Source: Synergistaceae bacterium
GTDB taxonomy: Bacteria; Synergistota; Synergistia; Synergistales; Aminobacteriaceae
Length of the DNA: 64,000 nucleotides
Direction: 5' to 3'
Assembly: GCA_017470485.1 (NCBI GenBank)
Contig: JAFUYQ010000005.1
Coordinates: 1-64,000, forward strand
Under the pieces are notes generated by a model. That model had not been told where the DNA came from. It was given only the letters and a program-made list of their open reading frames with translations, and made no database searches. The position numbers and the translations under genes were made by a program. Positions 1 through 64,000 of the stretch are shown piece after piece (within the stretch, counting starts at the first letter, position 1; every line of letters begins with the position of its first letter).

Positions 1-91
1 CATCAAAACGTGGTGCTACTTCTTTTGCCGCTTGCCCACTTTGTAATGCCTTCAATACTTTTTCTCTTAAATCATCACTATATGCTTTCAT
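1..91 (-). mobile_element. N-terminus of an IS630-type transposase (cut by window edge)
   Basis: Reading leftwards from the ATG at 91, the frame is open to the window edge and gives about 30 residues beginning MKAYSDDLREKVLKALQSG, followed by QAAKEVAPRF. This is the typical first helix and helix-turn-helix start of IS630-family transposases or their HTH-only first ORF. The flank is A/T rich. Only the start is visible, so whether the element is whole cannot be told. Confidence 0.6.
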
Positions 92-138
92 AATTTTTTA
101 TTATATCTCATTATTCATATTTTAGAAAAATGCTATAA

Positions 139-163
139 TACCCCCTCAGGCTTCGAGGGGGTA
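139..163 (-). terminator. Hairpin terminator of the amide hydrolase gene
   Basis: A 9-bp stem (TACCCCCTC / GAGGGGGTA) with a 7-nt loop lies 15 bases past the stop of the leftward gene. On the minus strand it is followed by a loose T-rich stretch, so this is a likely but not textbook intrinsic terminator. Confidence 0.6.
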
Positions 164-177
164 CGGAATGAATTTCC

Positions 178-1353
178 TTAGTTCAGCTTGAAGTCGTAAT
201 GCTTCGAGTAATCCTCCTGAATGTTCAGGCGGAGTGTCTTGTTCGCAAAGTCATAAACTGCCGTGTGCCATGTCTGCCAGAAGTTATTGGGGTGAATGTT
301 CCTGTCGTGCAGTTTGTAGGTATCAACTTCGGACTGAATTTGCGCTTTGAAATCCATAGGAGCGTTTGCGATTGTCAGATGATTTTTATCTTCATTGAAC
401 TCTGTGTACCAGAACGGCTCTGTATCAGCCTCATAAGTCTGAGTATACTTCACGCGCTCCATTAAGTGAGCCATTCCCTCAACGGATTTTCCGCCCTCTT
501 CGTAATGCTCCTTCAGTATGGCGTAACGCTCAACTCCGCAGGCATGGGGCGTAAGAATTGGGAAGCCCTCATAGACTTTTCCAACTACTTTCTGCCCTGT
601 CTTCGCTATATGCTTTGCGTAAGGAGTATTCGGCGCGTAGTTGACATAGAAATTTGTCATGATGTTGTCCGTGTCGTTTCTGGCAACAAGTTCACCGTCA
701 ATACATTCGATGATGTAAGTCTCTTTCTCGTCAGCGAGCAGCCAGTGAATCCCCCACGATTCATAACCGCCGTAAATGTCCATGCCCTTCAGCAGCTCAA
801 CGCCGTGAGCGGCGGATTTCGCGTGGTCAAGAACGTAACGGACTACCGCAAGAGAATGAATGCGCGTTTTTCCGTAATTGGTTGAGAGAAGGGCAGCGAA
901 GTCAAGGTCAACGGCTGGGACAACGTTGCTGTTCATGACCACGCCGTTTTCATTGATGCCGTCAAAAGTCATATTCGGCAGTTCGAGTAACTGAGCTTCC
1001 GAAAGTTTGTCAACCCCGTTGGATTTTATCTCGAACATTGCGGCCACTCCGATACTTGCGTAACGTCCCTCTTTTGCGGCGACCTTGATTACGAACTCAG
1101 GCACATCGGCGTAATCCAGATCTAAATTACGGCCGTAGAAGTTTCCGTTGCGCACAGCGGAGCAGGCAAAGCCCTGTTTGACATTTTCGCCCGTCGCGAG
1201 GTCAGGAACGTAGTCGGTGTATTCCATGTAGTAGAGGTAATCGGCCAGCTTTTTGGGAGCTGTGAAAGGGGCGGCCTGTGCCGTAACGGCCAGCATGAGG
1301 ACGAGAAGCAATGCTGCCATAACGCGAGAATGATATTTTGATTTGTGCTGCAT
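178..1353 (-). CDS. Exported linear-amide C-N hydrolase (choloylglycine hydrolase / C45-like Ntn hydrolase)
   Basis: 391 residues with a signal peptide (hydrophobic core 12-24, likely cut after AQA at 25-27). Cys64 sits in a GFACSAVRNG context and is followed by FYGRNLDLDY and INENGVVMNSNVV, the conserved blocks of Ntn hydrolases that cleave linear amides (bile-salt hydrolases, penicillin V acylases, C45 acyltransferases). In that fold a Cys exposed by self-cleavage is both nucleophile and base; Cys64 is inferred to take this role after removal of about 63 residues. An AGGAGG precedes the ATG. The substrate is not readable: N-acyl amino acids, penicillin-like amides or bile salts are all possible. 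It stands alone between a terminator and ruvX. The exported form differs from cytoplasmic bile-salt hydrolases, whose Cys is residue 2. Confidence 0.75.
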   Translation of the reverse strand: MQHKSKYHSRVMAALLLVLMLAVTAQAAPFTAPKKLADYLYYMEYTDYVPDLATGENVKQGFACSAVRNGNFYGRNLDLDYADVPEFVIKVAAKEGRYASIGVAAMFEIKSNGVDKLSEAQLLELPNMTFDGINENGVVMNSNVVPAVDLDFAALLSTNYGKTRIHSLAVVRYVLDHAKSAAHGVELLKGMDIYGGYESWGIHWLLADEKETYIIECIDGELVARNDTDNIMTNFYVNYAPNTPYAKHIAKTGQKVVGKVYEGFPILTPHACGVERYAILKEHYEEGGKSVEGMAHLMERVKYTQTYEADTEPFWYTEFNEDKNHLTIANAPMDFKAQIQSEVDTYKLHDRNIHPNNFWQTWHTAVYDFANKTLRLNIQEDYSKHYDFKLN

Positions 1354-1420
1354 AGAACTATAGTTCCTCCTATATAATATATCGAGGCTTCATTCTATCA
1401 TAATAAAAATCAAACAAACT

Positions 1421-1460
1421 GGTGAGGACACAGCCTGAACTTCGGGCAGCTTTCCTCACC
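1421..1460 (-). terminator. Probable terminator after ruvX
   Basis: An 8-bp perfect outer stem (GGTGAGGA / TCCTCACC) encloses a partly paired inner region. On the minus strand it is followed by a T-rich stretch (AGTTTGTTTGATTTTTATT). It overlaps the last bases of ruvX and would end the long leftward dnaJ-to-ruvX run. Confidence 0.5.
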
Positions 1461-1878
1461 GTCTGTGAGACTCTAACCAGTCCTCCAGAATTATCACTGC
1501 CGCAACCTTATCGACATTCTTTCGGCGTTTCCTGCGCGATGTGTCAGCCTGAATCATGGCTCTCTGAGCAATCACTGTAGTGAATCTCTCATCTTGGGTA
1601 ACAAATTCGCGTTCTGGGTATTCAGCCCTCAGTTCGCCGACAAGCGCGTTAATCCTCTCAGCCGCCTCGCTGGCCTTACCGTCAGTCCTAACGGGAAGAC
1701 CGACCACGATTATTTTCGGGTCATACTTCGCTAAAGCCTCGTCAAAATCCCTGCGCCATTCATCATTCTCAGCTTTCCAGACACCCAAGCCCTGAGCAAT
1801 TACCCCAAGTGAGTCCGAAACTGCCGCTCCGATTCTTACCGTTCCGATGTCAAGCGCAAGGATTCTTCCGTTAGGCAT
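1456..1878 (-). CDS. ruvX: Pre-16S rRNA nuclease / Holliday-junction resolvase-like protein RuvX (YqgF)
   Basis: 140 residues, the usual length of the family. It opens with RILALDIGTVRIGAAVSD, the first RNase-H-fold strand with its catalytic Asp, continues with IIVVGLPVRTDGK, and has the later FVTQDERFTT block and a DKVAAVIILEDWLE end with the last acidic residues. YqgF matures the 5' end of 16S rRNA in Escherichia coli and resembles RuvC. It begins 9 bases past the stop of the exported C1 protease. In many bacteria ruvX directly follows alaS; here the protease gene lies between them. Confidence 0.93.
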   Translation of the reverse strand: MPNGRILALDIGTVRIGAAVSDSLGVIAQGLGVWKAENDEWRRDFDEALAKYDPKIIVVGLPVRTDGKASEAAERINALVGELRAEYPEREFVTQDERFTTVIAQRAMIQADTSRRKRRKNVDKVAAVIILEDWLESHRR

Positions 1879-1887
1879 TGGCTCTGT

Positions 1888-4275
1888 TTAATTCCTTTCC
1901 TTCCTCGCGAAGAACACTAAGGCAAGCGCGAACGCTCCAAGCATTCCTGCGCTGCACCCTCCGCCTACACTGCCGACACCGTAAGTCTTAGTCCCTGTTG
2001 AGCCGTTACCGTCATCAGGGTTTACAGGATTGACCGGATTGACCGGCGTGTTGGGGTTGACAGGAGCGTCAGGGGTTGACGGCTTAATCTCCTCGTCCTC
2101 GTTCCAGAACCTATTGTCAGGCTGTCTCTTGTCATCGCTCGGAATGCCGGAAATCTCAACGCCCACTATCTCGCCCCTTACTGCCGTGTCATTCATGCTG
2201 TAGACAAGATTGTAATTCCCCTCAGGAATATAAAGGCCGTTCAGAAGTTCCTCAAGAACATCGAATGATACTACGCCGCCCTCAGCCGTTGTTACCGTCA
2301 GAGGCCCGTAGACAGGGTAGATGATGTCATCGCTGTCAACGAAGAAACGGTCAGGCACATATCCGGCAGGGTAGAAAGGATTCGGCTCTGTCGAGGTAAT
2401 TTCCTCAATAAGAATATCGTACGATTCATCATCAGCGAGGTCATTCTCCGCGTCAATGTCAATGCTGTCAATAAAGTCATCATAGACGAAGTAAACATCA
2501 GCTTCAGTACCGGCTTTTACGGGGGTGCCGTCATTGCTGACAAGAACAACGGTAATTTCAGTGCCTTCGATTGTGCTGTTTTCGTTTGCTGTCGCTACGT
2601 CCGCTGATGGAACAGTAAGTTCAGGGTATCCCGTCAACTGGATTCCATCGAGCGTGTCAAGCTCATAATAGTTTTTGTCGTTGTCAGCCTTGTCTGACGG
2701 GTTCGTGTCAACCGTGAAAGCCTTAATGCAGGCGTTCATCGGGTAATTGTAATAATCTCCGGCTGAGTTCCTATAGTAATAATGCGCTCCGTCAAACCAT
2801 TTGCCTGTGGCGTTGCCATAGAAGTAGCTTTCGCCGGAGTTCACGACAGCGTTGTCAGTGATACCTCTTCTCGCCGTCTCAATAGCGATCGCGCGGTTAT
2901 CATCTCCGTTAGTAACTTTAAGAATAACAGAGAAATATTCTCCCTTATCGACCGGCACTCCGTTACCGCTAAGCTTCAGCGTGTGGTATCCCGGAAGAGG
3001 ATATGTTCCCGAAGCTGTGGCGGCGGTAGTTCCATCTTCGATGTCCGCGCTGTTGGGCTTGTCTTCGTAAGTCAGAACGCTGACCTCAACTTTAGCGTTA
3101 AAGCCTGTCGTGTAGAAACCTACTTCCGTTACGCTTTCGCCGTTTGAACGAATCTGGAAGACGTTAGCGGCCTTAGTCTCAACTCCTGCTCTAGCGTAGC
3201 CCCAAGTGCTGCTCCAGCCTAAGTCGTCCCAGTCATAAGTCCGCATATTCTCGTTGACCTTCTCGACAGTGTAGGCAGCTCCGCCATGCAGTCCCTGTTC
3301 GTATGACATCCAGAAACAGCCGCCATCACTTCCATCGTAATCACCCCATGAGTTTCGGATTAACCATGCGCCGGGCTTTGAGGGTCTGTCGGTTTCGTTG
3401 AAGTTTTCGACAGGGAAATTATCGTCCCACCCTATGAGCAATACTGCGTGATTGGTTCGGTTGAACGGATCTTTATTCTTATCACGCTTCATATCGCTTA
3501 TACTGGGCTTCGAGAAGTGATAAGCCTTATTGTCTTGGTTGAAGAACTTTTTGCTGTGTGAATGGTAGTAGGAGACGTTCAAGCCTCCGTTCTCAATAAT
3601 AAGACGTTTGATTTCGTCCCTGTGTTTCTCCCTTTCGTCAATACCCAGAAGGACACTATCGTTTTCCCAGTTGAAGAATTTTGCTTCAGTAAGACGAAGA
3701 ACGCCGGTGTATTGATTCATCGGCTTGACATCGTTAGAAAGCCGGTTCGCGTACTCTATCTTATTTTCAAGAGTTCTTACTTCAGGAACGTATTTTGCGT
3801 AGGGTAACTCGTCCTCTGATATAGGCCCCCAAGTTATTCCGTCCGAAGTTCCTTTGGCAAAAACCGCTATCGACTTCTGTCTGGTGCCTCCGTTCATTAG
3901 TATCTGTAATGGAGTAGGATTCTTTACGATCCTGTATATTCCATTATCATCTGCTGCCCTAACTGTGAATCTCTGATACCTTTCGGGAGCCATGAACGTG
4001 AACCACGCAAGGTGCATTTCCGACAAGTCTATTGAGTCGACGGTCGTGTTCAGGAAATTCTTTGACACGTCCCTGCTGATTTGTGTCAGGTAGTTCGTCT
4101 CAACAGCACCGACAGCCGCAAACGCCCAGCATGTTCCGTAACAGGCCTGATTCCTTATCGGGGGAACGACTCCCTGTTTGCGAAGGTCATACGATACCGG
4201 CAGAGCGTCCTCAGCGAAAGAGCTTCCGGCAAATATGACCGCCATGAAGATTGAAAGCATTAACTTTTTCTTCAA
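1888..4275 (-). CDS. Exported papain-type (C1) cysteine protease with Synergist-CTERM signal
   Basis: I place the start at the TTG at 4275, which has AGGAGG (4285-4290) nine bases before it and gives 795 residues beginning MKKKLMLSIF, a signal peptide ending near SFA. An upstream ATG at 4356 would run into alaS and bury the signal peptide. The catalytic block is NQACYGTCWAFAAVGAVE (Gln and Cys about residues 43 and 49), then NHAVLLIGWDD with the His and AWLIRNSWGD with the Asn. After the protease come a probable lectin-like beta domain (family inference from C1A proteins of this phylum), a Pro/Asn-rich spacer with NPV repeats, and a C-terminal GGCSAGMLGAFALALVFFAR plus basic tail. That tail fits Synergist-CTERM: processing near Cys and surface attachment are inferred. 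The gene sits in the alaS-ruvX gap. Confidence 0.88.
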   Translation of the reverse strand: MKKKLMLSIFMAVIFAGSSFAEDALPVSYDLRKQGVVPPIRNQACYGTCWAFAAVGAVETNYLTQISRDVSKNFLNTTVDSIDLSEMHLAWFTFMAPERYQRFTVRAADDNGIYRIVKNPTPLQILMNGGTRQKSIAVFAKGTSDGITWGPISEDELPYAKYVPEVRTLENKIEYANRLSNDVKPMNQYTGVLRLTEAKFFNWENDSVLLGIDEREKHRDEIKRLIIENGGLNVSYYHSHSKKFFNQDNKAYHFSKPSISDMKRDKNKDPFNRTNHAVLLIGWDDNFPVENFNETDRPSKPGAWLIRNSWGDYDGSDGGCFWMSYEQGLHGGAAYTVEKVNENMRTYDWDDLGWSSTWGYARAGVETKAANVFQIRSNGESVTEVGFYTTGFNAKVEVSVLTYEDKPNSADIEDGTTAATASGTYPLPGYHTLKLSGNGVPVDKGEYFSVILKVTNGDDNRAIAIETARRGITDNAVVNSGESYFYGNATGKWFDGAHYYYRNSAGDYYNYPMNACIKAFTVDTNPSDKADNDKNYYELDTLDGIQLTGYPELTVPSADVATANENSTIEGTEITVVLVSNDGTPVKAGTEADVYFVYDDFIDSIDIDAENDLADDESYDILIEEITSTEPNPFYPAGYVPDRFFVDSDDIIYPVYGPLTVTTAEGGVVSFDVLEELLNGLYIPEGNYNLVYSMNDTAVRGEIVGVEISGIPSDDKRQPDNRFWNEDEEIKPSTPDAPVNPNTPVNPVNPVNPDDGNGSTGTKTYGVGSVGGGCSAGMLGAFALALVFFARKERN

Positions 4276-4324
4276 TTTGTATTGCCTCCTTGATGTATTT
4301 GTTTTTTCGTGAACCTTGAGTATT

Positions 4325-6967
4325 TTAGGGCTTGACTTGCGATTCAACAAGCTCACGTATACGGGCTAAAGCCTCATCGAGTTTAGCACCCTCACGTCCG
4401 CCGCCTTGAGCGAGATTTTTCCGTCCGCCGCCTTTTCCGCCGAGTATTGCGCAGGCTTCCTTGACCAGTTCGCCGGCATTGACTCCGATTTTGACGGCTT
4501 TATCGTCAGCCATGACTACGAGCTGGCATGAATTATCCTCGCCGCTCACTGACGCTAAAATCACCGTGTTCGGTTCGGGGCGGGCTTTAGCCTTGTCGCC
4601 GATGTCCCTGAGCATGTTTGCCGGAACATCAGGGAATCTTCCGACTTGAAGCATAACTCCTCCGATTTCCTCGCGCTCAAGAAAACTCTCCGAGTTCTCA
4701 AGAAGTTTTTTGAGTTTTGCTGACTGTACTTCAGCTTTAACGGCCTTGAGTTCGTCAACAAGTGCTTTTGCCTTAACGCTGAGATTTTCTTCATCAGTAG
4801 AAAGCAGAGCGGTCATTGAGGTTCTGAGGGCAAAGAGTTTCTGAAGGAGCATTAAGACATTCATACCTGTTACGGCGAAGATTCGTCTTGTTCCTGAACC
4901 TATGCTTTCCTCGCGGAGAATCTTGAAGCTGCCGATGTCGCCGGTACGTTTAACATGAAGCCCTCCGCAAAGTTCCATAGAGAATCCCTCAACGTCAACA
5001 ACCCTAACCACATCGCCGTACTTCTCGTCAAAGAGTGCCTTAGCTCCCAAGTTCTGAGCCTCCTCCTTCGAGTGTTCGGAGATATTGACCTCGATATTGG
5101 CGAGAATTTCAGCGTTGATTATGCGTTCGGCCTCAGCGATTTCAGCGTCAGTAACAGCGGAATGATGAGTGAAGTCAAACCGTAGGAACTCATCTGTTAC
5201 TAATGAGCCTGCCTGCCTTACGTGTCTTCCGAGAACGCGCCCAAGTGCCTCGTGAAGAAGGTGAGTCGCGGTGTGGTTTCTGCGGATTGCCGAGCGTCTC
5301 TCATCGTCAACGAAGCACATCACCTCATCGCCGACACTGATTGTTCCCTCAGTCTCAGGCTTTACGGTATGGACTGTAATTTTCCCGTGAGGCACAGCGT
5401 TAAGGACTTTGAGAGTGAGGCCGTTGACTTTCATTGTGCCTGTGTCGCCGACCTCGCCGCCTCTTTCGGCGTAAAACGGCGTTGTGTCGAGTACAGCCTC
5501 AAATTCAGAAGTACCTGTTACGGAATCGACTCGGCCTTCTGGGGTTATGAGTGCGAGAATCTTTCCTGAGTCTGCTGATTTCGAGTAGCCCGTGAAATTA
5601 GTCGCTCCTGATTCGTTCTCAATCTCAGTGTAAACGTCTCCGGCTAACGCGCTTTTCTTCTGCTTGCTTGAGGCTCTGGCTCTCTGTCTCTGCTCGTTCA
5701 TGGCCGACTTGAAGCCCTCCTCGTCAAGCGTCATTCCTAATTCTCCGGCCATCTCGCGAGTCAGCTCAGGGGGGAAGCCGTAAGTGTCATAGAGAGTGAA
5801 TATAACATTGCCCGGAATCTCCGTTGCTCCATGAGATTTAAGATGAGCTGTCTCAGAGTCAAAAAGTTCCGTGCCTTGTTTCAGCGTTTTGTTGAACTTC
5901 TCTTCCTCAAGGGTGATTATCTGTTCGATAACTGGTCTTTGAGTGATTAACTCACGGTAAGGATTGCCCATTATGTCAATCAGAACCGGCATGTATTCAT
6001 TAAGGAACAGCCCCTCAAACCCTAACAGCTTCCCGAAACGCGCGGCTCTCCGAAGTAACCTTCTCAGAACGTAGCCCGGCCCGTCATTCGATGGCAGTAC
6101 GCCGTCAGCAAGCATGAAAGCAACACTCCTTACATGGTCGGCGATTACTCTAACGGCCATGTCATCACGGGCGTTGTTGCCGTATTTTATTCCGGCGCGC
6201 TTGCATGTGTGTTCAATCAGAGGCGTGAATAAATCAGTCTCGTAATCAGTATCGACTCCCTGAACAACTGAGGCCAAACGTTCAAGCCCCATTCCAGTGT
6301 CGATGTTCTTGTGAGGGAGGAGGGGTAAACTTCCGTCCTTCTGCTTGTCGAACTGTGTGAAGACCAAATTCCAAATCTCCATGTATCTGTCGCAGTCGCA
6401 CCCGACACCGCATGTCGGTTTTCCGCAGGAATACTTTTCGCCTCTGTCGTAGTAAATCTCGCTGCACGGCCCGCAAGGCCCTGTGTCGCCCATGAACCAG
6501 TAATTCTCGTCCTGACCGAAGCGGTAAATCTTGCTCTCAGGAAGGAACTTCCTCCAAGCGTTGAAGGCTTCCTCATCGTCAAGGTAAATCGTCGCGTAGA
6601 GCCTCTCAGGGTCAAGGCCGACTCTCTCGGTGAGGAACTCCCATGCCCAAGTTATAGCCTCGTTCTTGAAGTAGCTTCCCCACGTGAAGTTCCCTAACAT
6701 CTCGAAAAATGTGTGATGTCTTGCGGTTCTTCCGACGTTCTCAATGTCGTTAGTCCTGACGCACTTCTGAGACGTAACGACACGGGGGTATTCAGGCTCC
6801 TTAATTCCCAAGTAGTAGGGCTTGAGCGGAACCATTCCGGCAATCGTAAAGAGTAATGACGGGTCTTCGGGAACAAGTGAAAAACTTGGGAGGTGTTTAG
6901 CTCCCTTCTCCTCCCAGAATTTTATGAACATGTCCCGAAGCTCAGCGGCTTTTCTGTATTGAATCAT
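4325..6967 (-). CDS. alaS: Alanine-tRNA ligase
   Basis: 880 residues, full family length. The class II aminoacylation domain begins [20 protein letters not shown] and includes [15 protein letters not shown] and the motif region [18 protein letters not shown]. The editing domain shows the zinc-binding pair: NHTATHLLH (HxxxH) and later MELCGGLHV (CxxxH). A glycine-rich C-Ala end follows ([18 protein letters not shown]). It charges tRNA-Ala in the cytoplasm. The start ATG overlaps the slipin stop by four bases (ATGA type), with AGGAG seven bases before it, so the two are likely translationally coupled. Confidence 0.97.
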
Positions 6968-7767
6968 GCTTTAGTCTCCTTGCCTGTAAGTTTCTCGATA
7001 AACGGCTGAATTAAGTCAACAGGTATCGGGAAGAATGTAGTTGTATTTCTCTCGCCTGAGATTTCGCGGATTGTCTGAAGGTAACGGAGCTGTAATGTTA
7101 CGGGTGAAGTCTCCATTTTGTGAGCAGCCTCAGAGAGTTTTTCAGCAGCCTGCAATTCGCCTTCAGCAGCGATGATTTTCGCGCGGCGTTCGCGTTCTGC
7201 CTCAGCCTGTCGAGCCATTGCCCGTTTCATTCCTTCGGGAAGCTCAAGCTCTTTGACTTCTACCGCGCTGACTTTGATTCCCCAAGGGTCAGTACGTTCG
7301 TCAATAATCTTCTGCAATTCCTGATTAATCTTCTCTCTTGACGAAAGAACCTCATCGAGTTCAACCGAGCCGACTACCGAACGTAACGTTGTCTGAGCCA
7401 GCTGGCTTGTTGCCACGATGTAGTTCTCGACCTCAACGACTGATTTCGCCGGCTCAAGGACTCTGAAATAAACAACGGCATTAACTTTAATGGCAACGTT
7501 GTCCTTTGTGATTACCTCCTGAACGGGAACGTCAAGCGTTAGTATTCTGAGGTCAACCGTAACAGAACGGTCGATGAACGGAACTATGAACACAATTCCC
7601 GGCCCTCTGCTTCCGACGAGGCGGCCAAGCCTGAAAAGAACTATGCGCCTGTACTCAGGGATAATTTTTATTGCCGATGAAAGAACGAGCATAAGAATGA
7701 ATCCTGCTACAATGATGCTTCCGAGACTGGATAATATTGAACCTGTACTGCCTATGTCAATTATCAT
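6964..7767 (-). CDS. Slipin/stomatin-type SPFH membrane protein
   Basis: 267 residues. One N-terminal membrane segment (about 15-36) is followed by the SPFH core: [60 protein letters not shown], then a charged helical stretch with [20 protein letters not shown] typical of slipins. The family forms oligomeric membrane microdomain scaffolds. Slipins are often paired with an NfeD-type partner; none is seen here. Instead the gene overlaps acpS upstream and alaS downstream by four bases each, so it is locked into a housekeeping operon. A link to lipid synthesis through acpS is a guess. Confidence 0.88.
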
Positions 7768-8141
7768 GATTTTGAATCTCCTTCCTGTTTTTCAATTACT
7801 ACGAACGCGATTGCATAGTCTTTTTCGTGCGAGATTGAGATGAAAATTTCTGCTGACGGAATAACTAAGTCCCCTGAAAGTTTTATGCTTGGTTTTCCGT
7901 CCGTCCTGATTAACGCGAAATTACCCTCTAACATAACTTTCTCCAACGAAATGCCCGAAGCCTTAACGAACGCTTCACGCGCCGCAAAACCCGCAGCGTA
8001 ACTCTCGTAACGCCTCTCCCCCTTGCTCTCGCAGTAGTCGATTTCCTCCTGACTGAACAAGTTATCGCGGAAATAGTCAGACTTCAACGCTTTTTTGAGT
8101 CTTTCGATATAGCAGAGATCTACCCCTATTCCTGAAACCAT
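7764..8141 (-). CDS. acpS: Holo-[acyl-carrier-protein] synthase
   Basis: 125 residues. It begins [19 protein letters not shown], the Mg-binding GxDxxxIxR block, and has [12 protein letters not shown] (the FxxKEAxxKA-type motif) and an [15 protein letters not shown] end. The enzyme transfers 4'-phosphopantetheine from CoA to the serine of ACP, enabling fatty-acid synthesis. It overlaps the end of dnaJ by 16 bases and the start of the slipin gene by four, so it is in the same leftward transcript. Confidence 0.93.
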
Positions 8142-9265
8142 CGTTTGAACTTCCCTAAAATTCCCGAATCTTCCTCAGTAATAACAGGAGCTTCCATTTC
8201 ATCGGCAAGAGCCTTTATGAGTTCCCTCTGTTTATCGTTGAGTTTCTTGGGAATGTCGATATAAACGTGAGCATAAAGGTCGCCGACTGTCTTTGAATTT
8301 ACGCGCGGCATTCCTTTACCTTTGAGTTTCAAGACCTGTCCGTGAGTTGTCCCTGAAGGTACTGTGATGTTCTCTTCAGTTCCGTCAAGCGTCTTGATTT
8401 TAACCTCAGCACCTAAGACCGCCTGCGGATATGTCAGCACTAAGGTAGTGTGCAAATCCGCGCCGTCCCTCTCAAATTCGGGGTGAAGTTCAACGTCAAT
8501 AATCAGGAACAAATCGCCTGCAGGGCCTCCGTTGACTCCTGCCTCGCCTGCACCTGAGATTCTGAGCCTCATGTTTCGTTCGACACCGGCCGGAATTTTG
8601 ACCTCAAGTTTATGCTTCTTCCTGACCTGACCGACTCCATGACACTCATCGCACTTGTCGCGGATAATTTTGCCGGTGCCATGACATTCTGGGCATGTTG
8701 TTATGCTGACGAAGTTTCCGAAGAAACTCTGCTGCTGCTGGCGAACCTGACCCTGACCATGACAGCGCGGACATGTTTCGGGCTTAGTGCCGGGTTTCGC
8801 GCCTGTTCCTGAACAGTGCTGGCACTTCTCCCATTTCATAACGTCAATGTCGCGTGTAACTCCCTTTGACGCTTCAAGGAGCGTAACGCTAACAACCTGT
8901 TCAATATCATCGCCCTGACGCGGTGAATTGGGGTTTGAATTTCTCCTTGAGCCTCCCCCGAAACCTCCGCCGAAAGCCTGAGAGAATAAATCCCCGAACA
9001 GGTCGCCCAAATCCATACCGCCCATTCCGCCGAAAGGATTTCCCGAATTGGGGTCAGCAGTTCCGAACTGGTCATATCTTGCGCGCTTTTCGGGGTCGTT
9101 AAGGACGGAATAAGCAGCGTTAATCTTCTTGAACTTTTCTTCCGCTTCCTTGTCGCCGGGGTGAGAATCGGGGTGGTACTGGTGTACTAATTTCCTGTAA
9201 GCCTTCTTGATGTCCGCCTGTGAAGCGTCTCTCTTGACCTCAAGAATTTCATATAAGTCCTCCAA
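8126..9265 (-). CDS. dnaJ: Chaperone DnaJ (Hsp40)
   Basis: 379 residues: J domain with the HPD motif (LVHQYHPDSHPGDKEAEEKF), a Gly/Phe-rich linker (about 75-105), four CxxCxGxG-type zinc repeats (CQHCSGTG, CPRCHGQG, CPECHGTG, CDECHGVG), and two C-terminal beta domains. It stimulates DnaK. The only possible start is TTG at 9265: an in-frame TAA lies one codon before it and no Shine-Dalgarno sequence precedes it. A good GGAGG lies just inside the gene but would serve an ATG in the wrong frame. The right end of a TnpB element lies within about 40 bases upstream, so the native leader may have been lost. grpE and dnaK are not in this window. Confidence 0.94.
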   Translation of the reverse strand: MEDLYEILEVKRDASQADIKKAYRKLVHQYHPDSHPGDKEAEEKFKKINAAYSVLNDPEKRARYDQFGTADPNSGNPFGGMGGMDLGDLFGDLFSQAFGGGFGGGSRRNSNPNSPRQGDDIEQVVSVTLLEASKGVTRDIDVMKWEKCQHCSGTGAKPGTKPETCPRCHGQGQVRQQQQSFFGNFVSITTCPECHGTGKIIRDKCDECHGVGQVRKKHKLEVKIPAGVERNMRLRISGAGEAGVNGGPAGDLFLIIDVELHPEFERDGADLHTTLVLTYPQAVLGAEVKIKTLDGTEENITVPSGTTHGQVLKLKGKGMPRVNSKTVGDLYAHVYIDIPKKLNDKQRELIKALADEMEAPVITEEDSGILGKFKRWFQE

Positions 9266-9296
9266 ACGTTAATTTGCCGTTACAGAAAACTTATAA

Positions 9297-9316
9297 AAAG
9301 TTATAAAGCTAACTTT
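9297..9316. repeat. Right-end hairpin of the TnpB element
   Basis: Perfect 7-bp inverted repeat (AAAGTTA / TAACTTT) with a 6-nt loop, between dnaJ and tnpB. It contains GCTAACT, which also occurs in the small hairpin on the other side of tnpB (10695-10706), as expected for the subterminal hairpins of IS200/IS605 elements. Confidence 0.5.
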
Positions 9317-9435
9317 ATGTTTCTTTCCTCATTCAACGCGTCCGCTTTCACGGTGGTCTGCTACTTACGTTTGCTATGACGCTCCAGAGGCTTCAATTCC
9401 CCGCTAACGTACGGGTACACATCAATAATTCCCTG
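9317..9435 (-). ncRNA. Candidate omega-RNA scaffold / right end of the TnpB element
   Basis: TnpB proteins use an RNA made from the 3' end of tnpB and the element's right end. Reading leftwards, this stretch carries GCGGGGAATTGAAGCCTCTG, a sequence type common in right ends of IS605-family elements, plus several short complementary segments. The guide would lie past the hairpin at 9297-9316, i.e. in the dnaJ flank. The exact ends cannot be set by eye. Confidence 0.4.
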
Positions 9436-10608
9436 TCAGTGGTTAATTACTGATTTCCCATATTTGTACAAATTAATACTGGCGTTAAAATCCCTGTCAA
9501 TTACAGCTCCGCAATGTTCACAATGATATGTCCTGTCAGATAGTTTCAAGTCTTTCTTGATATTTCCGCAGATCGAACATGTCTTTGAACTTGCATAAAA
9601 CCTATCCGCCGTAATAAACGTTACGCAGTTCCATGAACATTTGTATCGCATTATTCGGTAAAACTCTGCGAATTTCTGTTCCTGTACGGCACGCGCCAGA
9701 TGTCTATTCTTCATCATTCCGCTTACATTCAAATCTTCCATGACAATAAAACTTGGTTCTCGTTTCACTATCTCAGAAGTAGTCTGCTGAATATAATTCG
9801 TTCTGATGTCCGTCAGCCTATGGGTTAGTCGTAAAAGCTGCTTTTCACTTTTTATAATATTGCGTGTTTTCTGATAACGTCCTCCTTTCTTATTCTTCTC
9901 GTATTTCAGTGAGATTTTGCGCTGCAACCTTCGCTGTTTCTTCTTCAGCCGTCTCACTCGACTTGTTTTGTTGATGTTCTTATAAACATGGCCGGTACTG
10001 CATATCGCTAAGTCTTTCACGCCTAAGTCAATTCCTATGCCGTCATTACTGCTTACTACAGGCTTTGGGTCTGGTATCTCAATTCCTACGGTCAGAAACC
10101 AGTTAAACCCGTCATACGAAACGCGCGGATTTGAATATTTTGCGTCTATCGGTATTCGCTCATGTTCGGCCAGTCTGAACCAGTTTACGCTCTGACGGTT
10201 TTTCTTTTTGCTCTCCGCTATATTCTCAAGTTTCAGATGTGTTTCCGTAAACTTTATTTTTATCGGGTCAACATAGAAACTCGGCTTACTGCGTTTGCGG
10301 CTCTTGTACTTCGGGTGTTCCGCTAATCCTTTGAAAAACTTTTTATACGCATCTACCGCATCTTTGACGGCCTGCTTGCATACGTTGTTACTTACCGTGT
10401 AAAGCCACTTGTTATCCGCCTCCTGTTTGAACTCTGTGAAACGTTTGCGAAGCTCATAATCATTTATGAATTTTCCGCCTGCTTCATAGTTTTTCTTTTC
10501 CTGCTCTAAAGCCCAGTTATAAGCGAATCTTGCTGTCCCGGCGAACTGAAATAACCTCGTGTTCTGGTAATTATTCGGGATTAACATTACCCTCAACGTC
10601 TTCAGCAT
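9436..10608 (-). CDS. tnpB: TnpB RNA-guided nuclease, IS200/IS605 family (apparently intact)
   Basis: 390 residues with all catalytic marks: RuvC-I Asp194 in GIGIDLGVKDLA, RuvC-II Glu291 in FIVMEDLN, RuvC-III Asp373 in DRDFNASIN, and a zinc finger with Cys344, Cys347, Cys363 and Cys366. The N-terminal helix-turn-helix-like region starts LRVMLIPNNYQNTRLFQFAG. A GGAGGTGAG lies just before the ATG. No Y1 transposase (tnpA) is next to it, so it depends on a helper in trans or is immobile. TnpB cuts DNA at sites matching its omega-RNA guide next to a short target-adjacent motif, which favours retention of the element. It lies between dnaJ and a coiled-coil protein gene. Confidence 0.93.
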   Translation of the reverse strand: MLKTLRVMLIPNNYQNTRLFQFAGTARFAYNWALEQEKKNYEAGGKFINDYELRKRFTEFKQEADNKWLYTVSNNVCKQAVKDAVDAYKKFFKGLAEHPKYKSRKRSKPSFYVDPIKIKFTETHLKLENIAESKKKNRQSVNWFRLAEHERIPIDAKYSNPRVSYDGFNWFLTVGIEIPDPKPVVSSNDGIGIDLGVKDLAICSTGHVYKNINKTSRVRRLKKKQRRLQRKISLKYEKNKKGGRYQKTRNIIKSEKQLLRLTHRLTDIRTNYIQQTTSEIVKREPSFIVMEDLNVSGMMKNRHLARAVQEQKFAEFYRIMRYKCSWNCVTFITADRFYASSKTCSICGNIKKDLKLSDRTYHCEHCGAVIDRDFNASINLYKYGKSVINH

Positions 10609-10694
10609 TTTCTCACCTCCTTTTTTATTGATGTATATATTATAAGGCTGTGAGAAAATTTATTAAATTAACACACTATTTACAATATATTATA

Positions 10695-10706
10695 AGTTTG
10701 CTAACT
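10695..10706. repeat. Candidate left-end hairpin of the TnpB element
   Basis: A short AGTT / AACT stem with a TGCT loop in an A/T-rich stretch upstream of tnpB. It shares the heptamer GCTAACT with the right-end hairpin at 9297-9316. With it, the element would span roughly 9290-10710; the true edges need an empty-site comparison. Confidence 0.35.
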
Positions 10707-10737
10707 GTTACTAAGCCTCCTTAAAACTAAAGAAAGA

Positions 10738-10764
10738 CCCCTCCGCATAAATCACACAGAGGGG
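10738..10764 (-). terminator. Terminator of the coiled-coil protein gene
   Basis: CCCCTC / GAGGGG stem with a 15-nt loop, followed on the minus strand by TCTTTCTTTAG. It lies 17 bases after the stop at 10782. Confidence 0.55.
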
Positions 10765-10781
10765 CTTTGATTTCATCGTCT

Positions 10782-12074
10782 CTAGCGTGATGTATTGCGT
10801 CTTCTCTGCTGGTTTCTCGCAGGGGCTTCAAGTCTCCGTTTAAGCTCCTGAGCCGGCCTGTAATCGGGATTGATTGCCAAAGCCCTGTCAGCCCACATGA
10901 GAGCGTCCTCGCGCCTGTTCCTGAGTCTTTCGGCTGATAGTCCTGCCCAGTAAGCAGCGAGGTAGTTGGCTGAAGGTTCAGCCTCATAAGCTGCCGTGTA
11001 GCTGTCAAGAGCCTGAGTTACCCTGTTCGAGCTGTAGCGCGTGTAAGCCTCTCTCTGCAAGGCGATTAATTCGCGTCTTTTCTGTGCAGGAATCTTATAG
11101 GTAAGAATCATAGCGGCCTCAGTTGAATTATTGGGGTCGAAAGCCGGAAGCTCTTTGATGAGTGTCTCAAGCTCGGTGAGTTCGGCGGCTTTGATTTCCG
11201 AATCGGCCTCGCGTTTCATGAGGGCTGATTCTCTTTCGGCCAATGATGATGTTGCCTGAGCCAATTTCTGATTTGACGACTCAATTTCGGCTTCTCTTGC
11301 GTTCAATGCAGTTTCTTTCTCGTTCAATTCAGCCTCATGAGTTTTTACTTTCGCGGTTGAATCGGCCAATTCCTTTTCCTTTCCGCCGACTGACGACTCG
11401 CGCTCAGAAACTTCGGTTTCACGTTTTTTGAGTGCCGAGTCTCTTTCATTGAGTTCAGCTTCGAGAGCGGCCAGTCTGTTTCCTGTTGCCTCGCGTTCGG
11501 TCAAAGCAGCCTCGCGCTTAACGAGGTCGGCTTCTCGTGAAGTGAGGTTGTCAGCGGCTTCCTTCGCCGAAATTTTAGCGTTAAGTTCTGCCTCGCGTCC
11601 TGCAAGATCTGCCTCGCGCTTTGCGATTTCAGCCTCGCGCCCTGCCATAGCTGATGAAGCCTCAGTGAATTTCTGGCTTTCCTGAGCGAATTTCATCTCG
11701 CGTCTTGCCAGTTCAGCCTCACGGGACTTGAGGTCTAATTCGCGGCGTGTCATCTGGTTTTCGCGACCTAAAAGCGAAGTACTCATGCCGGAAATTTTGC
11801 GGGTTTCGGCAGTAAGGACTTTAGCTTTTGCGGCGAAATCTTTTTCCTGCTGAACCAGATTCGCTTCACGTGCTGATAATTCCTGCGCTAATGCGTCAAG
11901 TTCTGCGGATTTCTGATTAACGGCGTTTTCACGGAGCGTTAAATTGTCAGGCTGTTCGTCCTGAGACTGGGTGATGACTTCTTCGGGGACTGAGTTGTCA
12001 TTGCTTTCCTCAGCCAAAGAGAATGATGTGAGTATCATCACCAACAACATTGCGAGTGCTGTCTTCCTGAACAT
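10782..12074 (-). CDS. Exported coiled-coil protein with C-terminal TPR-like region
   Basis: 430 residues, not assignable to a named family. Signal peptide at 1-21 (MFRKTALAMLLVMILTSFSL, cut near LAE). Residues about 45-300 are an uninterrupted coiled coil built of near-repeats such as AEIAKREADLAGREAELNAK, in which a REAEL/READL unit returns every 7 or 14 residues. Residues about 320-415 (AYTRYSSNRVTQALDSYTAAYE, then ALMWADRALAINPDYRPAQELKR) look like one or two TPR units, followed by an Arg-rich tail. A periplasmic scaffold or tether is inferred, nothing more. GGGAGG precedes the ATG. It is a single gene between the TnpB element and a divergent lyase gene. Confidence 0.75.
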   Translation of the reverse strand: MFRKTALAMLLVMILTSFSLAEESNDNSVPEEVITQSQDEQPDNLTLRENAVNQKSAELDALAQELSAREANLVQQEKDFAAKAKVLTAETRKISGMSTSLLGRENQMTRRELDLKSREAELARREMKFAQESQKFTEASSAMAGREAEIAKREADLAGREAELNAKISAKEAADNLTSREADLVKREAALTEREATGNRLAALEAELNERDSALKKRETEVSERESSVGGKEKELADSTAKVKTHEAELNEKETALNAREAEIESSNQKLAQATSSLAERESALMKREADSEIKAAELTELETLIKELPAFDPNNSTEAAMILTYKIPAQKRRELIALQREAYTRYSSNRVTQALDSYTAAYEAEPSANYLAAYWAGLSAERLRNRREDALMWADRALAINPDYRPAQELKRRLEAPARNQQRRRNTSR

Positions 12075-12220
12075 GATAATATCCTCCCTGTAATATGGAA
12101 ATTTTTACGCAAGTAATTCTATAATAACCGTAACTTTTTCACAAACGGGCTTAATTTTTCAGTGTATAATAAACTCACCCAATAAAAATTCAGTCATAAA
12201 AGAGAGGAGAAAATTAATAC

Positions 12221-13111
12221 ATGTTCAAACCAAAAGGCATAGTCATACCTGTAGTAACTCCGTTTGACGATAACGGGAAATTCAAAGAGGACGACTACAA
12301 GAAACTTCTTCAGTACTTCATCGACAACGGCGTTCACGGGGTCTTCCCGTTCGGGACATCAGGAGAGTTCTACGCATTCGACAACGGATTTTACAGGCAC
12401 GTCCTCGAAGTAACCTGCGAATACGCAAGAGGCAAGATGGATATTTACGCCGGAGCAAACCACATCACCCCCAAAGGCGCAATCGAACTGGCTAAAATCG
12501 CGGAGGAATGCAAGGTTGACGCACTGAGCGTTTTAACGCCTATGTTCGTCAGCCAGACGCAGAATGAACTCGAAATCTATTACAGGAAGATTGCCGATGC
12601 AACAAGTCTTCCTATTGTAATCTACAACAACAAGCCAAAAACTAACGTAGGCGTTGACCCGGCGACGATCCAGAAACTTGCGAAGGTTAAGAACATAATC
12701 GCCGTTAAGGACTCGACCGGCGACATGACAAACAGCGAGGAATACATCAGACTGACTCGCGATAACCCTGAGTTCTGCGTTCTCATGGGAAGGGATACGC
12801 TGATTTATGCGGCGTTGTGGTACGGTGCGGCAGGGGCTATAACGTCATGCGGAAACATCGCGCCCAAAATCGCCGTTGACATCTACGAGAACTTCAAGGC
12901 CGGAAAATATGACGAGGCATTGGAAGCACAGTTCAAGCTGAGCGAACTCCGCATAGCCACGAATATGGGCAGTTTCCCTGTCGTAATCAAAGAGGCTCTC
13001 AACATGATAGGTTACAACGTAGGGAAGTGCGCTGAACCTATACAGCCTTTGACAGCGGAACAGCACTCAAAACTTGAGGGAGTTATGAGGAATATCGGAC
13101 TTCTGAAGTAA
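12221..13111 (+). CDS. DapA / N-acetylneuraminate lyase family aldolase
   Basis: 296 residues with a TIM-barrel layout. GVFPFGTSGEFYAF is the substrate-loop GTTGE-like motif and IIAVKDSTGD carries the Schiff-base lysine. IVIYNNKPKTNVGV replaces the usual YNxP block. The family includes 4-hydroxy-tetrahydrodipicolinate synthase (lysine pathway), sialic-acid lyase and sugar-acid aldolases; the motif variants do not let me choose. It heads a rightward unit with a toxin-antitoxin pair, not with lysine genes, which argues against a simple dapA role. AGAGGAG lies before the ATG. Confidence 0.85.
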   Translation: MFKPKGIVIPVVTPFDDNGKFKEDDYKKLLQYFIDNGVHGVFPFGTSGEFYAFDNGFYRHVLEVTCEYARGKMDIYAGANHITPKGAIELAKIAEECKVDALSVLTPMFVSQTQNELEIYYRKIADATSLPIVIYNNKPKTNVGVDPATIQKLAKVKNIIAVKDSTGDMTNSEEYIRLTRDNPEFCVLMGRDTLIYAALWYGAAGAITSCGNIAPKIAVDIYENFKAGKYDEALEAQFKLSELRIATNMGSFPVVIKEALNMIGYNVGKCAEPIQPLTAEQHSKLEGVMRNIGLLK

Positions 13112-13365
13112 TGACGAACCTTGCGAGAATTTCTGAGACTTGGCAGATAACAGTACCGTTTGACGTTCGGAAAATTCTTGGACTTCGTTCAGGCGATAAA
13201 GTAGCTTTTGAACAGAACGAGAACGGTGAAATCATATTATATAACGCTTCAGCAGGCGCGCTCGAAAGGGCTCAGAAGGCTTTTGAGGGTGTCGCTGAAA
13301 TGCTGGGCATAAAAAATGAAGATGATGTTCAGGCTCTTGTTGATGAAGTGCGTTACGGAAGATGA
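13111..13365 (+). CDS. AbrB/MazE-type antitoxin
   Basis: 84 residues. The N-terminal swapped-hairpin beta-barrel signature is clear: LARISETWQITVPFDVRKIL then LGLRSGDKVAFEQNENGEIIL. The C-terminal half (AQKAFEGVAEMLGIKNEDDV) would bind the toxin. The start codon overlaps the stop of the lyase gene by one base (TAATG), and its own end overlaps the toxin start by four bases (ATGA), so all three are co-translated. Members bind their own promoter; whether regulation extends to the lyase is unknown. Confidence 0.88.
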   Translation: MTNLARISETWQITVPFDVRKILGLRSGDKVAFEQNENGEIILYNASAGALERAQKAFEGVAEMLGIKNEDDVQALVDEVRYGR

Positions 13366-13748
13366 GAGTGCTTATTGATACGAATATACTTTTCTCGGCA
13401 CTCCTTTTCCCGAAGTCAGTACCTGCCGGAGCTGTATTGAAAGTTTCAGAAGAACATGAAGCAGTACTATGCGACTGCAATATTTCGGAACTCAGAGACA
13501 TCATCGGAAGGAAAGCTCCTGATATGCTGCCGGAAGTTGATGTTTTTCTTGCGGAGTTTCAGCACGAAATAATACCAGCCGTTTATGAGGCAAGGGAAAT
13601 AATACGGGACGCAAAAGACCAGCCGATTCTTAACGCGGCAATCTTGTATGAAGTTGATATTATTCTGACAGGCGATAAAGATTTTCTCAGCCTCGAACTG
13701 AAACACCCAAGATGTTTAACCGCATCTGAATTTCTGAAAAATTATTAA
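13362..13748 (+). CDS. PIN-domain toxin (VapC-like ribonuclease)
   Basis: 128 residues. The four acidic PIN positions are visible: MRVLIDTNILFSALL (Asp6), CNISELRDII (Glu), RDAKDQPILNAAI (Asp) and IILTGDKDFLSL (Asp). This is the family annotated as putative toxin component, PIN family; members cut RNA, often tRNA. Its partner is the AbrB-type antitoxin directly upstream. A terminator follows at 13754-13786. Confidence 0.9.
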   Translation: MRVLIDTNILFSALLFPKSVPAGAVLKVSEEHEAVLCDCNISELRDIIGRKAPDMLPEVDVFLAEFQHEIIPAVYEAREIIRDAKDQPILNAAILYEVDIILTGDKDFLSLELKHPRCLTASEFLKNY

Positions 13749-13753
13749 CAAAG

Positions 13754-13786
13754 TCCCCCGTGCTTATAACGGCTAGGGGGATTTTT
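13754..13786 (+). terminator. Terminator of the lyase / toxin-antitoxin unit
   Basis: TCCCCC / GGGGGA stem with a 16-nt loop directly followed by five T. It separates the toxin gene from recA. Confidence 0.8.
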
Positions 13787-13816
13787 GATTCAGAAAAAAT
13801 CCGTCTCAAAATGCTG

Positions 13817-13822
13817 TATACT
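13817..13822 (+). promoter_or_regulatory. Possible -10 element of recA
   Basis: TATACT about 44 bases before the chosen start codon. No clear -35 at 17 bases and no familiar LexA operator were seen, so the call is weak. Confidence 0.25.
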
Positions 13823-13865
13823 TAGCAGGCAAAAATTCACACTCAAAATAGAAGGAGTGATTACA

Positions 13866-15035
13866 CTGGCTAAAGCTGTGAAAAAATCAGGACAGAATAC
13901 CCGTGAGCAGGTTCTTGCTGAAGCACTCGGAGACATTCGCAGCAAGTTCGGCGACGGTGCAATAATGCGTCTCGGCGATACTGCTGCTAAAGGCACTGAG
14001 GTCATTTCAAGCGGCGTACTCCCTCTTGATGTTGCTCTGGGAATAGGCGGTTATCCTAAAGGAAGAATAGTCGAGATATTCGGCCCAGAAGGTTCAGGGA
14101 AAACTACTATAGCTCTCTGCGCGGTCGCTGAGGCTCAGAAAGCCGGAGGCATTGCGGCATTCATAGACGCTGAACACGCATTAGACCCCAGAATGGCTAA
14201 GACACTCGGTGTTGACATTGAGAATCTTTATCTTGCCCAGCCCGACAGCGGTGAACAGGCTCTCTACATTCTTGACCAGATGGTAAGAACAGGAGCGGTC
14301 GATATTGTTGTGGTTGATTCCGTAGCGGCATTAACTCCGCAGGCCGAAATTGACGGACGAATAGGAGAGAGCCAAATGGGATTACAGGCACGCTTAATGT
14401 CCTATTCATTGAGGAGATTAGCTTCGGTAATCGCTAAGACTAACTGCATTGTCGTATTCATTAACCAGTTAAGAGCCCTAATCTCAACCGGCTATGCTCC
14501 CGGCCCTTCCGAAACTACTACCGGCGGACGAGCTTTGAAATTCTATGCTTCGATACGTCTTGAAGTCAGAAGAGGTAAAAAACTCGAAAAGAGCGATGTT
14601 ACTATAGGCCATGAATTATATTTGAAGGTCGTTAAGAATAAACTGGCACCGCCTTTCAGAACGGCTCACGCGAGTTTGATTTACGGAAAGGGAATACCTG
14701 TCGGAGTTGCAGTAGTAGATATGGCAGTGGATTACGGGATAATCGCCAAGAAAGGTTCATGGCTCACCTACAAAGGCGAAACACTGGGGCAGGGTAAAGA
14801 GACAGTAGCTAGATTCCTTTCGGAGAATAAAGCGTTGCAGGACGAGATAATGAAGGCCATAATGGAGAAGGCCCGAGAAGGTATAGGATTTATGCCCGAA
14901 GCGTCCGAAGTAATGCACACTGAAGACGATGACGAGGCTATGGCTGCTGATATTAATCCTGAGAACGCCCAGTCTGAAAATGATGACGGTATTCTTGATA
15001 TTGCCGACAGCGAATCAGATTCAGAAAACGAGTAG
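13866..15035 (+). CDS. recA: Recombinase RecA
   Basis: The start is taken as CTG at 13866, with AAGGAG eight bases before it, giving 389 residues that begin MAKAVKKSGQ as RecA proteins usually do. An ATG at 13785 would add 27 unrelated residues and overlaps the upstream terminator. Walker A is GPEGSGKTTI; Walker B is VDIVVVDSV; the L1/L2 loops (RLMSYSLRRL, INQLRALISTGYAPGPSETT) and the acidic tail (DDGILDIADSESDSENE) are present. It drives strand exchange and LexA-type cleavage. It is monocistronic, flanked by terminators on both sides. Confidence 0.97.
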   Translation: MAKAVKKSGQNTREQVLAEALGDIRSKFGDGAIMRLGDTAAKGTEVISSGVLPLDVALGIGGYPKGRIVEIFGPEGSGKTTIALCAVAEAQKAGGIAAFIDAEHALDPRMAKTLGVDIENLYLAQPDSGEQALYILDQMVRTGAVDIVVVDSVAALTPQAEIDGRIGESQMGLQARLMSYSLRRLASVIAKTNCIVVFINQLRALISTGYAPGPSETTTGGRALKFYASIRLEVRRGKKLEKSDVTIGHELYLKVVKNKLAPPFRTAHASLIYGKGIPVGVAVVDMAVDYGIIAKKGSWLTYKGETLGQGKETVARFLSENKALQDEIMKAIMEKAREGIGFMPEASEVMHTEDDDEAMAADINPENAQSENDDGILDIADSESDSENE

Positions 15036-15054
15036 TTATTAATTAAAAAAAAAT

Positions 15055-15080
15055 ACCTCCCTCATAATTTCAAGGGAGGT
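15055..15080. terminator. Two-way terminator between recA and the PTS gene
   Basis: ACCTCCCT / AGGGAGGT stem with a 10-nt loop, an A-run on the left and a TTATTTTTT run on the right, so it can end transcripts from both converging genes. Confidence 0.85.
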
Positions 15081-15099
15081 TTATTTTTTCCGAAATTGC

Positions 15100-16995
15100 C
15101 TACAAACTGATAATATCTCCGCGAGATACGTCCTTCCCGAACTCAATGAACGTTACCGGCTTTCCTTCTTCGGCAGGTTCAGTGATTACTATCATCGTCT
15201 GCGGCGAATACCCTGCTTTCCTCAGAACGTCAAGGTCAACCTTCACTACAGGTTCACCGGCCTTAACGGTGTCGCCCTCCTTCTTCAGTACCGTGAAGCC
15301 CTGACCCTTCAGGTTCACCGTGTCAACTCCGATGTGAATAAGCAGTCCTGTACCGTCAGGCATTCTCATTCCGAAAGCATGGCCGGTATCGAATACCATC
15401 TCGATTTTACCGTTCGCAGGTGCCGAAATTACCCCGTCCGAAGGCTCAACCGCTACCGTCTGTCCCATTGACTGCTGTGAGAACATTTCGTCTTTCATTT
15501 CGTCAGGCCCTATGAATTTTCCGTTTGCCACTGACGCTATAACACCGTCGGGAACGTTCGGTAAAACTTCCGGCCCTTTAAGCTCCTCTTCAGGAATCTT
15601 TCCTTTCTTAGCCCAGATGTCGTAAAGAATGTTGCAGGCTACCCATGACCCAACGAACGCAATCACTACTCCGCCGATTACAGCGTGCATGAAGTTCATC
15701 ATCGTGTAACCAAGAGCTGCACCCTCAGCATGTGGAATATATCCGGGAAGCACCAGAAGTCCCGGCGAACCTCCTGCAAATCTCGCAACCCTCGTCAGCC
15801 CCATGTAAAGCCCTCCGAGTCCGCCTCCTATCATGGCCGCATACAACGGGAACGTGAAGCGCATGTTTACACCGTACAATACAGGCTCAGTGATACCCAG
15901 CACAGCCGTAAGACCTGCCGAACCTGCCTGCTGTTTAGTGTCGGTGTTCTTCGAGCGAAGGGCTACCGCAAGACCTGCCGCACCCTGAGCTATGTTTGAC
16001 GGGAGCATACCTATAACGACAGAGTCCCATTTGACCGTTGCAAGATTGTTCGTGCCGATGGGGATAAGCCCGTAGTGAGTGCCGGTCATGACGAGAAGCG
16101 GCGAGAAGATTCCAACAAGTGTCGGAACAAGCCACGGGATTGACGCATTCAGCCACGTGAACAGCGAGTTAATCAAACCTGAAGCCCATGCTCCTATCGG
16201 GCCGAGAAGAGTTATTGTTACCGTTCCGCCGATGAGGAGGCTTGCGAGAGGGACGGAGAAGAATTTTACAGCTCTAGGCGATACCTTCTGCGCCCAATGT
16301 TCGACTGCCGACATGAACCATACTCCTAGAATTATCGGGATTACTGACGAGGCATAAGGCGCACGCGTTACGGGAAGGAAACCCAAGAACGTAACGGCCT
16401 CTTTGCCTGACATAAGGCTCATGAATGACGGGTAGACCAGAATTCCGGCGAGTGCCAGAGCGTTGCCCTGATTGCACTTGAACTTACGGGCGCATGAGGC
16501 AGCAAGAAGAACGGGCATAAAGTAAAACGCAGCGTCTGCCATAGCGTTGAGTATGGTGTAAGTCTGAGTGCCTGTCTTGAGCCACCCGAGCCACGCGAAC
16601 AATGCCATTAACGCCTTGAGAAGTCCTGCGCCGGTGATGGCCGGAATAATCGGCTGGAAGATACCGGCTATGCTTTCGAGGATTTTGCTGAGGCGCGAAC
16701 GGTTGTCCTCTTTCTCAGCGTCAGGGTCATCAATCGCTGCTGCTGCCTCGAAACCTCCCTGAGCGATTACTTCCTGATAGAGCTGTGGAACGTCAGGGCC
16801 TATGACGATCTGATACTGTCCTCCTGCGTTGACGACCGAGAGAACGCCTTTAGCCTTTTTGATGTTGTCGGTGTTGGCTTTTGAGGCATCATTGAGGGTG
16901 AAGCGGAGACGGGTTGCACAGTGGACGACGTTTTTGACGTTTGATTTTCCGCCGACGTTACCGATGATTAGTGCTGCGAGTTCCTTGAAATCCAT
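15100..16995 (-). CDS. PTS permease EIIBCA, glucose/beta-glucoside superfamily
   Basis: 631 residues with all three parts in one chain. EIIB: VVHCATRLRFTL, with the phosphorylated Cys near residue 26. EIIC: about ten membrane segments with the GITEPVLYGVN motif. EIIA: GHAFGMRMPDGTGLLIHIGVDTVNLKGQGF, with the phospho-His in LIHIG. The order B-C-A matches BglF-type permeases, which import and phosphorylate aromatic beta-glucosides or related disaccharides. No phospho-beta-glucosidase and no antiterminator gene lies next to it, so the sugar is not known. GGAGG lies before the ATG. Confidence 0.9.
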   Translation of the reverse strand: MDFKELAALIIGNVGGKSNVKNVVHCATRLRFTLNDASKANTDNIKKAKGVLSVVNAGGQYQIVIGPDVPQLYQEVIAQGGFEAAAAIDDPDAEKEDNRSRLSKILESIAGIFQPIIPAITGAGLLKALMALFAWLGWLKTGTQTYTILNAMADAAFYFMPVLLAASCARKFKCNQGNALALAGILVYPSFMSLMSGKEAVTFLGFLPVTRAPYASSVIPIILGVWFMSAVEHWAQKVSPRAVKFFSVPLASLLIGGTVTITLLGPIGAWASGLINSLFTWLNASIPWLVPTLVGIFSPLLVMTGTHYGLIPIGTNNLATVKWDSVVIGMLPSNIAQGAAGLAVALRSKNTDTKQQAGSAGLTAVLGITEPVLYGVNMRFTFPLYAAMIGGGLGGLYMGLTRVARFAGGSPGLLVLPGYIPHAEGAALGYTMMNFMHAVIGGVVIAFVGSWVACNILYDIWAKKGKIPEEELKGPEVLPNVPDGVIASVANGKFIGPDEMKDEMFSQQSMGQTVAVEPSDGVISAPANGKIEMVFDTGHAFGMRMPDGTGLLIHIGVDTVNLKGQGFTVLKKEGDTVKAGEPVVKVDLDVLRKAGYSPQTMIVITEPAEEGKPVTFIEFGKDVSRGDIISL

Positions 16996-17036
16996 TTATG
17001 TTACCTCCAAAAAAAATTTTTGTTGCTGACTGTTTA

Positions 17037-17918
17037 TCATATTGCGCCGTATCTGCGGAGCAACTCTGCTGTTTCTGTGTTGCCGTACTTCTCTGCCCAC
17101 CTTAAAGCCGTCTCGCCACCATCGTCCTTAGCGTTGACATCAGCCCCGTGTTGCAGGAGAACTTCTACGACTTCTGTGAGGCCTCTCCCTGCTGCCCACA
17201 TTAAAGCCGTCCAGCCGTACTTGTTCTTAGCGTTGACATCAGCCCCGTGTTTCAGGAGAACTTCTGCTGTTTCTGTGCGGCCGTACTGTGCTGCCCTCAT
17301 TAAAACCGTCCAGCCTTTATTGTCCTTAGCGTTGATATTTGCGCCGTTCATGAGGGCTTCTTCAACTTTCTTGGCATTTCCTGACCTGCAGAGGTCCACA
17401 AAATTCTCATCACTCATCGGAGGAATTTTCTTTCTGGCTTTTTCTTGCTCTAATTCACGCTGTTGAGCTTCAAGCTGTTTCTGTATCTCTGCTCTTTGTC
17501 TGGCCTCCTCTGCTTTTTGAGCCTCAGCCTGCCTCAAGGCTTCTTCCTTGCGCCTGAGTTCTGCCTGTATACGCTCCTGTTCCTGCCGTTGAGCTTCAAG
17601 CTGTTTCTGTACCTCTGCGCTGCGCTTGGCCTCCTCTGCCTTCTGAGCTTCAGCCGCCCTCAATGCTTCCTCATGACGCTTCTGCTCCAGCTGCAATTCT
17701 AATTCTGCTCTGCGGTTAGCTTCTTCCTTACGTTCAGCCTCAATGTCCCGAATCACCTGCTGAATATCCGTATCATCATCATCTTTCTTCAGCTTCCTGT
17801 ACTTCGTGAACAAATTCCGCACTCCCGGAAACATCGACAGCACAAACGTAATCAGAAGTACCCCGATGATTTCTCCTGCAAACTTCTTCAGACCTTCGAT
17901 GAGAAATTCAAGCCACAT
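17037..17918 (-). CDS. Membrane-anchored coiled-coil ankyrin-repeat protein
   Basis: 293 residues. One membrane segment (about 15-34), then an acidic stretch, then a long coiled coil (about 50-165) holding two near-identical copies of EEALRxAEAQKAEEA-RxxAExQKQLEAQ. At the C-terminus are a capping helix (SDENFVDLCRSGNAKKVEEAL) and three and a half ankyrin repeats with NANINAKDNKGWTVLMRAAQ-type units. The ankyrin part should face the cytoplasm, held off the membrane by the rod. Function unknown; a protein-binding adaptor is inferred. It has its own Shine-Dalgarno (GGAGG), with the PTS gene only 41 bases downstream. Confidence 0.85.
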   Translation of the reverse strand: MWLEFLIEGLKKFAGEIIGVLLITFVLSMFPGVRNLFTKYRKLKKDDDDTDIQQVIRDIEAERKEEANRRAELELQLEQKRHEEALRAAEAQKAEEAKRSAEVQKQLEAQRQEQERIQAELRRKEEALRQAEAQKAEEARQRAEIQKQLEAQQRELEQEKARKKIPPMSDENFVDLCRSGNAKKVEEALMNGANINAKDNKGWTVLMRAAQYGRTETAEVLLKHGADVNAKNKYGWTALMWAAGRGLTEVVEVLLQHGADVNAKDDGGETALRWAEKYGNTETAELLRRYGAI

Positions 17919-18034
17919 TTTATTTTTTTCCTCCAGAGTGATTGGTTAAAGAAATTATACTATGTGAAAATTTTTGACGCGCTCACAAGTTTTCAATCGT
18001 TTTTCATTATGAATCATCGGAGTAATAATAACAG

Positions 18035-18059
18035 AAAATCCGCTTTTTGAGCGGATTTT
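18035..18059. terminator. Terminator after tRNA-Thr
   Basis: Ten-base inverted repeat (AAAATCCGCT / AGCGGATTTT) with a 5-nt loop, directly downstream of the leftward tRNA. T-rich on both strands. Confidence 0.75.
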
Positions 18060-18085
18060 TCACTTGGTATCGAGCTGTCTTACAA

Positions 18086-18157
18086 AGCCGGTGAACAGAT
18101 TCGAACTGTTGACCTGCGCATTACGAGTGCGCTGCTCTACCTCTGAGCCACACCGGC
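18086..18157 (-). tRNA. tRNA-Thr (CGT)
   Basis: Folds into a full cloverleaf on the minus strand: acceptor GCCGGTG / CACCGGC, D arm GCTC-AGAGGTA-GAGC, anticodon stem GCGCA / TGCGC with loop CTCGTAA (anticodon CGT), and T arm with GTTCGAATC. CCA is not encoded. It reads ACG threonine codons. Confidence 0.95.
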
Positions 18158-18182
18158 AATGTTCAAACTACAGTGCGTTATT

Positions 18183-19703
18183 TTAACAGCTCATCTTCTT
18201 TATGGCAAGCATTATCACTGCGGCCAGCCCAAAAATTCCTAGCGTTAAGCCCTCACAGCCTCCCGATGATCCTGTTTTGCCGCTTCCGGTTTCAATGTAA
18301 TCCTCCTCGCTGTACGAATTGTAATCGTCATAGCTTCTTCCTTCAGTGCCTCTGGCCGCTAAACTGGAGTAGTTCGAGGACGCATACGATAACGCTCCTG
18401 CGACATCAAGCTCGCTGGAGAATAATAATGCCTGTCTAATCTGATATGCTGTCGCCGCTTCGGGAAGCACTGAGGCCACAAGCATTGCCGCTCCTGCCAC
18501 ATGAGGCGCAGCCATTGACGTTCCCTGCGCCGAACGAAGACTCACTCCGTCTTCTTTTACGTTTCCTGAAGCACTCTGAAGCCACGTGCTTAATATCGCC
18601 TGTCCGGGTGCCTGAATATTCGCGCCCTTGTTGCTGAATGTCGCTAGGTATGTCGTTCCCAAGTACGAAATCCGGGCGAGTGCGCCTACCGAAATCATGT
18701 TGTCAAGCCCCTTGAATGATGCCGGATAAACATAATACCCCGCTCCCGGAATTAATTTGCCCTGCGCTTTTGTGGTTGGTTCCCCGACTGTCTCGCCGTA
18801 ATTCCCTGCCGCTACGACTATTACGGCCTTGTTAGTGTTGTCCAATGCCTTGAATGCCCTCCATAACGCTGACGATACGAGATTGTCATGAGTCGGCTCT
18901 AAGGCCATGTATGTCTCAAGCGATAAGTTCACAGCCCTTATATTAACGCCCTGATTAATCAGTCCCGTAACGTAATCGACTGCTTTAATGACCGTGTTCA
19001 AATCGCCGTTCCCCGAACTGTCCAGAGCCTTTACGGGAATCATTCTGCAATTCCAGTTAAGCCCCGCAACTCCTATAGTGTTATTCCCTTTAGCACCTAT
19101 CGTTCCGGCAACATGCGTTCCGTGTCCGTAGTCGTCAAAAGCGTCATCAGTGTTTCCTGTTTTGAGTGTCCTGTATGACAGGTCTACAGCCACGTTATCC
19201 GTTAAATCGGGGTTGGTGTAGTCAATCCCTGAGTCGATTATCGCCGCGTAAATTGTGTCCTTTCCTGTTGTAGTGTCCCATGCTGACGGAGCTTTTATTT
19301 CCTCCATTCCCCAGCACTCATCGTAATAATTATCATTGGGTACGACTGCGGCATGTACTTTGTAGTTGGGGGAGACTGCAATGACATTGGGGTCAGCCCT
19401 GAGAATTTCGGCGAACTCCTCAGCGTCCATACTCTCAGAATGAATCATCATGAATGCTCCGCCCTCGCTCTCAGATAACGAAGGGTAAAACTCGCTCACT
19501 GACGCTCCCGAAACTGAGGCCGCAAAATCCGAAGCCTCTACCGACAATTCAGAGGCACTGAACGAACCTGATGAATTTTTCTCAGACGGCCTTAATACGA
19601 CAATAACATCACCGTCAGTATATCCGCTTGCTAACGCCCAAACAGGCAGCGCAGTCAGAACGAGAGCGAAGACTGCTGAGATGGCCATAATTTTCCTGTA
19701 CAC
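18183..19703 (-). CDS. Exported subtilisin-family (S8) serine protease with Synergist-CTERM signal
   Basis: 506 residues. Signal peptide 1-26, an I9-like propeptide (about 30-115, with VIVVLRPSE and FMMIHSESMDAEEFAEIL), then the S8 domain: Asp157 (IIDSGIDY), His194 (DYGHGTHVAGTIG), oxyanion Asn301 (VVAAGNYG) and Ser396 (QGTSMAAPHVAGAAM). After a Tyr/Ser/Asp-rich linker the chain ends GGCEGLTLGIFGLAAVIMLA and a KK tail, fitting Synergist-CTERM. The start is GTG at 19703 (AAGGAC ten bases before); an ATG five codons in is possible. Role: extracellular or surface protein breakdown. It is transcribed away from guaA. Confidence 0.92.
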   Translation of the reverse strand: MYRKIMAISAVFALVLTALPVWALASGYTDGDVIVVLRPSEKNSSGSFSASELSVEASDFAASVSGASVSEFYPSLSESEGGAFMMIHSESMDAEEFAEILRADPNVIAVSPNYKVHAAVVPNDNYYDECWGMEEIKAPSAWDTTTGKDTIYAAIIDSGIDYTNPDLTDNVAVDLSYRTLKTGNTDDAFDDYGHGTHVAGTIGAKGNNTIGVAGLNWNCRMIPVKALDSSGNGDLNTVIKAVDYVTGLINQGVNIRAVNLSLETYMALEPTHDNLVSSALWRAFKALDNTNKAVIVVAAGNYGETVGEPTTKAQGKLIPGAGYYVYPASFKGLDNMISVGALARISYLGTTYLATFSNKGANIQAPGQAILSTWLQSASGNVKEDGVSLRSAQGTSMAAPHVAGAAMLVASVLPEAATAYQIRQALLFSSELDVAGALSYASSNYSSLAARGTEGRSYDDYNSYSEEDYIETGSGKTGSSGGCEGLTLGIFGLAAVIMLAIKKMSC

Positions 19704-19813
19704 TATGATTCACGTCCTTAACGCTAAATTTTTTTGTGTTTACTTTGAAATTATACACGCTAAATTTTCAGGCATTATATAATTTTCCTAAAGAGGAGGT
19801 AAGAAAACTTAAC

Positions 19814-21358
19814 ATGAAAACTATAAACCAGAATATTGTCATCATTAACTGCGGTTCACAGTTCACACAGTTAATTGCGAGAAGACTAAGGGAAATGAAA
19901 ATTCACAGCGTCATTCTCAACTGGGACTCATCGCCTGAGAAAATCAAGTCATATTCCCCCAAAGGCCTGATTATTTCAGGAGGCCCCGACAGCGTTAATG
20001 ACCCTGACGCTATCACTGTTGACCCTGAGATTCTTAACACCGGCTGTCCCGTACTGGGTATCTGCTACGGTATGCAGCTCCTCGCGAAACTTACCGGCGG
20101 TACTGTTACAGCAGGGACTTCAAGAGAATACGGGGTAACTAAGATTCAAAAGACCGGTAATGACTCATTACTTCTCGGCGAGAATATACCCCAGTCAATG
20201 AATGTCTTAATGAGTCACGGCGATAACGTCTCGGAACTTCCCGAAGGCTTCAAAGCTACATCGCTCACCGACAGCCACATCATCTCATCAATCGAGGACA
20301 CTCAGCGGAAATTCTTCGGTCTTCAGTTCCACCCCGAAGTGATTCACACCGAACACGGGAATTATATTCTGAGGAGTTTTGTCTTCAAGGTCTGCGGCTG
20401 TTCAGGGGACTGGAATCTTTCCGACTGGGTTGACGGAATGACCGCCTCAATACGCGAGACTGTGGGAAGCTCTAAGGTCGTCTGCGGTTTGTCGGGGGGA
20501 GTTGATTCGAGCGTCTCAGCCGTACTCGTTCACAGGGCTGTCGGCGATAACCTTCAGTGCGTTTTCGTCAATCACGGCTTAATGCGCCTCAATGAACCCG
20601 AAGCCGTCATGAAGGAATATGACTCTCTCGGCCTCAACGTAAAGTATGTTGACGCTTCCGAATTATTCCTGAAGGAACTCGCAGGAGTTACAGACCCAGA
20701 ACAGAAACGAAAGATTATAGGACGATTATTCATTGATGTCTTCGAGGCCGAAGCGAAGAAAATTGAAGGTGCTGAATGGCTATTGCAGGGAACTATTTAT
20801 CCTGACGTTATCGAGAGCGGCACAAAGAAAGGTTCTGCGCTCATAAAATCTCATCACAACGTCGGCGGACTTCCCGAAAAAATGAACCTCAAACTCCTTG
20901 AGCCTCTCCGCGATTTGTTCAAAGACGAAGTGAGAAGGCTCGGACGAATCATCGGAATGCCTGACGAAATCATTAACCGCCAGCCGTTTCCCGGTCCCGG
21001 CCTTGCGGTGAGGTGTCTTGGCGAAATCACTAAGGATAGACTTGATACTTTGAGGGCAGCCGATGCAATTTTCAGGGAGGAACTGAAGAGCGCAGGTCTT
21101 TATGCTGGAATTTGGCAGGCTTTCTGCGTACTTCTTCCGGTGAAATCAGTCGGCGTTATGGGGGACAGCAGAACTTACAGCGAGGCGGTCGTTCTAAGGG
21201 CGATAAACTCTCAGGACGCTATGACTGCTGAATGGTCGAGGATTGATTATGACGTTCTCGACAGGGTGTCTAAGAGAATCTGCAACGAGGTCAGAGGCAT
21301 TAACAGAGTGGTACTAGATGTAACTTCAAAGCCGCCCGCAACTATCGAATGGGAGTAA
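19814..21358 (+). CDS. guaA: GMP synthase (glutamine-hydrolysing)
   Basis: 514 residues from the ATG at 19814 (AGGAGG at 19794-19799, a rather long spacing). The glutaminase domain has the Cys in VLGICYGMQLLAKL and the His-Glu pair in FGLQFHPEVIHTEHG. The ATP-pyrophosphatase P-loop is VCGLSGGVDSSVSAVL. The C-terminal dimer domain ends VLDVTSKPPATIEWE, the family's typical finish. It converts XMP to GMP. No guanine-type riboswitch was seen in the short leader. Confidence 0.97.
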   Translation: MKTINQNIVIINCGSQFTQLIARRLREMKIHSVILNWDSSPEKIKSYSPKGLIISGGPDSVNDPDAITVDPEILNTGCPVLGICYGMQLLAKLTGGTVTAGTSREYGVTKIQKTGNDSLLLGENIPQSMNVLMSHGDNVSELPEGFKATSLTDSHIISSIEDTQRKFFGLQFHPEVIHTEHGNYILRSFVFKVCGCSGDWNLSDWVDGMTASIRETVGSSKVVCGLSGGVDSSVSAVLVHRAVGDNLQCVFVNHGLMRLNEPEAVMKEYDSLGLNVKYVDASELFLKELAGVTDPEQKRKIIGRLFIDVFEAEAKKIEGAEWLLQGTIYPDVIESGTKKGSALIKSHHNVGGLPEKMNLKLLEPLRDLFKDEVRRLGRIIGMPDEIINRQPFPGPGLAVRCLGEITKDRLDTLRAADAIFREELKSAGLYAGIWQAFCVLLPVKSVGVMGDSRTYSEAVVLRAINSQDAMTAEWSRIDYDVLDRVSKRICNEVRGINRVVLDVTSKPPATIEWE

Positions 21359-21366
21359 AACGCAGG

Positions 21367-21387
21367 AGGGGAGTCCTTTCCTCCCCT
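21367..21387. terminator. Weak hairpin between guaA and the BrxL-like gene
   Basis: AGGGGAG / CTCCCCT stem, 7-nt loop, between two converging stop codons. There is no T-run, so its role as terminator is uncertain. Confidence 0.35.
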
Positions 21388-22814
21388 TACTCCCTGACGG
21401 TGAAGTCAGGCATTCCCCTGCCCTTGTACTCAGAATCGAGAAGTCCGGCCTGATAACGTATAATCTCCCTCATTCTCTCAGCGCGGCTAAGGCAGTAGCG
21501 TTTGAAATCCTGCGCCGAAATATCATCGGGCTTTCTTACGTTCGGGAAAAGAAGTTTCAGGTAAGCTGTTGAGATTCTTTTAACGGCTTCGGTGTCTCTG
21601 GTATCAGAGCCTTTCGGAACATCGACAAGTTCATCGACTATTCCCCTGTAGGAAATATCATCTCTGAGTTCATGAAGCACTGAGCAGAAATACTCGGTGT
21701 TCAATGCCCAGCCCTGAATCTTCAAGTCATCGTTCATTCTAGGAATGTTCCAGCCCCTCAGAAAACCGTGAAATCTCTCAATCAATGCCGACTCGTGAAA
21801 CACCTTCGGCAATTCCGTGAACATGTCCGCGTAACCGTCCTGTTTCATCGCCTCAATGCTTATGTTTCCGCACAGCACTAATCCTGCGTCAGCAGTACCC
21901 TTGTAGCTTCCGACTGTGAAAACTCCCTGCTCTAAGTAGCCTTTCAGAGCCGCGCGCATTTCGTCAGTGTTCCCGAATGAGATAGTCTGAATTTCGTCGA
22001 GGACAACGAAGTCATTGCCGGTGATTAATCCCTCGCAGTTCTTCGTTAGGTCATAGAACATTTTTGAACGGGTCATTACTCCTCCGCTCGATAACCAGCC
22101 GTAACGGCTTACGTTCCCGAAAACATAGCTTTTCCCTGTTCCTTTGGGTGCAAGCTCGATGATGTTGAGTCTTTTCTCGGCGAAGGTAAGAAGCCTCGTG
22201 AGCATTGAGAGTTTCCGCTCCTCGTCCCTGTAGCCCTCAGCGTTGTAGTCGATCGCTCCGAGCAATATATCTTCCCATTCATAAATATTGAACTCCGAAC
22301 GCGCCTCGCGGTAATCATCAGTGCTTACGGTGTAGGGGCAGAACGTCTCGAAGCTGACAAGCTCAATCCGTCCCTGATTTTTGCCTTCGGACAGTCTGTA
22401 GCCGAGTTCGATTATTCCCCAGACTTCACGGCCTGCGGATAATTCACGGCTGTATTTCTGCCATGTCGAACGCTCGATGAATGTTTCCTTGCCCGTCAAT
22501 CCGAATGCCGGAATGCTGAACGTTATTTCCTGAGTTTTGATGTCAATATCGGCGGAGATTTTAGCGAGGAATTTTACCCTTTCGCCCTCAAGAATGATTC
22601 TGTTCTTGAGACTTATCCATTCGTTGCGGTCAGGAATGAAATTCTGAGTGAAGTCTTTGATTTTGCCGATGTCATAGTTTCCCTCACCGTCAGAAAATTT
22701 CTGTATTATCCAGTCCCTCATGAATGCCGGAAGACTTAATGCCGTGAAAAAATTTGTCCTCCTCAAATCCTTATAGACCGCTATGTCTCCGAATACACTT
22801 TTGATTTTGCACAC
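21387..22814 (-). CDS. Stand-alone BrxL-type AAA+ ATPase without Lon protease domain
   Basis: 475 residues, GTG start with GGGGTG upstream. The AAA+ core closely follows BREX protein BrxL (TIGR02688 family): Walker A APKGTGKS (222-229), a LSSGGVMTRSKMFYDL block, Walker B FVVLDEIQTISF (269-), LCGNIS sensor with Asn317, and FHESALIERFHGFLRGWNIP with the putative Arg finger (Arg347). The N-terminal 200 residues match the BrxL front domain in layout. Full BrxL is some 680 residues with a Lon-type peptidase domain; here the chain stops after the helical lid, so it is ATPase only. No brxA, brxB, brxC, pglX or pglZ gene is near; neighbours are guaA and a decarboxylase subunit. BrxL binds DNA in phage defence; function here is open. 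Confidence 0.8.
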   Translation of the reverse strand: MCKIKSVFGDIAVYKDLRRTNFFTALSLPAFMRDWIIQKFSDGEGNYDIGKIKDFTQNFIPDRNEWISLKNRIILEGERVKFLAKISADIDIKTQEITFSIPAFGLTGKETFIERSTWQKYSRELSAGREVWGIIELGYRLSEGKNQGRIELVSFETFCPYTVSTDDYREARSEFNIYEWEDILLGAIDYNAEGYRDEERKLSMLTRLLTFAEKRLNIIELAPKGTGKSYVFGNVSRYGWLSSGGVMTRSKMFYDLTKNCEGLITGNDFVVLDEIQTISFGNTDEMRAALKGYLEQGVFTVGSYKGTADAGLVLCGNISIEAMKQDGYADMFTELPKVFHESALIERFHGFLRGWNIPRMNDDLKIQGWALNTEYFCSVLHELRDDISYRGIVDELVDVPKGSDTRDTEAVKRISTAYLKLLFPNVRKPDDISAQDFKRYCLSRAERMREIIRYQAGLLDSEYKGRGMPDFTVRE

Positions 22815-22836
22815 CCTTAATCACCCCATAAAAACA

Positions 22837-22872
22837 GCCGGAAGACTCTAATCTCAAAAAGAATCTTCCGGC
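22837..22872 (-). terminator. Terminator of the decarboxylase beta-subunit gene
   Basis: Nine-base perfect stem (GCCGGAAGA / TCTTCCGGC), 18-nt loop, followed on the minus strand by TGTTTTTATG. It isolates the BrxL-like gene from the gene upstream. Confidence 0.85.
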
Positions 22873-22901
22873 CATGTTCAGACTGTTTCAGTAAATTTCT
22901 T

Positions 22902-24074
22902 TTAGCGCGATAAAAGCGTAAGCATTACTCCTGCCGCTACCGCCGTGCCGATAACTCCGGCAACGTTCGGGCCCATAGCGTGCATGAGAAGGAAATGTCC
23001 GGGATATTCCTTCTGGACGCAACGCTGAACTACCCTCGCCGCCATAGGTACTGCGCTGACTCCTGCGGCACCTATCATCGGGTTAATCTTTCCGCCAGAA
23101 AGTATCTTCATTATCTGACCGAATACGAGTCCTCCGAACGTGCTGAACGCGAACGCTACGAGTCCCAAGCAGATTATGGCAAGCGTTCCGACAGTCAAGA
23201 ACTTATCGGCGGCCATCGTTGAACCTACTGAGAGCGCAAGGAAAATCGTTACGATGTTCATGAGTTCGTTCTGAGCGGTATTGCTGAGACGGTCAGTAAC
23301 TCCGCATTCCCTGAGAAGGTTTCCGAACATTAACGTTCCGACAAGCGGCACGCACGCAGGAAGTATTAATCCAGAAACGACCGTGCAGATAATCGGGAAT
23401 AAAATCTTCTCGCGCTTCGAGACTGGACGGAGCTGACCCATGATAATGCCTCTGTCCTTTTTGCTGGTCATCATGTAGATAACAGGAGGCTGAATCATCG
23501 GGACTAATGACATGTAGCTGTAAGCCGCTACTGCTACCGCTCCGAGAATCTGAGTCTGTCCGAGCATGACCGTCAGGTAAATGCTTGTAGGGCCGTCAGC
23601 TCCTCCGATGATGGCGATACTTGCGGCCTCTTTGATGTTGAATGAGACGAGGCCGTTAGTGAGAGTTCCGAGCCAGTTAGCACCGATGAACGCAACGAAA
23701 ACTCCGAACTGTGCCGCCGCTCCGAGAAGGAACGTTATCGGGTTGGCGATGAGGGGAGCGAAGTCGGTCATTGCGCCGATGCCCAAGAAAATCAATATCG
23801 GGTAAATCTCGAACTCTGCACCGTAATACAGTGAGCGCAGGAAGCCTATCGTGTGAGTAGTCTCGTTGAACTCGTCCCAAATTCCTGAGAGGGGCAAATT
23901 CACGAGGAGGCACCCGAAAGCAATCGGCACGAGCAAGAGGGGTTCAAACCCTTTGCCGATGGCCAGATAAAGAAGGACGAACGACACTACGAGCATGATG
24001 ATGTTGCCGGTAGTGAGGCCGAAGAAGCCTGACTTGAGCATTAAATCCTGTAATGCTGTCAAATACATCTCCAT
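22902..24074 (-). CDS. Sodium-translocating decarboxylase, beta subunit (OadB/GcdB/MmdB family)
   Basis: About 390 residues, very hydrophobic, with around ten membrane segments. Conserved blocks are PILIFLGIGAMTDFAPLIANP, LGAAAQFGVFVAF and AIIGGADGPTSIYL, the last being the family's Na+-path signature. The beta subunit couples decarboxylation of a biotin-bound carboxyl group to Na+ export. The carboxyltransferase, biotin and gamma subunits are not in the window, so the substrate (oxaloacetate, methylmalonyl-CoA, glutaconyl-CoA) cannot be named. I prefer the ATG at 24074; a TTG at 24086 would sit too close to AAAGGA. Monocistronic, with its own terminator. Confidence 0.92.
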   Translation of the reverse strand: MEMYLTALQDLMLKSGFFGLTTGNIIMLVVSFVLLYLAIGKGFEPLLLVPIAFGCLLVNLPLSGIWDEFNETTHTIGFLRSLYYGAEFEIYPILIFLGIGAMTDFAPLIANPITFLLGAAAQFGVFVAFIGANWLGTLTNGLVSFNIKEAASIAIIGGADGPTSIYLTVMLGQTQILGAVAVAAYSYMSLVPMIQPPVIYMMTSKKDRGIIMGQLRPVSKREKILFPIICTVVSGLILPACVPLVGTLMFGNLLRECGVTDRLSNTAQNELMNIVTIFLALSVGSTMAADKFLTVGTLAIICLGLVAFAFSTFGGLVFGQIMKILSGGKINPMIGAAGVSAVPMAARVVQRCVQKEYPGHFLLMHAMGPNVAGVIGTAVAAGVMLTLLSR

Positions 24075-24189
24075 ACTATGAATCAAATCCTTTCGTGAAA
24101 AATAAATAAGTGAAAATAATTTTGTTACTGCAATTTATATCACAGAGTTCAACACTTTTGCAAATGAAAACGTTATAAGCCTCATGTTC

Positions 24190-24657
24190 CTATTCCCCGT
24201 ACAAACTGCATAAATGTCCGTAGAACGTCTCATGGCCGTTAATTTCTTTGGGGAAATCCCTTTTGTATGTCAGCTTGAAGAATTGTGTATCACGGTTCAT
24301 AGCGTCAAATTTTTCCTGATTAAACTTTGAGGCAAGCACATGCTGGAGGTCATCGTACGCATAATTCCCAAGAGGTACGGCCTCAAGAAGCCTCCTGCAT
24401 TCCGGCAGTGTTTCATATGCCAGCGCGAAAAAGTAATCGGTCATGACATAATCAGCCAGAAATCTTTGAGTCTTCCAGTATTCCAGCCACATATCAAGCA
24501 CAAATTCACACAGAGGGCATTCAGGCCGTGCCGACTGCACGCTTATGCACCACCTTCGGAGTGAGACATTATATTCACGAAGATTTGTCGGACGGCGCAA
24601 AGTACAGTAATTCATTCCGAAATCACGAAGAATGTTAATCCTGCGGCTAATCTTCAT
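24190..24657 (-). CDS. C-terminal half of a capsular-polysaccharide-type glycosyltransferase
   Basis: 155 residues. FVLDMWLEYWKTQRFLADYV, MTDYFFALAYETLPECRRLL and FFKLTYKRDF match the second half of Caps_synth (PF05704) glycosyltransferases, which are normally about 300 residues. The nucleotide-sugar-binding first half (IWICWWQG-type start and DXD region) is absent. The ATG overlaps the stop of the upstream gene by four bases (ATGA), so it is still coupled. Either a true short protein working with a partner, or a remnant left by a deletion that fused it behind the upstream gene. Family call moderate; activity doubtful. Confidence 0.6.
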   Translation of the reverse strand: MKISRRINILRDFGMNYCTLRRPTNLREYNVSLRRWCISVQSARPECPLCEFVLDMWLEYWKTQRFLADYVMTDYFFALAYETLPECRRLLEAVPLGNYAYDDLQHVLASKFNQEKFDAMNRDTQFFKLTYKRDFPKEINGHETFYGHLCSLYGE

Positions 24658-25514
24658 TTGTCTGCGAACAGTGAATCAAAATTAACTCTCTCGAACACTT
24701 CAAGTTTACCGCCTCTTGTAGCGTTCAAGATTTTTATGCCGTGTTCATCAGCGTAGTGTCTAGCCTCAATAAAAGCCTCCGTAGCTAAATCCAACGGGAA
24801 AACTACAGCTTCCTCATCTTTTTGGCCGTTTCCCCAGAAACTTTCAGTCTGGTATTTTTGAAAATGATTCTTTATTGCGTTGTTGACTGTTATTTTTCCG
24901 TCTTTTGTAATTTCTCTGGCGAATGAATGATCCACTCCCAGCAGAATTATCTCCTTGAAGCCCATGTAACAGGCGCACTGAATGCTGACATAAGTAACGG
25001 TAGAGCCGTCATAAACGCACTTTGAAATATCATCGGAGAAAAGTATTTTTCCTTTTGGCGGTTCAATGAGTCTCAGCAGAATCGCTCCGTCTATATCATA
25101 GATTCTTCCGTCCGCGCTCATAGCGATAATTTTGAGTTCTGTCTCGACCGCTGAAATTTTCTCGCGTGTCTTTTTGATTTCCTGAAAGTCGTGAACAGTA
25201 TAAATCGTCGGCCGCCAACCGGTGTCAGGGAATAAATTATATATGCTGTTTGAGGCTATTGATATTTCGCCGTATTCCTTGAGTTTTTCGAGGTCTTTTA
25301 TTGTGAGGCTGGGGCCGTTGCCGATTATGAAACAACGCTGGCCGTCGTAAAAGTTCCTGTATTTTTGTATGGCAGTTCTTCCGCTGGTGAAGCGGTTGAT
25401 ATTCAAGACGCGCTTTACTGCCTTTTCAATCGTCCTGCTGGTTCCTCTGAAGAAAGGATAGAGAGGGCCTTCCCGAAATTTGTTTGTCAGTTTATACATT
25501 TGCGACACAGCCAT
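24654..25514 (-). CDS. DUF115 / 6-HMPK-like protein of surface-glycan clusters
   Basis: 286 residues from the ATG at 25514, which has GGAGG eight bases before it; the upstream in-frame ATGs lack one. Core: GQRCFIIGNGPSLTIKDLEKLK, then ISIASNSIYNLFPDTGWRPT, YVSIQCACYMGFKEIILLGVDHSF, the nucleotide-binding-like pattern of DUF115 (6-hydroxymethylpterin pyrophosphokinase MptE-like) proteins found in capsule, LPS and flagellin-glycan loci, where some act as sugar transferases. N-terminal basic, amphipathic region may touch the membrane. It is followed by the half glycosyltransferase. Its exact reaction is unknown. Confidence 0.75.
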   Translation of the reverse strand: MAVSQMYKLTNKFREGPLYPFFRGTSRTIEKAVKRVLNINRFTSGRTAIQKYRNFYDGQRCFIIGNGPSLTIKDLEKLKEYGEISIASNSIYNLFPDTGWRPTIYTVHDFQEIKKTREKISAVETELKIIAMSADGRIYDIDGAILLRLIEPPKGKILFSDDISKCVYDGSTVTYVSIQCACYMGFKEIILLGVDHSFAREITKDGKITVNNAIKNHFQKYQTESFWGNGQKDEEAVVFPLDLATEAFIEARHYADEHGIKILNATRGGKLEVFERVNFDSLFADK

Positions 25515-25662
25515 TATCACAACCTCCGAAACTCCTGAAAGCATCATCAGAAATTAATACAGCAATGCCAAAACGTCTCATCAAAATTTTCCGCTCCCCC
25601 TGTGAAAATATTTGCCGTAAATTATAGCAAGCAAAGGAAATTTTATCGAAAAGCGGCGTAAT

Positions 25663-25684
25663 CCCCCTAGCTTTAGCTATGGTG
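25663..25684. repeat. Left-end hairpin of the second TnpB element
   Basis: CCCCCTAGCTTTAGCTATGGTG: TAGC / GCTA stem around a TTTA loop, with a partly paired C-rich base. The loop CTTTAG also occurs in the right-end hairpin at 27039-27053, as in IS200/IS605 ends. Confidence 0.45.
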
Positions 25685-25761
25685 ATATAAACCGCTAATA
25701 TAATTTTGCTTGACACTCTTTTACGATACAATAAAATTTCAATGAAAGGAGGTGAGATTAA

Positions 25762-27072
25762 GAAAAGTACCTAACAATCAAGCAGCGGTTAAAGCACCTG
25801 TCAAAAGAAGAATATCGAACTCTTCGTGAATTGTGCCGAACTTCTAAGAACTTAATGAACGAGGCACTTTACGTGAACAGACAGTATTTTTTTACTGAAG
25901 GCAAATATTTGGGCTACGAGAAAACATACGCGATATTGAAAACATCAGAGAACTATAAAAGCCTGAACTCGAATATGGCGCAACAAAGCATGAAGGTTGT
26001 TGACACTATGTTTGCGTCATTCATTGCGCTGTTAAAGCTGGTAAAGAAAAAGCAGTACGACAGCAGAGCCGTAAAAATTCCTCATTACCTGCCCAAAGAC
26101 GGATACGCTCCGCTGATAATACAGCAGTTCACGATACGCGACCAGACATTCACGCTGCCATATTCAAAGCAATACGGAGCGAGGCATTCAAAACTTACTG
26201 TAAAAGTGCCGCCTATACTTGAAGACAAGAAAGTCAAGTACATACGAATAATCCCGATAAATGACGCTAGGTTCTTTGAGATACAGTACGTTTATGAAGC
26301 GGTAGAAGCTCAAAGGGAATTAGACAAGCAAAAAGCACTAGCGATAGATTTCGGATTGAACAATTTAATGACGTGCGTAACAAGTGAAGGGCAATCGTTC
26401 ATCATTGACGGTCGGAGACTGAAAGCGATAAATCAATGGTTCAACAAAATGAACGCAAGGCTTTCGAGCATAAAAGACAAGCAGAAATGCAGTAGAAAAA
26501 CGACATTCCGGCAGAGACAGCTCGCGAGAAAACGTAAACTGCGAGTGAATGACTATATCTCTAAAGCGTGCAGGAAAGTCATAAACTACTGCGTTTTTCA
26601 CAATATCGGGGTATTAGTTTGCGGATATAACGTAACATTCCAGAGAGAGGCAAAGATGGGGAAAGTGAACAACCAAAATTTTGTGAATATCCCCTACGGA
26701 GAAATCCTACATAAATTAGCGTATCTCTGCGAACTGTACGGAATTGAATACGCAGAACAGGAAGAAAGCTATACGTCAAAGGCAAGTTTTTGGGACAAAG
26801 ACGAAATGCCGGTGTATAATGCGGACAATCTGAAGGATTATGAATTTTCCGGCAAGCGGATACATAGAGGAATGTACCAGACAAGCACAGGTTTTGAGTT
26901 CAATGCAGATGTAAACGGAGCGTTGAACATTCTCAGAAAAAGTAATGTTGTGTCCCTTTTGGGGCTATACAGTAGGGGCGGACTGGCTACGCCCTTAAGA
27001 ATAAGGATTGGGAAACAATCAAACTTCTTAAGAACCCTCTGCCCTTTAGGCAGGAGGAGGCTCAGCTGTTAG
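25762..27072 (+). pseudogene. TnpB, variant active site, start codon apparently lost
   Basis: Family-type sequence begins at 25762 (KYLTIKQRLKHLSKEEYRTL), just after a good AAAGGAGGTGAG, but this frame has a TAA at 25759-25761 and no ATG/GTG until much later; the first usual start is TTG at 25831 (413 residues, missing the first helix). One or two bases may have been lost or gained. Counting from 25831: RuvC-I Asp173 (LAIDFGLNNL) and RuvC-III Asp360 (NADVNGALNI) are present. The usual Glu motif is replaced by VLVCGYN; Glu273 or Glu310-312 (EQEESYTS) might substitute, as in rearranged-site TnpBs. No CxxC zinc finger; Cys is Ala in YTSKASF. No tnpA. Likely decaying or repurposed. Confidence 0.8.
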
Positions 27073-27080
27073 AATTTCTG
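26940..27080 (+). ncRNA. Candidate omega-RNA / right end of the second TnpB element
   Basis: The 3' part of the gene has a run of small hairpins: GGGGCGGACTGGCTACGCCC and CTGCC-CTTTA-GGCAG (27039-27053), the pattern seen where tnpB overlaps its omega-RNA. Residues translated here (after NILRKSNVV) are not conserved protein. Ends uncertain. Confidence 0.45.
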
Positions 27081-27117
27081 ACATCATACACAATATATCT
27101 TTGGAGCGAGGTTTATC

Positions 27118-28137
27118 TTGAAAATTCTTCACATAGTCCCCGAATTTGAGGAGGGCGGCGTTGAACGCTATGTAGTTCAGTTATGCAATGAACAGACTGC
27201 TCACGGCCATGAAATCACGTTAGCGACAGCCGGAGGAAAACTCGAAAAATTACTTCCCTCAAAAAATGTTAAAGTTCTTCATTTGCCGGTACAGCGAAAA
27301 AATTTATTCACCGGAATTTACAGTGCCGTTAAACTTTTCAGACTGAGAGACTGGGATATAATTCACGCTCATTCAAGAGTCCCTGCATGGATAGCATGGG
27401 CTGCTTCAGCGATGACGAAAACAAAATGGATAATGACAGCTCATGCCCCATACTCGCTGAATTTCGGCATAAAGCCTCTTAAACACGCTGACGGTGTTAT
27501 ATGCGTTTCCGATTCTGTCAGGGCTTCGCTCGAAAATTTCCTGCCCCCTAACACGGTAACAATTCCGAACGGGGTAAGAACTCCTAAATTTCTCTGGAAA
27601 CATAAATATTTTCCCGAAAACAAAAAATTCCTTTACGTCGGCTATCTTGCTAAAAGAAAGGGGCTTGACGTGGCGTTAAAGGCTCTGGGGCTTCTGAGGG
27701 ATTATGAATGGACGCTCGATATTTTGGGGGACGGTTCGCAGAGAAAAGAACTTGAAAATTTAGCCGGTGAACTCGGCATTAAGGAGCGCGTGAAATTTTA
27801 CGGCTTCAGAGACGACACCGATGAATTTATGAGCAGGGCAGCGTGTCTTCTCTTCCCGTCATATCAGGAGGGACTTCCTCTAACAGTGAATGAGGCTCTC
27901 GCCGCCGGGCTTCCTGTGCTTGCGTCAGACATTGAGCCATTGAGGCCGCTTTCATCGGGAGCGTTGATACCTGCCGGAGATGTTACGGCGTGGGCTGAGG
28001 CGATAAGGAACGTAATCGGCGGAGGAAGCGCAAGCCCTTTGTCGGCGGAGAAACTCACATCGTTTTCGGAGACTGCGGCGAAGATTGAAGAATTTTACAG
28101 GAGGGTGCTTGAGGGTGAAGGTTCTTCATTACGTTGA
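27118..28137 (+). CDS. Glycosyltransferase family 4
   Basis: 339 residues, TTG start with GAGG upstream. GT-B fold: EFEEGGVERYVVQLCNE at the N-terminus, DIIHAHSRVPAWIAW, the second-domain start KKFLYVGYLAKRKGLDVALKA, and the EX7E-like nucleotide-sugar site FPSYQEGLPLTVNEALAAGL. Such retaining enzymes add sugars to LPS core, O-antigen or capsule from the cytoplasmic side. The end overlaps the next glycosyltransferase by 23 bases, so they are co-transcribed. The TnpB right end lies about 40 bases upstream and may have displaced the original promoter. Confidence 0.9.
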   Translation: MKILHIVPEFEEGGVERYVVQLCNEQTAHGHEITLATAGGKLEKLLPSKNVKVLHLPVQRKNLFTGIYSAVKLFRLRDWDIIHAHSRVPAWIAWAASAMTKTKWIMTAHAPYSLNFGIKPLKHADGVICVSDSVRASLENFLPPNTVTIPNGVRTPKFLWKHKYFPENKKFLYVGYLAKRKGLDVALKALGLLRDYEWTLDILGDGSQRKELENLAGELGIKERVKFYGFRDDTDEFMSRAACLLFPSYQEGLPLTVNEALAAGLPVLASDIEPLRPLSSGALIPAGDVTAWAEAIRNVIGGGSASPLSAEKLTSFSETAAKIEEFYRRVLEGEGSSLR

Positions 28138-29209
28138 CGCTGAAAGTATTTCGTGGTGCCTGCCTTACATCGAACATATTAAATCTCTGGAGGGGTACGG
28201 AATTGAGCAGTACCTTCTCTGCCGGAAGGGCGGTAATCTTGAGAGCTGTGCAAACGATAACGGCATACCTGTATTCACATGGAGGCCGCTTATCTCTGGA
28301 ATGCCTGTTCTGTCGCCTGATTTTTTACGTTTAATCCGCGAAGTCAAACCTGACATAATCCACACGAGACTCTCATCAGCCGCAGGGATTGCCGGTTTCT
28401 GGAGGAAATATCATCATGTCCCTGTAGTATCGACATTTGACAAGCCGGCAAAAGAAAAGTATTACGCCCGTTCCTCGCGCTGTATATCGTGTGCTGAATG
28501 GCTCAGGGATTACATGGTTAATAATCAGGGAATGAATCCTTCTGTGATTGATGTAGTTCATAACCCTGTTAATGCCGCAAGATTTTCGCCTGACCTTGAT
28601 ATTCGCAGGGACTTCAGAAAATCGCTTGGGCTTTCCGAAAACGACATATTGTTCTCAGGAATGGGGATATACATACACCGAAAGGGCTTTGACGTTCTCA
28701 TCAGGGCATTCGCTAAGGTATGCAGTGAGTACGGAGGCAATGAAACTCTCAGGCTTGCGCTCATTGGTTCTGAGGGCGAGAAGGGAATGCGCGAGAATTA
28801 TATGAGGCTTTCCGCTGAACTAGGAGTGAATGTCATTATGCCTGATTCATTCGTAAGTGATGTAAGGTCATGGCTGTGGGCAAGCGATGTGTTTGTCATG
28901 CCTTCGCGTGAGGAGGGCTTCAGCATTGCGCTACTTGAGGGATTGGCATCGGGGCTTCCTGCTGTAGTGTCCGACATTGAACCCTTCACTGAAATAATAC
29001 GTCCTGAGAGGAACAACGGCCTCATTGCGAAGAAAGATGACCCCGAAAGTTTTGCCCTTGCTATGCTGAAAATGCTGAACATCGGAAAAGAAGGGCGAGG
29101 GAATATTACAGACAGTTCGATTGCCGTAATAAAGCAGAATTTCTCGCTCGAAAACGCCGCAGAAAAAACTATTGCCGTATATGAACGTGTGTTGAAAGAC
29201 CCGCTCTAG
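28115..29209 (+). CDS. Glycosyltransferase family 4 (second copy)
   Basis: 364 residues from GTG at 28115, with AGGAGG (28099-28104) ten bases before; this gives an MKVLHYVD start as in its neighbour. GT-B features: DIIHTRLSSAAGIAGF, LFSGMGIYIHRKGFDVLIRA, and FVMPSREEGFSIALLEGLASGLPA carrying the EX7E-like site. Cytoplasmic, glycan assembly. Its stop overlaps the stop of the convergent ELM1-type gene by four bases, with no terminator between them. Acceptor and donor are unknown. Confidence 0.9.
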   Translation: MKVLHYVDAESISWCLPYIEHIKSLEGYGIEQYLLCRKGGNLESCANDNGIPVFTWRPLISGMPVLSPDFLRLIREVKPDIIHTRLSSAAGIAGFWRKYHHVPVVSTFDKPAKEKYYARSSRCISCAEWLRDYMVNNQGMNPSVIDVVHNPVNAARFSPDLDIRRDFRKSLGLSENDILFSGMGIYIHRKGFDVLIRAFAKVCSEYGGNETLRLALIGSEGEKGMRENYMRLSAELGVNVIMPDSFVSDVRSWLWASDVFVMPSREEGFSIALLEGLASGLPAVVSDIEPFTEIIRPERNNGLIAKKDDPESFALAMLKMLNIGKEGRGNITDSSIAVIKQNFSLENAAEKTIAVYERVLKDPL

Positions 29210-30273
29210 TTATGCAGTATCCATTCAGCGGCTCTCTTTGCCTCGTTGAAATCAAGCCCGTGTTTCTGTTCGTAAGCCTCCATGAATTTCGGGAAGTACA
29301 AATCATTCCCGAAGTCCTCAATTAATCCTCTATTCGCAAATTCCGCGAACATATCATCAAATCTTCTTGCCCCGAAACCCAGAAGATGTTTAATTTTCCC
29401 TGTAGATCTCGGTACTCGAATCAATCCCACTTTGAAACCTGCTGTTACTGCCTCAGAGACCATTGACACAGAGTCTTCCGTAACAAGAACATGAGTTGCC
29501 GCTCCTAAAATTGCGGTGATTGAGTTCTGATTGGGAGTTCTTGAGTAAAGGAACATATATTCCACGTTTCGGGAGCCTGCGAAAATTTCCTCGATGGTTC
29601 TTTCGACATCAGAGCCTGTGCGCCTTGACGTAGTAATCATGAACTTAGCGTCATGAACTCCCTGTAGTGGTTCAAGAAGATTTTTAACCCATCGCGGAGT
29701 TATCTTGTAATTTGCGTCGCTTCCGCCGATTAAAAGGGCAATAACCTTCCTGCCCTCAAGATTTTTACCGGCAAAGAAGCTCGAAGCTATTTCCTTCAAT
29801 GCAGGGGCGTAAATGTGATTGGGTGCGCCGAGTGTCGTAATTACGTTCCCGTCTTTGAGATTAGGTTTGTCATGTTCGGGGACGATTGCGTAATTGAATG
29901 ATTTAGTTCCGAGTATTGAAGGGGTCATTATGACGGCGCATTTATTGTGAGTAGCTTTGGCGAGGGCAAGGCAGAACGGTGCTGCCCTGCTTCCTGCCGA
30001 AATAAACAGCGTTGATTCATTATTGTATTTCCAGTAACGTACCCCGACAGATTTTAACCATTCGCGTGAATATGCACCCTCATGTCCTTCGATGCCGTGA
30101 ACAAATAATTTCAGCTTCAGGATTTTATCTGCAAGGCTCATTTCCGGAATAGTGAGAGTAGGTTCTATTACTGTTCCTGAGAGTCTTTCAAGCCATTCAG
30201 CGACTCCCATTGACTGATGTAAATGTCCTCTTATACCATCACTGATTATTACTGCCCGTTTGAATCTCGGCAT
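29206..30273 (-). CDS. ELM1/GtrOC1-family putative glycosyltransferase
   Basis: 355 residues. VIISDGIRGHLHQSMGVAEWLE, FISAGSRAAPFCLALAKATH, VIALLIGGSDANYKIT and HVLVTEDSVSMVSEAVTAG are the conserved blocks of the mitochondrial-fission-ELM1-like family (formerly DUF1022), which has a GT-B-like fold. Bacterial members sit in LPS core loci. Here the gene is last in the kdsA-kdsD-kdsB run, overlapping the end of kdsB by 35 bases, so a role in Kdo transfer or inner-core assembly is a reasonable inference. No enzyme activity can be read directly. Confidence 0.8.
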   Translation of the reverse strand: MPRFKRAVIISDGIRGHLHQSMGVAEWLERLSGTVIEPTLTIPEMSLADKILKLKLFVHGIEGHEGAYSREWLKSVGVRYWKYNNESTLFISAGSRAAPFCLALAKATHNKCAVIMTPSILGTKSFNYAIVPEHDKPNLKDGNVITTLGAPNHIYAPALKEIASSFFAGKNLEGRKVIALLIGGSDANYKITPRWVKNLLEPLQGVHDAKFMITTSRRTGSDVERTIEEIFAGSRNVEYMFLYSRTPNQNSITAILGAATHVLVTEDSVSMVSEAVTAGFKVGLIRVPRSTGKIKHLLGFGARRFDDMFAEFANRGLIEDFGNDLYFPKFMEAYEQKHGLDFNEAKRAAEWILHN

Positions 30274-30985
30274 TAATTATTTCCCTCACTCTCTCCAAAT
30301 CTTCCGGCGTATCAACTCCGATACTCTCGGCTTTGCTCTCAGTAACTTTAATTTTCATTTTATATCCGTGTTCCAGTATCTTTAACTGCTCAAGGGACTC
30401 GGCCATGCTCAAAGGGGTATCGCTGAGACTGACATACTTTTTCAGGAAGTCAGCCCTGTAACCGTAAATCCCTATATGCTGATAGACAGGAAGGTCAATT
30501 TTGTTGCGCTTGTAAGGGATAAGCGAGCGCGAGAAGTATAAAGCGTGTCCGTCCTGAGTCATTACGGTTTTAACGATATTGGGATTCCCGAAATCATCAT
30601 GAAGTTCGCGGCAGAGTGTTGCGCATTCGCCCTCCTCAAGAAGTCCGCAGACCTCATCAATCATCAACGGGTCAAGCAGAGGTTCATCGCCCTGAATGTT
30701 AATCACAGCGTCAAATTCGCCCCCGTAAATCCTTAATGCCTGTTCACATCTTGCGGTGCCGTTGGGAAGATTCGAGTCGGTCATGACTGCACGGCCTCCT
30801 GCTTCCGTAACGCAGTCAAAAATTCTCGCGTCATCGGTCGCTGCGATAACGTCAAAGAGTTTTGAAGAACGTTTAGCGCGGTTAAGTACGTGAATAATCA
30901 TTGGTTTGCCGCAGATGTCGGCGAGTGGTTTTCCGGGAAACCTTGAAGAACCGTAGCGCGCCGGAATTATTCCTAAAATTTTCAT
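30239..30985 (-). CDS. kdsB: 3-deoxy-manno-octulosonate cytidylyltransferase (CMP-Kdo synthetase)
   Basis: 248 residues. GIIPARYGSSRFPGKPLADI is the nucleotide-binding start, followed by VIAATDDARI, VINIQGDEPLLDP and the late KIKVTESKAESIGVDTPEDLERV end. It activates Kdo with CTP for LPS. It overlaps the stop of kdsD by four bases (ATGA). The Kdo-8-phosphate phosphatase kdsC is not in this window. Confidence 0.95.
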   Translation of the reverse strand: MKILGIIPARYGSSRFPGKPLADICGKPMIIHVLNRAKRSSKLFDVIAATDDARIFDCVTEAGGRAVMTDSNLPNGTARCEQALRIYGGEFDAVINIQGDEPLLDPLMIDEVCGLLEEGECATLCRELHDDFGNPNIVKTVMTQDGHALYFSRSLIPYKRNKIDLPVYQHIGIYGYRADFLKKYVSLSDTPLSMAESLEQLKILEHGYKMKIKVTESKAESIGVDTPEDLERVREIINAEIQTGSNNQ

Positions 30986-31962
30986 GCAATACCAGCCCTC
31001 AATAATTCGTGAATATGTATTATCCCTATTGGTTTTTGATTTTCGACAGCTATTAACACGCTGATTTCGCTGTTCTCAATTATTCTTACTGCTTCAGCGG
31101 CCAATGCGTCGGGATTAATGGTCTTAGGATTTCGTGTCATAGCGTCCTCGATGAGCGTAGTGAAAGCGTCATTGCCTGCTTTCTCCATCAAACGCCTTAA
31201 ATCTCCGTCTGTGAATATCCCCGTCAGTCTTCCCTCAGCGTCAACGATACATGTTGCGCCGTAGCCCTTGCCGGTAATGACGAAGAGAGCGTCTTTAACC
31301 GTAACACCCTCGCTGACGACAGGAAGGTTATCGCCTCTGCCCATGACATCGCGAACTCTTGTCAGAAGTTTACGTCCTAATGAGCCTCCCGGGTGGAACA
31401 ATGCGAAATCCTCGCGCTTCAAGCCCCTTAGAATCGTAACGATAGCGGCAAGAGCGTCGCCGAGTACGAGTTCGAGTGTCGTACTGCTCATGGGCGCAAG
31501 CTGAAGGGGATCTCCTTCGCTCTCGACATGAGCGTTAATAACGATGTCCGAGTTCTGGGCTAACGGTGATGACATTGAGCCGGTAACGGCAATCATTTTA
31601 GCCCCTGTCCGTCTGAAGTGGGGGATTATCGAGACGATTTCGGAGGAAGCACCGCTGTTGCTGATGAATAGCCCGATGTCTTCTTTCATGACCATTCCTA
31701 AATCGCCGTGAGAGGCTTCAGCCGCGTGAAGGAAGAATGACGGAGTTCCGAGAGAAGCGAGAGTTGCTGAGATTTTGCGCCCGACATGGCCGGACTTGCC
31801 AAGACCAACGACAACTACTCTTCCTTTGCAGGCATAAATTTCACGTGCGGCCTTAACGATTTCGCCGCTTAAATTTTCCGCCGAGCGTGAAATTTCATCA
31901 GCTTCAGTGAGCATTAATTTTTTAGCGGCGTTAAGTAATTCATTATCAGTATGATGAGGCAA
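30982..31962 (-). CDS. kdsD: Arabinose-5-phosphate isomerase (KpsF/GutQ family)
   Basis: 326 residues from TTG at 31962 (GGGGAG nine bases before). SIS domain: VVVVGLGKSGHVGRKISATLASLGTPSFF and HGDLGMVMKEDIGLFISNSG. Two CBS domains follow from about residue 205. The enzyme makes arabinose 5-phosphate from ribulose 5-phosphate, the first step of Kdo synthesis. It lies between the aspartokinase-like gene and kdsB. Confidence 0.95.
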   Translation of the reverse strand: MPHHTDNELLNAAKKLMLTEADEISRSAENLSGEIVKAAREIYACKGRVVVVGLGKSGHVGRKISATLASLGTPSFFLHAAEASHGDLGMVMKEDIGLFISNSGASSEIVSIIPHFRRTGAKMIAVTGSMSSPLAQNSDIVINAHVESEGDPLQLAPMSSTTLELVLGDALAAIVTILRGLKREDFALFHPGGSLGRKLLTRVRDVMGRGDNLPVVSEGVTVKDALFVITGKGYGATCIVDAEGRLTGIFTDGDLRRLMEKAGNDAFTTLIEDAMTRNPKTINPDALAAEAVRIIENSEISVLIAVENQKPIGIIHIHELLRAGIA

Positions 31963-31968
31963 TAATTT

Positions 31969-33300
31969 TTACTCCCCTTCTTCGTCAAGAACAAGTGCCC
32001 TGTATAAAGTTTTCACTGCATTAACGTAATCATCATCAGACACTCCGATTATGATATTGAGTCTGTCCGCGCCCTGCTCAGTCATTCTGACCTTGATACC
32101 GGCGTGAACAAGTGCCGCGAAAACACGGCTGAAAATTCCTTTAACCGTTCCCATTCCCTCGCCTATGACAGCGATTAAGGCAAGTCCTTTTTCTAGCGTT
32201 ATTGAGTCCGGCTGAACGGCCTCCTGAATTTCCCTGATGATTTCGTTGCGCCTTATGTCAAAAATCGGTGTCTTCAGGATAACGGATATCTGATGTATTC
32301 CAGACAGGTAATGCTGGCAGGCTATATGGTGCTTTGCGAAAACTCCGAATAATTTTTCGCTGAACCCGTAATTTTTATTCATGCCGTACTTCATGATGTG
32401 AATCACGCTGAAATTCTGCCGTCCTGCAATACATGATGTAACATCGAGCCTTGAATATTCTTTCAGCTTCGGGGTGATGAGCATTCCTTTATCTTCGGGG
32501 GAGTTAATGCTGGATATTTTCATGGGTATCTGAGCTTCGTTGAGCATGAGCATGAGATTGTCATTAGCGATTTTGATTCCCATGTAATTGAGTTCAAGAG
32601 CCTCGCTGTAAGTTACATTTCTTATGACTTCGGGGTCTGGAACAACAGCAGGATCCGCGCTGTAAATTTTAGCGTTTTCGCTCCATTTCTCGAACAAGTC
32701 CGCATTTACTGAACAGGCGATTAAAGCACCGGCAGTATCACAGTCGCCCCTCTGGAAAGTCTTAATCTTCCCGTCCGGAAGTGTCCCGTAGAAACTCGGT
32801 ATCACTGCGCGTTCGATATTTTGCAGTTTTTCTCCTGCGATACGGAAAGTTTTTTCTTTATCAGGAGTCCCGTCCTCCCTGAAGAAGATGAGTTCCGAAG
32901 CGTCAATGAAATCCCAGCCGAGATACTCAGCGAAGATTCTTGCTGTTATGTATTCGCCTCTGCTCCCGATGTAATCAAGATTCATTCCAAGCTCAAGGCT
33001 CTTTTTGAGTGCTGAGATTTCCTCGCCTGCACTCATGCTTATTCCGAGACCGCTCACTATTTCATCGTAACGGTCATAAATTTTTTCGAGAATAGGCAAG
33101 TAATTTTCCCTGTTCGAGAAACTTGAATGACAAAGGTAAAGCAAATCAGTTATCCCAACGTTCTGACGGGTAGCGGAAGGGGCTGAAACTATAACATAAC
33201 GCCTTGAAGGATTTGAACGGATAATATCAGCGGTTTTCTTTATTTCGTCCGAACTGGCGGCAGCATCTCCGCCCAATCTTGAAACAATTAGACTGCTCAT
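31969..33300 (-). CDS. Divergent aspartate kinase
   Basis: 443 residues of aspartokinase layout: N-terminal kinase fold, then two ACT domains from about residue 290. The ATP-site motif, normally KFGGTS, reads SRLGGDAAAS, so the conserved Lys is Arg. The second site, normally RGGSD, reads FQRGDCDTAGA. Also ELNYMGIKI replaces the usual SYMGAxVLH. Other blocks (RRYVIVSAPSA, YIGSRGEYITARIFAEYLGW) are conserved. Aspartokinase makes aspartyl phosphate for Lys, Thr and Met. Here it sits among Kdo genes with no dap or hom gene, and active-site changes make canonical activity uncertain. GGTGA lies before the ATG. Confidence 0.8.
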   Translation of the reverse strand: MSSLIVSRLGGDAAASSDEIKKTADIIRSNPSRRYVIVSAPSATRQNVGITDLLYLCHSSFSNRENYLPILEKIYDRYDEIVSGLGISMSAGEEISALKKSLELGMNLDYIGSRGEYITARIFAEYLGWDFIDASELIFFREDGTPDKEKTFRIAGEKLQNIERAVIPSFYGTLPDGKIKTFQRGDCDTAGALIACSVNADLFEKWSENAKIYSADPAVVPDPEVIRNVTYSEALELNYMGIKIANDNLMLMLNEAQIPMKISSINSPEDKGMLITPKLKEYSRLDVTSCIAGRQNFSVIHIMKYGMNKNYGFSEKLFGVFAKHHIACQHYLSGIHQISVILKTPIFDIRRNEIIREIQEAVQPDSITLEKGLALIAVIGEGMGTVKGIFSRVFAALVHAGIKVRMTEQGADRLNIIIGVSDDDYVNAVKTLYRALVLDEEGE

Positions 33301-33351
33301 TTTTTCACCAGCTTTCTTAATACGGCATAACAGCAGAAGGATTTTACATAA

Positions 33352-34206
33352 TTAATCCCCTGCTGTTTCTTTTTCTTTCTGAATCATGCTCTGACGAAGG
33401 TTATGTATTGCAAGAACTTCATCAATGAATTTTCCCATCTTGTCCAATGGAATCATATTAGGCCCGTCGCTCAATGCCTCCTTAGGGTTGGGGTGAGTTT
33501 CCGCGAAAATTGCGTCAATCCCGACACCTGCGGCAGCTCTCGCCAGCGGGAATGCAAGTCTGTAATCACCTCCGCTTGCGCCTCCGAGTCCGCCGGGTCT
33601 CTGAACGCTGTGGGTAGCGTCGAACACCACAGGATAGCCGAACTCCCTCATCGTAACAAGACCGGTCATGTCAACAACAAGCCTGTGATAGCCCATTGAA
33701 GTTCCTCTTTCGCAGAGGATAACGCTGTCGTTGCCGGCCTCGCGGCATTTGGCGGCGGCATAAATCATGTCCTCAGGAGCTAAGAACTGAGCTTTCTTGA
33801 TGTTGATGATACGTCCTGTTTTAGCGGCGGCGACAAGTAAATCGGTCTGTCTGCAAAGGAACGCCGGTATCTGGATTATGTCAACAACTTCACCGGCAGG
33901 GGCGGCCTGCGAACTTTCGTGAATATCCGTCAGAACAGGCACTCCGGCAATGCTCTTAATTTCCGCCAACTGTTCAAGACCTTTTTCGAGTCCCGGCCCG
34001 CGCCAAGCATGTACCGAAGTTCTGTTAGCCTTATCGAATGAGGCTTTGAAGATGTAGAGAAGTCCGCGCTCATCACAGAGTCTTTTCATGAACTTGGCGA
34101 TTCTGAGTCCGAGTTCAGGGGATTCAAGAGAACAAGGCCCCGCAATAACAGCGAGGCTCCCGTCTCCGATAAATCTGCGGTTAAGGTAGTAGGTTTTGAC
34201 GTTCAA
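33352..34206 (-). CDS. kdsA: 3-deoxy-8-phosphooctulonate synthase (Kdo-8-P synthase)
   Basis: 284 residues from TTG at 34206, one base past the fba stop; an ATG at 34284 would add 26 residues inside fba. Core: AVIAGPCSLESPELGLRIAK, FKASFDKANRTSVHAWRGPG, IIQIPAFLCRQTDLLVAAAK, and VVFDATHSVQRPGG. The Cys in GPCS marks the metal-dependent class. It condenses phosphoenolpyruvate with arabinose 5-phosphate. The short spacing to fba suggests translational coupling. Confidence 0.95.
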   Translation of the reverse strand: MNVKTYYLNRRFIGDGSLAVIAGPCSLESPELGLRIAKFMKRLCDERGLLYIFKASFDKANRTSVHAWRGPGLEKGLEQLAEIKSIAGVPVLTDIHESSQAAPAGEVVDIIQIPAFLCRQTDLLVAAAKTGRIINIKKAQFLAPEDMIYAAAKCREAGNDSVILCERGTSMGYHRLVVDMTGLVTMREFGYPVVFDATHSVQRPGGLGGASGGDYRLAFPLARAAAGVGIDAIFAETHPNPKEALSDGPNMIPLDKMGKFIDEVLAIHNLRQSMIQKEKETAGD

Positions 34207-34207
34207 T

Positions 34208-35071
34208 TTATGCTTTCCCGTCCGAACCGAAGAGTTTAATTTTCTCGCGCACCGTCTCTTTGATTGCCTCAACGCCGGGCGCAAGGAGCTTGCGGGGGTC
34301 GTAGCCTTTGCCTTCGTTGTCTTTGCCGGCCTCGATGTATTTGCGTGTGGCAGCGGCGAATGAGAGCTGGCATTCAGTGTTTACGTTGACCTTTGAGACG
34401 CCGAGAGTGATAGCTTTCTTGACCATCTCATCGGGGATTCCTGAACCGCCGTGAAGGACGAGGGGCATTAAGCCTGTTTTCTCCTGAACTTTGGCGAGAG
34501 TCTCGAATGAGAGTCCCTTCCAGTTTGCAGGGTACTTTCCGTGAATGTTACCGATTCCGGCGGCGAGCATATCGACTCCGAGATCAGCGATTCTCTTGCA
34601 CTCGTCGGGGTCAGCGCATTCGCCCATGCCGACGACTCCGTCTTCCTCTCCGCCGATTGCACCGACTTCAGCCTCGATAGTGAGTCCGAGCATGTGAGCG
34701 GCGTGAGTGAGTTCGACAGTTTTGGCTACGTTCTCGTCAATCGGGAAATGCGAGCCGTCGAACATGATTGACGTGAAACCGGCTTTAATGCACTTGTAAG
34801 CACCCTCGTAAGTGCCGTGATCAAGATGGGTGCAGACGGGTACGGTGATACCGAACTCTTTGTCCATAGCCTCGACCATTGCCTGAACGGTGCGGAAACC
34901 GCCCATGTATTTCCCTGCGCCTTCGGAGACACCGAGAATGACGGGTGATTTGAGTTCTTCGGCAACCTGAAGGACTGCCTTTGTCCATTCGAGGTTATTG
35001 ATGTTGAACTGGCCTACTGCGTAATGACCTGCCTTAGCAGCTGTGAGCATTTCTTTAGCGTTTACTAGCAT
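34208..35071 (-). CDS. fba: Class II fructose-bisphosphate aldolase
   Basis: 287 residues. VCTHLDHGTYEGAYKCIKAG and IMFDGSHFPIDENVAKT hold the zinc and active-site residues; IEAEVGAIGGEEDG and LVLHGGSGIPDEMVKKA complete the family signature. It splits fructose 1,6-bisphosphate; related enzymes act on tagatose bisphosphate, which the sequence does not exclude. AGGAGGG lies before the ATG. It heads the leftward run into kdsA. Confidence 0.92.
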   Translation of the reverse strand: MLVNAKEMLTAAKAGHYAVGQFNINNLEWTKAVLQVAEELKSPVILGVSEGAGKYMGGFRTVQAMVEAMDKEFGITVPVCTHLDHGTYEGAYKCIKAGFTSIMFDGSHFPIDENVAKTVELTHAAHMLGLTIEAEVGAIGGEEDGVVGMGECADPDECKRIADLGVDMLAAGIGNIHGKYPANWKGLSFETLAKVQEKTGLMPLVLHGGSGIPDEMVKKAITLGVSKVNVNTECQLSFAAATRKYIEAGKDNEGKGYDPRKLLAPGVEAIKETVREKIKLFGSDGKA

Positions 35072-35175
35072 TTTGAGAATTACCCTCCTGATGAAAAAAT
35101 TTATGAACGAAATAATTATATAGCATTTTGAATATTTGACCGGCGTTAATTGCTATTTCAAAAACACGAGGCTTC

Positions 35176-35883
35176 CTAGAATCTCACCTCAGAGATAAGA
35201 TAAATCCCTCCGCAGATTAACGCTATACCGCAGAGAACATTAACAGCCTTCAGCAAGAACCCTATTACACCGTTATCATCGCTGTGAAGATACAGAGAGA
35301 ATATCTGCGCGAACGTTCCGGCGCACACAAGAACCGCGCAATACCCCAGCGCATAGCACAAAACCAGTGCCACTCCTCCCCAGAAACCTCCTGCTCCTTC
35401 AGACATTGCCAGAGACAAAACAGGACTCACATACGCGATACTGCACGGCCCGACCGCCAAGCCCGATAAAATTCCGAGAATTATCGCGCCTTTCATGTTC
35501 TGTGATTCAGTGCCTTTTATACGCGAGTTGAGGCCGAAGATTTTTACATGGATTAAGCCGATTAGATGAAGCCCCATTACAATGAAGACTCCTGCGGTGA
35601 TGAGGCTCAGAAAACGTTCATAGCCTCCAAGAAGCATTCCTATTCCCGAAGTGATGAAGGCCACAAGAAGAAGATTAATGATTATTCCGAGACAGAACGC
35701 ACTTGAAATTTTGAACGCCCTCCAGTGTGAAGGGGTGTCAGTGTTAGCGACATAGCCGACTACCAAAGGGATTATGCTTATTCCGCAGGGGCTGAGGATT
35801 ACGCTTGCAATTCCCCAGAGGAATGCTCCCAAGAATTTTAACGCTCCTGACGAGTACATGAAGCCGAAAATACTGCTGACCAT
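35176..35883 (-). CDS. CcdA-type membrane thiol-disulfide/electron carrier
   Basis: 235 residues, six membrane segments. The two redox cysteines are in VILSPCGISIIPLVVG and AVGPCSIAYVSPVLSL, the paired P-C-G / G-P-C-S signature of CcdA/DsbD membrane domains. These move reducing power from cytoplasmic thioredoxin to the periplasm. It stands downstream of the exported SUMF1-flavodoxin operon, separated by a strong terminator, so a shared job in periplasmic redox chemistry is only suggested by position. Confidence 0.88.
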   Translation of the reverse strand: MVSSIFGFMYSSGALKFLGAFLWGIASVILSPCGISIIPLVVGYVANTDTPSHWRAFKISSAFCLGIIINLLLVAFITSGIGMLLGGYERFLSLITAGVFIVMGLHLIGLIHVKIFGLNSRIKGTESQNMKGAIILGILSGLAVGPCSIAYVSPVLSLAMSEGAGGFWGGVALVLCYALGYCAVLVCAGTFAQIFSLYLHSDDNGVIGFLLKAVNVLCGIALICGGIYLISEVRF

Positions 35884-35907
35884 AAACGTTCACTCCTAAA
35901 AAAATTT

Positions 35908-35938
35908 AACCGCACCTGCAAACTTCACAAGTACGGTT
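35908..35938 (-). terminator. Terminator of the SUMF1-flavodoxin operon
   Basis: Eleven-pair stem (AACCGTACTTG / CAGGTGCGGTT read on the minus strand, with two G-T pairs), 9-nt loop, then a TTTTTTT run. Confidence 0.85.
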
Positions 35939-35968
35939 ACAATTTTATACTCTTGATACAGAATCGCG

Positions 35969-37318
35969 CTATCTGTTTTCTGAAAGCCAGCGTGCTATAT
36001 CATCTTTCAGTCTTCCGCCGCCTGAGTAATGAACTGACAGCCCCTCAGTGATTACAGCTTTCGGCGAAAGTTTAGCGATTGCCGTCAAACTCTGCCCGAA
36101 ACGTCCTCCCCCGTGCGAACAGAAAGGCATTATCGTCTTTCCGCTGAAATCGTACTCCTCAAGGAACGAAGCTACAGGCATAGGAATACTTGCCCACCAG
36201 TTAGGATAACCGAGCATTATAACGTCATAATCCGCGAAATTCTTAACGTGATTCTTCAGCTTGGGGCGTGCCTGACGGTGCTGATCCCTCTGAGCCTCGC
36301 GGAGAACCGTATTGTAATCCTCAGAATATGACTTCTCCGGCGTAATCTCGAATATATCCGCTCCCGTCTGTTTCTGAATCTCATAGGCCACTCCCTGAGT
36401 GTTTCCGCTCCATGTGAAGTAGGCGATTAGGACTTTCTTCCCCGAACTTGAAGCCTCCTGAACTGCCTGACTGGTTACTGTTCCTGTGCCGACTGCTCCT
36501 TTAGCGAGTCTTATGCCGACATTGTAGAGCCTGCGTTCCTGAGGAGCCGCCGCCCTGTATGCACTGCGCATGTTCTTCGCAAAATCGTTCCAGCCTCCGC
36601 CCCTGTTGACCCTTCGAGTACCTTCCGAAGGCCCTGTTGGATTAACGGCTTTCCCCTCGTAAGGAGCGTAAATATCCCAGCACCATTCGCCGACGTTCCC
36701 GTGCATGTCGTAAAGTCCCAGCATGTTCGGCGCAAACTCTCCCGGCTTCACCGTTGTGCCTCTGTAAATTCCCGGCTTAGTCGTGAGCTTGTGCTGTGAA
36801 AAATAATTCTCCTCTATCTCGTAAGGGTAATGACCGTAGAAATTAGCCTCATTCGCTCCGATTGAGTGTTCGAGGTTGAAGGGCGTTGACGTTCCGGCAC
36901 GGCAGGCGTATTCCCATTCTGCCTCTGTCGGAAGCCTGTAGCCGTCCGATGATAAATCCCACGTTACTTTCGCACCGTCAATACTGTAGACCGGTTTGAG
37001 TCCTTCAGCTTCGCTCTTTGCGTTGCAGAATTTGACAGCCTCAAGCCATGTTACATTCTCGACAGGAAGGTCATCACCACGAAAACTCGAAGGGTTAGCG
37101 TTCATAAGCGATTTGTATTCCGACTGAGTTACTTCATAAGGGGCTATCATGAAATCGCTCACAGTAACTTCGTGCTGTAACTCGTCATCGCTCCTCCAGT
37201 TCTCTGACGAAGGACTGCCCATCATGAACCTGCCGCCCTTAACGCTCACCATATCGCCGGCGAACGCCCTGCCCGACATAATCATAATCAACGCTAAAAT
37301 TATCGCTGTTCTCATCAT
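35969..37318 (-). CDS. Exported fusion: SUMF1/FGE-like domain plus flavodoxin
   Basis: 449 residues. Signal peptide 1-20 (cut after AFA). Residues about 21-270 form a formylglycine-generating-enzyme/SUMF1 fold: VKGGRFMMGSPSSE, YEVTQSEYKSLMNANPSSF, YRLPTEAEWEYACRAGTSTP, MHGNVGEWCWDIY, VNRGGGWNDF. After a Ser-rich linker, residues about 290-449 are a flavodoxin: KVLIAYFTWSGNTQGVAYEI is the FMN phosphate loop, with VIMLGYPNWWASIPMPVASF and FCSHGGGRFGQSLTAIAKL. Flavodoxins are usually cytoplasmic; this one is predicted outside the inner membrane. SUMF1-like domains include FGE, EgtB and PvdO iron or copper enzymes. Start overlaps the CMD gene stop by four bases. Substrate unknown. Confidence 0.85.
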   Translation of the reverse strand: MMRTAIILALIMIMSGRAFAGDMVSVKGGRFMMGSPSSENWRSDDELQHEVTVSDFMIAPYEVTQSEYKSLMNANPSSFRGDDLPVENVTWLEAVKFCNAKSEAEGLKPVYSIDGAKVTWDLSSDGYRLPTEAEWEYACRAGTSTPFNLEHSIGANEANFYGHYPYEIEENYFSQHKLTTKPGIYRGTTVKPGEFAPNMLGLYDMHGNVGEWCWDIYAPYEGKAVNPTGPSEGTRRVNRGGGWNDFAKNMRSAYRAAAPQERRLYNVGIRLAKGAVGTGTVTSQAVQEASSSGKKVLIAYFTWSGNTQGVAYEIQKQTGADIFEITPEKSYSEDYNTVLREAQRDQHRQARPKLKNHVKNFADYDVIMLGYPNWWASIPMPVASFLEEYDFSGKTIMPFCSHGGGRFGQSLTAIAKLSPKAVITEGLSVHYSGGGRLKDDIARWLSENR

Positions 37319-38079
37319 TCAGCCGCCTTGTTAATGCAGGTGATAGCGTTAAGGCTTCTGGGGTAGCCGATATACGGGAGGCACTGAGAAACTACATCAA
37401 TCAAAAACGCTTTGTCATTGCCCATGTTCATGTTGCCTTTAGCGTGAGCGGTGAGCTGGGGTTCACAGCCTCCCTGAGCCGCGATGTAACAGAACGTAAT
37501 CATCTCTCGCTCACGTAGATTAAGCCCCTTGCGCGTGTAGTAGTCGCCGAAACAGTTTCCGGCAAGCCAGCGGTTAATATGCCTTGTTTCCTCCGGCTCT
37601 GAGTTCTGAAAACCTTTCATGCCCTCGCCGAATATTTCAACCTGAGCATCGTTGCCCTTCTGGATTCTGTCATCGGGCGTAGTTGTCGAGGCGTTCTCAA
37701 GAGGAAGGGCGATTCCCTTAGCGGTGAAGACATCATTCGCGGCAGTGAGGAACGGTCTGACCCTTCCGATTCCCAAGTAGGCAGTACCCTGATAAATTAC
37801 TTCCTTGACCTCTGAGGGCTTTAATCCTGCGTCAAGTGCCTCAGGAAGAACCGCTCTGAACTCGTCAACACCCTGACAGCCAAGTAAAGTCGCAATGATT
37901 GCCATGTATCTTGTCCTTGAATCGAGTTTCGACTGTGAGGGAACTTCAACCCCTGCAAAATTCCCGAAGAACTCCGCAAATTCGGGGTCAGTCTTCCTGA
38001 ACTCCTCAACGTTTCCGAAAGCACACGAACTCATAACCATAGCGATAACAGCTCCAATCAATATTATTTTCTTCATCAT
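37315..38079 (-). CDS. Exported carboxymuconolactone-decarboxylase-family protein
   Basis: 254 residues with a signal peptide (cut near SCAFG). Two AhpD/CMD-like helical units: RTRYMAIIATLLGCQGVDEF-RAVLPEALDAGLKPSEVKEVI and REREMITFCYIAAQGGCEPQLTAHAK. The CxxC of AhpD peroxidases is not kept. Cytoplasmic members decarboxylate lactones or reduce peroxides; exported ones are uncharacterized. The stop of the upstream cupin gene is one base away and the next gene overlaps by four, so the three are one operon. Confidence 0.85.
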   Translation of the reverse strand: MMKKIILIGAVIAMVMSSCAFGNVEEFRKTDPEFAEFFGNFAGVEVPSQSKLDSRTRYMAIIATLLGCQGVDEFRAVLPEALDAGLKPSEVKEVIYQGTAYLGIGRVRPFLTAANDVFTAKGIALPLENASTTTPDDRIQKGNDAQVEIFGEGMKGFQNSEPEETRHINRWLAGNCFGDYYTRKGLNLREREMITFCYIAAQGGCEPQLTAHAKGNMNMGNDKAFLIDVVSQCLPYIGYPRSLNAITCINKAAE

Positions 38080-38080
38080 G

Positions 38081-39211
38081 CTACCTCAGTTTCGCGTAAT
38101 CTTCGGGCGAAACGGCCTCGCACCATTCGTTCGAGGTTTCCTCGCCGCTGACCTCAACGGCTAAATGCTGGAACCATGAATCTTTCGCTGCCCCGTGCCA
38201 GTGCTTGACGTTCGCAGGAATGTTGACGACATCGCCGGGCTTTAATTCCTGAGCAGGCTTGCCCCATTCCTGATAGTATCCTCTGCCGGAGACAACAATT
38301 AGTATTTGGCCTCCGCCGTTCTTAGCGTGGTGAATGTGCCAGTGATTCCGGCAGCCCGGCTCGAAGGTTACGTTGAAGATTCCGACCTGTTCGAGCGATA
38401 AGGGGGCTAAGTAGCTCTGACCGTCAAAATACTGCGCGAATGCGTCATTAGGTTTTCCGAGAGGGAAGACGCTTAAGGGCTGTCCGTCCGGCGAAAGGTG
38501 CAGGCCCTTTGTGCTTAATGTGATATTAGCCGGATTGTTCTCAAAAACATTTTCTGATGACATTGTATCTGCCTTCTTTCTGTAATCTTTGTATTTCTCG
38601 GAGGCCGCGTAATTTTTATGTGCCTCAGCGTCAGCGAAGATTTCCATCGTGTGAATGAAATTCTTTCTTGCGCCCTGCTCGCTTGTCGCAAACATTCCAA
38701 GAACTCCCGAATCTTCCGCGACTGCTCTGGTAAATTCCTGAGTGATTAACGTTTTGAAGTCCTCAAGTTTTTCGGGCTTAACCTCAATCAGCCTGAGAAG
38801 AACGAATTTGCCGTTACCGTTTTTCTTCTGCTCAAGAACAACAGCGTCAACGGGAAGAAGTTTCAGGCTCTCGAAAATCGGTTTCCTTTCCTCAACGAAT
38901 GCCTTGTAACCCTCGCTTGCAGTGTGAACGGCGTATGCTTCCTCGTCCTCGTAAATCTCCAGAAGCCTCATTATGTCGGGATTAGCCTTGTCAACAGCAC
39001 CGTAAAGCGAGTAAGTTCCGGCCTCGTTAGACGTTGACTTGGCGACCGTCCTGACGCTTATTGCGGCCATGTCGGACATTTTTCCTGTTTTAGCCTGAAG
39101 GACAGCCCAGTGAATTTTGAGCTTCTTTCCTTCGGGGGCAAAGACCGTGTGAGCTGACGCCTGACCTGCCGTCAATGAGAGGCAGAGCATAATCATTAAA
39201 ATAAGTTTCAT
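38081..39211 (-). CDS. Exported protein with two ABM domains and a cupin
   Basis: 376 residues, signal peptide cut after ASA. Two antibiotic-biosynthesis-monooxygenase-like units (about 30-120 with EIYEDEEAYAVHTASEGYKAF, and 125-215 with MEIFADAEAHKNYAASEKYK) are followed by a cupin (about 255-360): GCRNHWHIHHAKNGGGQILIV and GDVVNIPANVKHWHGA, with HxH and late His metal ligands. ABM domains act on quinones or haem without cofactors. First gene of the three-gene exported operon; chemistry unknown, quinone-like or aromatic substrates plausible. Confidence 0.85.
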   Translation of the reverse strand: MKLILMIMLCLSLTAGQASAHTVFAPEGKKLKIHWAVLQAKTGKMSDMAAISVRTVAKSTSNEAGTYSLYGAVDKANPDIMRLLEIYEDEEAYAVHTASEGYKAFVEERKPIFESLKLLPVDAVVLEQKKNGNGKFVLLRLIEVKPEKLEDFKTLITQEFTRAVAEDSGVLGMFATSEQGARKNFIHTMEIFADAEAHKNYAASEKYKDYRKKADTMSSENVFENNPANITLSTKGLHLSPDGQPLSVFPLGKPNDAFAQYFDGQSYLAPLSLEQVGIFNVTFEPGCRNHWHIHHAKNGGGQILIVVSGRGYYQEWGKPAQELKPGDVVNIPANVKHWHGAAKDSWFQHLAVEVSGEETSNEWCEAVSPEDYAKLR

Positions 39212-39346
39212 TTTACTGATTCATCTCCCAGTGAGAAATTTTATGAACGGCGTGATTTTATATGTTGTACCTGAGTTAAAGACTTGCGTAATTTCCGCAA
39301 ATTGATTGATTGAAAGGTTAAATTGGCTGGATTTGGCACATAACAA

Positions 39347-39373
39347 ATCCCCTTGAAAATGCTTCAAGGGGAT
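39347..39373 (-). terminator. Terminator of the toxin / partner pair
   Basis: Eleven-base perfect stem (ATCCCCTTGAA / TTCAAGGGGAT) with a 5-nt loop, then TTTGTTATG on the minus strand, five bases past the last stop. Confidence 0.8.
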
Positions 39374-39377
39374 AATT

Positions 39378-39584
39378 TCATACAGCTGACGGGATAATTT
39401 CAGCTTCTTGCTCATCAAAATCGTAAATCTCAAGTTTCATGTGGATATTTTCCAGACCCTCAATAGTAGCGCAGACTTTATCAGCAATATTCTGGCATTT
39501 ATCCACTACATATACAGCTTCAGAGCCTTGAGATCTCATATATTCTTCATAATCGTCCCACGTTTTTACATTCTCAAGTTTCAT
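39378..39584 (-). CDS. Small unrecognised partner of the RelE-type toxin (putative antitoxin)
   Basis: 68 residues; AGGAGG lies before the ATG and its start overlaps the toxin stop by four bases. The first 27 residues (VKTWDDYEEYMRSQGSEAVY) and a C-terminal acidic beta-like part (MKLEIYDFDEQEAEIIPSAV) do not resemble the helix-turn-helix HigA-type antitoxin expected after a Gp49-type toxin, nor Phd, MazE or RHH folds. Its acidity fits an antitoxin. Function is inferred from position only. Confidence 0.6.
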   Translation of the reverse strand: MKLENVKTWDDYEEYMRSQGSEAVYVVDKCQNIADKVCATIEGLENIHMKLEIYDFDEQEAEIIPSAV

Positions 39585-39940
39585 TCCCTTTGTATCCTCC
39601 TTAAATAATCATCTCGTTCACGCTTAGCCTTTTCAATTTCACGGCGCGGAGTCTTCTGCGTAGTCTTTCGGAAATGGTGAAGCAGAACAAAAGTATCATC
39701 AAGCCAGCAGAAATAAAAAATCCTGTTATGTCCGGGACGGAGTTCCCAAATATCTTCATCTATATGCTTTGTTATATTCTCAGGCAAGTTGGTACCCCTC
39801 TTTTTTAGAAGCTCAACTTGCATGAAAAATTGCTCATATTGAATTCGAGCATCTTTGCCTTTAGTGTGAAACAGATTGTCAAAAAAATCTCTTACGTCGC
39901 TTTCTCCATTCGGGGTTTCATAAAAAATTATTTTATACAT
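39581..39940 (-). CDS. RelE/HigB-type toxin (phage-derived Gp49-like family)
   Basis: 119 residues. YKIIFYETPNGESDVRDFFD, a middle helix (ARIQYEQFFMQVELLKKRG), DIWELRPGHNRIFYFCWLDD and FVLLHHFRKTTQKTPRREIEKAKRERDD are the marks of the Gp49-like RelE/ParE superfamily; the RPGHNRIFY core and the late HHFRKTTQKTP carry the usual basic residues for mRNA cutting at the ribosome. Toxin-first order is as in HigBA. GGAG lies before the ATG. Confidence 0.9.
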   Translation of the reverse strand: MYKIIFYETPNGESDVRDFFDNLFHTKGKDARIQYEQFFMQVELLKKRGTNLPENITKHIDEDIWELRPGHNRIFYFCWLDDTFVLLHHFRKTTQKTPRREIEKAKRERDDYLRRIQRE

Positions 39941-39974
39941 AAGCCGCTTTACTCCTTTTTTATTAGAAGCTAAA

Positions 39975-40008
39975 AAAGCCGGACTCCCACACTCGGGAAT
40001 CCGGCTTT
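39975..40008 (-). terminator. Terminator of the SLH porin gene
   Basis: Nine-base outer stem (AAAGCCGGA / TCCGGCTTT) plus an inner CCC/GGG pair region; on the minus strand it continues into TTTTTTAGC. It also bounds the toxin operon. Confidence 0.85.
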
Positions 40009-40045
40009 GATTTCAAATGTTACTGCACTGCACTTGCACTTCAGA

Positions 40046-41779
40046 TTAGAAGCTGATTGATGTTCTGAATCTGATGATGTTGTCCTTCGTGTTCTCGTTG
40101 GCTGCGTCCTTCGGAAGGTCGCTGTCAACATGTGCATAGTTCAGACCCATTGTTGTCGCATCGTTGAGCTTGTACTGAACGCCTACGCCAAACTCGTAAG
40201 GCTTTGCGTCCTGATACTCAAGGTTGTCGTTAATAACGGCATCGCTGGCCTTGTAGCCATAGTAGAACAGGTTGGTTGCCCACTGCTCGTTCCACTCCTG
40301 ACCGAGTACGACTCTCCAGTACTTGAGGTCTGTCATTACCTGGCTGCCGCCGCCTACGAAGGGCTTGAGGACTACGCTCTCGGTGGGGAATATTGTGCTC
40401 ATTCCCTGAGGTACGAAGAAGCCTTCCTGATACTGGCCGTATTCGAGCCATAAGCTGGTGAACTTGAGAAGTTCCTGCTTTACGTCAATGATTGCTCTCC
40501 AGTGGTTAGCACTGTCAACGGTATCGTTGGCCAGGTACTGTCTGAGGTTCAGAGGACCGTATCCGTAATCTCTCCAGCCGAGAACACCGGCGGCATCATT
40601 ACGTACTTCCTCACCGCTAATCTTCTGGTGATAGAACGCGCCTTTGATTCCGACAGCGTCATTGAAGTTGAAGCGGAGTCCTGCGAAAATCGTCCACAAG
40701 TTCTTGAAGTTCTTGTCGCCCTCGACATTGAGGTACTCATCGCCAGCCGCGTTGAGAAGTGAAGGCTTCGTTGACGCGTTGTCGCCGATGAACGCCTGAG
40801 CACCGAGATCAAGTCCTACGTTCTCAGTGAACTGAATGTTGGCCATCGCAAAGAATGTCCATGCTTTCCTGTTGACTCCATGAGGATCCGTTTCCAGTAT
40901 ACCAGTCTGCCTATCACCCATGTTATAGGTAATAGAATTTCCAGCGTAATTACTGCTGGGAAGCCTGTTTGAGTGTGCAACATAAGCGAGGAATGAGCCG
41001 AGTCCGAAGTTCTTCTGAAGGGCAAAGCCGATCTCTGAAGTATCGGTAAGCACTGAGTCGCCGCCTGTCCAGCTTCCTGTCTCCTTGACTGAAGGTCTGT
41101 AAGCCGTGTCAACATCGAAGAGGAAACGGCCGACAGTGAGCCTTGTGTCCATGAAGAACGGCATCTCAACATAGTATCTGTCGAAGTATGCGCTGTTGGC
41201 GCTGCCGTTGGTGAAACCGTCATTGGCATCGCCGTCGTTGCGGAGTCTTGCGCGGAAGAAGTACTCGTCATTTTCGCCGAATGTACGCTCGAAGTAAAGT
41301 CTTGCGTTATCGAACTTAATCTGACCGTCGCCGTTGCTGCTGAGAGCGTTCTCACCGCTCTTGTTGGTAACATCGAGTACTAACGAACCGTGAATGTGCC
41401 AGCCGCCGAGTCTGTTCTCAAGAACCGCGACTCTCTCGTCAAGCTCATCAACTCTTACACCGAGTGCCTCAAGCTCGTCTTTGAACTCAACGACGAGTCT
41501 CTTGAGCATCTCAACGTCCTGCTTGCTTGCTTTGGTCATGTCAACTACTGCCAACGCTCTGGCTAAAGCTGAAGCCATCTCGTAACGTGTTGTCTGCTGC
41601 TTGCCTTTGTAAAGACCGTCAGGATAACCTGAAAGTATTCCGTGTGCCGCGAGCTGACCGATTGCGTCATAAGCCCAGTGGTTCATCGGGACGTCCATGA
41701 AAGGGTTGGTCGCCGAAAGAGCCGGAGCTGCAAGTGCTGCTACCATAACGATAGCTGCTAATAATGCTGTTTTCTTCAT
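40046..41779 (-). CDS. Major outer-membrane porin with SLH domain
   Basis: 577 residues. Signal peptide 1-23 (cut after LSA). One SLH motif (about 25-80: FMDVPMNHWAYDAIGQLAAH, GILSGYPDG, TRYEMASALARAL), then a coiled coil (about 85-125: VEMLKRLVVEFKDELEALGV), then a long beta-barrel with alternating aromatic strands and a final FRTSISF ending in Phe as in outer-membrane proteins. In Synergistota, Thermotogota and similar diderms the SLH part binds peptidoglycan-linked polymer while the barrel forms pores. Likely very highly expressed: it has its own promoter, a 290-base structured leader and a strong terminator. Confidence 0.92.
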   Translation of the reverse strand: MKKTALLAAIVMVAALAAPALSATNPFMDVPMNHWAYDAIGQLAAHGILSGYPDGLYKGKQQTTRYEMASALARALAVVDMTKASKQDVEMLKRLVVEFKDELEALGVRVDELDERVAVLENRLGGWHIHGSLVLDVTNKSGENALSSNGDGQIKFDNARLYFERTFGENDEYFFRARLRNDGDANDGFTNGSANSAYFDRYYVEMPFFMDTRLTVGRFLFDVDTAYRPSVKETGSWTGGDSVLTDTSEIGFALQKNFGLGSFLAYVAHSNRLPSSNYAGNSITYNMGDRQTGILETDPHGVNRKAWTFFAMANIQFTENVGLDLGAQAFIGDNASTKPSLLNAAGDEYLNVEGDKNFKNLWTIFAGLRFNFNDAVGIKGAFYHQKISGEEVRNDAAGVLGWRDYGYGPLNLRQYLANDTVDSANHWRAIIDVKQELLKFTSLWLEYGQYQEGFFVPQGMSTIFPTESVVLKPFVGGGSQVMTDLKYWRVVLGQEWNEQWATNLFYYGYKASDAVINDNLEYQDAKPYEFGVGVQYKLNDATTMGLNYAHVDSDLPKDAANENTKDNIIRFRTSISF

Positions 41780-42066
41780 TATGAAAACCCCCTATATGAA
41801 ATTGTCAATCTGCTTTACCGTCAAACGCCCTCAGTCTTTGGATTAAGCTCTGAGTCTGCGGGGGGCTGAGAAAGTTGCCTAGTTTCCTTTCAGAACCTTT
41901 TAGCAGTTCACAGAGGCTAACTTTGATAGACCTGCTGCGTCTTCCCGCAATCTTACTCTGTTCCTTAATGGCTTAACGGGGATTCTTGCGCCTCGCTTTC
42001 CTGCCGTCTGGTTAAAGAGTTATGCGTTACTTTGACGATTTCCTACTAGGTATTTCCCGTAGGACG
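41780..42066 (-). promoter_or_regulatory. Long structured 5' leader of the porin mRNA
   Basis: The 447-base gap upstream holds no gene. From a likely start near 42066, about 285 bases precede the porin ATG. Read on the minus strand they can form a 5' hairpin (TCCTAC / GTAGGA, 42041-42064), a long-range helix AAAGTTAGCCT / AGGCAACTTT with one bulge (41871-41924), and a double-stem hairpin CGC-CTCAG / CTGAG-GCG (41826-41860). No known riboswitch, rnpB or tmRNA core was recognised. A stability or regulatory leader is inferred. Confidence 0.5.
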
Positions 42067-42072
42067 GTGCAT

Positions 42073-42078
42073 ATAATA
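42073..42078 (-). promoter_or_regulatory. Probable -10 box of the porin promoter
   Basis: TATTAT on the minus strand, in an A/T-rich context and about 9 bases before the first leader hairpin. A -35 is not obvious. Confidence 0.45.
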
Positions 42079-42186
42079 CAACAGAGGGATTGAATTGCCT
42101 ATACGTAATTTTACGGATAATTCAAAACGGCAATTAATGCGGCAGAGAATACGCAGATTATGCAGGTTTGTGAAACGGCAAAAAAA

Positions 42187-42212
42187 ACGCAGACCCTAAT
42201 TCGAGTCTGCGT
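42187..42212 (-). terminator. Terminator of the TRAP operon
   Basis: Eight-base perfect stem (ACGCAGAC / GTCTGCGT) with a 10-nt loop and an eight-T run on the minus strand. Confidence 0.9.
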
Positions 42213-42226
42213 CAAGAATTTCTGTA

Positions 42227-44230
42227 CTAGCGGTTAATGAAGTAGACACCGGCGAGGATTACAAGCCCTGCGACAGTTGAGGCAGGCCAAACCGTAAGGC
42301 ACATTACCCCCGAAACTAGAAGCAGCAGCCTCATAACCGTGTTAATCGGCCTCTTGATGTAACCCATCCACATGTAAGCGAACGAGAACACAGCCCCTAT
42401 TCCGCTGAGTAACGCCCAGCCTATCTGAGCCCATGAACCTTGCATTAGGAGTCCCGGATCGTAGCAGAACGCGAACGGAACTACATACGCGAGGAAGCCT
42501 AACTGCATTGCCTGAAATCCCGTCTTGTTGGGATTCGAGTCGGCTATCGAACTGGCCGCGTATGCCGCTAATGCAACAGGCGGTGTGATGTTCGAGATTA
42601 TCGCGTAGTAGAAAACGAACATGTGAGCCGCTATCGGAGGGAAGCCCAGCTTCACCAGTATCGGTGCGCCCAATGCCGCCGCAAGTATGTACGCTCCCGT
42701 AGTGGGAAGCCCCATTCCGAGAAGGGTAGCTATCAGCATGACCAGCACCAGCGCGAGAAGCCTCATGTTACCGGCGAACGAAATCACGAAGCCTACCAGT
42801 TTTCCGCCGATTCCTGTCAGTGATACAGCCCCAAGCACTATTCCGGCGGTGGCGCACGCAACGCACACTAACGGTATTCCCTGTGCGCCCTGCTCGATAG
42901 CGTCAATAAATTCTCTCGTGTTCATTCCCGGATTGAACATTGAGGCAATGAGCATGTAAGCTCCGACGATGACGAACTGCATTCCAGGCTTAACGCTGTC
43001 GGCAACTTCGGGCTTCAGCGTGAAGAATACTCCGAGTGCCAATGATATTCCTGCAACGATGAAAGCCATGACCTTTTGATTCTTAGTTGTCTCAGGCTTG
43101 AAGTTGAAGAATGACACCAGCCATGCGAGGCCGATTCCCAGCAGTGCCGCCCTCATCGGCGTGTAGCCAATCAGCAGGAACGCTATTAACCCCAATATCG
43201 GCGCAATCATGTAGAACTTACTCAGGACATCGTGCTTTGACGGAAGTTCCGAAGGGTCAAGACCTCTCAGTCCCGTCTTCAACGCTCTGAGCCTCACCAT
43301 AAGGAACAATGCCCCGTAGTAGAGAAGTGCCGGAAAAATTGCGGCTATCATTATTTCGCGGTACTGAAGCCCCAAGAACGAGGCCATCAGGAACGCGCCT
43401 GCTCCCATAATCGGAGGCATTATCTGACCGCCCGAACTCGCCACAGCCTCGACAGCTCCGGCAAAGAACGGCTCATACCCTATCTTCATCATCAATGGGA
43501 TAGTGAATGTTCCTGTTCCGTAGACGTTGGCGACCGCTGAACCTGAGATTGAACCGAAAAGACACGAGCTTAGAACTGCGATTTGAGCAGGGCCGCCCGG
43601 AGTTGTTCCCGTGAAAGCCTGTGCCACGCTCATGAACCAGTCGCCTGCCCCTGATTTCTCAAGGAACGCTCCGAATATCAGGAATATCATTACGTATGTC
43701 GCCGAAACTCCCAATGGTGAGGCGAAAATTCCCTCGTCAGTCAAATACAACTGCTCGATTACTTCGGGGTACTGGAACTGGAAACCCTGCAATAATCCCG
43801 GCAGTTTGTAGCCGTAAAGCATGTAGACCGCGAACAATGCCGCTATCAATGACAACGGCAGGCCGACGATTCGCCGTGTTCCTTCAAGAAGCAGAAGCAC
43901 TAACAGCGAACCAAGCACTAACTGAGCTGTAGTGAGGGGGTCAATCTGCTGTATCCGTTCGGTTATGGCCGTGTAGTTCACCATCGAATAGACTCCGGGA
44001 GCGGCCGCCAATACCGCGAGTATCCAGTCATAAACCGGCACTCTGTCTTTAGGCGCGCCCTCCGTCATCGGGAAAAGAACGAACGCTAACGGCAGTACAA
44101 AAGCCAAATGAATCGAACGCTGTAAATATGCCTCATAGTTTCCTGCGCTGGCGGTGTAAAGATGAAACACTCCCATTGCGAGGACATAGAGGTATATAAG
44201 AGTCTTAGTTGTTCCCGAAAGTTTGCGCAT
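42227..44230 (-). CDS. TRAP transporter, fused DctQM-type permease (TAXI class)
   Basis: 667 residues, about 17 membrane segments. A short N-terminal part corresponds to the small DctQ-like subunit and the rest to the DctM-like large subunit: GTTPGGPAQIAVLSSCLFGSISGSAVANV, VEAVASSGGQIMPPIMGAGAF, LLGMGLPTTGAYILAAALGAP, YYAIISNITPPVALAAY. Such fused permeases pair with TAXI binding proteins and use a Na+ or H+ gradient to import organic acids or amino acids. Its ATG overlaps the stop of the binding-protein gene by one base (TAATG). Confidence 0.94.
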   Translation of the reverse strand: MRKLSGTTKTLIYLYVLAMGVFHLYTASAGNYEAYLQRSIHLAFVLPLAFVLFPMTEGAPKDRVPVYDWILAVLAAAPGVYSMVNYTAITERIQQIDPLTTAQLVLGSLLVLLLLEGTRRIVGLPLSLIAALFAVYMLYGYKLPGLLQGFQFQYPEVIEQLYLTDEGIFASPLGVSATYVMIFLIFGAFLEKSGAGDWFMSVAQAFTGTTPGGPAQIAVLSSCLFGSISGSAVANVYGTGTFTIPLMMKIGYEPFFAGAVEAVASSGGQIMPPIMGAGAFLMASFLGLQYREIMIAAIFPALLYYGALFLMVRLRALKTGLRGLDPSELPSKHDVLSKFYMIAPILGLIAFLLIGYTPMRAALLGIGLAWLVSFFNFKPETTKNQKVMAFIVAGISLALGVFFTLKPEVADSVKPGMQFVIVGAYMLIASMFNPGMNTREFIDAIEQGAQGIPLVCVACATAGIVLGAVSLTGIGGKLVGFVISFAGNMRLLALVLVMLIATLLGMGLPTTGAYILAAALGAPILVKLGFPPIAAHMFVFYYAIISNITPPVALAAYAASSIADSNPNKTGFQAMQLGFLAYVVPFAFCYDPGLLMQGSWAQIGWALLSGIGAVFSFAYMWMGYIKRPINTVMRLLLLVSGVMCLTVWPASTVAGLVILAGVYFINR

Positions 44231-45240
44231 TATTTCTTCAGCTCGCTCCAGAATTTCACGCTTCCCTCATGAGCCGGTACTTTTTCGGGAAGAGCTATTG
44301 ACGGCTCAAGCTCGGCCATGTCGCGGACTGCGGCAACAAGAGCGTCCTTATGCTCCCAGATTGCCTTATTCAGTTCATAGACAAGCGAGGCCGGAAGGTC
44401 TTTGCGGATTACTATGCAGGTGTAATCGCCTACTGCCTTGACCGGTTCAGCACCTTCGGGAACTGACTTGTATATGCCCGGATCTATCGTCAGGGTAACA
44501 GTTCCGTATGCGTCCGAAAGTTTGTCGAGTGCCTCCTGTCCGACCGGCAGAAGAACTACATCAACCTGACTTTCAATATTCATGACGGTTGAGGCGATTT
44601 TGCCGATTGAGAACGCGAAGCAGTCAAGGTGATTGTCAGCGAGAAGGTCAGCACCGCCGTCATATGACGCATATTCGACACTTCCGCCCCACTCCTGAAA
44701 AGTCTTCTTGTAATCGAAGCCGTAGCCTTTCTCGAAAAGAGCCTTGACAACGAACTCGGAACTTGTGCCGGGCTTGAGGGTAGCGAATCTCATTGCGAGT
44801 TTCTTAGCGATTATGTCCTCGACCGATTTGATGTTGTTTTTCTCGGCGAAGTCCTTCCGCATTATGAAGTATGTGTACTGAGTGTAGAGGTTCGCCATTA
44901 TTACGGCGTTGTCAACTACACGGCCTTTGAAGTCGGCCTCGCCCTTGAGAGCCGCTCCGAGAAGGGACGTTACAGAGAAGCCTAAATCACCGCGTTTTGC
45001 GTGAGCGTTGAGAATGTTGGAGACGCCGCCGCCTGATGAACTTGTTGTCTGAGGAAGCCCTGCCCCTGTCCACATTTCACTGAGAGCAGTACCGAGAGCG
45101 AACCAGTTGCCGCCGGGAGGGCCTGCCATGAAACGAAGCTGAGAGGGCCAGCCGGTTTTGTCGGGTTCGTCAGCAAAAGCACAGCCGACGAACAATGCCG
45201 CTATGAGAAGGGCAGTCAATGAAAAACGTAATGACTTCAT
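44230..45240 (-). CDS. TAXI-family TRAP solute-binding protein
   Basis: 336 residues with a signal peptide (cut near AFADEP; a Cys at residue 20 in FVGCAFA could make it a lipoprotein). RFMAGPPGGNWFALGTALSEMW, SSSGGGVSNILNAHAKRGDLGF and FATLKPGTSSEFVVKALFEK are TAXI marks. It captures the substrate in the periplasm for the permease encoded next. TAXI ligands include glutamate and other dicarboxylates; this one is not identifiable. Confidence 0.93.
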   Translation of the reverse strand: MKSLRFSLTALLIAALFVGCAFADEPDKTGWPSQLRFMAGPPGGNWFALGTALSEMWTGAGLPQTTSSSGGGVSNILNAHAKRGDLGFSVTSLLGAALKGEADFKGRVVDNAVIMANLYTQYTYFIMRKDFAEKNNIKSVEDIIAKKLAMRFATLKPGTSSEFVVKALFEKGYGFDYKKTFQEWGGSVEYASYDGGADLLADNHLDCFAFSIGKIASTVMNIESQVDVVLLPVGQEALDKLSDAYGTVTLTIDPGIYKSVPEGAEPVKAVGDYTCIVIRKDLPASLVYELNKAIWEHKDALVAAVRDMAELEPSIALPEKVPAHEGSVKFWSELKK

Positions 45241-45353
45241 TAATACATCACTCCTGTAAAAAATTTTGTTTGTGAAAATTTTGATGATTAAAATTTTATC
45301 ATGCTGTGCGAAAATTAATGACGTTAAAATTCACGATGAGAAGGCAAAGTAAT

Positions 45354-46799
45354 ATGAAAGAAAAAATATCGGCAATCCTTAAATCGCTTCCCGAACGTCC
45401 GGGCGTTTACCTTATGAGGGACATTAACGGGAAAATAATCTATGTCGGCAAAGCCATAAAGTTAAAGCGAAGAGTGTCATCATATTTCAGGCATTCGCAT
45501 TCATCGCCGAGACTGCGGAAACTTGTTGAGCTTATCGAGGACATATCTATCATAAGAACTGAGACTGAGGCCGAAGCGTTGATAGTTGAGGCGAAACTGA
45601 TACGGCGTTACAGCCCGTTCTTCAACATCGAATTGAAGATGAGCGATAAATACCCGTTCGTAAAGATAACTAATGAGGACTTCCCCAGAATTGAAATCAC
45701 AAGGCATAAATCTGATGACGGAGCTGTTTACTTAGGGCCTTTCGTTGACGCAGGCAATATAAGAAATTTAATGAGGCTCGCTGAAAGATACTTCCCTTTG
45801 AGGGTGTGCAGGTCAAAAATTAATCCAGCCGTAAAGAAGCGTCCATGTGTTGAGTACAGTCTGGGGCGTTCAATGGGGGTGTGCGCCGGTTTATGCTCAC
45901 AGTCCGAGTACAGGGAGAGGGTAGCCGATTTGATTTTGCTTTTCGAGGGGAAACAGCCTGAACTTGTCGAACGCTTACGGCAGAGAATGGACATGGCCGC
46001 AAAAAAATTAGAGTTCGAGAAGGCCGCAAGATACAGGGATACAATAAGAGCAGTATGGAAGTTATCAAGGCAGAAAATTTCATCGGCACTTCAGGAGGAT
46101 TTAGACAACGAGACATGGAAAGTTCTTAACCGTGTTCAGGAGCTTCTGGGATTGAAGGTGCTTGCATGGAGGATTGACGCTTTCGACATCTCGCACACTC
46201 ACGGCCATGATACTTACGGCTGCTGCGTTGTGTTTGAACAGGGGCGGCCATCTCCGAATTTGTACCGGCGTTTCAAGATTCGTTCGATTGCTGACGGCGA
46301 GATTAACGATTTTGAGTCGATGTACGAGACTGTGAAGAGGCGTTACGCTCATGTCATGGATAATTCTGAGCCTGCCCCTCAGCTTGCGGTGATTGACGGC
46401 GGAACGGGACAGCTTGAGTACGCTCAGAGGGCAATAAAGGATTTAGGTTATGATATTCCGATGATTGCCCTTGCGGAACGTGAGGAGCTAATCTTCACGC
46501 CTGATAATCCAGAACCGTTGAGGCTTGGACGCGATGACCCAGCGTTGCAGTTGTTTCAGAGGTTGAGGGACGAGGTTCACAGGTACGCTATCACGACTCA
46601 CAGGAACGCTAGGGATAAACACATGAGGCATTCGAGGCTTGATGATATTGAGGGTATCGGAAAGAAGAAAGCCGCTGAGCTTCTCGTTAAGTTTGGTAGC
46701 GCAAAGAGGATTTCGGAACTCAGTGTTGAGGAGTTGACGGAGGTTAAGGGGATTGGGGAGAAGTTAGCTGTGAAGATTCTTGAGGGGTTAAGGGGCTGA
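45354..46799 (+). CDS. uvrC: Excinuclease ABC subunit C, compact form
   Basis: 481 residues from ATG at 45354 (AGAAGG nine bases before); typical UvrC has about 600. GIY-YIG nuclease: RPGVYLMRDINGKIIYVGKA. Four Cys (RVC, RPC, GVC, GLC) match the iron-sulfur ligands of Escherichia coli UvrC. UVR helix pair: KLEFEKAARYRDTI. Then, after only about 40 residues instead of about 140, the RNase-H-like nuclease starts: AFDISHTHGHDTYGCCVVFE, AVIDGGTGQL, RDEVHRYAITTHR with Asp, Asp and His. Helix-hairpin-helix end: DDIEGIGKKKAAELL, EVKGIGEKLAVKIL. All catalytic parts remain, so it should make both incisions. Confidence 0.93.
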   Translation: MKEKISAILKSLPERPGVYLMRDINGKIIYVGKAIKLKRRVSSYFRHSHSSPRLRKLVELIEDISIIRTETEAEALIVEAKLIRRYSPFFNIELKMSDKYPFVKITNEDFPRIEITRHKSDDGAVYLGPFVDAGNIRNLMRLAERYFPLRVCRSKINPAVKKRPCVEYSLGRSMGVCAGLCSQSEYRERVADLILLFEGKQPELVERLRQRMDMAAKKLEFEKAARYRDTIRAVWKLSRQKISSALQEDLDNETWKVLNRVQELLGLKVLAWRIDAFDISHTHGHDTYGCCVVFEQGRPSPNLYRRFKIRSIADGEINDFESMYETVKRRYAHVMDNSEPAPQLAVIDGGTGQLEYAQRAIKDLGYDIPMIALAEREELIFTPDNPEPLRLGRDDPALQLFQRLRDEVHRYAITTHRNARDKHMRHSRLDDIEGIGKKKAAELLVKFGSAKRISELSVEELTEVKGIGEKLAVKILEGLRG

Positions 46800-46864
46800 A
46801 TTTTCTTTTTTCCATTCATAACGATATAATCAATCAATCTCACAATAATTAGGAGGAATTAATA

Positions 46865-49405
46865 TTGATTGACATCAAAGGTCTAACAGACTCAGAAGTC
46901 GAAGAAAGCCGTCAAAAATACGGCTCAAACTCCCTCACCGAACTTCCCGGCGAAACTCTAGGCGCAAAATTTCTCGCAAGCCTCAAAGATCCCATGATCA
47001 TCATTCTGCTCTGCGCGTTAGCTATTCAGTTAGTGCTTTTCGTCATGGGGCGCGCCGAATGGTTTGAACCTGTCGGAATCCTAATCGCTGTCCTCATCGC
47101 CGGAGGAGTCTCGTCATTCACAGAGTACCGTCAGGAACAGAAAGCCTCTCTCCTCAAATCCCAGCAGGAGGCCGGCGAAACTACAAAAGTTATCCGAAAC
47201 GGCTCAATCCATGAGATCCACGTCAGCGAAGTCGTTACCGGCGACATAATCTACCTTCAGGCCGGCGACAAAATCCCTGCTGACGGCGAAATCATCAGCG
47301 GCTCAATCAAAGTTGACCAGTCAGCCCTCAACGGCGAAACTGAAGAAGCCGAGAAGCTCCCCAATCCCGAAAATGCCTCTTACGACACAAAAGACCTCCT
47401 CAACAAATACTATGCCTATCGGGGAACTGTCGTTTGTTCCGGCGAAGCCTACATGAAAATTATCGTTGTCGGCGACAAAACATTGTTCGGCGAGTTAGCC
47501 CTTGAGGTTCAGGAGGCTCAGAGGAAAACTCCACTTCAGGTTAAACTCGGAAAACTCGCTCATCAAATCTCAGTCTTCGGCTACACCGGCGCGGCCGCTA
47601 TTGTCATCGGCATTCTCGCCCGAACGTTCATCACCGGCAATCTTCCGCCGGACGTTTACGCTTGGGCAAGGCTCATCATTGACGCTATCACTGTGGCGGT
47701 AACAATCGTTGTCTGCGCTGTCCCCGAAGGTCTACCTATGCTGACATCAATGTTAATGTCGTTCCAGTCAATGCAGATGGCTGGCGATAACGTTCTCGTC
47801 AGGAAAATCAACGGCCTTGAAACCGCCGGAAGCCTTAATCTTCTTTTCAGCGACAAGACAGGAACTATCACAGAGGGAAGACTGAGCATTGCCGAAATAG
47901 CTCTGCCAAGCGTGAAAGTCTGTGAGTCTCTCGCTGAGGTTGACGCTGACGTTCTCGATGACCTCATAATGGGGGCAGGGGTCAACAACAGCGCGAGCGT
48001 CGGTGATGGTCAGGTAATCGGAGGAAACAGCACTGACCGTGCGTTAATGGCTTTCTTCATGGATAATTCCGAAGCTCTCAGGAAAATTTCAGAGGCAAAG
48101 CGCGATGTCAAAGAGTCAACAGCTTTCACTTCCGACACGAAGATGGCAAGCATTACTCTCAGCAGCGGCACGAAATACATCAAGGGCGCACCCGAAAAAA
48201 TCATTCCTCACTGCAAGAACGTAACCGCCCGAAAGAAACTTGACGCTTACATCAACGCTCAGGCCGATCGCGCAATGAGGCTCTTAGCAGTTGCAAAAGA
48301 TTCAGGTGCAGGAATGGAACTGGTCTGCGTTCTGAGCATTAGGGACAACGTAAGGAAGGAAGCTGTTGACGCTATCAGGCAGGTTCGGAAAGCCGGTATT
48401 CAGGTCGTAATGGTAACGGGCGACAGAAAGGAAACCGCTGTGGCAATCGCTAAGGAAGCCGGATTGATTTCCTCGCCTGACGAAGTGGCCATGACCTCTC
48501 AGGAAATGTCAGAGAAGACTGACGATGAGCTAAAAGCGATACTGCCTCATCTTCGCGTGATTTCAAGAGCGCTGCCGTCCGACAAGAGCCGCCTCGTTAA
48601 GATAGCGCAGGAATTGAATCTTGTTGTCGGAATGACTGGGGACGGCGTTAATGACTCGCCTGCCCTCAAGAAAGCTGATGTCGGTTTCGCGATGGGGTCG
48701 GGAACTGAAGTCGCTAAGGAAGCCGGAGACATTACGATTCTCGATGACAATTTCAAGTCGATAGCGAAAGCGATTCTTTACGGGCGCACGATGTTCAAGA
48801 GCATTCGTAAATTCCTTGTGTTTCAGCTGACTGTCAATGTCTCGGCGGTAATGATATGTTTCTTGGGGCCGCTGTTCGGACAGAACGTAGTCCTGACGGT
48901 CATTCAGTTGTTGCTCATCAACCTTGCTATGGACACGCTGGCGGCGATAGCGTTCGGCTCAGAGCCTCCGCGTCAACAGTACATGGACGAGAAGCCCATT
49001 CCCAGAGACGCTAACATAATCACATCGTCAATGCTCAGCGAAATTCTTACTGGCGCGGCCTACATAACGGTGATATGTTTGGCGGTGCTTTTTGTTCCGA
49101 AGGTCAGGGGGCTTTTCGGGAATGTTGACGTAATCTATCTGAGATCGGCGGTGTTTGCGGTCTTCATGATGGCGATAACGTTCAACGGACTCGCTATGGC
49201 CTCGTCAAAGAACTGCGTATTCGTGATGATGTTCATATTCATAATGCAGTGGGCATTCATTGAGTTCGGCGGCGAGTTACTGAGCGTTGAGGCGTTGAGC
49301 CTTGACTCGTGGCTGTCGTGCTTTGTTCTAGCGGTGCTTGTAGTGCCGTTCAGATGGCTGGGAAAATTCCTCATCGGGAAATATCTCCCTCAGTTCGTTA
49401 AGTAA
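46865..49405 (+). CDS. P-type cation ATPase, calcium-pump (PMCA/SERCA) type
   Basis: 846 residues, TTG start with AGGAGG upstream. Cation-ATPase N-terminal domain (LTDSEVEESRQKYGSNSL), ten membrane segments, actuator loop (IKVDQSALNGETEEAEKL, with NGE for the usual TGES), phosphorylation site FSDKTGTITEG with the catalytic Asp, hinge MTGDGVNDSPALKKADVGFAMG. PEGL at the fourth membrane segment (VCAVPEGLPMLTSMLMSF) fits Ca2+ pumps. It would export Ca2+ or Mn2+ from the cytoplasm. Stands alone between uvrC and a two-way terminator. Confidence 0.93.
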   Translation: MIDIKGLTDSEVEESRQKYGSNSLTELPGETLGAKFLASLKDPMIIILLCALAIQLVLFVMGRAEWFEPVGILIAVLIAGGVSSFTEYRQEQKASLLKSQQEAGETTKVIRNGSIHEIHVSEVVTGDIIYLQAGDKIPADGEIISGSIKVDQSALNGETEEAEKLPNPENASYDTKDLLNKYYAYRGTVVCSGEAYMKIIVVGDKTLFGELALEVQEAQRKTPLQVKLGKLAHQISVFGYTGAAAIVIGILARTFITGNLPPDVYAWARLIIDAITVAVTIVVCAVPEGLPMLTSMLMSFQSMQMAGDNVLVRKINGLETAGSLNLLFSDKTGTITEGRLSIAEIALPSVKVCESLAEVDADVLDDLIMGAGVNNSASVGDGQVIGGNSTDRALMAFFMDNSEALRKISEAKRDVKESTAFTSDTKMASITLSSGTKYIKGAPEKIIPHCKNVTARKKLDAYINAQADRAMRLLAVAKDSGAGMELVCVLSIRDNVRKEAVDAIRQVRKAGIQVVMVTGDRKETAVAIAKEAGLISSPDEVAMTSQEMSEKTDDELKAILPHLRVISRALPSDKSRLVKIAQELNLVVGMTGDGVNDSPALKKADVGFAMGSGTEVAKEAGDITILDDNFKSIAKAILYGRTMFKSIRKFLVFQLTVNVSAVMICFLGPLFGQNVVLTVIQLLLINLAMDTLAAIAFGSEPPRQQYMDEKPIPRDANIITSSMLSEILTGAAYITVICLAVLFVPKVRGLFGNVDVIYLRSAVFAVFMMAITFNGLAMASSKNCVFVMMFIFIMQWAFIEFGGELLSVEALSLDSWLSCFVLAVLVVPFRWLGKFLIGKYLPQFVK

Positions 49406-49418
49406 CCGGCAAAAAATT

Positions 49419-49448
49419 ATCCCTCCTCTGAAATTTTAGGGGAGGGAT
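49419..49448. terminator. Two-way terminator after the P-type ATPase
   Basis: ATCCCTCC / GGAGGGAT stem with a 14-nt loop, five T on the right and an A-run on the left, between converging genes. Confidence 0.8.
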
Positions 49449-49450
49449 TT

Positions 49451-50116
49451 TTATAGACTATTCATTTTATCGTAGCGTCTTTCAGTTGTGTCCCACGTTC
49501 CCCAAATCATCACCCAGAATGCCAGCATCATCAAAAGACCAACGAACACAGATACTGCCCACTTCAATGCTGCTGCTTCACTTTTAGCACTGTGTGCGCG
49601 TTCTGCGTTCCATGCCGAAAAGAATATCATTATCATGCACCCTATTACAGACATGAAGCACGCCGCCCATGATGTAGCGGCCAAGATTTTAACCGCCAAT
49701 GCTGAGAACGTTCCTGCTCCAAGCATAACCGCGAAATTTTCATCGCCCTTCAATTCCGAATAAACTCCCGAAAATCCGAACATCATAAGCACAGGGGCAG
49801 TAACTTGAATTATCGTCCTCCCTGAGTAGCCGAGAAATGCCGGTGAGAATGTAAATCCTGTTACAGCCGGATAAAGAACCGCTAGAACTACTGCTGACGA
49901 TGAACTCACTGTCCAGATTTTTTTACGGACGAAAAATGCTGAAACTGCTCCGGCCATTACCAAGACGAGCCAGACTCCTAATCCGCTTCCTCCGAAAACA
50001 TCTCCCAGAAAATCAAACAGCCAGTTCGCTGTTACGTAAGCAGACAGCAGCATAACAAGCATAGTTAAAACCATGTACGCGCAGAACTTCACGAATAATT
50101 TTTTTAACAGCTTCAT
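49451..50116 (-). CDS. Uncharacterized membrane protein (about six segments)
   Basis: 221 residues, not recognised. Basic start (MKLLKKLFVKF), then about six hydrophobic segments at roughly 12-30, 45-62, 72-88, 105-118, 130-168 (two close together) and 188-208. The stretch GYSGRTIIQVTAPVLMMFGF is the most motif-like. There are no clear charged pore or catalytic motifs. It lies 24 bases after a terminator hairpin that follows fucO, so it probably has its own promoter. Confidence 0.6.
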   Translation of the reverse strand: MKLLKKLFVKFCAYMVLTMLVMLLSAYVTANWLFDFLGDVFGGSGLGVWLVLVMAGAVSAFFVRKKIWTVSSSSAVVLAVLYPAVTGFTFSPAFLGYSGRTIIQVTAPVLMMFGFSGVYSELKGDENFAVMLGAGTFSALAVKILAATSWAACFMSVIGCMIMIFFSAWNAERAHSAKSEAAALKWAVSVFVGLLMMLAFWVMIWGTWDTTERRYDKMNSL

Positions 50117-50139
50117 CGTAAAAACATAATAAAAATTAA

Positions 50140-50167
50140 GCGAGGCCGTAAAAAATTACAGCCCCGC
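50140..50167 (-). terminator. Terminator of the rhaD-fucO operon
   Basis: GCGGGGC / GCCTCGC stem (minus strand, one G-T pair) extended by GTAA / TTAC, followed by a T-rich run (TTAATTTTTATT). Confidence 0.75.
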
Positions 50168-50174
50168 CGGTTAA

Positions 50175-51323
50175 TTACATCATTGAGCGGTAGAGGGCTT
50201 TAATCTCCTCAACGTTCGTATCTCTGGGGTTGCCGGGGCAGCAAGCGTCAGCAAATGCCGAGTCGCTGAGGAACTGCACATCTTCTTCCTTGAGAATGCC
50301 CTTCAGGTCGGCAGGAATACCAACATCAGACGATAACTTCTTCACCGCGTCAATCGTTGCCCTGCAGGCTTCATCGTCTGTCATGTCGCCGATACCCTCA
50401 ACGCCCATAGCCTTGCCGATTGCCCTGTAGCGTTTTCCGGCGGCTGGAGCGTTGTACTCAAGGCCGTAGGGCAGAATGATTGCGCAGGCGACTCCGTGAG
50501 GCGTGTCGTAAAGTGCGCTCAATCCGTGCGCCATGCTGTGAACGATTCCGAGTCCAACGTTCGAGAAGCCCATTCCGGCGATGTACTGGCCGAGTGCCAT
50601 TCCCTCGCGGCCTTCATCAGTTCCGGCGACTGCTCCGCGTAAACTGTGGCTTATGAGTTCGATTGCCTTCAGATGGAACATGTCGGAAATCTCGCAGTGT
50701 CCCTTAGTGATGTAACCCTCGATTGCGTGAGTGAGAGCGTCCATTCCCGTTGAGGCGGTGAGTCCTTTTGGCATTGATGACATCATGTCGGGGTCAACTA
50801 CAGCGATTTCGGGAATGTCATTCGTGTCAACGCAGACGAATTTTCTTTTCTTCTCTACATCGGTGATGACATAGTTAATTGTAACTTCTGCGGCTGTTCC
50901 TGCTGTTGTCGGAACCGCAATCGTGAAGACCGCGTGAGCCTTTGTCGGCGCAACTCCCTCAAGCGAACGGACATCGGCAAATTCGGGATTGTTGATGATG
51001 ATTCCGACAGCCTTAGCCGTATCCATTGCCGAGCCTCCGCCGATTGCTACGATTGAGTCGGCCTGAGCCTTTTTGAAAGCTGCCACGCCGTTCTGAACGT
51101 TCTCGATTGTCGGATTGGGCTTGATGTCGCTGTAGACTTCGTAAGCGATTCCGGCCTTGTCGAGAAGGTCAGTAACTTTCTTGCTGACTCCGAACTTCAC
51201 GAGGCTTGCGTCAGTGCAGACAAAGACTTTCTTTTTTCCGCGAGCTTTGAGGTCGTTGGGAATGTTCTCGATCGAACCTTTTCCGTGATATGAGATGTTG
51301 TTTAATACTATGCGGCTTGCCAT
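50175..51323 (-). CDS. fucO: Lactaldehyde reductase (iron-containing alcohol dehydrogenase)
   Basis: 382 residues, closely following FucO along its whole length: SIVAIGGGSAMDTAKAVGII (NAD site), NNPEFADVRSLEG, TTAGTAAEVTINYVITD, MDALTHAIEGYITKG, and SMAHGLSALYDTPHGVACAI with the metal-binding His. It reduces lactaldehyde to 1,2-propanediol, ending fucose and rhamnose breakdown without oxygen. It follows rhaD by 26 bases. AGGAGG lies before the ATG. Confidence 0.93.
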   Translation of the reverse strand: MASRIVLNNISYHGKGSIENIPNDLKARGKKKVFVCTDASLVKFGVSKKVTDLLDKAGIAYEVYSDIKPNPTIENVQNGVAAFKKAQADSIVAIGGGSAMDTAKAVGIIINNPEFADVRSLEGVAPTKAHAVFTIAVPTTAGTAAEVTINYVITDVEKKRKFVCVDTNDIPEIAVVDPDMMSSMPKGLTASTGMDALTHAIEGYITKGHCEISDMFHLKAIELISHSLRGAVAGTDEGREGMALGQYIAGMGFSNVGLGIVHSMAHGLSALYDTPHGVACAIILPYGLEYNAPAAGKRYRAIGKAMGVEGIGDMTDDEACRATIDAVKKLSSDVGIPADLKGILKEEDVQFLSDSAFADACCPGNPRDTNVEEIKALYRSMM

Positions 51324-51349
51324 AATAAAAATTATTCCTCCTTAATTTT

Positions 51350-52162
51350 CTATGCTAAATACCCCTCACGGGCTTTAACTCCGTACCTGCCCTCAAGAAG
51401 GTGCATTTGCTCATCAGTTATAGTATTGACTAACGGAAGGTGAGCAATCTTCAGGTAAATCTCCGCAGCTTTTTCCGCCGTCTCAATCAATCCGAACGCT
51501 TCATCAAGGTCAGCCCCTGCACCGTACAATCCATGTTGAGCCCAGACAACAAGCCTTGAAGTTTTCATCTTCTCAGCGGTAGCCTCGCCGATTTCGTTCG
51601 TTCCGCAGAGCAGCCACTCAAGAACGTTCACTCCGTCAGGGAATACGATTATGCACTCGGTACACATCTGCCACAGAGTACGGGTGAACGCCTTTTCATC
51701 GAGGCTGTGAACATACGTCATGGCCAGTAAGTTAGTAGGGTGGCAGTGCATAATGACTCTGTTCGAGGGATTGACGGTTAATCGTGCGGCATGGCTCATC
51801 ATGTGGGCAGGAAACTCGCTGGTGAATGTTCCTCCGTCAGCGAAGCCCCATAGAAGTTGAGCGTTACTGCCGCCGTCAGCAAGCCTCAGCAGTCCGAGAT
51901 TAACATCAGGGGCATACTGAACGTTCTTGAAATATTTTCCAGTTCCGGTAACAAGAAAATATTTTCCTTCGAGCGAGGGGGCTTTGAATCCTGCCGGTAT
52001 AGTTCTCAATACCCGATTAACATCTATGTATTCTGAGACTTCGGACTCGCTGAGCATTAATGAAATGTTGCCGCCGTTCCGTTCGTCCCAGCCGTGAGCA
52101 TACATGTTTGCAGTCGTGCGAATCATTTCGATGAGGAACGGTGCTGTCAATATATCCTTCAT
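51350..52162 (-). CDS. rhaD: Rhamnulose-1-phosphate aldolase
   Basis: 270 residues. HGWDERNGGNISLMLSE, YFLVTGTGKYFKNVQ, VIMHCHPTNLLAMTYV (zinc His pair), TECIIVFPDGVNVLEWL, VVWAQHGLYGAGADLDEAFG (third His) match class II RhaD aldolases. It splits rhamnulose 1-phosphate into dihydroxyacetone phosphate and lactaldehyde, the substrate of the neighbouring FucO. rhaA, rhaB and an uptake gene are not in the window. Divergent from putP. Confidence 0.94.
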   Translation of the reverse strand: MKDILTAPFLIEMIRTTANMYAHGWDERNGGNISLMLSESEVSEYIDVNRVLRTIPAGFKAPSLEGKYFLVTGTGKYFKNVQYAPDVNLGLLRLADGGSNAQLLWGFADGGTFTSEFPAHMMSHAARLTVNPSNRVIMHCHPTNLLAMTYVHSLDEKAFTRTLWQMCTECIIVFPDGVNVLEWLLCGTNEIGEATAEKMKTSRLVVWAQHGLYGAGADLDEAFGLIETAEKAAEIYLKIAHLPLVNTITDEQMHLLEGRYGVKAREGYLA

Positions 52163-52344
52163 GGCCTTAACCTTCTTATGCTGCGTTCTAATTCATAACG
52201 TAATATGGAATTGATTTTTACAATGCAATTATCGTGTAGAAAGTTTAATTTTTCAATAGCCGGTTCAATCCCGTTAAGCCTCAAAATTTGCAGGCTTTTC
52301 GGGTTATGATATACTGCAATGAATTTTTTGAACAGGAGTTTTTG

Positions 52345-53808
52345 ATGGATAACATGAACATTCAGGAAGTAAGCGTATTCATAATCTACCTCATTTTTAT
52401 GCTCGGTGTGGGAGTATGGTTCTTCTTCAAGGATAAGAATCAAACCGAGAAGGGCTATTTCTTGGGCGACAGAAAAATGGGTGCATGGGTCGCCGCGCTG
52501 TCAGCCGGTGCTTCGGACATGAGCGCATGGGTATTAATGGGGCTGCCCACATCAATATATGCTCTCGGAATCGGTCAGATATGGATAGCCGTAGGGCTTG
52601 CGGTCGGCTACTCGCTGAGCTGGATTTATGAGGCTCCCCGTCTCAGAACGTTCTCAATCACGGCGGACGACTCGATTACAATCCCTCAGTACCTCACTAA
52701 CAGATTCAAATCCGAATCGAAGGCACTCCAGATAATCTCAGCGGCAGTTTTCCTTATTGCCTACACGATTTATGCCGCCTCAAGCATTAAAGCCTGCGGT
52801 ACTCTCTTCAATACCGTTACGGGACTCGATACCACTGTCGCAATGTACCTCGCCGCTGTCATCGTCATAAGCTACACTTTCTTGGGAGGCTTCTCGGCGG
52901 TGTCATGGACGGATTTCTTTCAGGGAATGCTCGTCCTCTGCGCTATGTTAATCGTCCCCATCGCGGCGGCTACAATGCTCGAACCCAACGCCTCAGCCGC
53001 GATTGACACGCCGAATTACTGGAATGCGTTTTCGTCATGGCAGGATATAGCGTCAGGATTAGGCTGGGGACTCGGTTACTTCGGAATGCCTCATATAATA
53101 ATCCGTTTCATGTCGATAAATTCGCAGAAGGAACTCAGGAAGTCAGCAAAAATCGGAATCTCATGGACGCTCATAATTTTAGTCTTTGCGGCACTGGTCG
53201 GAATAATCGGGCGCATGTTCATAGGATTTGACGAGGCCGTGAATAATAATTCGCTTGTCTTCGTCGTAATGACCAGAAGAATTTTCCCTGCGGTTATTTC
53301 TGGAGTGCTTTTATCAGCGGTCTTAGCGGCGGCAATGAGTACGGCTGACAGCCAGCTGTTAGCGGCGGCGAGCGCGTTTGCTTCGGACGTTTACAGACCT
53401 GTAATCCGCGCAAACAAGGCCGGAAACCGCGAAATGCTCTGGGCAGGAAGAATAGTAGTTCTCGTGATAGCTGTAGCGGCACTGATGATAGCGTCAAGCC
53501 CCAATGCCGGTTCAATAATGTCGCTGGTCTCTAACGCTTGGGGAGTATTCGGAGCGGCGTTCGGCCCTGCGATAATGCTGAGTTTGTTCTGGAAGAGATT
53601 TACATTTGCCGGAGCGGCGTTCGGAATTTTCACGGGAGCTGTTGTCGATATAGCATGGTTAATGTACATGTCAGAGACGGGACTTTACGAGATAATACCG
53701 GGATTTGCGGCTGGATTAGCGGCGGCGGTTCTGGTTTCATTCATAACGCCCAAGCCCTCGAAGGAAGTTGAGGAGCTTTTTGAAAAATCGGTAGAAATGG
53801 CAGAGTAG
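52345..53808 (+). CDS. putP: Sodium/proline symporter
   Basis: 487 residues from ATG at 52345 (AGGAG eight bases before). About thirteen membrane segments of the SSS family: YFLGDRKMGAWVAALSAGASDMSAWVLMGLP holds the PutP Na+/substrate motif; FLGGFSAVSWTDFFQGMLVL and VLLSAVLAAAMSTADSQLL follow. The length and the SAGASDMSGW-type block favour PutP over other SSS members. It imports proline with Na+, fitting peptide-degrading metabolism. Confidence 0.9.
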   Translation: MDNMNIQEVSVFIIYLIFMLGVGVWFFFKDKNQTEKGYFLGDRKMGAWVAALSAGASDMSAWVLMGLPTSIYALGIGQIWIAVGLAVGYSLSWIYEAPRLRTFSITADDSITIPQYLTNRFKSESKALQIISAAVFLIAYTIYAASSIKACGTLFNTVTGLDTTVAMYLAAVIVISYTFLGGFSAVSWTDFFQGMLVLCAMLIVPIAAATMLEPNASAAIDTPNYWNAFSSWQDIASGLGWGLGYFGMPHIIIRFMSINSQKELRKSAKIGISWTLIILVFAALVGIIGRMFIGFDEAVNNNSLVFVVMTRRIFPAVISGVLLSAVLAAAMSTADSQLLAAASAFASDVYRPVIRANKAGNREMLWAGRIVVLVIAVAALMIASSPNAGSIMSLVSNAWGVFGAAFGPAIMLSLFWKRFTFAGAAFGIFTGAVVDIAWLMYMSETGLYEIIPGFAAGLAAAVLVSFITPKPSKEVEELFEKSVEMAE

Positions 53809-53850
53809 TAGTTAATTTAGAATACCTTGTTTCGTCTGCCTTTCTATATT

Positions 53851-53875
53851 GCCTCCCTTGAGTTATTCGGGAGGC
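53851..53875 (+). terminator. Terminator of putP
   Basis: GCCTCCC / GGGAGGC stem, 11-nt loop, then TTCATTTTTTT. Confidence 0.85.
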
Positions 53876-53904
53876 TTCATTTTTTTCTTTCATACATAAA
53901 ATAG

Positions 53905-53930
53905 TCCCCTCCGTTTTCGCGCGGAGGGGA
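53905..53930 (-). terminator. Terminator of the M4 protease gene
   Basis: Nine-base stem (TCCCCTCCG / CGGAGGGGA) with an 8-nt loop, six bases past the stop. The T-run on the minus strand is short (CTATTTTATG). Confidence 0.7.
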
Positions 53931-53935
53931 ATTTT

Positions 53936-56900
53936 TTATGCCTGATGAGATGTTTTTCGTTTCACGATTGAGCCGGCAATCCCGAACAGGAGAATCACCG
54001 CTCCAACGCCCGAATTGCACCCTCCCTGAGAGCGGGTCTCAGCGGCAATCACAGGGCTGTATGTCCGTCCGGCGGTGAAGTCAGCCGATACCCTCACGGT
54101 GTCCGCCCCGTCAGTCAGAGCGAATGAGGCGTTGAGGTCTTCAGAGTCCGAGAGGAGGAGAAGGGACGAGTCCTCAGGGGGAGTCCTGTCGAGCGAGACG
54201 GTGAAGGAGTATGTTCCTGACTCATCGGGGGTGAAGGACGGGAGGACAGCGAGAATCGTTGAGGCTGAGTCGGAACGGGTGAGGGCGGAGGCTGATGAGT
54301 TTGTGGAGGCTGGCCAGATGACTGTTACTTCGCCATCACAGTTGACATTCCAAATGTTGAGATTAGGGCAGTTGCTCAAGTCTAGCGTTGTAAGCTGATT
54401 ATTGGTGCAATACAATGCTTGCAGGGCTGTATTATTGCTAAGGTCTAAGGTCGTCAGATTGTTGTAGTCGCATTTCAAATGTTGCAGAGCAGTACAGCCG
54501 CTAACGTCTAAGGCAGTCAGCTGGTTTTCGCCACATTGCAACGTTTGCAGAGCAGTACAGCCGCTAACGTCTAAGGCAGTCAAATGGTTTTCGCCGCAGG
54601 CCAACACTACCAGAGCAGTACAGCTACTAACGTCTAAAGCCGTCAGCTGGTTGAAGGAGCACTCCAAACTGTCTAGAGCAGTACAGCCACTAACATCTAA
54701 GGCCGTCAGCTGGTTTTCGCCGCAGTACAAGTATTGCAGAGCAATACAGCCACTAACGTCTAAGGCCGTCAGTTGGTTGTTGAAGCACTCCAAACTGTTC
54801 AGAGCAGTACAGCCACTAACATCTAAGGCCGTCAGCCGGTTGTTATAGCATTGCAACATTTGCAGAGCGGTGAAATACTCCACGCCCTGAAGTGAGGAAA
54901 TTCCTGAGTATGATACGTTTATCTCGGTTACATTTGCGATTTCTGCCTTGCTCAATGTGCTGTCAGAATTTGTGTCAAACCGCCTCACGTATTCACGGAA
55001 AACTGCGTCAGGGAAGTGGGGTTCATCAATCGGAATGTCATCAACCTGCTCATCACTTCCTTCCTCCATATACCAGTCCTGACCGGTTGTATTTCCGCTG
55101 ACAATTACGTTGAAGGTGGCTGTCTTGTAGCCGGATTTTTTCAGCTCTACGGTGTAATATCCTGTTCCAAAATCTTCGAGCGAGTACTGTCCATTGTTGT
55201 CAGTAGATGTTACGTCATATTCTTCCTCTTCTTGGCTGTTCCAGCCTGTTTTTACGACAACTCTCACATTCTCGAGAGGGGAATCATCAGAAGCACTCCG
55301 AATAATTCCGCTCAAAGAACCGTAGCCGGATCTTACAAGCTGAATGTCAAGTGAAGTATTCATAGACGCTCTTATATCCACACTGTATATATCTGCTTTG
55401 CTGTATCCTTCAGCAGTTACCCAGACGTAACACTTGCCGCTTTCATTGTATAGCTGTCCTAAATATTTCCCCTTTTTATCTGTCGTTAGATACCTCTTGT
55501 GAAAATAGGAGCTGGAAGAAAATTCAAGAGTTACAGAAGCCTCTGCTACAGGTTCTTTTGTAGCATAATCCGTAACAGTACCGCTCAAAGAGGCTGGACT
55601 ATAAAACACTTCAGCGATGGCGTTATAGACACAGGACAATTTTTCACGCGGAAGTTCGCCGGCTTCAGCAAGTTTTTCTGCAGCCCACCTTATACACCAA
55701 TGCACCACCTCAAAAGTCGCGTCTTTGTTCAGAGCTTTCTTTTCTTCCGTCCACCAAAGAACTCGATACGGATAGCCCATGCTCATGGATTTATACCAGA
55801 CTTTCGCTAATTCATCCCATGTGAGGCCGTTTTTGTGCATGAGGTATGCCAAGTACGAAACGTAATGTACGCTGTCTATGTACGCGTCTGTTCCGTTTCC
55901 CGTGTATCTTGTTTCAATGTTCCTTACACAGCTTTCAGGGCCGCTTGAAGAGAATAAATCCTCGCCAATTTTCCAGTTCTTGTCTTTTATGCAGGCAAAT
56001 ACATCTGCATAGCCTTCAGATATTGATCTTAGAGGACTCTCTTTGCCCCAGTCTTTGAAGCCTGTGGTGTAACTGAGTACAGCATGTGCGCTTTCGTGCG
56101 TAAGTACATCAATGGCTGAAGCTGTCGAAGTTATGTACTCGTTCCCTTTATCAGAAATATACATTCTATTCCATTTTCCATAAGCCCAAGCAGCATTATC
56201 TTTTGCAATATTTCCAATCTCATCAGTAATAACTTTTTGATGCGCTACAATTTGTACTGTCATTCCCTTATCATCAAGAGAATTTCTGCCGAATGTGTCC
56301 CGCCACCAGCGCAGAATTTCACGCATATTAGTGTACGCTGAGACTGCCTGACTATCCCAGTCTTTTGTCTCCTCGCTAGGTTTGCGCTTTATGATATTGG
56401 ACGTTTCCCACCATAAAGCCCCTGAAGACACATCACCTGAATAAATCTCGATTGTAGGCTCTTCAGTGTCATCAATCATGTTCCAGTAACCGTTTGACAA
56501 TTTAATCGGGAATGATACATCTTTGCTGAGTTCATTTTTGCTGGTTACTTTTTTTGTTGTAGCTATGCTGTGATGAGCCTCATTGATGTTCGGGGATTTC
56601 CAGATTATTGCGCCCGTAGCGGCATTGACGAAAACTGTTTCATCGACATATTCGCCCTCCCCGTCAGTACCTGATACACTCACAATATAGGCATAGACAG
56701 GGTTATTCTCGTATTCCCTGAGCGCGAAGATTATCAGTTCGGTATCTGCTGAAGTAGCCTCAACGCTTCCTGAGTAATAACTAACTACCGCGCTTTCAGC
56801 CTCAGATGAGGTGTGCAGTCTAAGCGTGGAGCGGTCGAGTTTTGCAAGTAAGTCAGAAGACAAAATATTGGCGTGAAGGAAATCACCTTTGCCCTCCGAA

Positions 56901-57742
56901 TTTGCGGAAGCCATTATGCCGTAACCGTAAACTCTCACTCCGTTATAGACCTGCTGGAACTGGTATTCAGCTCCCGAATTGTCAGACGTAACGACAGACG
57001 TTTGAAGCTCGTTATAAGGATTATTGATACCTAAAGCCTCATGAATCCCCTGTATTGCGTCGAGAGCGTCATCTGCGTTATGGATTGTGATTCTGCTGTA
57101 GTTCCCCTCAATGTCAGCAATTTGATCTGATGAAAGCTCATATATTATGCTGAAGTCTCTACTAACTAGGTCATTAACCTTGAAAACAGGTATATCACTG
57201 CTGACTCTCGAACGCGCACGGATAACTTTGACATTGAATGTCCTGCTTACTGACTGAGAGCCGCTTAACACCGTAGCTGTCAATGTTACGTCAACGTCTT
57301 CAGTTTGTCTTGTTACAGTTCCGTCTGTCGCTACCGCCTCAGAACTGCTTAACCATGAAATATCCGAGCTTCCGATTTTCGTTGGGAGCGTGAGGTTCTG
57401 AGTAACGTACTTTGGGTTATCGCCCATCGAGTAGCCTATGACGACTTCGCTCAATGCGTATTCGGCTGCTGACGTGTCAGGGTCAGGAGTCGGGGTGGGG
57501 GTAGGAGTTGGAGTCGGAGTCGGACTCGGAGTTGGAGTCGGGTCAGGGGAGATTATCGGTGTTGGTGTTGGGGTGGGTGTGGGCGTCGGTGTGGGGTCAG
57601 GCGAGACTATGGGTGTCGGTGTTGGTGTCGGCTGGAAGCCTTGCTGAACAGAACCGCCGCTTCCTCCGCAGCCTCCCGTGAACACCATAGCCGCGAACAG
57701 TGTCATCACTATGAGTAGCGCGTGAAACTTTTTGCCAGCCAT
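53936..57742 (-). CDS. Giant exported M4-type metalloprotease with CarboxypepD_reg and LRR domains, Synergist-CTERM
   Basis: 1268 residues. Signal peptide with a Cys at 25 (FTGGCGG), a possible lipid site. Residues 38-88 are Thr-Pro repeats; about 95-175 a BIG-like domain; about 200-395 an FTP/PepSY propeptide; about 400-720 the M4 peptidase with zinc motif HESAH (549-553) and third ligand Glu576 in SEGYAD. Two CarboxypepD_reg domains follow (about 735-905: [40 protein letters not shown]). Then an EF-hand-like cap ([20 protein letters not shown]), about ten leucine-rich repeats of 21 residues, a beta region, and [20 protein letters not shown] with a basic tail. It should be a surface protease with a binding arm. 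AGGAGG before the ATG. Confidence 0.9.
54375..54885. repeat. Coding tandem repeats (LRR units of about 63 bases)
   Basis: Units with the minus-strand sense of [20 protein letters not shown] return every 63 bases about ten times. Neighbouring units are very alike at DNA level, including third bases, so recent unit duplication or recombination is likely. Confidence 0.85.
57479..57650. repeat. Coding low-complexity (Thr-Pro)n linker
   Basis: Hexanucleotide-type repeats encoding TPTPTP with two inserted (I/V)(I/V)SPDP units. A stiff, extended spacer between the lipobox-like Cys and the first folded domain. Confidence 0.85.
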
Positions 57743-57806
57743 GAGCTGTGTTACCTCCTTAATTTAATATTTTGGGTGTGCTAATAATATCACAAGGCTT
57801 CATTTT

Positions 57807-58212
57807 TCATAGCCACCCTTTCAGCGTTTCAAGTATTCTGTCAGCCGTCTCCTGTTCCTTCCTCTGGTAAGTGTGTCCTGTGCCCTCAATGAAGATTAAT
57901 TCATTCTCTGAGGCTGTCGGCATGTGAGAATTTATATTGCTCAGAAAGCCCGATGGATTTCCGTATGTAAAGTTATCGAACGTCCCGATTAATAACGCTC
58001 CCGTGTGCGTAATCTCAGAGACCTGCGAGAAATCTTTGTCAGCCTCAACATGAACATTGTTAAGTGTAATAGAACGGATTGGAATAGAAATTCCCGTGAA
58101 TGCCCGTTACCGCAATCATAACCGTATCGGCTTTCATGTCATCATCTCGGAACAAAACGCCGTTAAGAACGCTGCCCCTTTTAGCCGGAACGTTAAGCCT
58201 GAATGCGCTCAT
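57807..58212 (-). pseudogene. Alpha/beta hydrolase (DUF1749-like) with internal deletion
   Basis: From ATG at 58212 the minus strand reads 50 codons (MSAFRLNVPAKRGSVLNGVL ... VMIAVTGIHGNFYSNPFYYT) and stops at 58060-58062. One base over, the reading resumes as NNVHVEADKDFSQVSEITHT, then GALLIGTFDNFTYGNPSGFL and IFIEGTGHTYQRKEQETADR, ending at 57807. These are the first and last parts of a family normally near 280 residues; the middle, with the nucleophile Ser, is missing. So this is a deletion with frame shift. The catalytic His region (GTGHTY) remains. It lies divergent from an HxlR regulator. Confidence 0.75.
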
Positions 58213-58353
58213 CTGTAAATGCACCTGTGAGCGTGTGAACCGTTGTTTGTGAATTTAACAGCGCAATATTATAATTACCTGCAAAAAAATATGAAGTATG
58301 AAGAAATTTCTTAGCCGCTATAAAATTTATACTGCAAGGAGCGATTTAATAAC

Positions 58354-58707
58354 ATGCTGCCGGAAGACCAGAATATTTACGAGACTGAATGCCCGATACT
58401 TTACGCGATGAAGATAATCGGTCAGAAATGGAAGCTGCCGATCCTCTGGTACATTGCCGATTCTGAGGGAAGGACAATGCGTTACAAGGAGCTTGAACGC
58501 CGTGTGGTAGGCATAACCGCAACGATGCTCACGAAATGTCTGCGCGAACTCGAAGCCGACAGCCTCATAAAGCGGAAACAATACAACACGATTCCGCCGA
58601 CTGTCGAATACTCGCTGACTGAACGGGGGGACTCACTAATTCCTGCGCTTGAGTCGGTCTATAAATGGGCTGAGGAGCAAATGACTGATAAGAACACAAA
58701 AAAATAA
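58354..58707 (+). CDS. HxlR-family transcriptional regulator
   Basis: 117 residues, winged helix: CPILYAMKIIGQKWKLPILW, MRYKELERRVVGITATMLTKCLRELEADSL, PTVEYSLTERGDSLIPAL. The N-terminal ETECPI Cys is the sensor Cys found in redox- or electrophile-responsive members. It is divergent from the broken hydrolase, which may have been its target. A two-way terminator follows. Confidence 0.92.
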   Translation: MLPEDQNIYETECPILYAMKIIGQKWKLPILWYIADSEGRTMRYKELERRVVGITATMLTKCLRELEADSLIKRKQYNTIPPTVEYSLTERGDSLIPALESVYKWAEEQMTDKNTKK

Positions 58708-58731
58708 CCTCCGGCTTTTAGGGCTGGAGGT
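58707..58731. terminator. Two-way terminator between HxlR gene and rpsT
   Basis: ACCTCCGGC / GCTGGAGGT stem (one G-T pair), 7-nt loop, A-run on the left and T-rich on the right. Confidence 0.7.
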
Positions 58732-58748
58732 ATTTCGATTTCTTTTGG

Positions 58749-59015
58749 TTAAGCGTTCATAGCTTTCATACGGCGCGACATTAATTCCTTGCGTCTTGCG
58801 GCTGTATTCTTGTGCATTACGCCCTTCACCACTGCTTTGTCGATTACGCTCTGAGCGGTGTTGAAACTTTTTACGGCTTCTTCGGAGTTCCCTGATGTTA
58901 CGGCCTCAAGGACTCTTTTAACGGCGGTCTTGCATCTTGATGTCCAGTACTTGTTATACAGTCTGTTACGCTCGGCGATTCTTACGCGCCTTTCTGCGGA
59001 TTTCTTATTCGGCAT
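58749..59015 (-). CDS. rpsT: 30S ribosomal protein S20
   Basis: 88 residues, highly basic and helical: MPNKKSAERRVRIAERNRLYNKYW, AQSVIDKAVVKGVMHKNTAARRKELMSRRM. It binds the 5' domain of 16S rRNA early in 30S assembly. GGAG precedes the ATG; tRNA-Leu lies 28 bases upstream on the same strand and could share its transcript. Confidence 0.95.
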   Translation of the reverse strand: MPNKKSAERRVRIAERNRLYNKYWTSRCKTAVKRVLEAVTSGNSEEAVKSFNTAQSVIDKAVVKGVMHKNTAARRKELMSRRMKAMNA

Positions 59016-59043
59016 AAATTCCCTCTCCTGAATATTTGAGTGA

Positions 59044-59129
59044 TGGTGCCGGAGGGGAGACTCGAACTCCCACAGAGTTGCCCCCGGCGGATTTTGAGTC
59101 CGCTGCGTCTACCATTCCGCCACTCCGGC
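59044..59129 (-). tRNA. tRNA-Leu (CAA)
   Basis: Full cloverleaf on the minus strand: acceptor GCCGGAG / CTCCGGC, anticodon stem GCGGA / TCCGC with loop CTCAAAA (anticodon CAA), long class II variable arm, T arm with GTTCGAGTC, and an encoded CCA (59044-59046). It reads TTG leucine codons, a codon also used as start by several genes here. Confidence 0.95.
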
Positions 59130-59178
59130 TTTCAATGATACCGCATAAAATACACTTGGTTTAATATTTTGTCAAACC

Positions 59179-60711
59179 CTATTCATCAGGAATTACTGGA
59201 ACATCACCGCCGCCCGAGTCACCGCCGGAGTCATCACCGCCTATGTCGCCGCCGCCTACATCGCCGCCGGAGTCTTCAGGCGTGTCATCATTTCCTGAGT
59301 TTTCCTCGCTGTTAGTGTCGGGCGTTTCGTCATTGCCTGAGTTCTCCTCGCTGTTGCCGCTGACTTCTTCATTGTTGTCCGAGTTATCAGTGCTGTTATT
59401 TTCGGCTTCCTCGTTGTTCTCTTCAGTTGAGCCGCCGCCGGTCTGGCCTTCATCGCTGTTATTGCTGTTGTCCTCAGTTGAGCCGCCGCCAGTCTGCCCC
59501 TCATCGCTGTTATTGCTGTTGTCGGAATTGTCATTGTTAGCACTGTTATCAGAGTTGTCGTTGTTCTCGCTGTTATCCGAGTTGTCGTTGTTAGTGCTGT
59601 TGTCCGAGTTGTTGGCATTAGTGCTGTTATCGGAGTTATCAACGTTGGTGCTGTTGTCTGAATTATCGACATTAACGCTGTTGTCGGAGTTGTCAATATT
59701 GACGCTGTTGTCCGAGTCGTCGATGTAGTAGTTGTTTACCTCATTGATGACGGTGGTGTTGTACTCCTCGACTGATACCCAGCTTCCTCCGCCGATGTAT
59801 CCGCCCGGTGCGCCGTAACCGTAGTAAGCCCAGCCGCCCGTGTAGTAACCTCCGCAGTACCAGTATCCCGGCCCCCATAAGTCTACATAAAGAAGCGGTC
59901 TGCTGTAAACAGGCACTACAACAATATCAACGTCATAGCGAACCTGAGTATAGCCCTGAGATGATGCCTTGCTGTACCAGACCTGAGCTTCTTTCTTGTC
60001 GGCCTTGACTCCGATTCCCTTCTCGTAGGCGACTCCGAGACTGTTCTGAGCGAGCGCATAGCCCTGTTCCGCTGACTGCTTGTAGAGTTTCACAGCCTGC
60101 TGGGGGTCTTTCTTAACGCCCGTTCCCTTCTCGTACATTACGCCGAGATTGTACTGCGCGCTTGCGTCCCCTGCCTTTGAGGCCATTGACCACCATTTTG
60201 AGGCTTCTTTGGGATCTTTCTTAACGCCCTGACCGAGCCAGTACATCGCGCCTAAACTGTTCTGAGCCGCTACGTTTCCGGCATTAGCGGATTTCGTGTA
60301 CCAGTTCACGGCGGCTTTGTAGTCCCTCTTAACGCCCAGACCGTTCGAGTACATTACGCCGAGATTGTACATGGCCTCTGAGCTTCCCTTAGCAGCTGCC
60401 TTAGTGAAATAATCAAGTGCCTTGCTGTAATCCTTCTTTACGCCCTCGCCGAGAAGATAAATCGTTCCTAAATGGCTCTGGGCTGAAGGGTCATTTTTCT
60501 CTGCTGCTTTCTGCCACCACTTAGCGGCCTCGTTGAAATCCTTTTTGACTCCTTTGCCCTCGTGATACACAAGTCCTAATTCAACCTGTGATTTCACATC
60601 GCCTTTTTCTGCTTTCTGACGCAGAGATTTGACATCAACGTCAGCAGAAAACGCTGTCCCTGCTAAAAGCAGAGCCAATAACAACACACATGAAACAATT
60701 TTTTTATTCAT
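59179..60711 (-). CDS. Exported Sel1-repeat protein with Asn/Asp/Ser-repeat tail
   Basis: 510 residues. Signal peptide 1-22 (cut near AFSA). Residues about 28-255 hold six Sel1-type TPR units of 36 residues (e.g. AMYNLGVMYSNGLGVKRDYK, AQNSLGVAYEKGIGVKADKK). Then a Tyr/Gly-rich stretch (about 270-315), then 80 residues of (D)NSDNSxNx repeats, two SDEGQTGGGSTE units, and an Asp/Glu/Gly-rich end. Sel1 proteins act as adaptors in envelope signalling and secretion. The tail is acidic, unfolded-looking and may bind divalent ions. Function not known. Confidence 0.8.
   Translation of the reverse strand: MNKKIVSCVLLLALLLAGTAFSADVDVKSLRQKAEKGDVKSQVELGLVYHEGKGVKKDFNEAAKWWQKAAEKNDPSAQSHLGTIYLLGEGVKKDYSKALDYFTKAAAKGSSEAMYNLGVMYSNGLGVKRDYKAAVNWYTKSANAGNVAAQNSLGAMYWLGQGVKKDPKEASKWWSMASKAGDASAQYNLGVMYEKGTGVKKDPQQAVKLYKQSAEQGYALAQNSLGVAYEKGIGVKADKKEAQVWYSKASSQGYTQVRYDVDIVVVPVYSRPLLYVDLWGPGYWYCGGYYTGGWAYYGYGAPGGYIGGGSWVSVEEYNTTVINEVNNYYIDDSDNSVNIDNSDNSVNVDNSDNSTNVDNSDNSTNANNSDNSTNNDNSDNSENNDNSDNSANNDNSDNSNNSDEGQTGGGSTEDNSNNSDEGQTGGGSTEENNEEAENNSTDNSDNNEEVSGNSEENSGNDETPDTNSEENSGNDDTPEDSGGDVGGGDIGGDDSGGDSGGGDVPVIPDE
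59500..59720. repeat. Coding repeats for (D)NSDNSxNx units
   Basis: About eight units of 30 bases encode NSDNS-type decapeptides in the Sel1 protein. Units differ mainly at one or two codons (Val, Thr, Glu, Ala), showing expansion by slippage or unequal exchange. Confidence 0.8.
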
Positions 60712-60758
60712 GCTGATAAAAGCTCCTTTCGGAATAAATAATTTTTAGCGTGAAAATT

Positions 60759-61823
60759 TTAGCACATACCAGACATTCCGTTATCCTTCAGGAATTTGAC
60801 AACGTTCCTGACTTCCTGAGAGGCTCCGCGCCTCGTTATGAAAAGCGTGTCGGGCGTATCTACCACTATAATGTCATTGACCATGTTCAGAACGGCAGTT
60901 TTATTTTTAGAATGGACAAAACAGTTATGACCGTCAAGAATCACTGCGCTGCCCGAAACAACGTTATGCCTCTCATCGCTCTCCATTACATCATCGTGAA
61001 GCGCGTCCCATGAGCCGACATCAGACCAGCCCGAATTAACCAGCGGAACAACTGCTACTTTACCGGCCTTCTCCATTACGGCGTTATCGAACGAAATATT
61101 TTTGACGGACGAAAAACTCTCGCGCATTTTCCCGTTCACGGCGAGCGAATACAGTTCGGGGTCAGCGTTCTCAAGTTCACGGTAAAGACTCGAAGGGGTG
61201 AAGATGAAAATTCCTCCGTTCCAGAGATAAAGCCCCTCTTCAGATAAATACTTCTGTGCTGTCCTAAAGTCCGGCTTCTCAATGAACGCCTCAGCATTGT
61301 AATAGCCTTTCCCTAACTCCTCGCCCTGTCGGATATACCCGAACCCCGTCTCAGGTCTTACCGGCGCAATCCCTAATGTTGCAATGTAACCGTCCTCCGC
61401 TGCCCTGACTCCCGTCTTCAATGCCTCTGTGAAAACTTTTGTACTCCTTATGAACGCATCACTGGGTACTACTATCATTACGTCATCATCACTTGCGCCC
61501 TGACGCTTTAATTCTTCAACGGCAAGGAGAATCGCCGGAGCTGTTCCCCTCGCGTAAGGCTCCTCGATTATGAAGTCATCAGGAAGGTTATCAGCCCCGA
61601 AAATTTCAGCCGATTGATTCATGACGAGTTCATGCCATTTCGAGCCGGATATTACCCTCAGTGCCTCAAGCGGAATCATGTTGACCATTCTCAGGGCTGT
61701 GGTCTGAAGTAAAGTCTTGTCCCCGTGAAGCGCAATAAACTGTTTCGGGAAATTCTCGCGCGACAAAGGCCATAATCTAGTTCCGCTCCCTCCGCTCAAT
61801 ATTAAACCGTAGACTCTACCCAT
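60759..61823 (-). CDS. manC: Mannose-1-phosphate guanylyltransferase
   Basis: 354 residues: the nucleotidyltransferase half only, without the phosphomannose-isomerase domain of bifunctional enzymes. LILSGGSGTRLWPLSRENFPKQFIAL is the GTP-binding signature; IIEEPYARGTAPAILLA, VVPSDAFIRS and FIEKPDFRTAQKYL follow. It makes GDP-mannose, precursor of mannose, rhamnose or fucose units of surface glycans. It begins two bases after the stop of the M23 gene, third in the punA-M23-manC run. Confidence 0.94.
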   Translation of the reverse strand: MGRVYGLILSGGSGTRLWPLSRENFPKQFIALHGDKTLLQTTALRMVNMIPLEALRVISGSKWHELVMNQSAEIFGADNLPDDFIIEEPYARGTAPAILLAVEELKRQGASDDDVMIVVPSDAFIRSTKVFTEALKTGVRAAEDGYIATLGIAPVRPETGFGYIRQGEELGKGYYNAEAFIEKPDFRTAQKYLSEEGLYLWNGGIFIFTPSSLYRELENADPELYSLAVNGKMRESFSSVKNISFDNAVMEKAGKVAVVPLVNSGWSDVGSWDALHDDVMESDERHNVVSGSAVILDGHNCFVHSKNKTAVLNMVNDIIVVDTPDTLFITRRGASQEVRNVVKFLKDNGMSGMC

Positions 61824-61825
61824 CG

Positions 61826-62737
61826 TTAATTTACCTGCTGAATACTTCCCTGCTTTAGCATTTTGGTAATGCTCGTTGAAAGCAAAGGTATCGGATCAAC
61901 GTACTGTCCTCCGAGTATAAGGCTGTAATGAAGGTGAGGCCCCGTAACTCTTCCGGTTGCGCCCGATTTCCCTAGCACCTGACCTTTAGCTACTGTATCG
62001 CCCTTCTTCACCGAAATACTGCTCATATGGAAAAACGCTGTTACTACGCCGTTCCCTGACTCCACATAGACGCTTCCGCCCGAATAATAATGAAAAGCCG
62101 CAATAAGTACCTTGCCTGCGAAAGGCGCTCTTATCGGCGTGCCGGTAACAGCTCTTATGTCCGCGCCGTTGTGTCCGGCTCTGGGCTGGCCGTTATATAC
62201 ACGGCTTTTCCCGTAAGTGCTGGTGAGCGTTATCGAGGCCAAAGGGGGCTGAGGAGGAGTAGTCCATTTTCTTGGGACTGTCATTGTCTGGAGGGCTGAC
62301 TTTACAGCTTTTGACTCGTTCTGGATTCGCGGTATTTCTTTTTTCGGAGGGTTTACCATTTTGGGATTGACGCTGAGATTTTCTTTCGGGTACTGTCTCG
62401 GACGCAGGTAAATATTTCCTGATGCCTTGTATTTTTTACCGCCCTGTATGTACTCGAATAGTATCTTGTAATTTCCGGGCTTAACATTCCGAACGTCAGA
62501 GCCTAATAAACCGTATGAGATTCTTCCTGCTCCTCCCTGTTCGACGTTGAGCGCAATGTTCCTGTTCAGCCATGTAACTGTCGGACGGGTATAATCAGCC
62601 GTTGACGTTATTGAAACCGCGAATGCCTGCCCGATGTCCCAGCTCAACGGGAAATTAACCCATGATGACGCGTGAGATGATCCCGTCATGAGAAGGAGAA
62701 ATGTTACGGCGAGGAATAATTTTTTTAATCTGTGCAA
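61826..62737 (-). CDS. Exported M23-family metallopeptidase (peptidoglycan hydrolase type)
   Basis: 303 residues, TTG start with GGAG upstream. Signal peptide 1-23 (cut after SHA). The N-terminal part (about 25-140) is a beta domain. The M23 domain (about 165-295) shows TSTYGKSRVYNGQPRAGHNGADIRA (first His and Asp), VTAFFHMSSISVKKGDTVAKG, and GRVTGPHLHYSLILGG with HLH. All zinc ligands seem present, so it is likely an active endopeptidase on cell-wall cross-links, or an envelope factor. It sits between punA and manC, 7 and 2 bases apart. Confidence 0.92.
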   Translation of the reverse strand: MHRLKKLFLAVTFLLLMTGSSHASSWVNFPLSWDIGQAFAVSITSTADYTRPTVTWLNRNIALNVEQGGAGRISYGLLGSDVRNVKPGNYKILFEYIQGGKKYKASGNIYLRPRQYPKENLSVNPKMVNPPKKEIPRIQNESKAVKSALQTMTVPRKWTTPPQPPLASITLTSTYGKSRVYNGQPRAGHNGADIRAVTGTPIRAPFAGKVLIAAFHYYSGGSVYVESGNGVVTAFFHMSSISVKKGDTVAKGQVLGKSGATGRVTGPHLHYSLILGGQYVDPIPLLSTSITKMLKQGSIQQVN

Positions 62738-62744
62738 AATGTTT

Positions 62745-63575
62745 TCACTCCTGATTCTGTTTTTGATTTAACCTGTCGATTAACGTTGTGATGATTTCAG
62801 CGAGTTTTACAGCCGCCTGACTTCCGACCTCCAAGACTTCCTGAGCTGTAAGCCTGTGATCGGGGTGAATACCTGCGGCCATGTTCGCGACGCATGACAG
62901 TCCGGCGACCTTCATGCCCATAGCGTTAGCGGCGATTACTTCGGGGACGGTTGACATTCCGACGAGGTCGGCACCCAAAATTCCGAGCATACGAATCTCA
63001 GCCGGTGTCTCGAACGAAGGCCCTGACATCGCGGCATAGACTCCCTGTTTCAGTCCTATCTCTGAGAAAATTGAGAGCATATCAGGGTCATAAGCGTGTG
63101 TCATGTCGGGGAAACGTTCATTCCATTCATTGACGTTAATTCCTATGAGGGGGTTTGAACCCATGAGGTTTATATGGTCTTTAAGGGCAACGATTTCGCC
63201 GGCTGCGTATGAAGTGTTTATTGAGCCTGAAGCGTTAGTGGCAATGTATTCGCGCACACCAAGCATTCCGATTATCCGCGTCGGAAACGTAACGGCCTTC
63301 ATCGTGTAGCCCTCGTAATAATGGACTCTGCCCTGAAAGAAAATTACAGGTCTTCCGTGAATCCTGCCGAGAATGATTCTTCCTGCATGTCCGGGAGCAG
63401 TAGAGCCGGGCCAGTTCGGAATGTCTTTGGCGTAAAGAGTAACGCTGTCTTCAACGAGGTCAGCAATGTCGGCAAGCCCTGAACCTGCAACAATAGCGGT
63501 CTTGGGGGGATATTGAATAAATTTTTTTATGAAGCTGAGAGTTTCAAGAGCATCTTCGTAGCCGTAACCTGCCAT
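62745..63575 (-). CDS. punA: Purine-nucleoside phosphorylase
   Basis: 276 residues. IVAGSGLADIADLVEDS (phosphate loop), PGHAGRIILGRIHGRPVIFFQGRVHYYEGY, EYIATNASGSIN, GVYAAMSGPSFETPAEIRML and GMSTVPEVIAANAMGMKVAGLSCVANMAAG match the trimeric PNP class. It splits inosine and guanosine with phosphate in purine salvage. GGAGG lies 13 bases before the ATG. First gene of the leftward run. Confidence 0.95.
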   Translation of the reverse strand: MAGYGYEDALETLSFIKKFIQYPPKTAIVAGSGLADIADLVEDSVTLYAKDIPNWPGSTAPGHAGRIILGRIHGRPVIFFQGRVHYYEGYTMKAVTFPTRIIGMLGVREYIATNASGSINTSYAAGEIVALKDHINLMGSNPLIGINVNEWNERFPDMTHAYDPDMLSIFSEIGLKQGVYAAMSGPSFETPAEIRMLGILGADLVGMSTVPEVIAANAMGMKVAGLSCVANMAAGIHPDHRLTAQEVLEVGSQAAVKLAEIITTLIDRLNQKQNQE

Positions 63576-63667
63576 GAAAAAATAATCGCCTCCGAATTAA
63601 TGATTGCAAGTATTCTAGCATAAGGGCATGATACAATTACGGTCAATCGCAAGGGGGGTAATGAATT

Positions 63668-64000
63668 ATGACAGAACGGCAGAACAGAGCCGTAGAACTC
63701 AAGAACAGAACAGGTGATGCACATTACAACTGCTGTCAGGCGGTGGCATGTGTCTTCAGCAAAGAGACTGGACTCGATGAGGACGTACTCAAGAGAACCG
63801 GTGCAGGTTTCGGACTTGGTATGGGCGGAATGGAAGGGACTTGCGGAGCGTTATGCGGTGCGGAGATGGTCTTGGGACTGACGAAGTACAAGGGCAGTCC
63901 GATTCGCAATGAGGCTAAGGAGCTTCACAGGAGGTTCACAGAGATATGCGGAGGTTCAATCTGCAAGGAGATTAAGGGAGTCGGGACAGGGAAGGTACTT
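63668..64000 (+). CDS. C_GCAxxG_C_C family protein (3' end outside window)
   Basis: 111 codons from ATG at 63668 to the edge, preceded by AAGGGGGGT. Cysteine pattern: DAHYNCCQAVACVF, GTCGALCGAEMVLG, and EICGGSICKEIKG, the spaced Cys set that defines this family. Members are small, likely metal- or redox-active proteins, common in anaerobes and of unproven function. It is divergent from punA. The frame is still open at the end of the window, near the usual family end (about 130-150 residues). Confidence 0.88.
   Translation, partial: MTERQNRAVELKNRTGDAHYNCCQAVACVFSKETGLDEDVLKRTGAGFGLGMGGMEGTCGALCGAEMVLGLTKYKGSPIRNEAKELHRRFTEICGGSICKEIKGVGTGKVL

What the first reader, a model, noticed from the sequence alone, without database searches (positions are those of the whole stretch)
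21387..22814. Lone BrxL-type AAA+ ATPase with no Lon domain and no BREX genes
Walker A, Walker B, sensor Asn and Arg-finger blocks match BrxL, but the chain ends before the peptidase domain and both neighbours are metabolic genes. Known BREX loci carry several genes. It may be a solo defence ATPase, a BREX remnant kept for another job, or part of a scattered system.
Basis: partly seen in the sequence, partly recalled or inferred. Interest (0 to 1): 0.65.

Follow-up and report, generated by a model that had tools for sequence, protein, structure and literature searches.

The report
Last survivor of type-4 BREX locus
This gene is the normal, complete BrxL protein of a sulphur-using (type 4) BREX phage-defence system whose other genes have been deleted from the same spot in the genome, and sequence evidence suggests that several related gut bacteria still keep this single leftover gene working for an unknown purpose.

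Summary
In detail: window 21387-22814 (minus strand, 475 aa) is a BrxL-family AAA+ ATPase with all motifs, alone between oadB and guaA. The missing Lon domain is not a truncation. Type-4 BREX BrxL proteins naturally end there, and this one matches their full-length models and aligns end to end with homologues that close type-4 operons. The host genome has no BrxC, PglZ, BrxP, operon-specific cysteine desulfurase or other operon partner, so a scattered system is not supported. A species of the same genus carries a near-complete type-4 BREX operon at exactly this oadB-guaA site. Others show graded erosion, from BrxP/PglZ fragments beside an intact BrxL, through solo BrxL in four species, to a relic without BrxL and a clean empty site. 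So it is a remnant of type-4 BREX. It is not visibly decaying: pairwise dN/dS among copies is 0.05-0.12, as for neighbouring guaA, with no substitution at 123 family-invariant positions. I infer continued purifying selection on BrxL alone, most likely as an ATP-driven DNA-encircling ring. What that ring does without its partners is unproven. The gene is an ordinary family member; the repeatedly spared solo state is the mildly novel part.

The parts
21387..22814 (-). brxL, type-4 BREX form, 475 aa, GTG start, intact
22398..22796 (-). BrxL N-terminal domain (residues 7-139), DNA-binding region in solved BrxL
   Evidence: Pfam PF20442; role from PMC10164562 and PMC12839542
21423..22364 (-). BrxL MCM-like AAA+ ATPase domain (residues 151-464)
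   Evidence: Pfam PF13337
22128..22148 (-). Walker A PKGTGKS (residues 223-229)
21993..22007 (-). Walker B VVLDE (residues 270-274); E274 aligns with the catalytic E280 of the solved BrxL
   Evidence: E280Q abolishes restriction in PMC10164562
21864..21875 (-). Sensor Asn block LCGN (residues 314-317)
21762..21779 (-). Arg-finger block ERFHGF (residues 346-351)
22815..22901 (-). 87-bp junction oadB/brxL: terminator-like hairpin, then a ribosome site. The position of the relatives' ATG reads AGG here and the next codon GTG is the start. The junction where c22-c7-BrxP-BrxC-PglZ stand in relatives
   Evidence: sequence read by eye; hairpin not listed by the scan, probably because of its long loop
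21367..21387 (-). Terminator-like hairpin after brxL; place where zinc-finger protein and cysteine desulfurase stand in relatives
   Evidence: 1 found, shuffles give 1.4, so weak alone
22902..24086 (-). oadB-like decarboxylase beta subunit, conserved left border of the site in the genus
19736..21358 (+). guaA, conserved right border of the site in the genus

Best explanation
The gene is the BrxL of a type-4 BREX operon (c7 - BrxP - BrxC - PglZ - BrxL - small zinc-finger protein - DndA-like cysteine desulfurase) that stood between oadB and guaA in an ancestor of this clade of gut Synergistaceae. Deletions on both sides removed every other gene here and left brxL as a one-gene unit. Shown: the operon in a congener at this same site, the graded relics, the absence of partners in this genome, the intact motifs, and the low dN/dS. 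Inferred: brxL is kept by selection, because the protein alone still does something useful. Most likely it assembles, like its solved relative, into an ATP-dependent ring that encircles DNA, and it impedes or remodels DNA (foreign replication forks or plasmids, or host DNA) without the self/non-self marking of full BREX. My confidences: origin as a type-4 BREX remnant 0.95; retained by purifying selection 0.8; acts on DNA as an ATP-driven ring 0.7; does so as a standalone anti-invader factor 0.35.
For: Type-4 identity: best PADLOC model PDLC02505, 482 positions, full length; homologues in six loci of other genera are the BrxL gene of BrxP-BrxC-PglZ-BrxL operons, with PglZ matching NCBIfam BREX_PglZ_4 at 447 bits against a 140-bit cut-off; NCBI itself calls the neighbouring gene 'BREX-4 system phosphatase PglZ' in Methanosphaera. 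Site: congener G003 has oadB - c7 - BrxP - BrxC - PglZ (N-terminal part) - BrxL - zinc finger - desulfurase - guaA. Erosion: G030 keeps a BrxP 1-67 fragment before intact BrxL; G004 keeps fragments of c7, BrxP and desulfurase but no BrxL; G006 has oadB and guaA directly adjacent. Tally in the same-genus genomes searched: intact BrxL 6, BrxP 1, BrxC 1, full PglZ 0. Selection: pairwise BrxL dN/dS 0.05-0.12 against 0.07-0.14 for guaA, with similar dS, so old vertical inheritance. The window copy has 0 changes at 123 positions invariant in the other 11; in simulation that leaves room for at most about 0.01 neutral changes per site, against roughly 0.75 synonymous changes per site on its branch (half of the pairwise dS). 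Solo and relic states interleave on the guaA tree; starred branches force at least two changes.
Against: No experiment that I found shows that any BrxL acts alone. In known type-1 BREX it restricts only with the other genes, and it is dispensable in Salmonella BREX (PMC12839542). If each solo state is very recent, the low dN/dS would mostly reflect earlier selection within intact BREX. One congener (G001) has a frameshifted copy and G004 has lost it, so the gene is dispensable. In the window copy the relatives' ATG is lost and the ribosome site looks weaker. Most genomes are draft metagenome bins.
Confidence: 0.75

Rival explanations
1. Dead or dying remnant: brxL is simply the last gene of a type-4 BREX operon still to be lost, with no present function.
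For: The locus clearly erodes in this clade: a frameshifted copy in G001, BrxL gone with other fragments left in G004, clean loss in G006. The relatives' start codon is replaced in the window.
Against: dN/dS near that of guaA in all pairs. No stop codons and no hit at invariant sites in the window copy. In at least two, probably three or four, separate reductions the same gene is the one left whole.
Confidence: 0.2
2. One part of a scattered type-4 BREX system, with partners encoded elsewhere in the genome.
For: The genome is only 86% complete, so partners could be missed.
Against: No BrxC, PglZ or c7 hit in the genome, no credible BrxP hit, and only a housekeeping-like desulfurase at 42% identity that nearly all relatives have. 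The 99-100% complete solo-BrxL relatives G010 and G031 also lack BrxC, PglZ and c7.
Confidence: 0.03
3. BrxL helps another resident defence or DNA-repair system in trans, replacing that system's helicase.
For: BrxL is a DNA-encircling MCM-like ATPase with no marking function of its own (PMC10164562). Other BREX types use unrelated helicases in place of BrxL (PMC12839542).
Against: No partner gene travels with it; the neighbours are housekeeping genes that are also adjacent in a genome without BrxL. No PAPS-reductase-type sulphur system was found in this genome.
Confidence: 0.2

Closest known systems
Type-4 BREX BrxL (TIGR02688 / PADLOC PDLC02505), e.g. Methanosphaera pNP174 and Thermomicrobium roseum plasmid loci
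   Same: Same length, domains, motifs and C-terminus; full-length match
   Different: Here it stands alone, without BrxP, BrxC, PglZ, zinc-finger protein or cysteine desulfurase
Acinetobacter type-1 BREX BrxL (PDB 8EMC/8EMH, PMC10164562)
   Same: N-terminal DNA-binding region plus MCM-like AAA+ core, Walker B Glu conserved
   Different: Has an extra inactive Lon-like C-terminal domain; sits in a complete type-1 operon
Solitary remnants of restriction systems (e.g. orphan methyltransferases)
   Same: One gene of a multi-gene defence system kept after loss of the rest (from general knowledge, not tested here)
   Different: Those keep the marking enzyme; here the ATPase/translocase is kept

Membership tests
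BrxL protein family (TIGR02688) | Score above the curated cut-off over the full model | tested here: met
   379 bits against 329, model positions 1-448 of 449
BrxL protein family (TIGR02688) | Walker A, Walker B, sensor Asn, Arg finger intact | tested here: met
Type-4 BrxL subgroup | No C-terminal Lon or HKD extension; C-terminus shared with type-4 operon copies | tested here: met
   subgroup trait from PMC12839542
Type-4 BREX system | BrxC ATPase present | tested here: not met
   no hit in own genome
Type-4 BREX system | PglZ present (reported in all analysed type-4 loci) | tested here: not met
   no hit in own genome with type-4 model or PF08665
Type-4 BREX system | PAPS reductase / DUF4007 (BrxP) present | tested here: not met
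   only a short match to positions 440-500, of the kind found in about half of all relatives, where BrxP carries its ferredoxin-like stretch
Type-4 BREX system | DNA phosphorothioate modification of the host | not testable with these tools
   Needs a chemical assay of the DNA
BrxL protein family (TIGR02688) | DNA-dependent ATPase forming hexamer/heptamer rings | not testable with these tools
   Inferred from the solved relative; my own AlphaFold model was too poor to use (mean pLDDT 53)

The most novel reading that the evidence does not exclude
A single BrxL ring, freed from BREX, is a self-sufficient and repeatedly selected one-gene function in this clade: either a minimal anti-phage/anti-plasmid factor that needs no DNA marking, or a domesticated DNA-handling machine of the host.
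Probability: 0.35. Interest if true: 0.65.

Novelty: new variant of a known kind. Interest (0 to 1): 0.42.

Why it matters
The role of BrxL in BREX is disputed: essential in some systems, dispensable in others, absent from types 2 and 3. Lineages that have thrown away everything except BrxL, yet appear to keep it under strong selection, give a natural test of whether BrxL has an activity of its own. The erosion series at one site also shows how a large defence operon is lost piece by piece.

Tried and rejected
Pfam PF08665 (PglZ), PF08747 (BrxB) and NF033441 (BrxC) on the own genome gave nothing, but these models fit other BREX types, so the test was repeated with type-4 models. A weak BrxP hit in G000 (3.7e-6) was rejected: it covers only positions 440-500, where similar short matches turn up in about half of all relatives and most control genomes. 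AlphaFold of BrxL with 12 sequences was poor (mean pLDDT 53.4) and was not used or fold-searched. Phage and viral-contig searches found no solo BrxL of the type-4 kind: the close hits MT835511 and MT835963 and the IMG/VR contig lie in type-4 BREX loci. Plasmid hits examined were complete or partial BREX loci, bar one uncharacterised locus. Whether G010 and G030 share one deletion or had two could not be settled: both keep a likely PglZ HGG-motif fragment, but with different left ends. Papers searched for solo, orphan or remnant BrxL: none of the titles, abstracts and passages seen describes this, though the library lacks most subscription journals.

Full report
What was checked. The reading frame at 21387-22814 is on the minus strand, 475 aa. 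It matches BrxL_N and BrxL_ATPase of Pfam, TIGR02688 above its curated cut-off, and best of all the PADLOC model PDLC02505 over its whole length (698 bits, residues 3-474). The closest solved protein is BrxL of a type-1 BREX (8EMC/8EMH), whose catalytic Walker B glutamate aligns with E274 here.

No Lon domain is normal. The protein ends where its relatives end (alignment A1).

What it came from. In other genera the same protein is the BrxL gene of an operon whose other members match BrxP (PAPS reductase plus DUF4007), type-4 BrxC and type-4 PglZ in PADLOC; PglZ also matches NCBIfam BREX_PglZ_4. A small zinc-finger protein and a DndA-like cysteine desulfurase follow BrxL in several loci, as reported for type-4 BREX. 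Annotated plasmids of Methanosphaera and Thermomicrobium show the same core order.

The same site in congeners. In G003, a species of the same genus, the stretch between oadB and guaA holds c7, BrxP, BrxC, the N-terminal part of PglZ, BrxL, the zinc-finger protein and the desulfurase. The stretch is split over two contigs whose ends fall within BrxC, so the join is inferred. In G030 the site holds an esterase, c7, a frameshifted BrxP N-terminal fragment, a probable PglZ fragment, intact BrxL, the zinc-finger protein and the desulfurase. G010, G029, G031 and the window genome have BrxL only. G001 has the esterase and a BrxL split by a frameshift near codon 277. G004 has pieces of c7, BrxP and desulfurase and no BrxL. 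G006 has oadB and guaA next to each other. The window gene is therefore what remains of a type-4 BREX operon.

No partners elsewhere. Type-4 BrxC, PglZ and c7 give no match in the window's genome; BrxP gives only a short match of a kind seen in about half of all relatives; the desulfurase search finds only a 42% housekeeping-like paralogue that nearly all relatives share. The genome is 86% complete, but the locus lies well inside an 82.6-kb contig with both borders intact, and the 99-100% complete solo relatives G010 and G031 lack BrxC, PglZ and c7 too.

Is it still used? Pairwise dN/dS between BrxL copies of the genus is 0.05-0.12, the same range as guaA (0.07-0.14) and below most values of the neighbouring subtilase (0.10-0.24). 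dS values of BrxL and guaA are similar, so the gene has descended with the chromosome. On the guaA tree all carriers fall in one clade of 11 (support 97/93), with solo, relic and empty states interleaved; starred branches force at least two changes of the solo state. The window copy differs from the other 11 at none of 123 invariant positions. Simulated neutral drift gives that result in about 5% of runs when only 0.01 changes per site have accumulated, against roughly 0.75 synonymous changes per site on its branch (half the saturated pairwise dS, so rough). Either the loss of the other genes is extremely recent, or selection on BrxL continued after it. Because several lineages show the same thing, I favour continued selection. 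This is an inference: the date of loss in the window lineage is not known, the independence of the losses is only partly resolved, and most of the data are from draft bins. In the window copy the relatives' ATG reads AGG and the next codon, GTG, serves as start, which may lower expression.

How it may work. The solved BrxL forms ATP-dependent rings that hold DNA in the central pore, with DNA-dependent ATPase; the Walker B mutant E280Q loses phage restriction (PMC10164562). BrxL is not needed for the marking of host DNA (PMC9122589). E. coli BrxL binds DNA without site preference (PMC11842806). A lone BrxL could therefore load on DNA and hinder its replication or move along it, but without the marking genes it could not tell host from phage by modification. 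That it does so, and on which DNA, is conjecture.

Novelty. The protein is an ordinary member of the type-4 BrxL family. The locus should not be called a BREX system, since three defining components were tested and are absent. What I did not find described in the searchable literature is repeated reduction of type-4 BREX to BrxL alone with signs of retained selection; I rate it a new variant of a known kind, of moderate interest.

Noticed in passing
L023:5826-7370, L062:5616-6986, L028:2-1444, L096:1922-3289: A 456-514 aa protein (called c7 here) is the gene just before BrxP in these type-4 BREX operons and matches nothing convincing in Pfam, PADLOC or NCBIfam; it may be an undescribed component.
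   Followed up: partly
L096 (MT835511.1, labelled Bacteriophage sp., human gut): A record filed as phage carries a whole type-4 BREX operon including zinc-finger protein and desulfurase; either a mobile element with its own BREX or bacterial DNA mislabelled.
   Followed up: partly
L028:1455-1610 and L026:664-1434: BrxP is reduced to about 52 N-terminal residues in the Ruminococcus locus and to its C-terminal DUF4007 part in the locus labelled Fusobacteriaceae, while BrxC, PglZ and BrxL stay whole.
   Followed up: no
L038:4884-5450 (G046): A genome with a complete type-4 BREX also carries a second, partial BrxL fragment on another contig.
   Followed up: no
G012:C65, G035:C4 (near guaA); G034:C226: The N-terminal ~140 residues of c7 recur in other reading frames of 273-384 aa without other BREX genes.
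   Followed up: no
window 25831-27072 (+): An IS605-type OrfB/TnpB gene lies beside sugar/capsule genes, 3 kb from brxL.
   Followed up: partly
window 53936-57742 (-): A 1268-aa protein combining a thermolysin-like domain, carboxypeptidase-regulatory-like domains and leucine-rich repeats, probably a surface or secreted protease.
   Followed up: no
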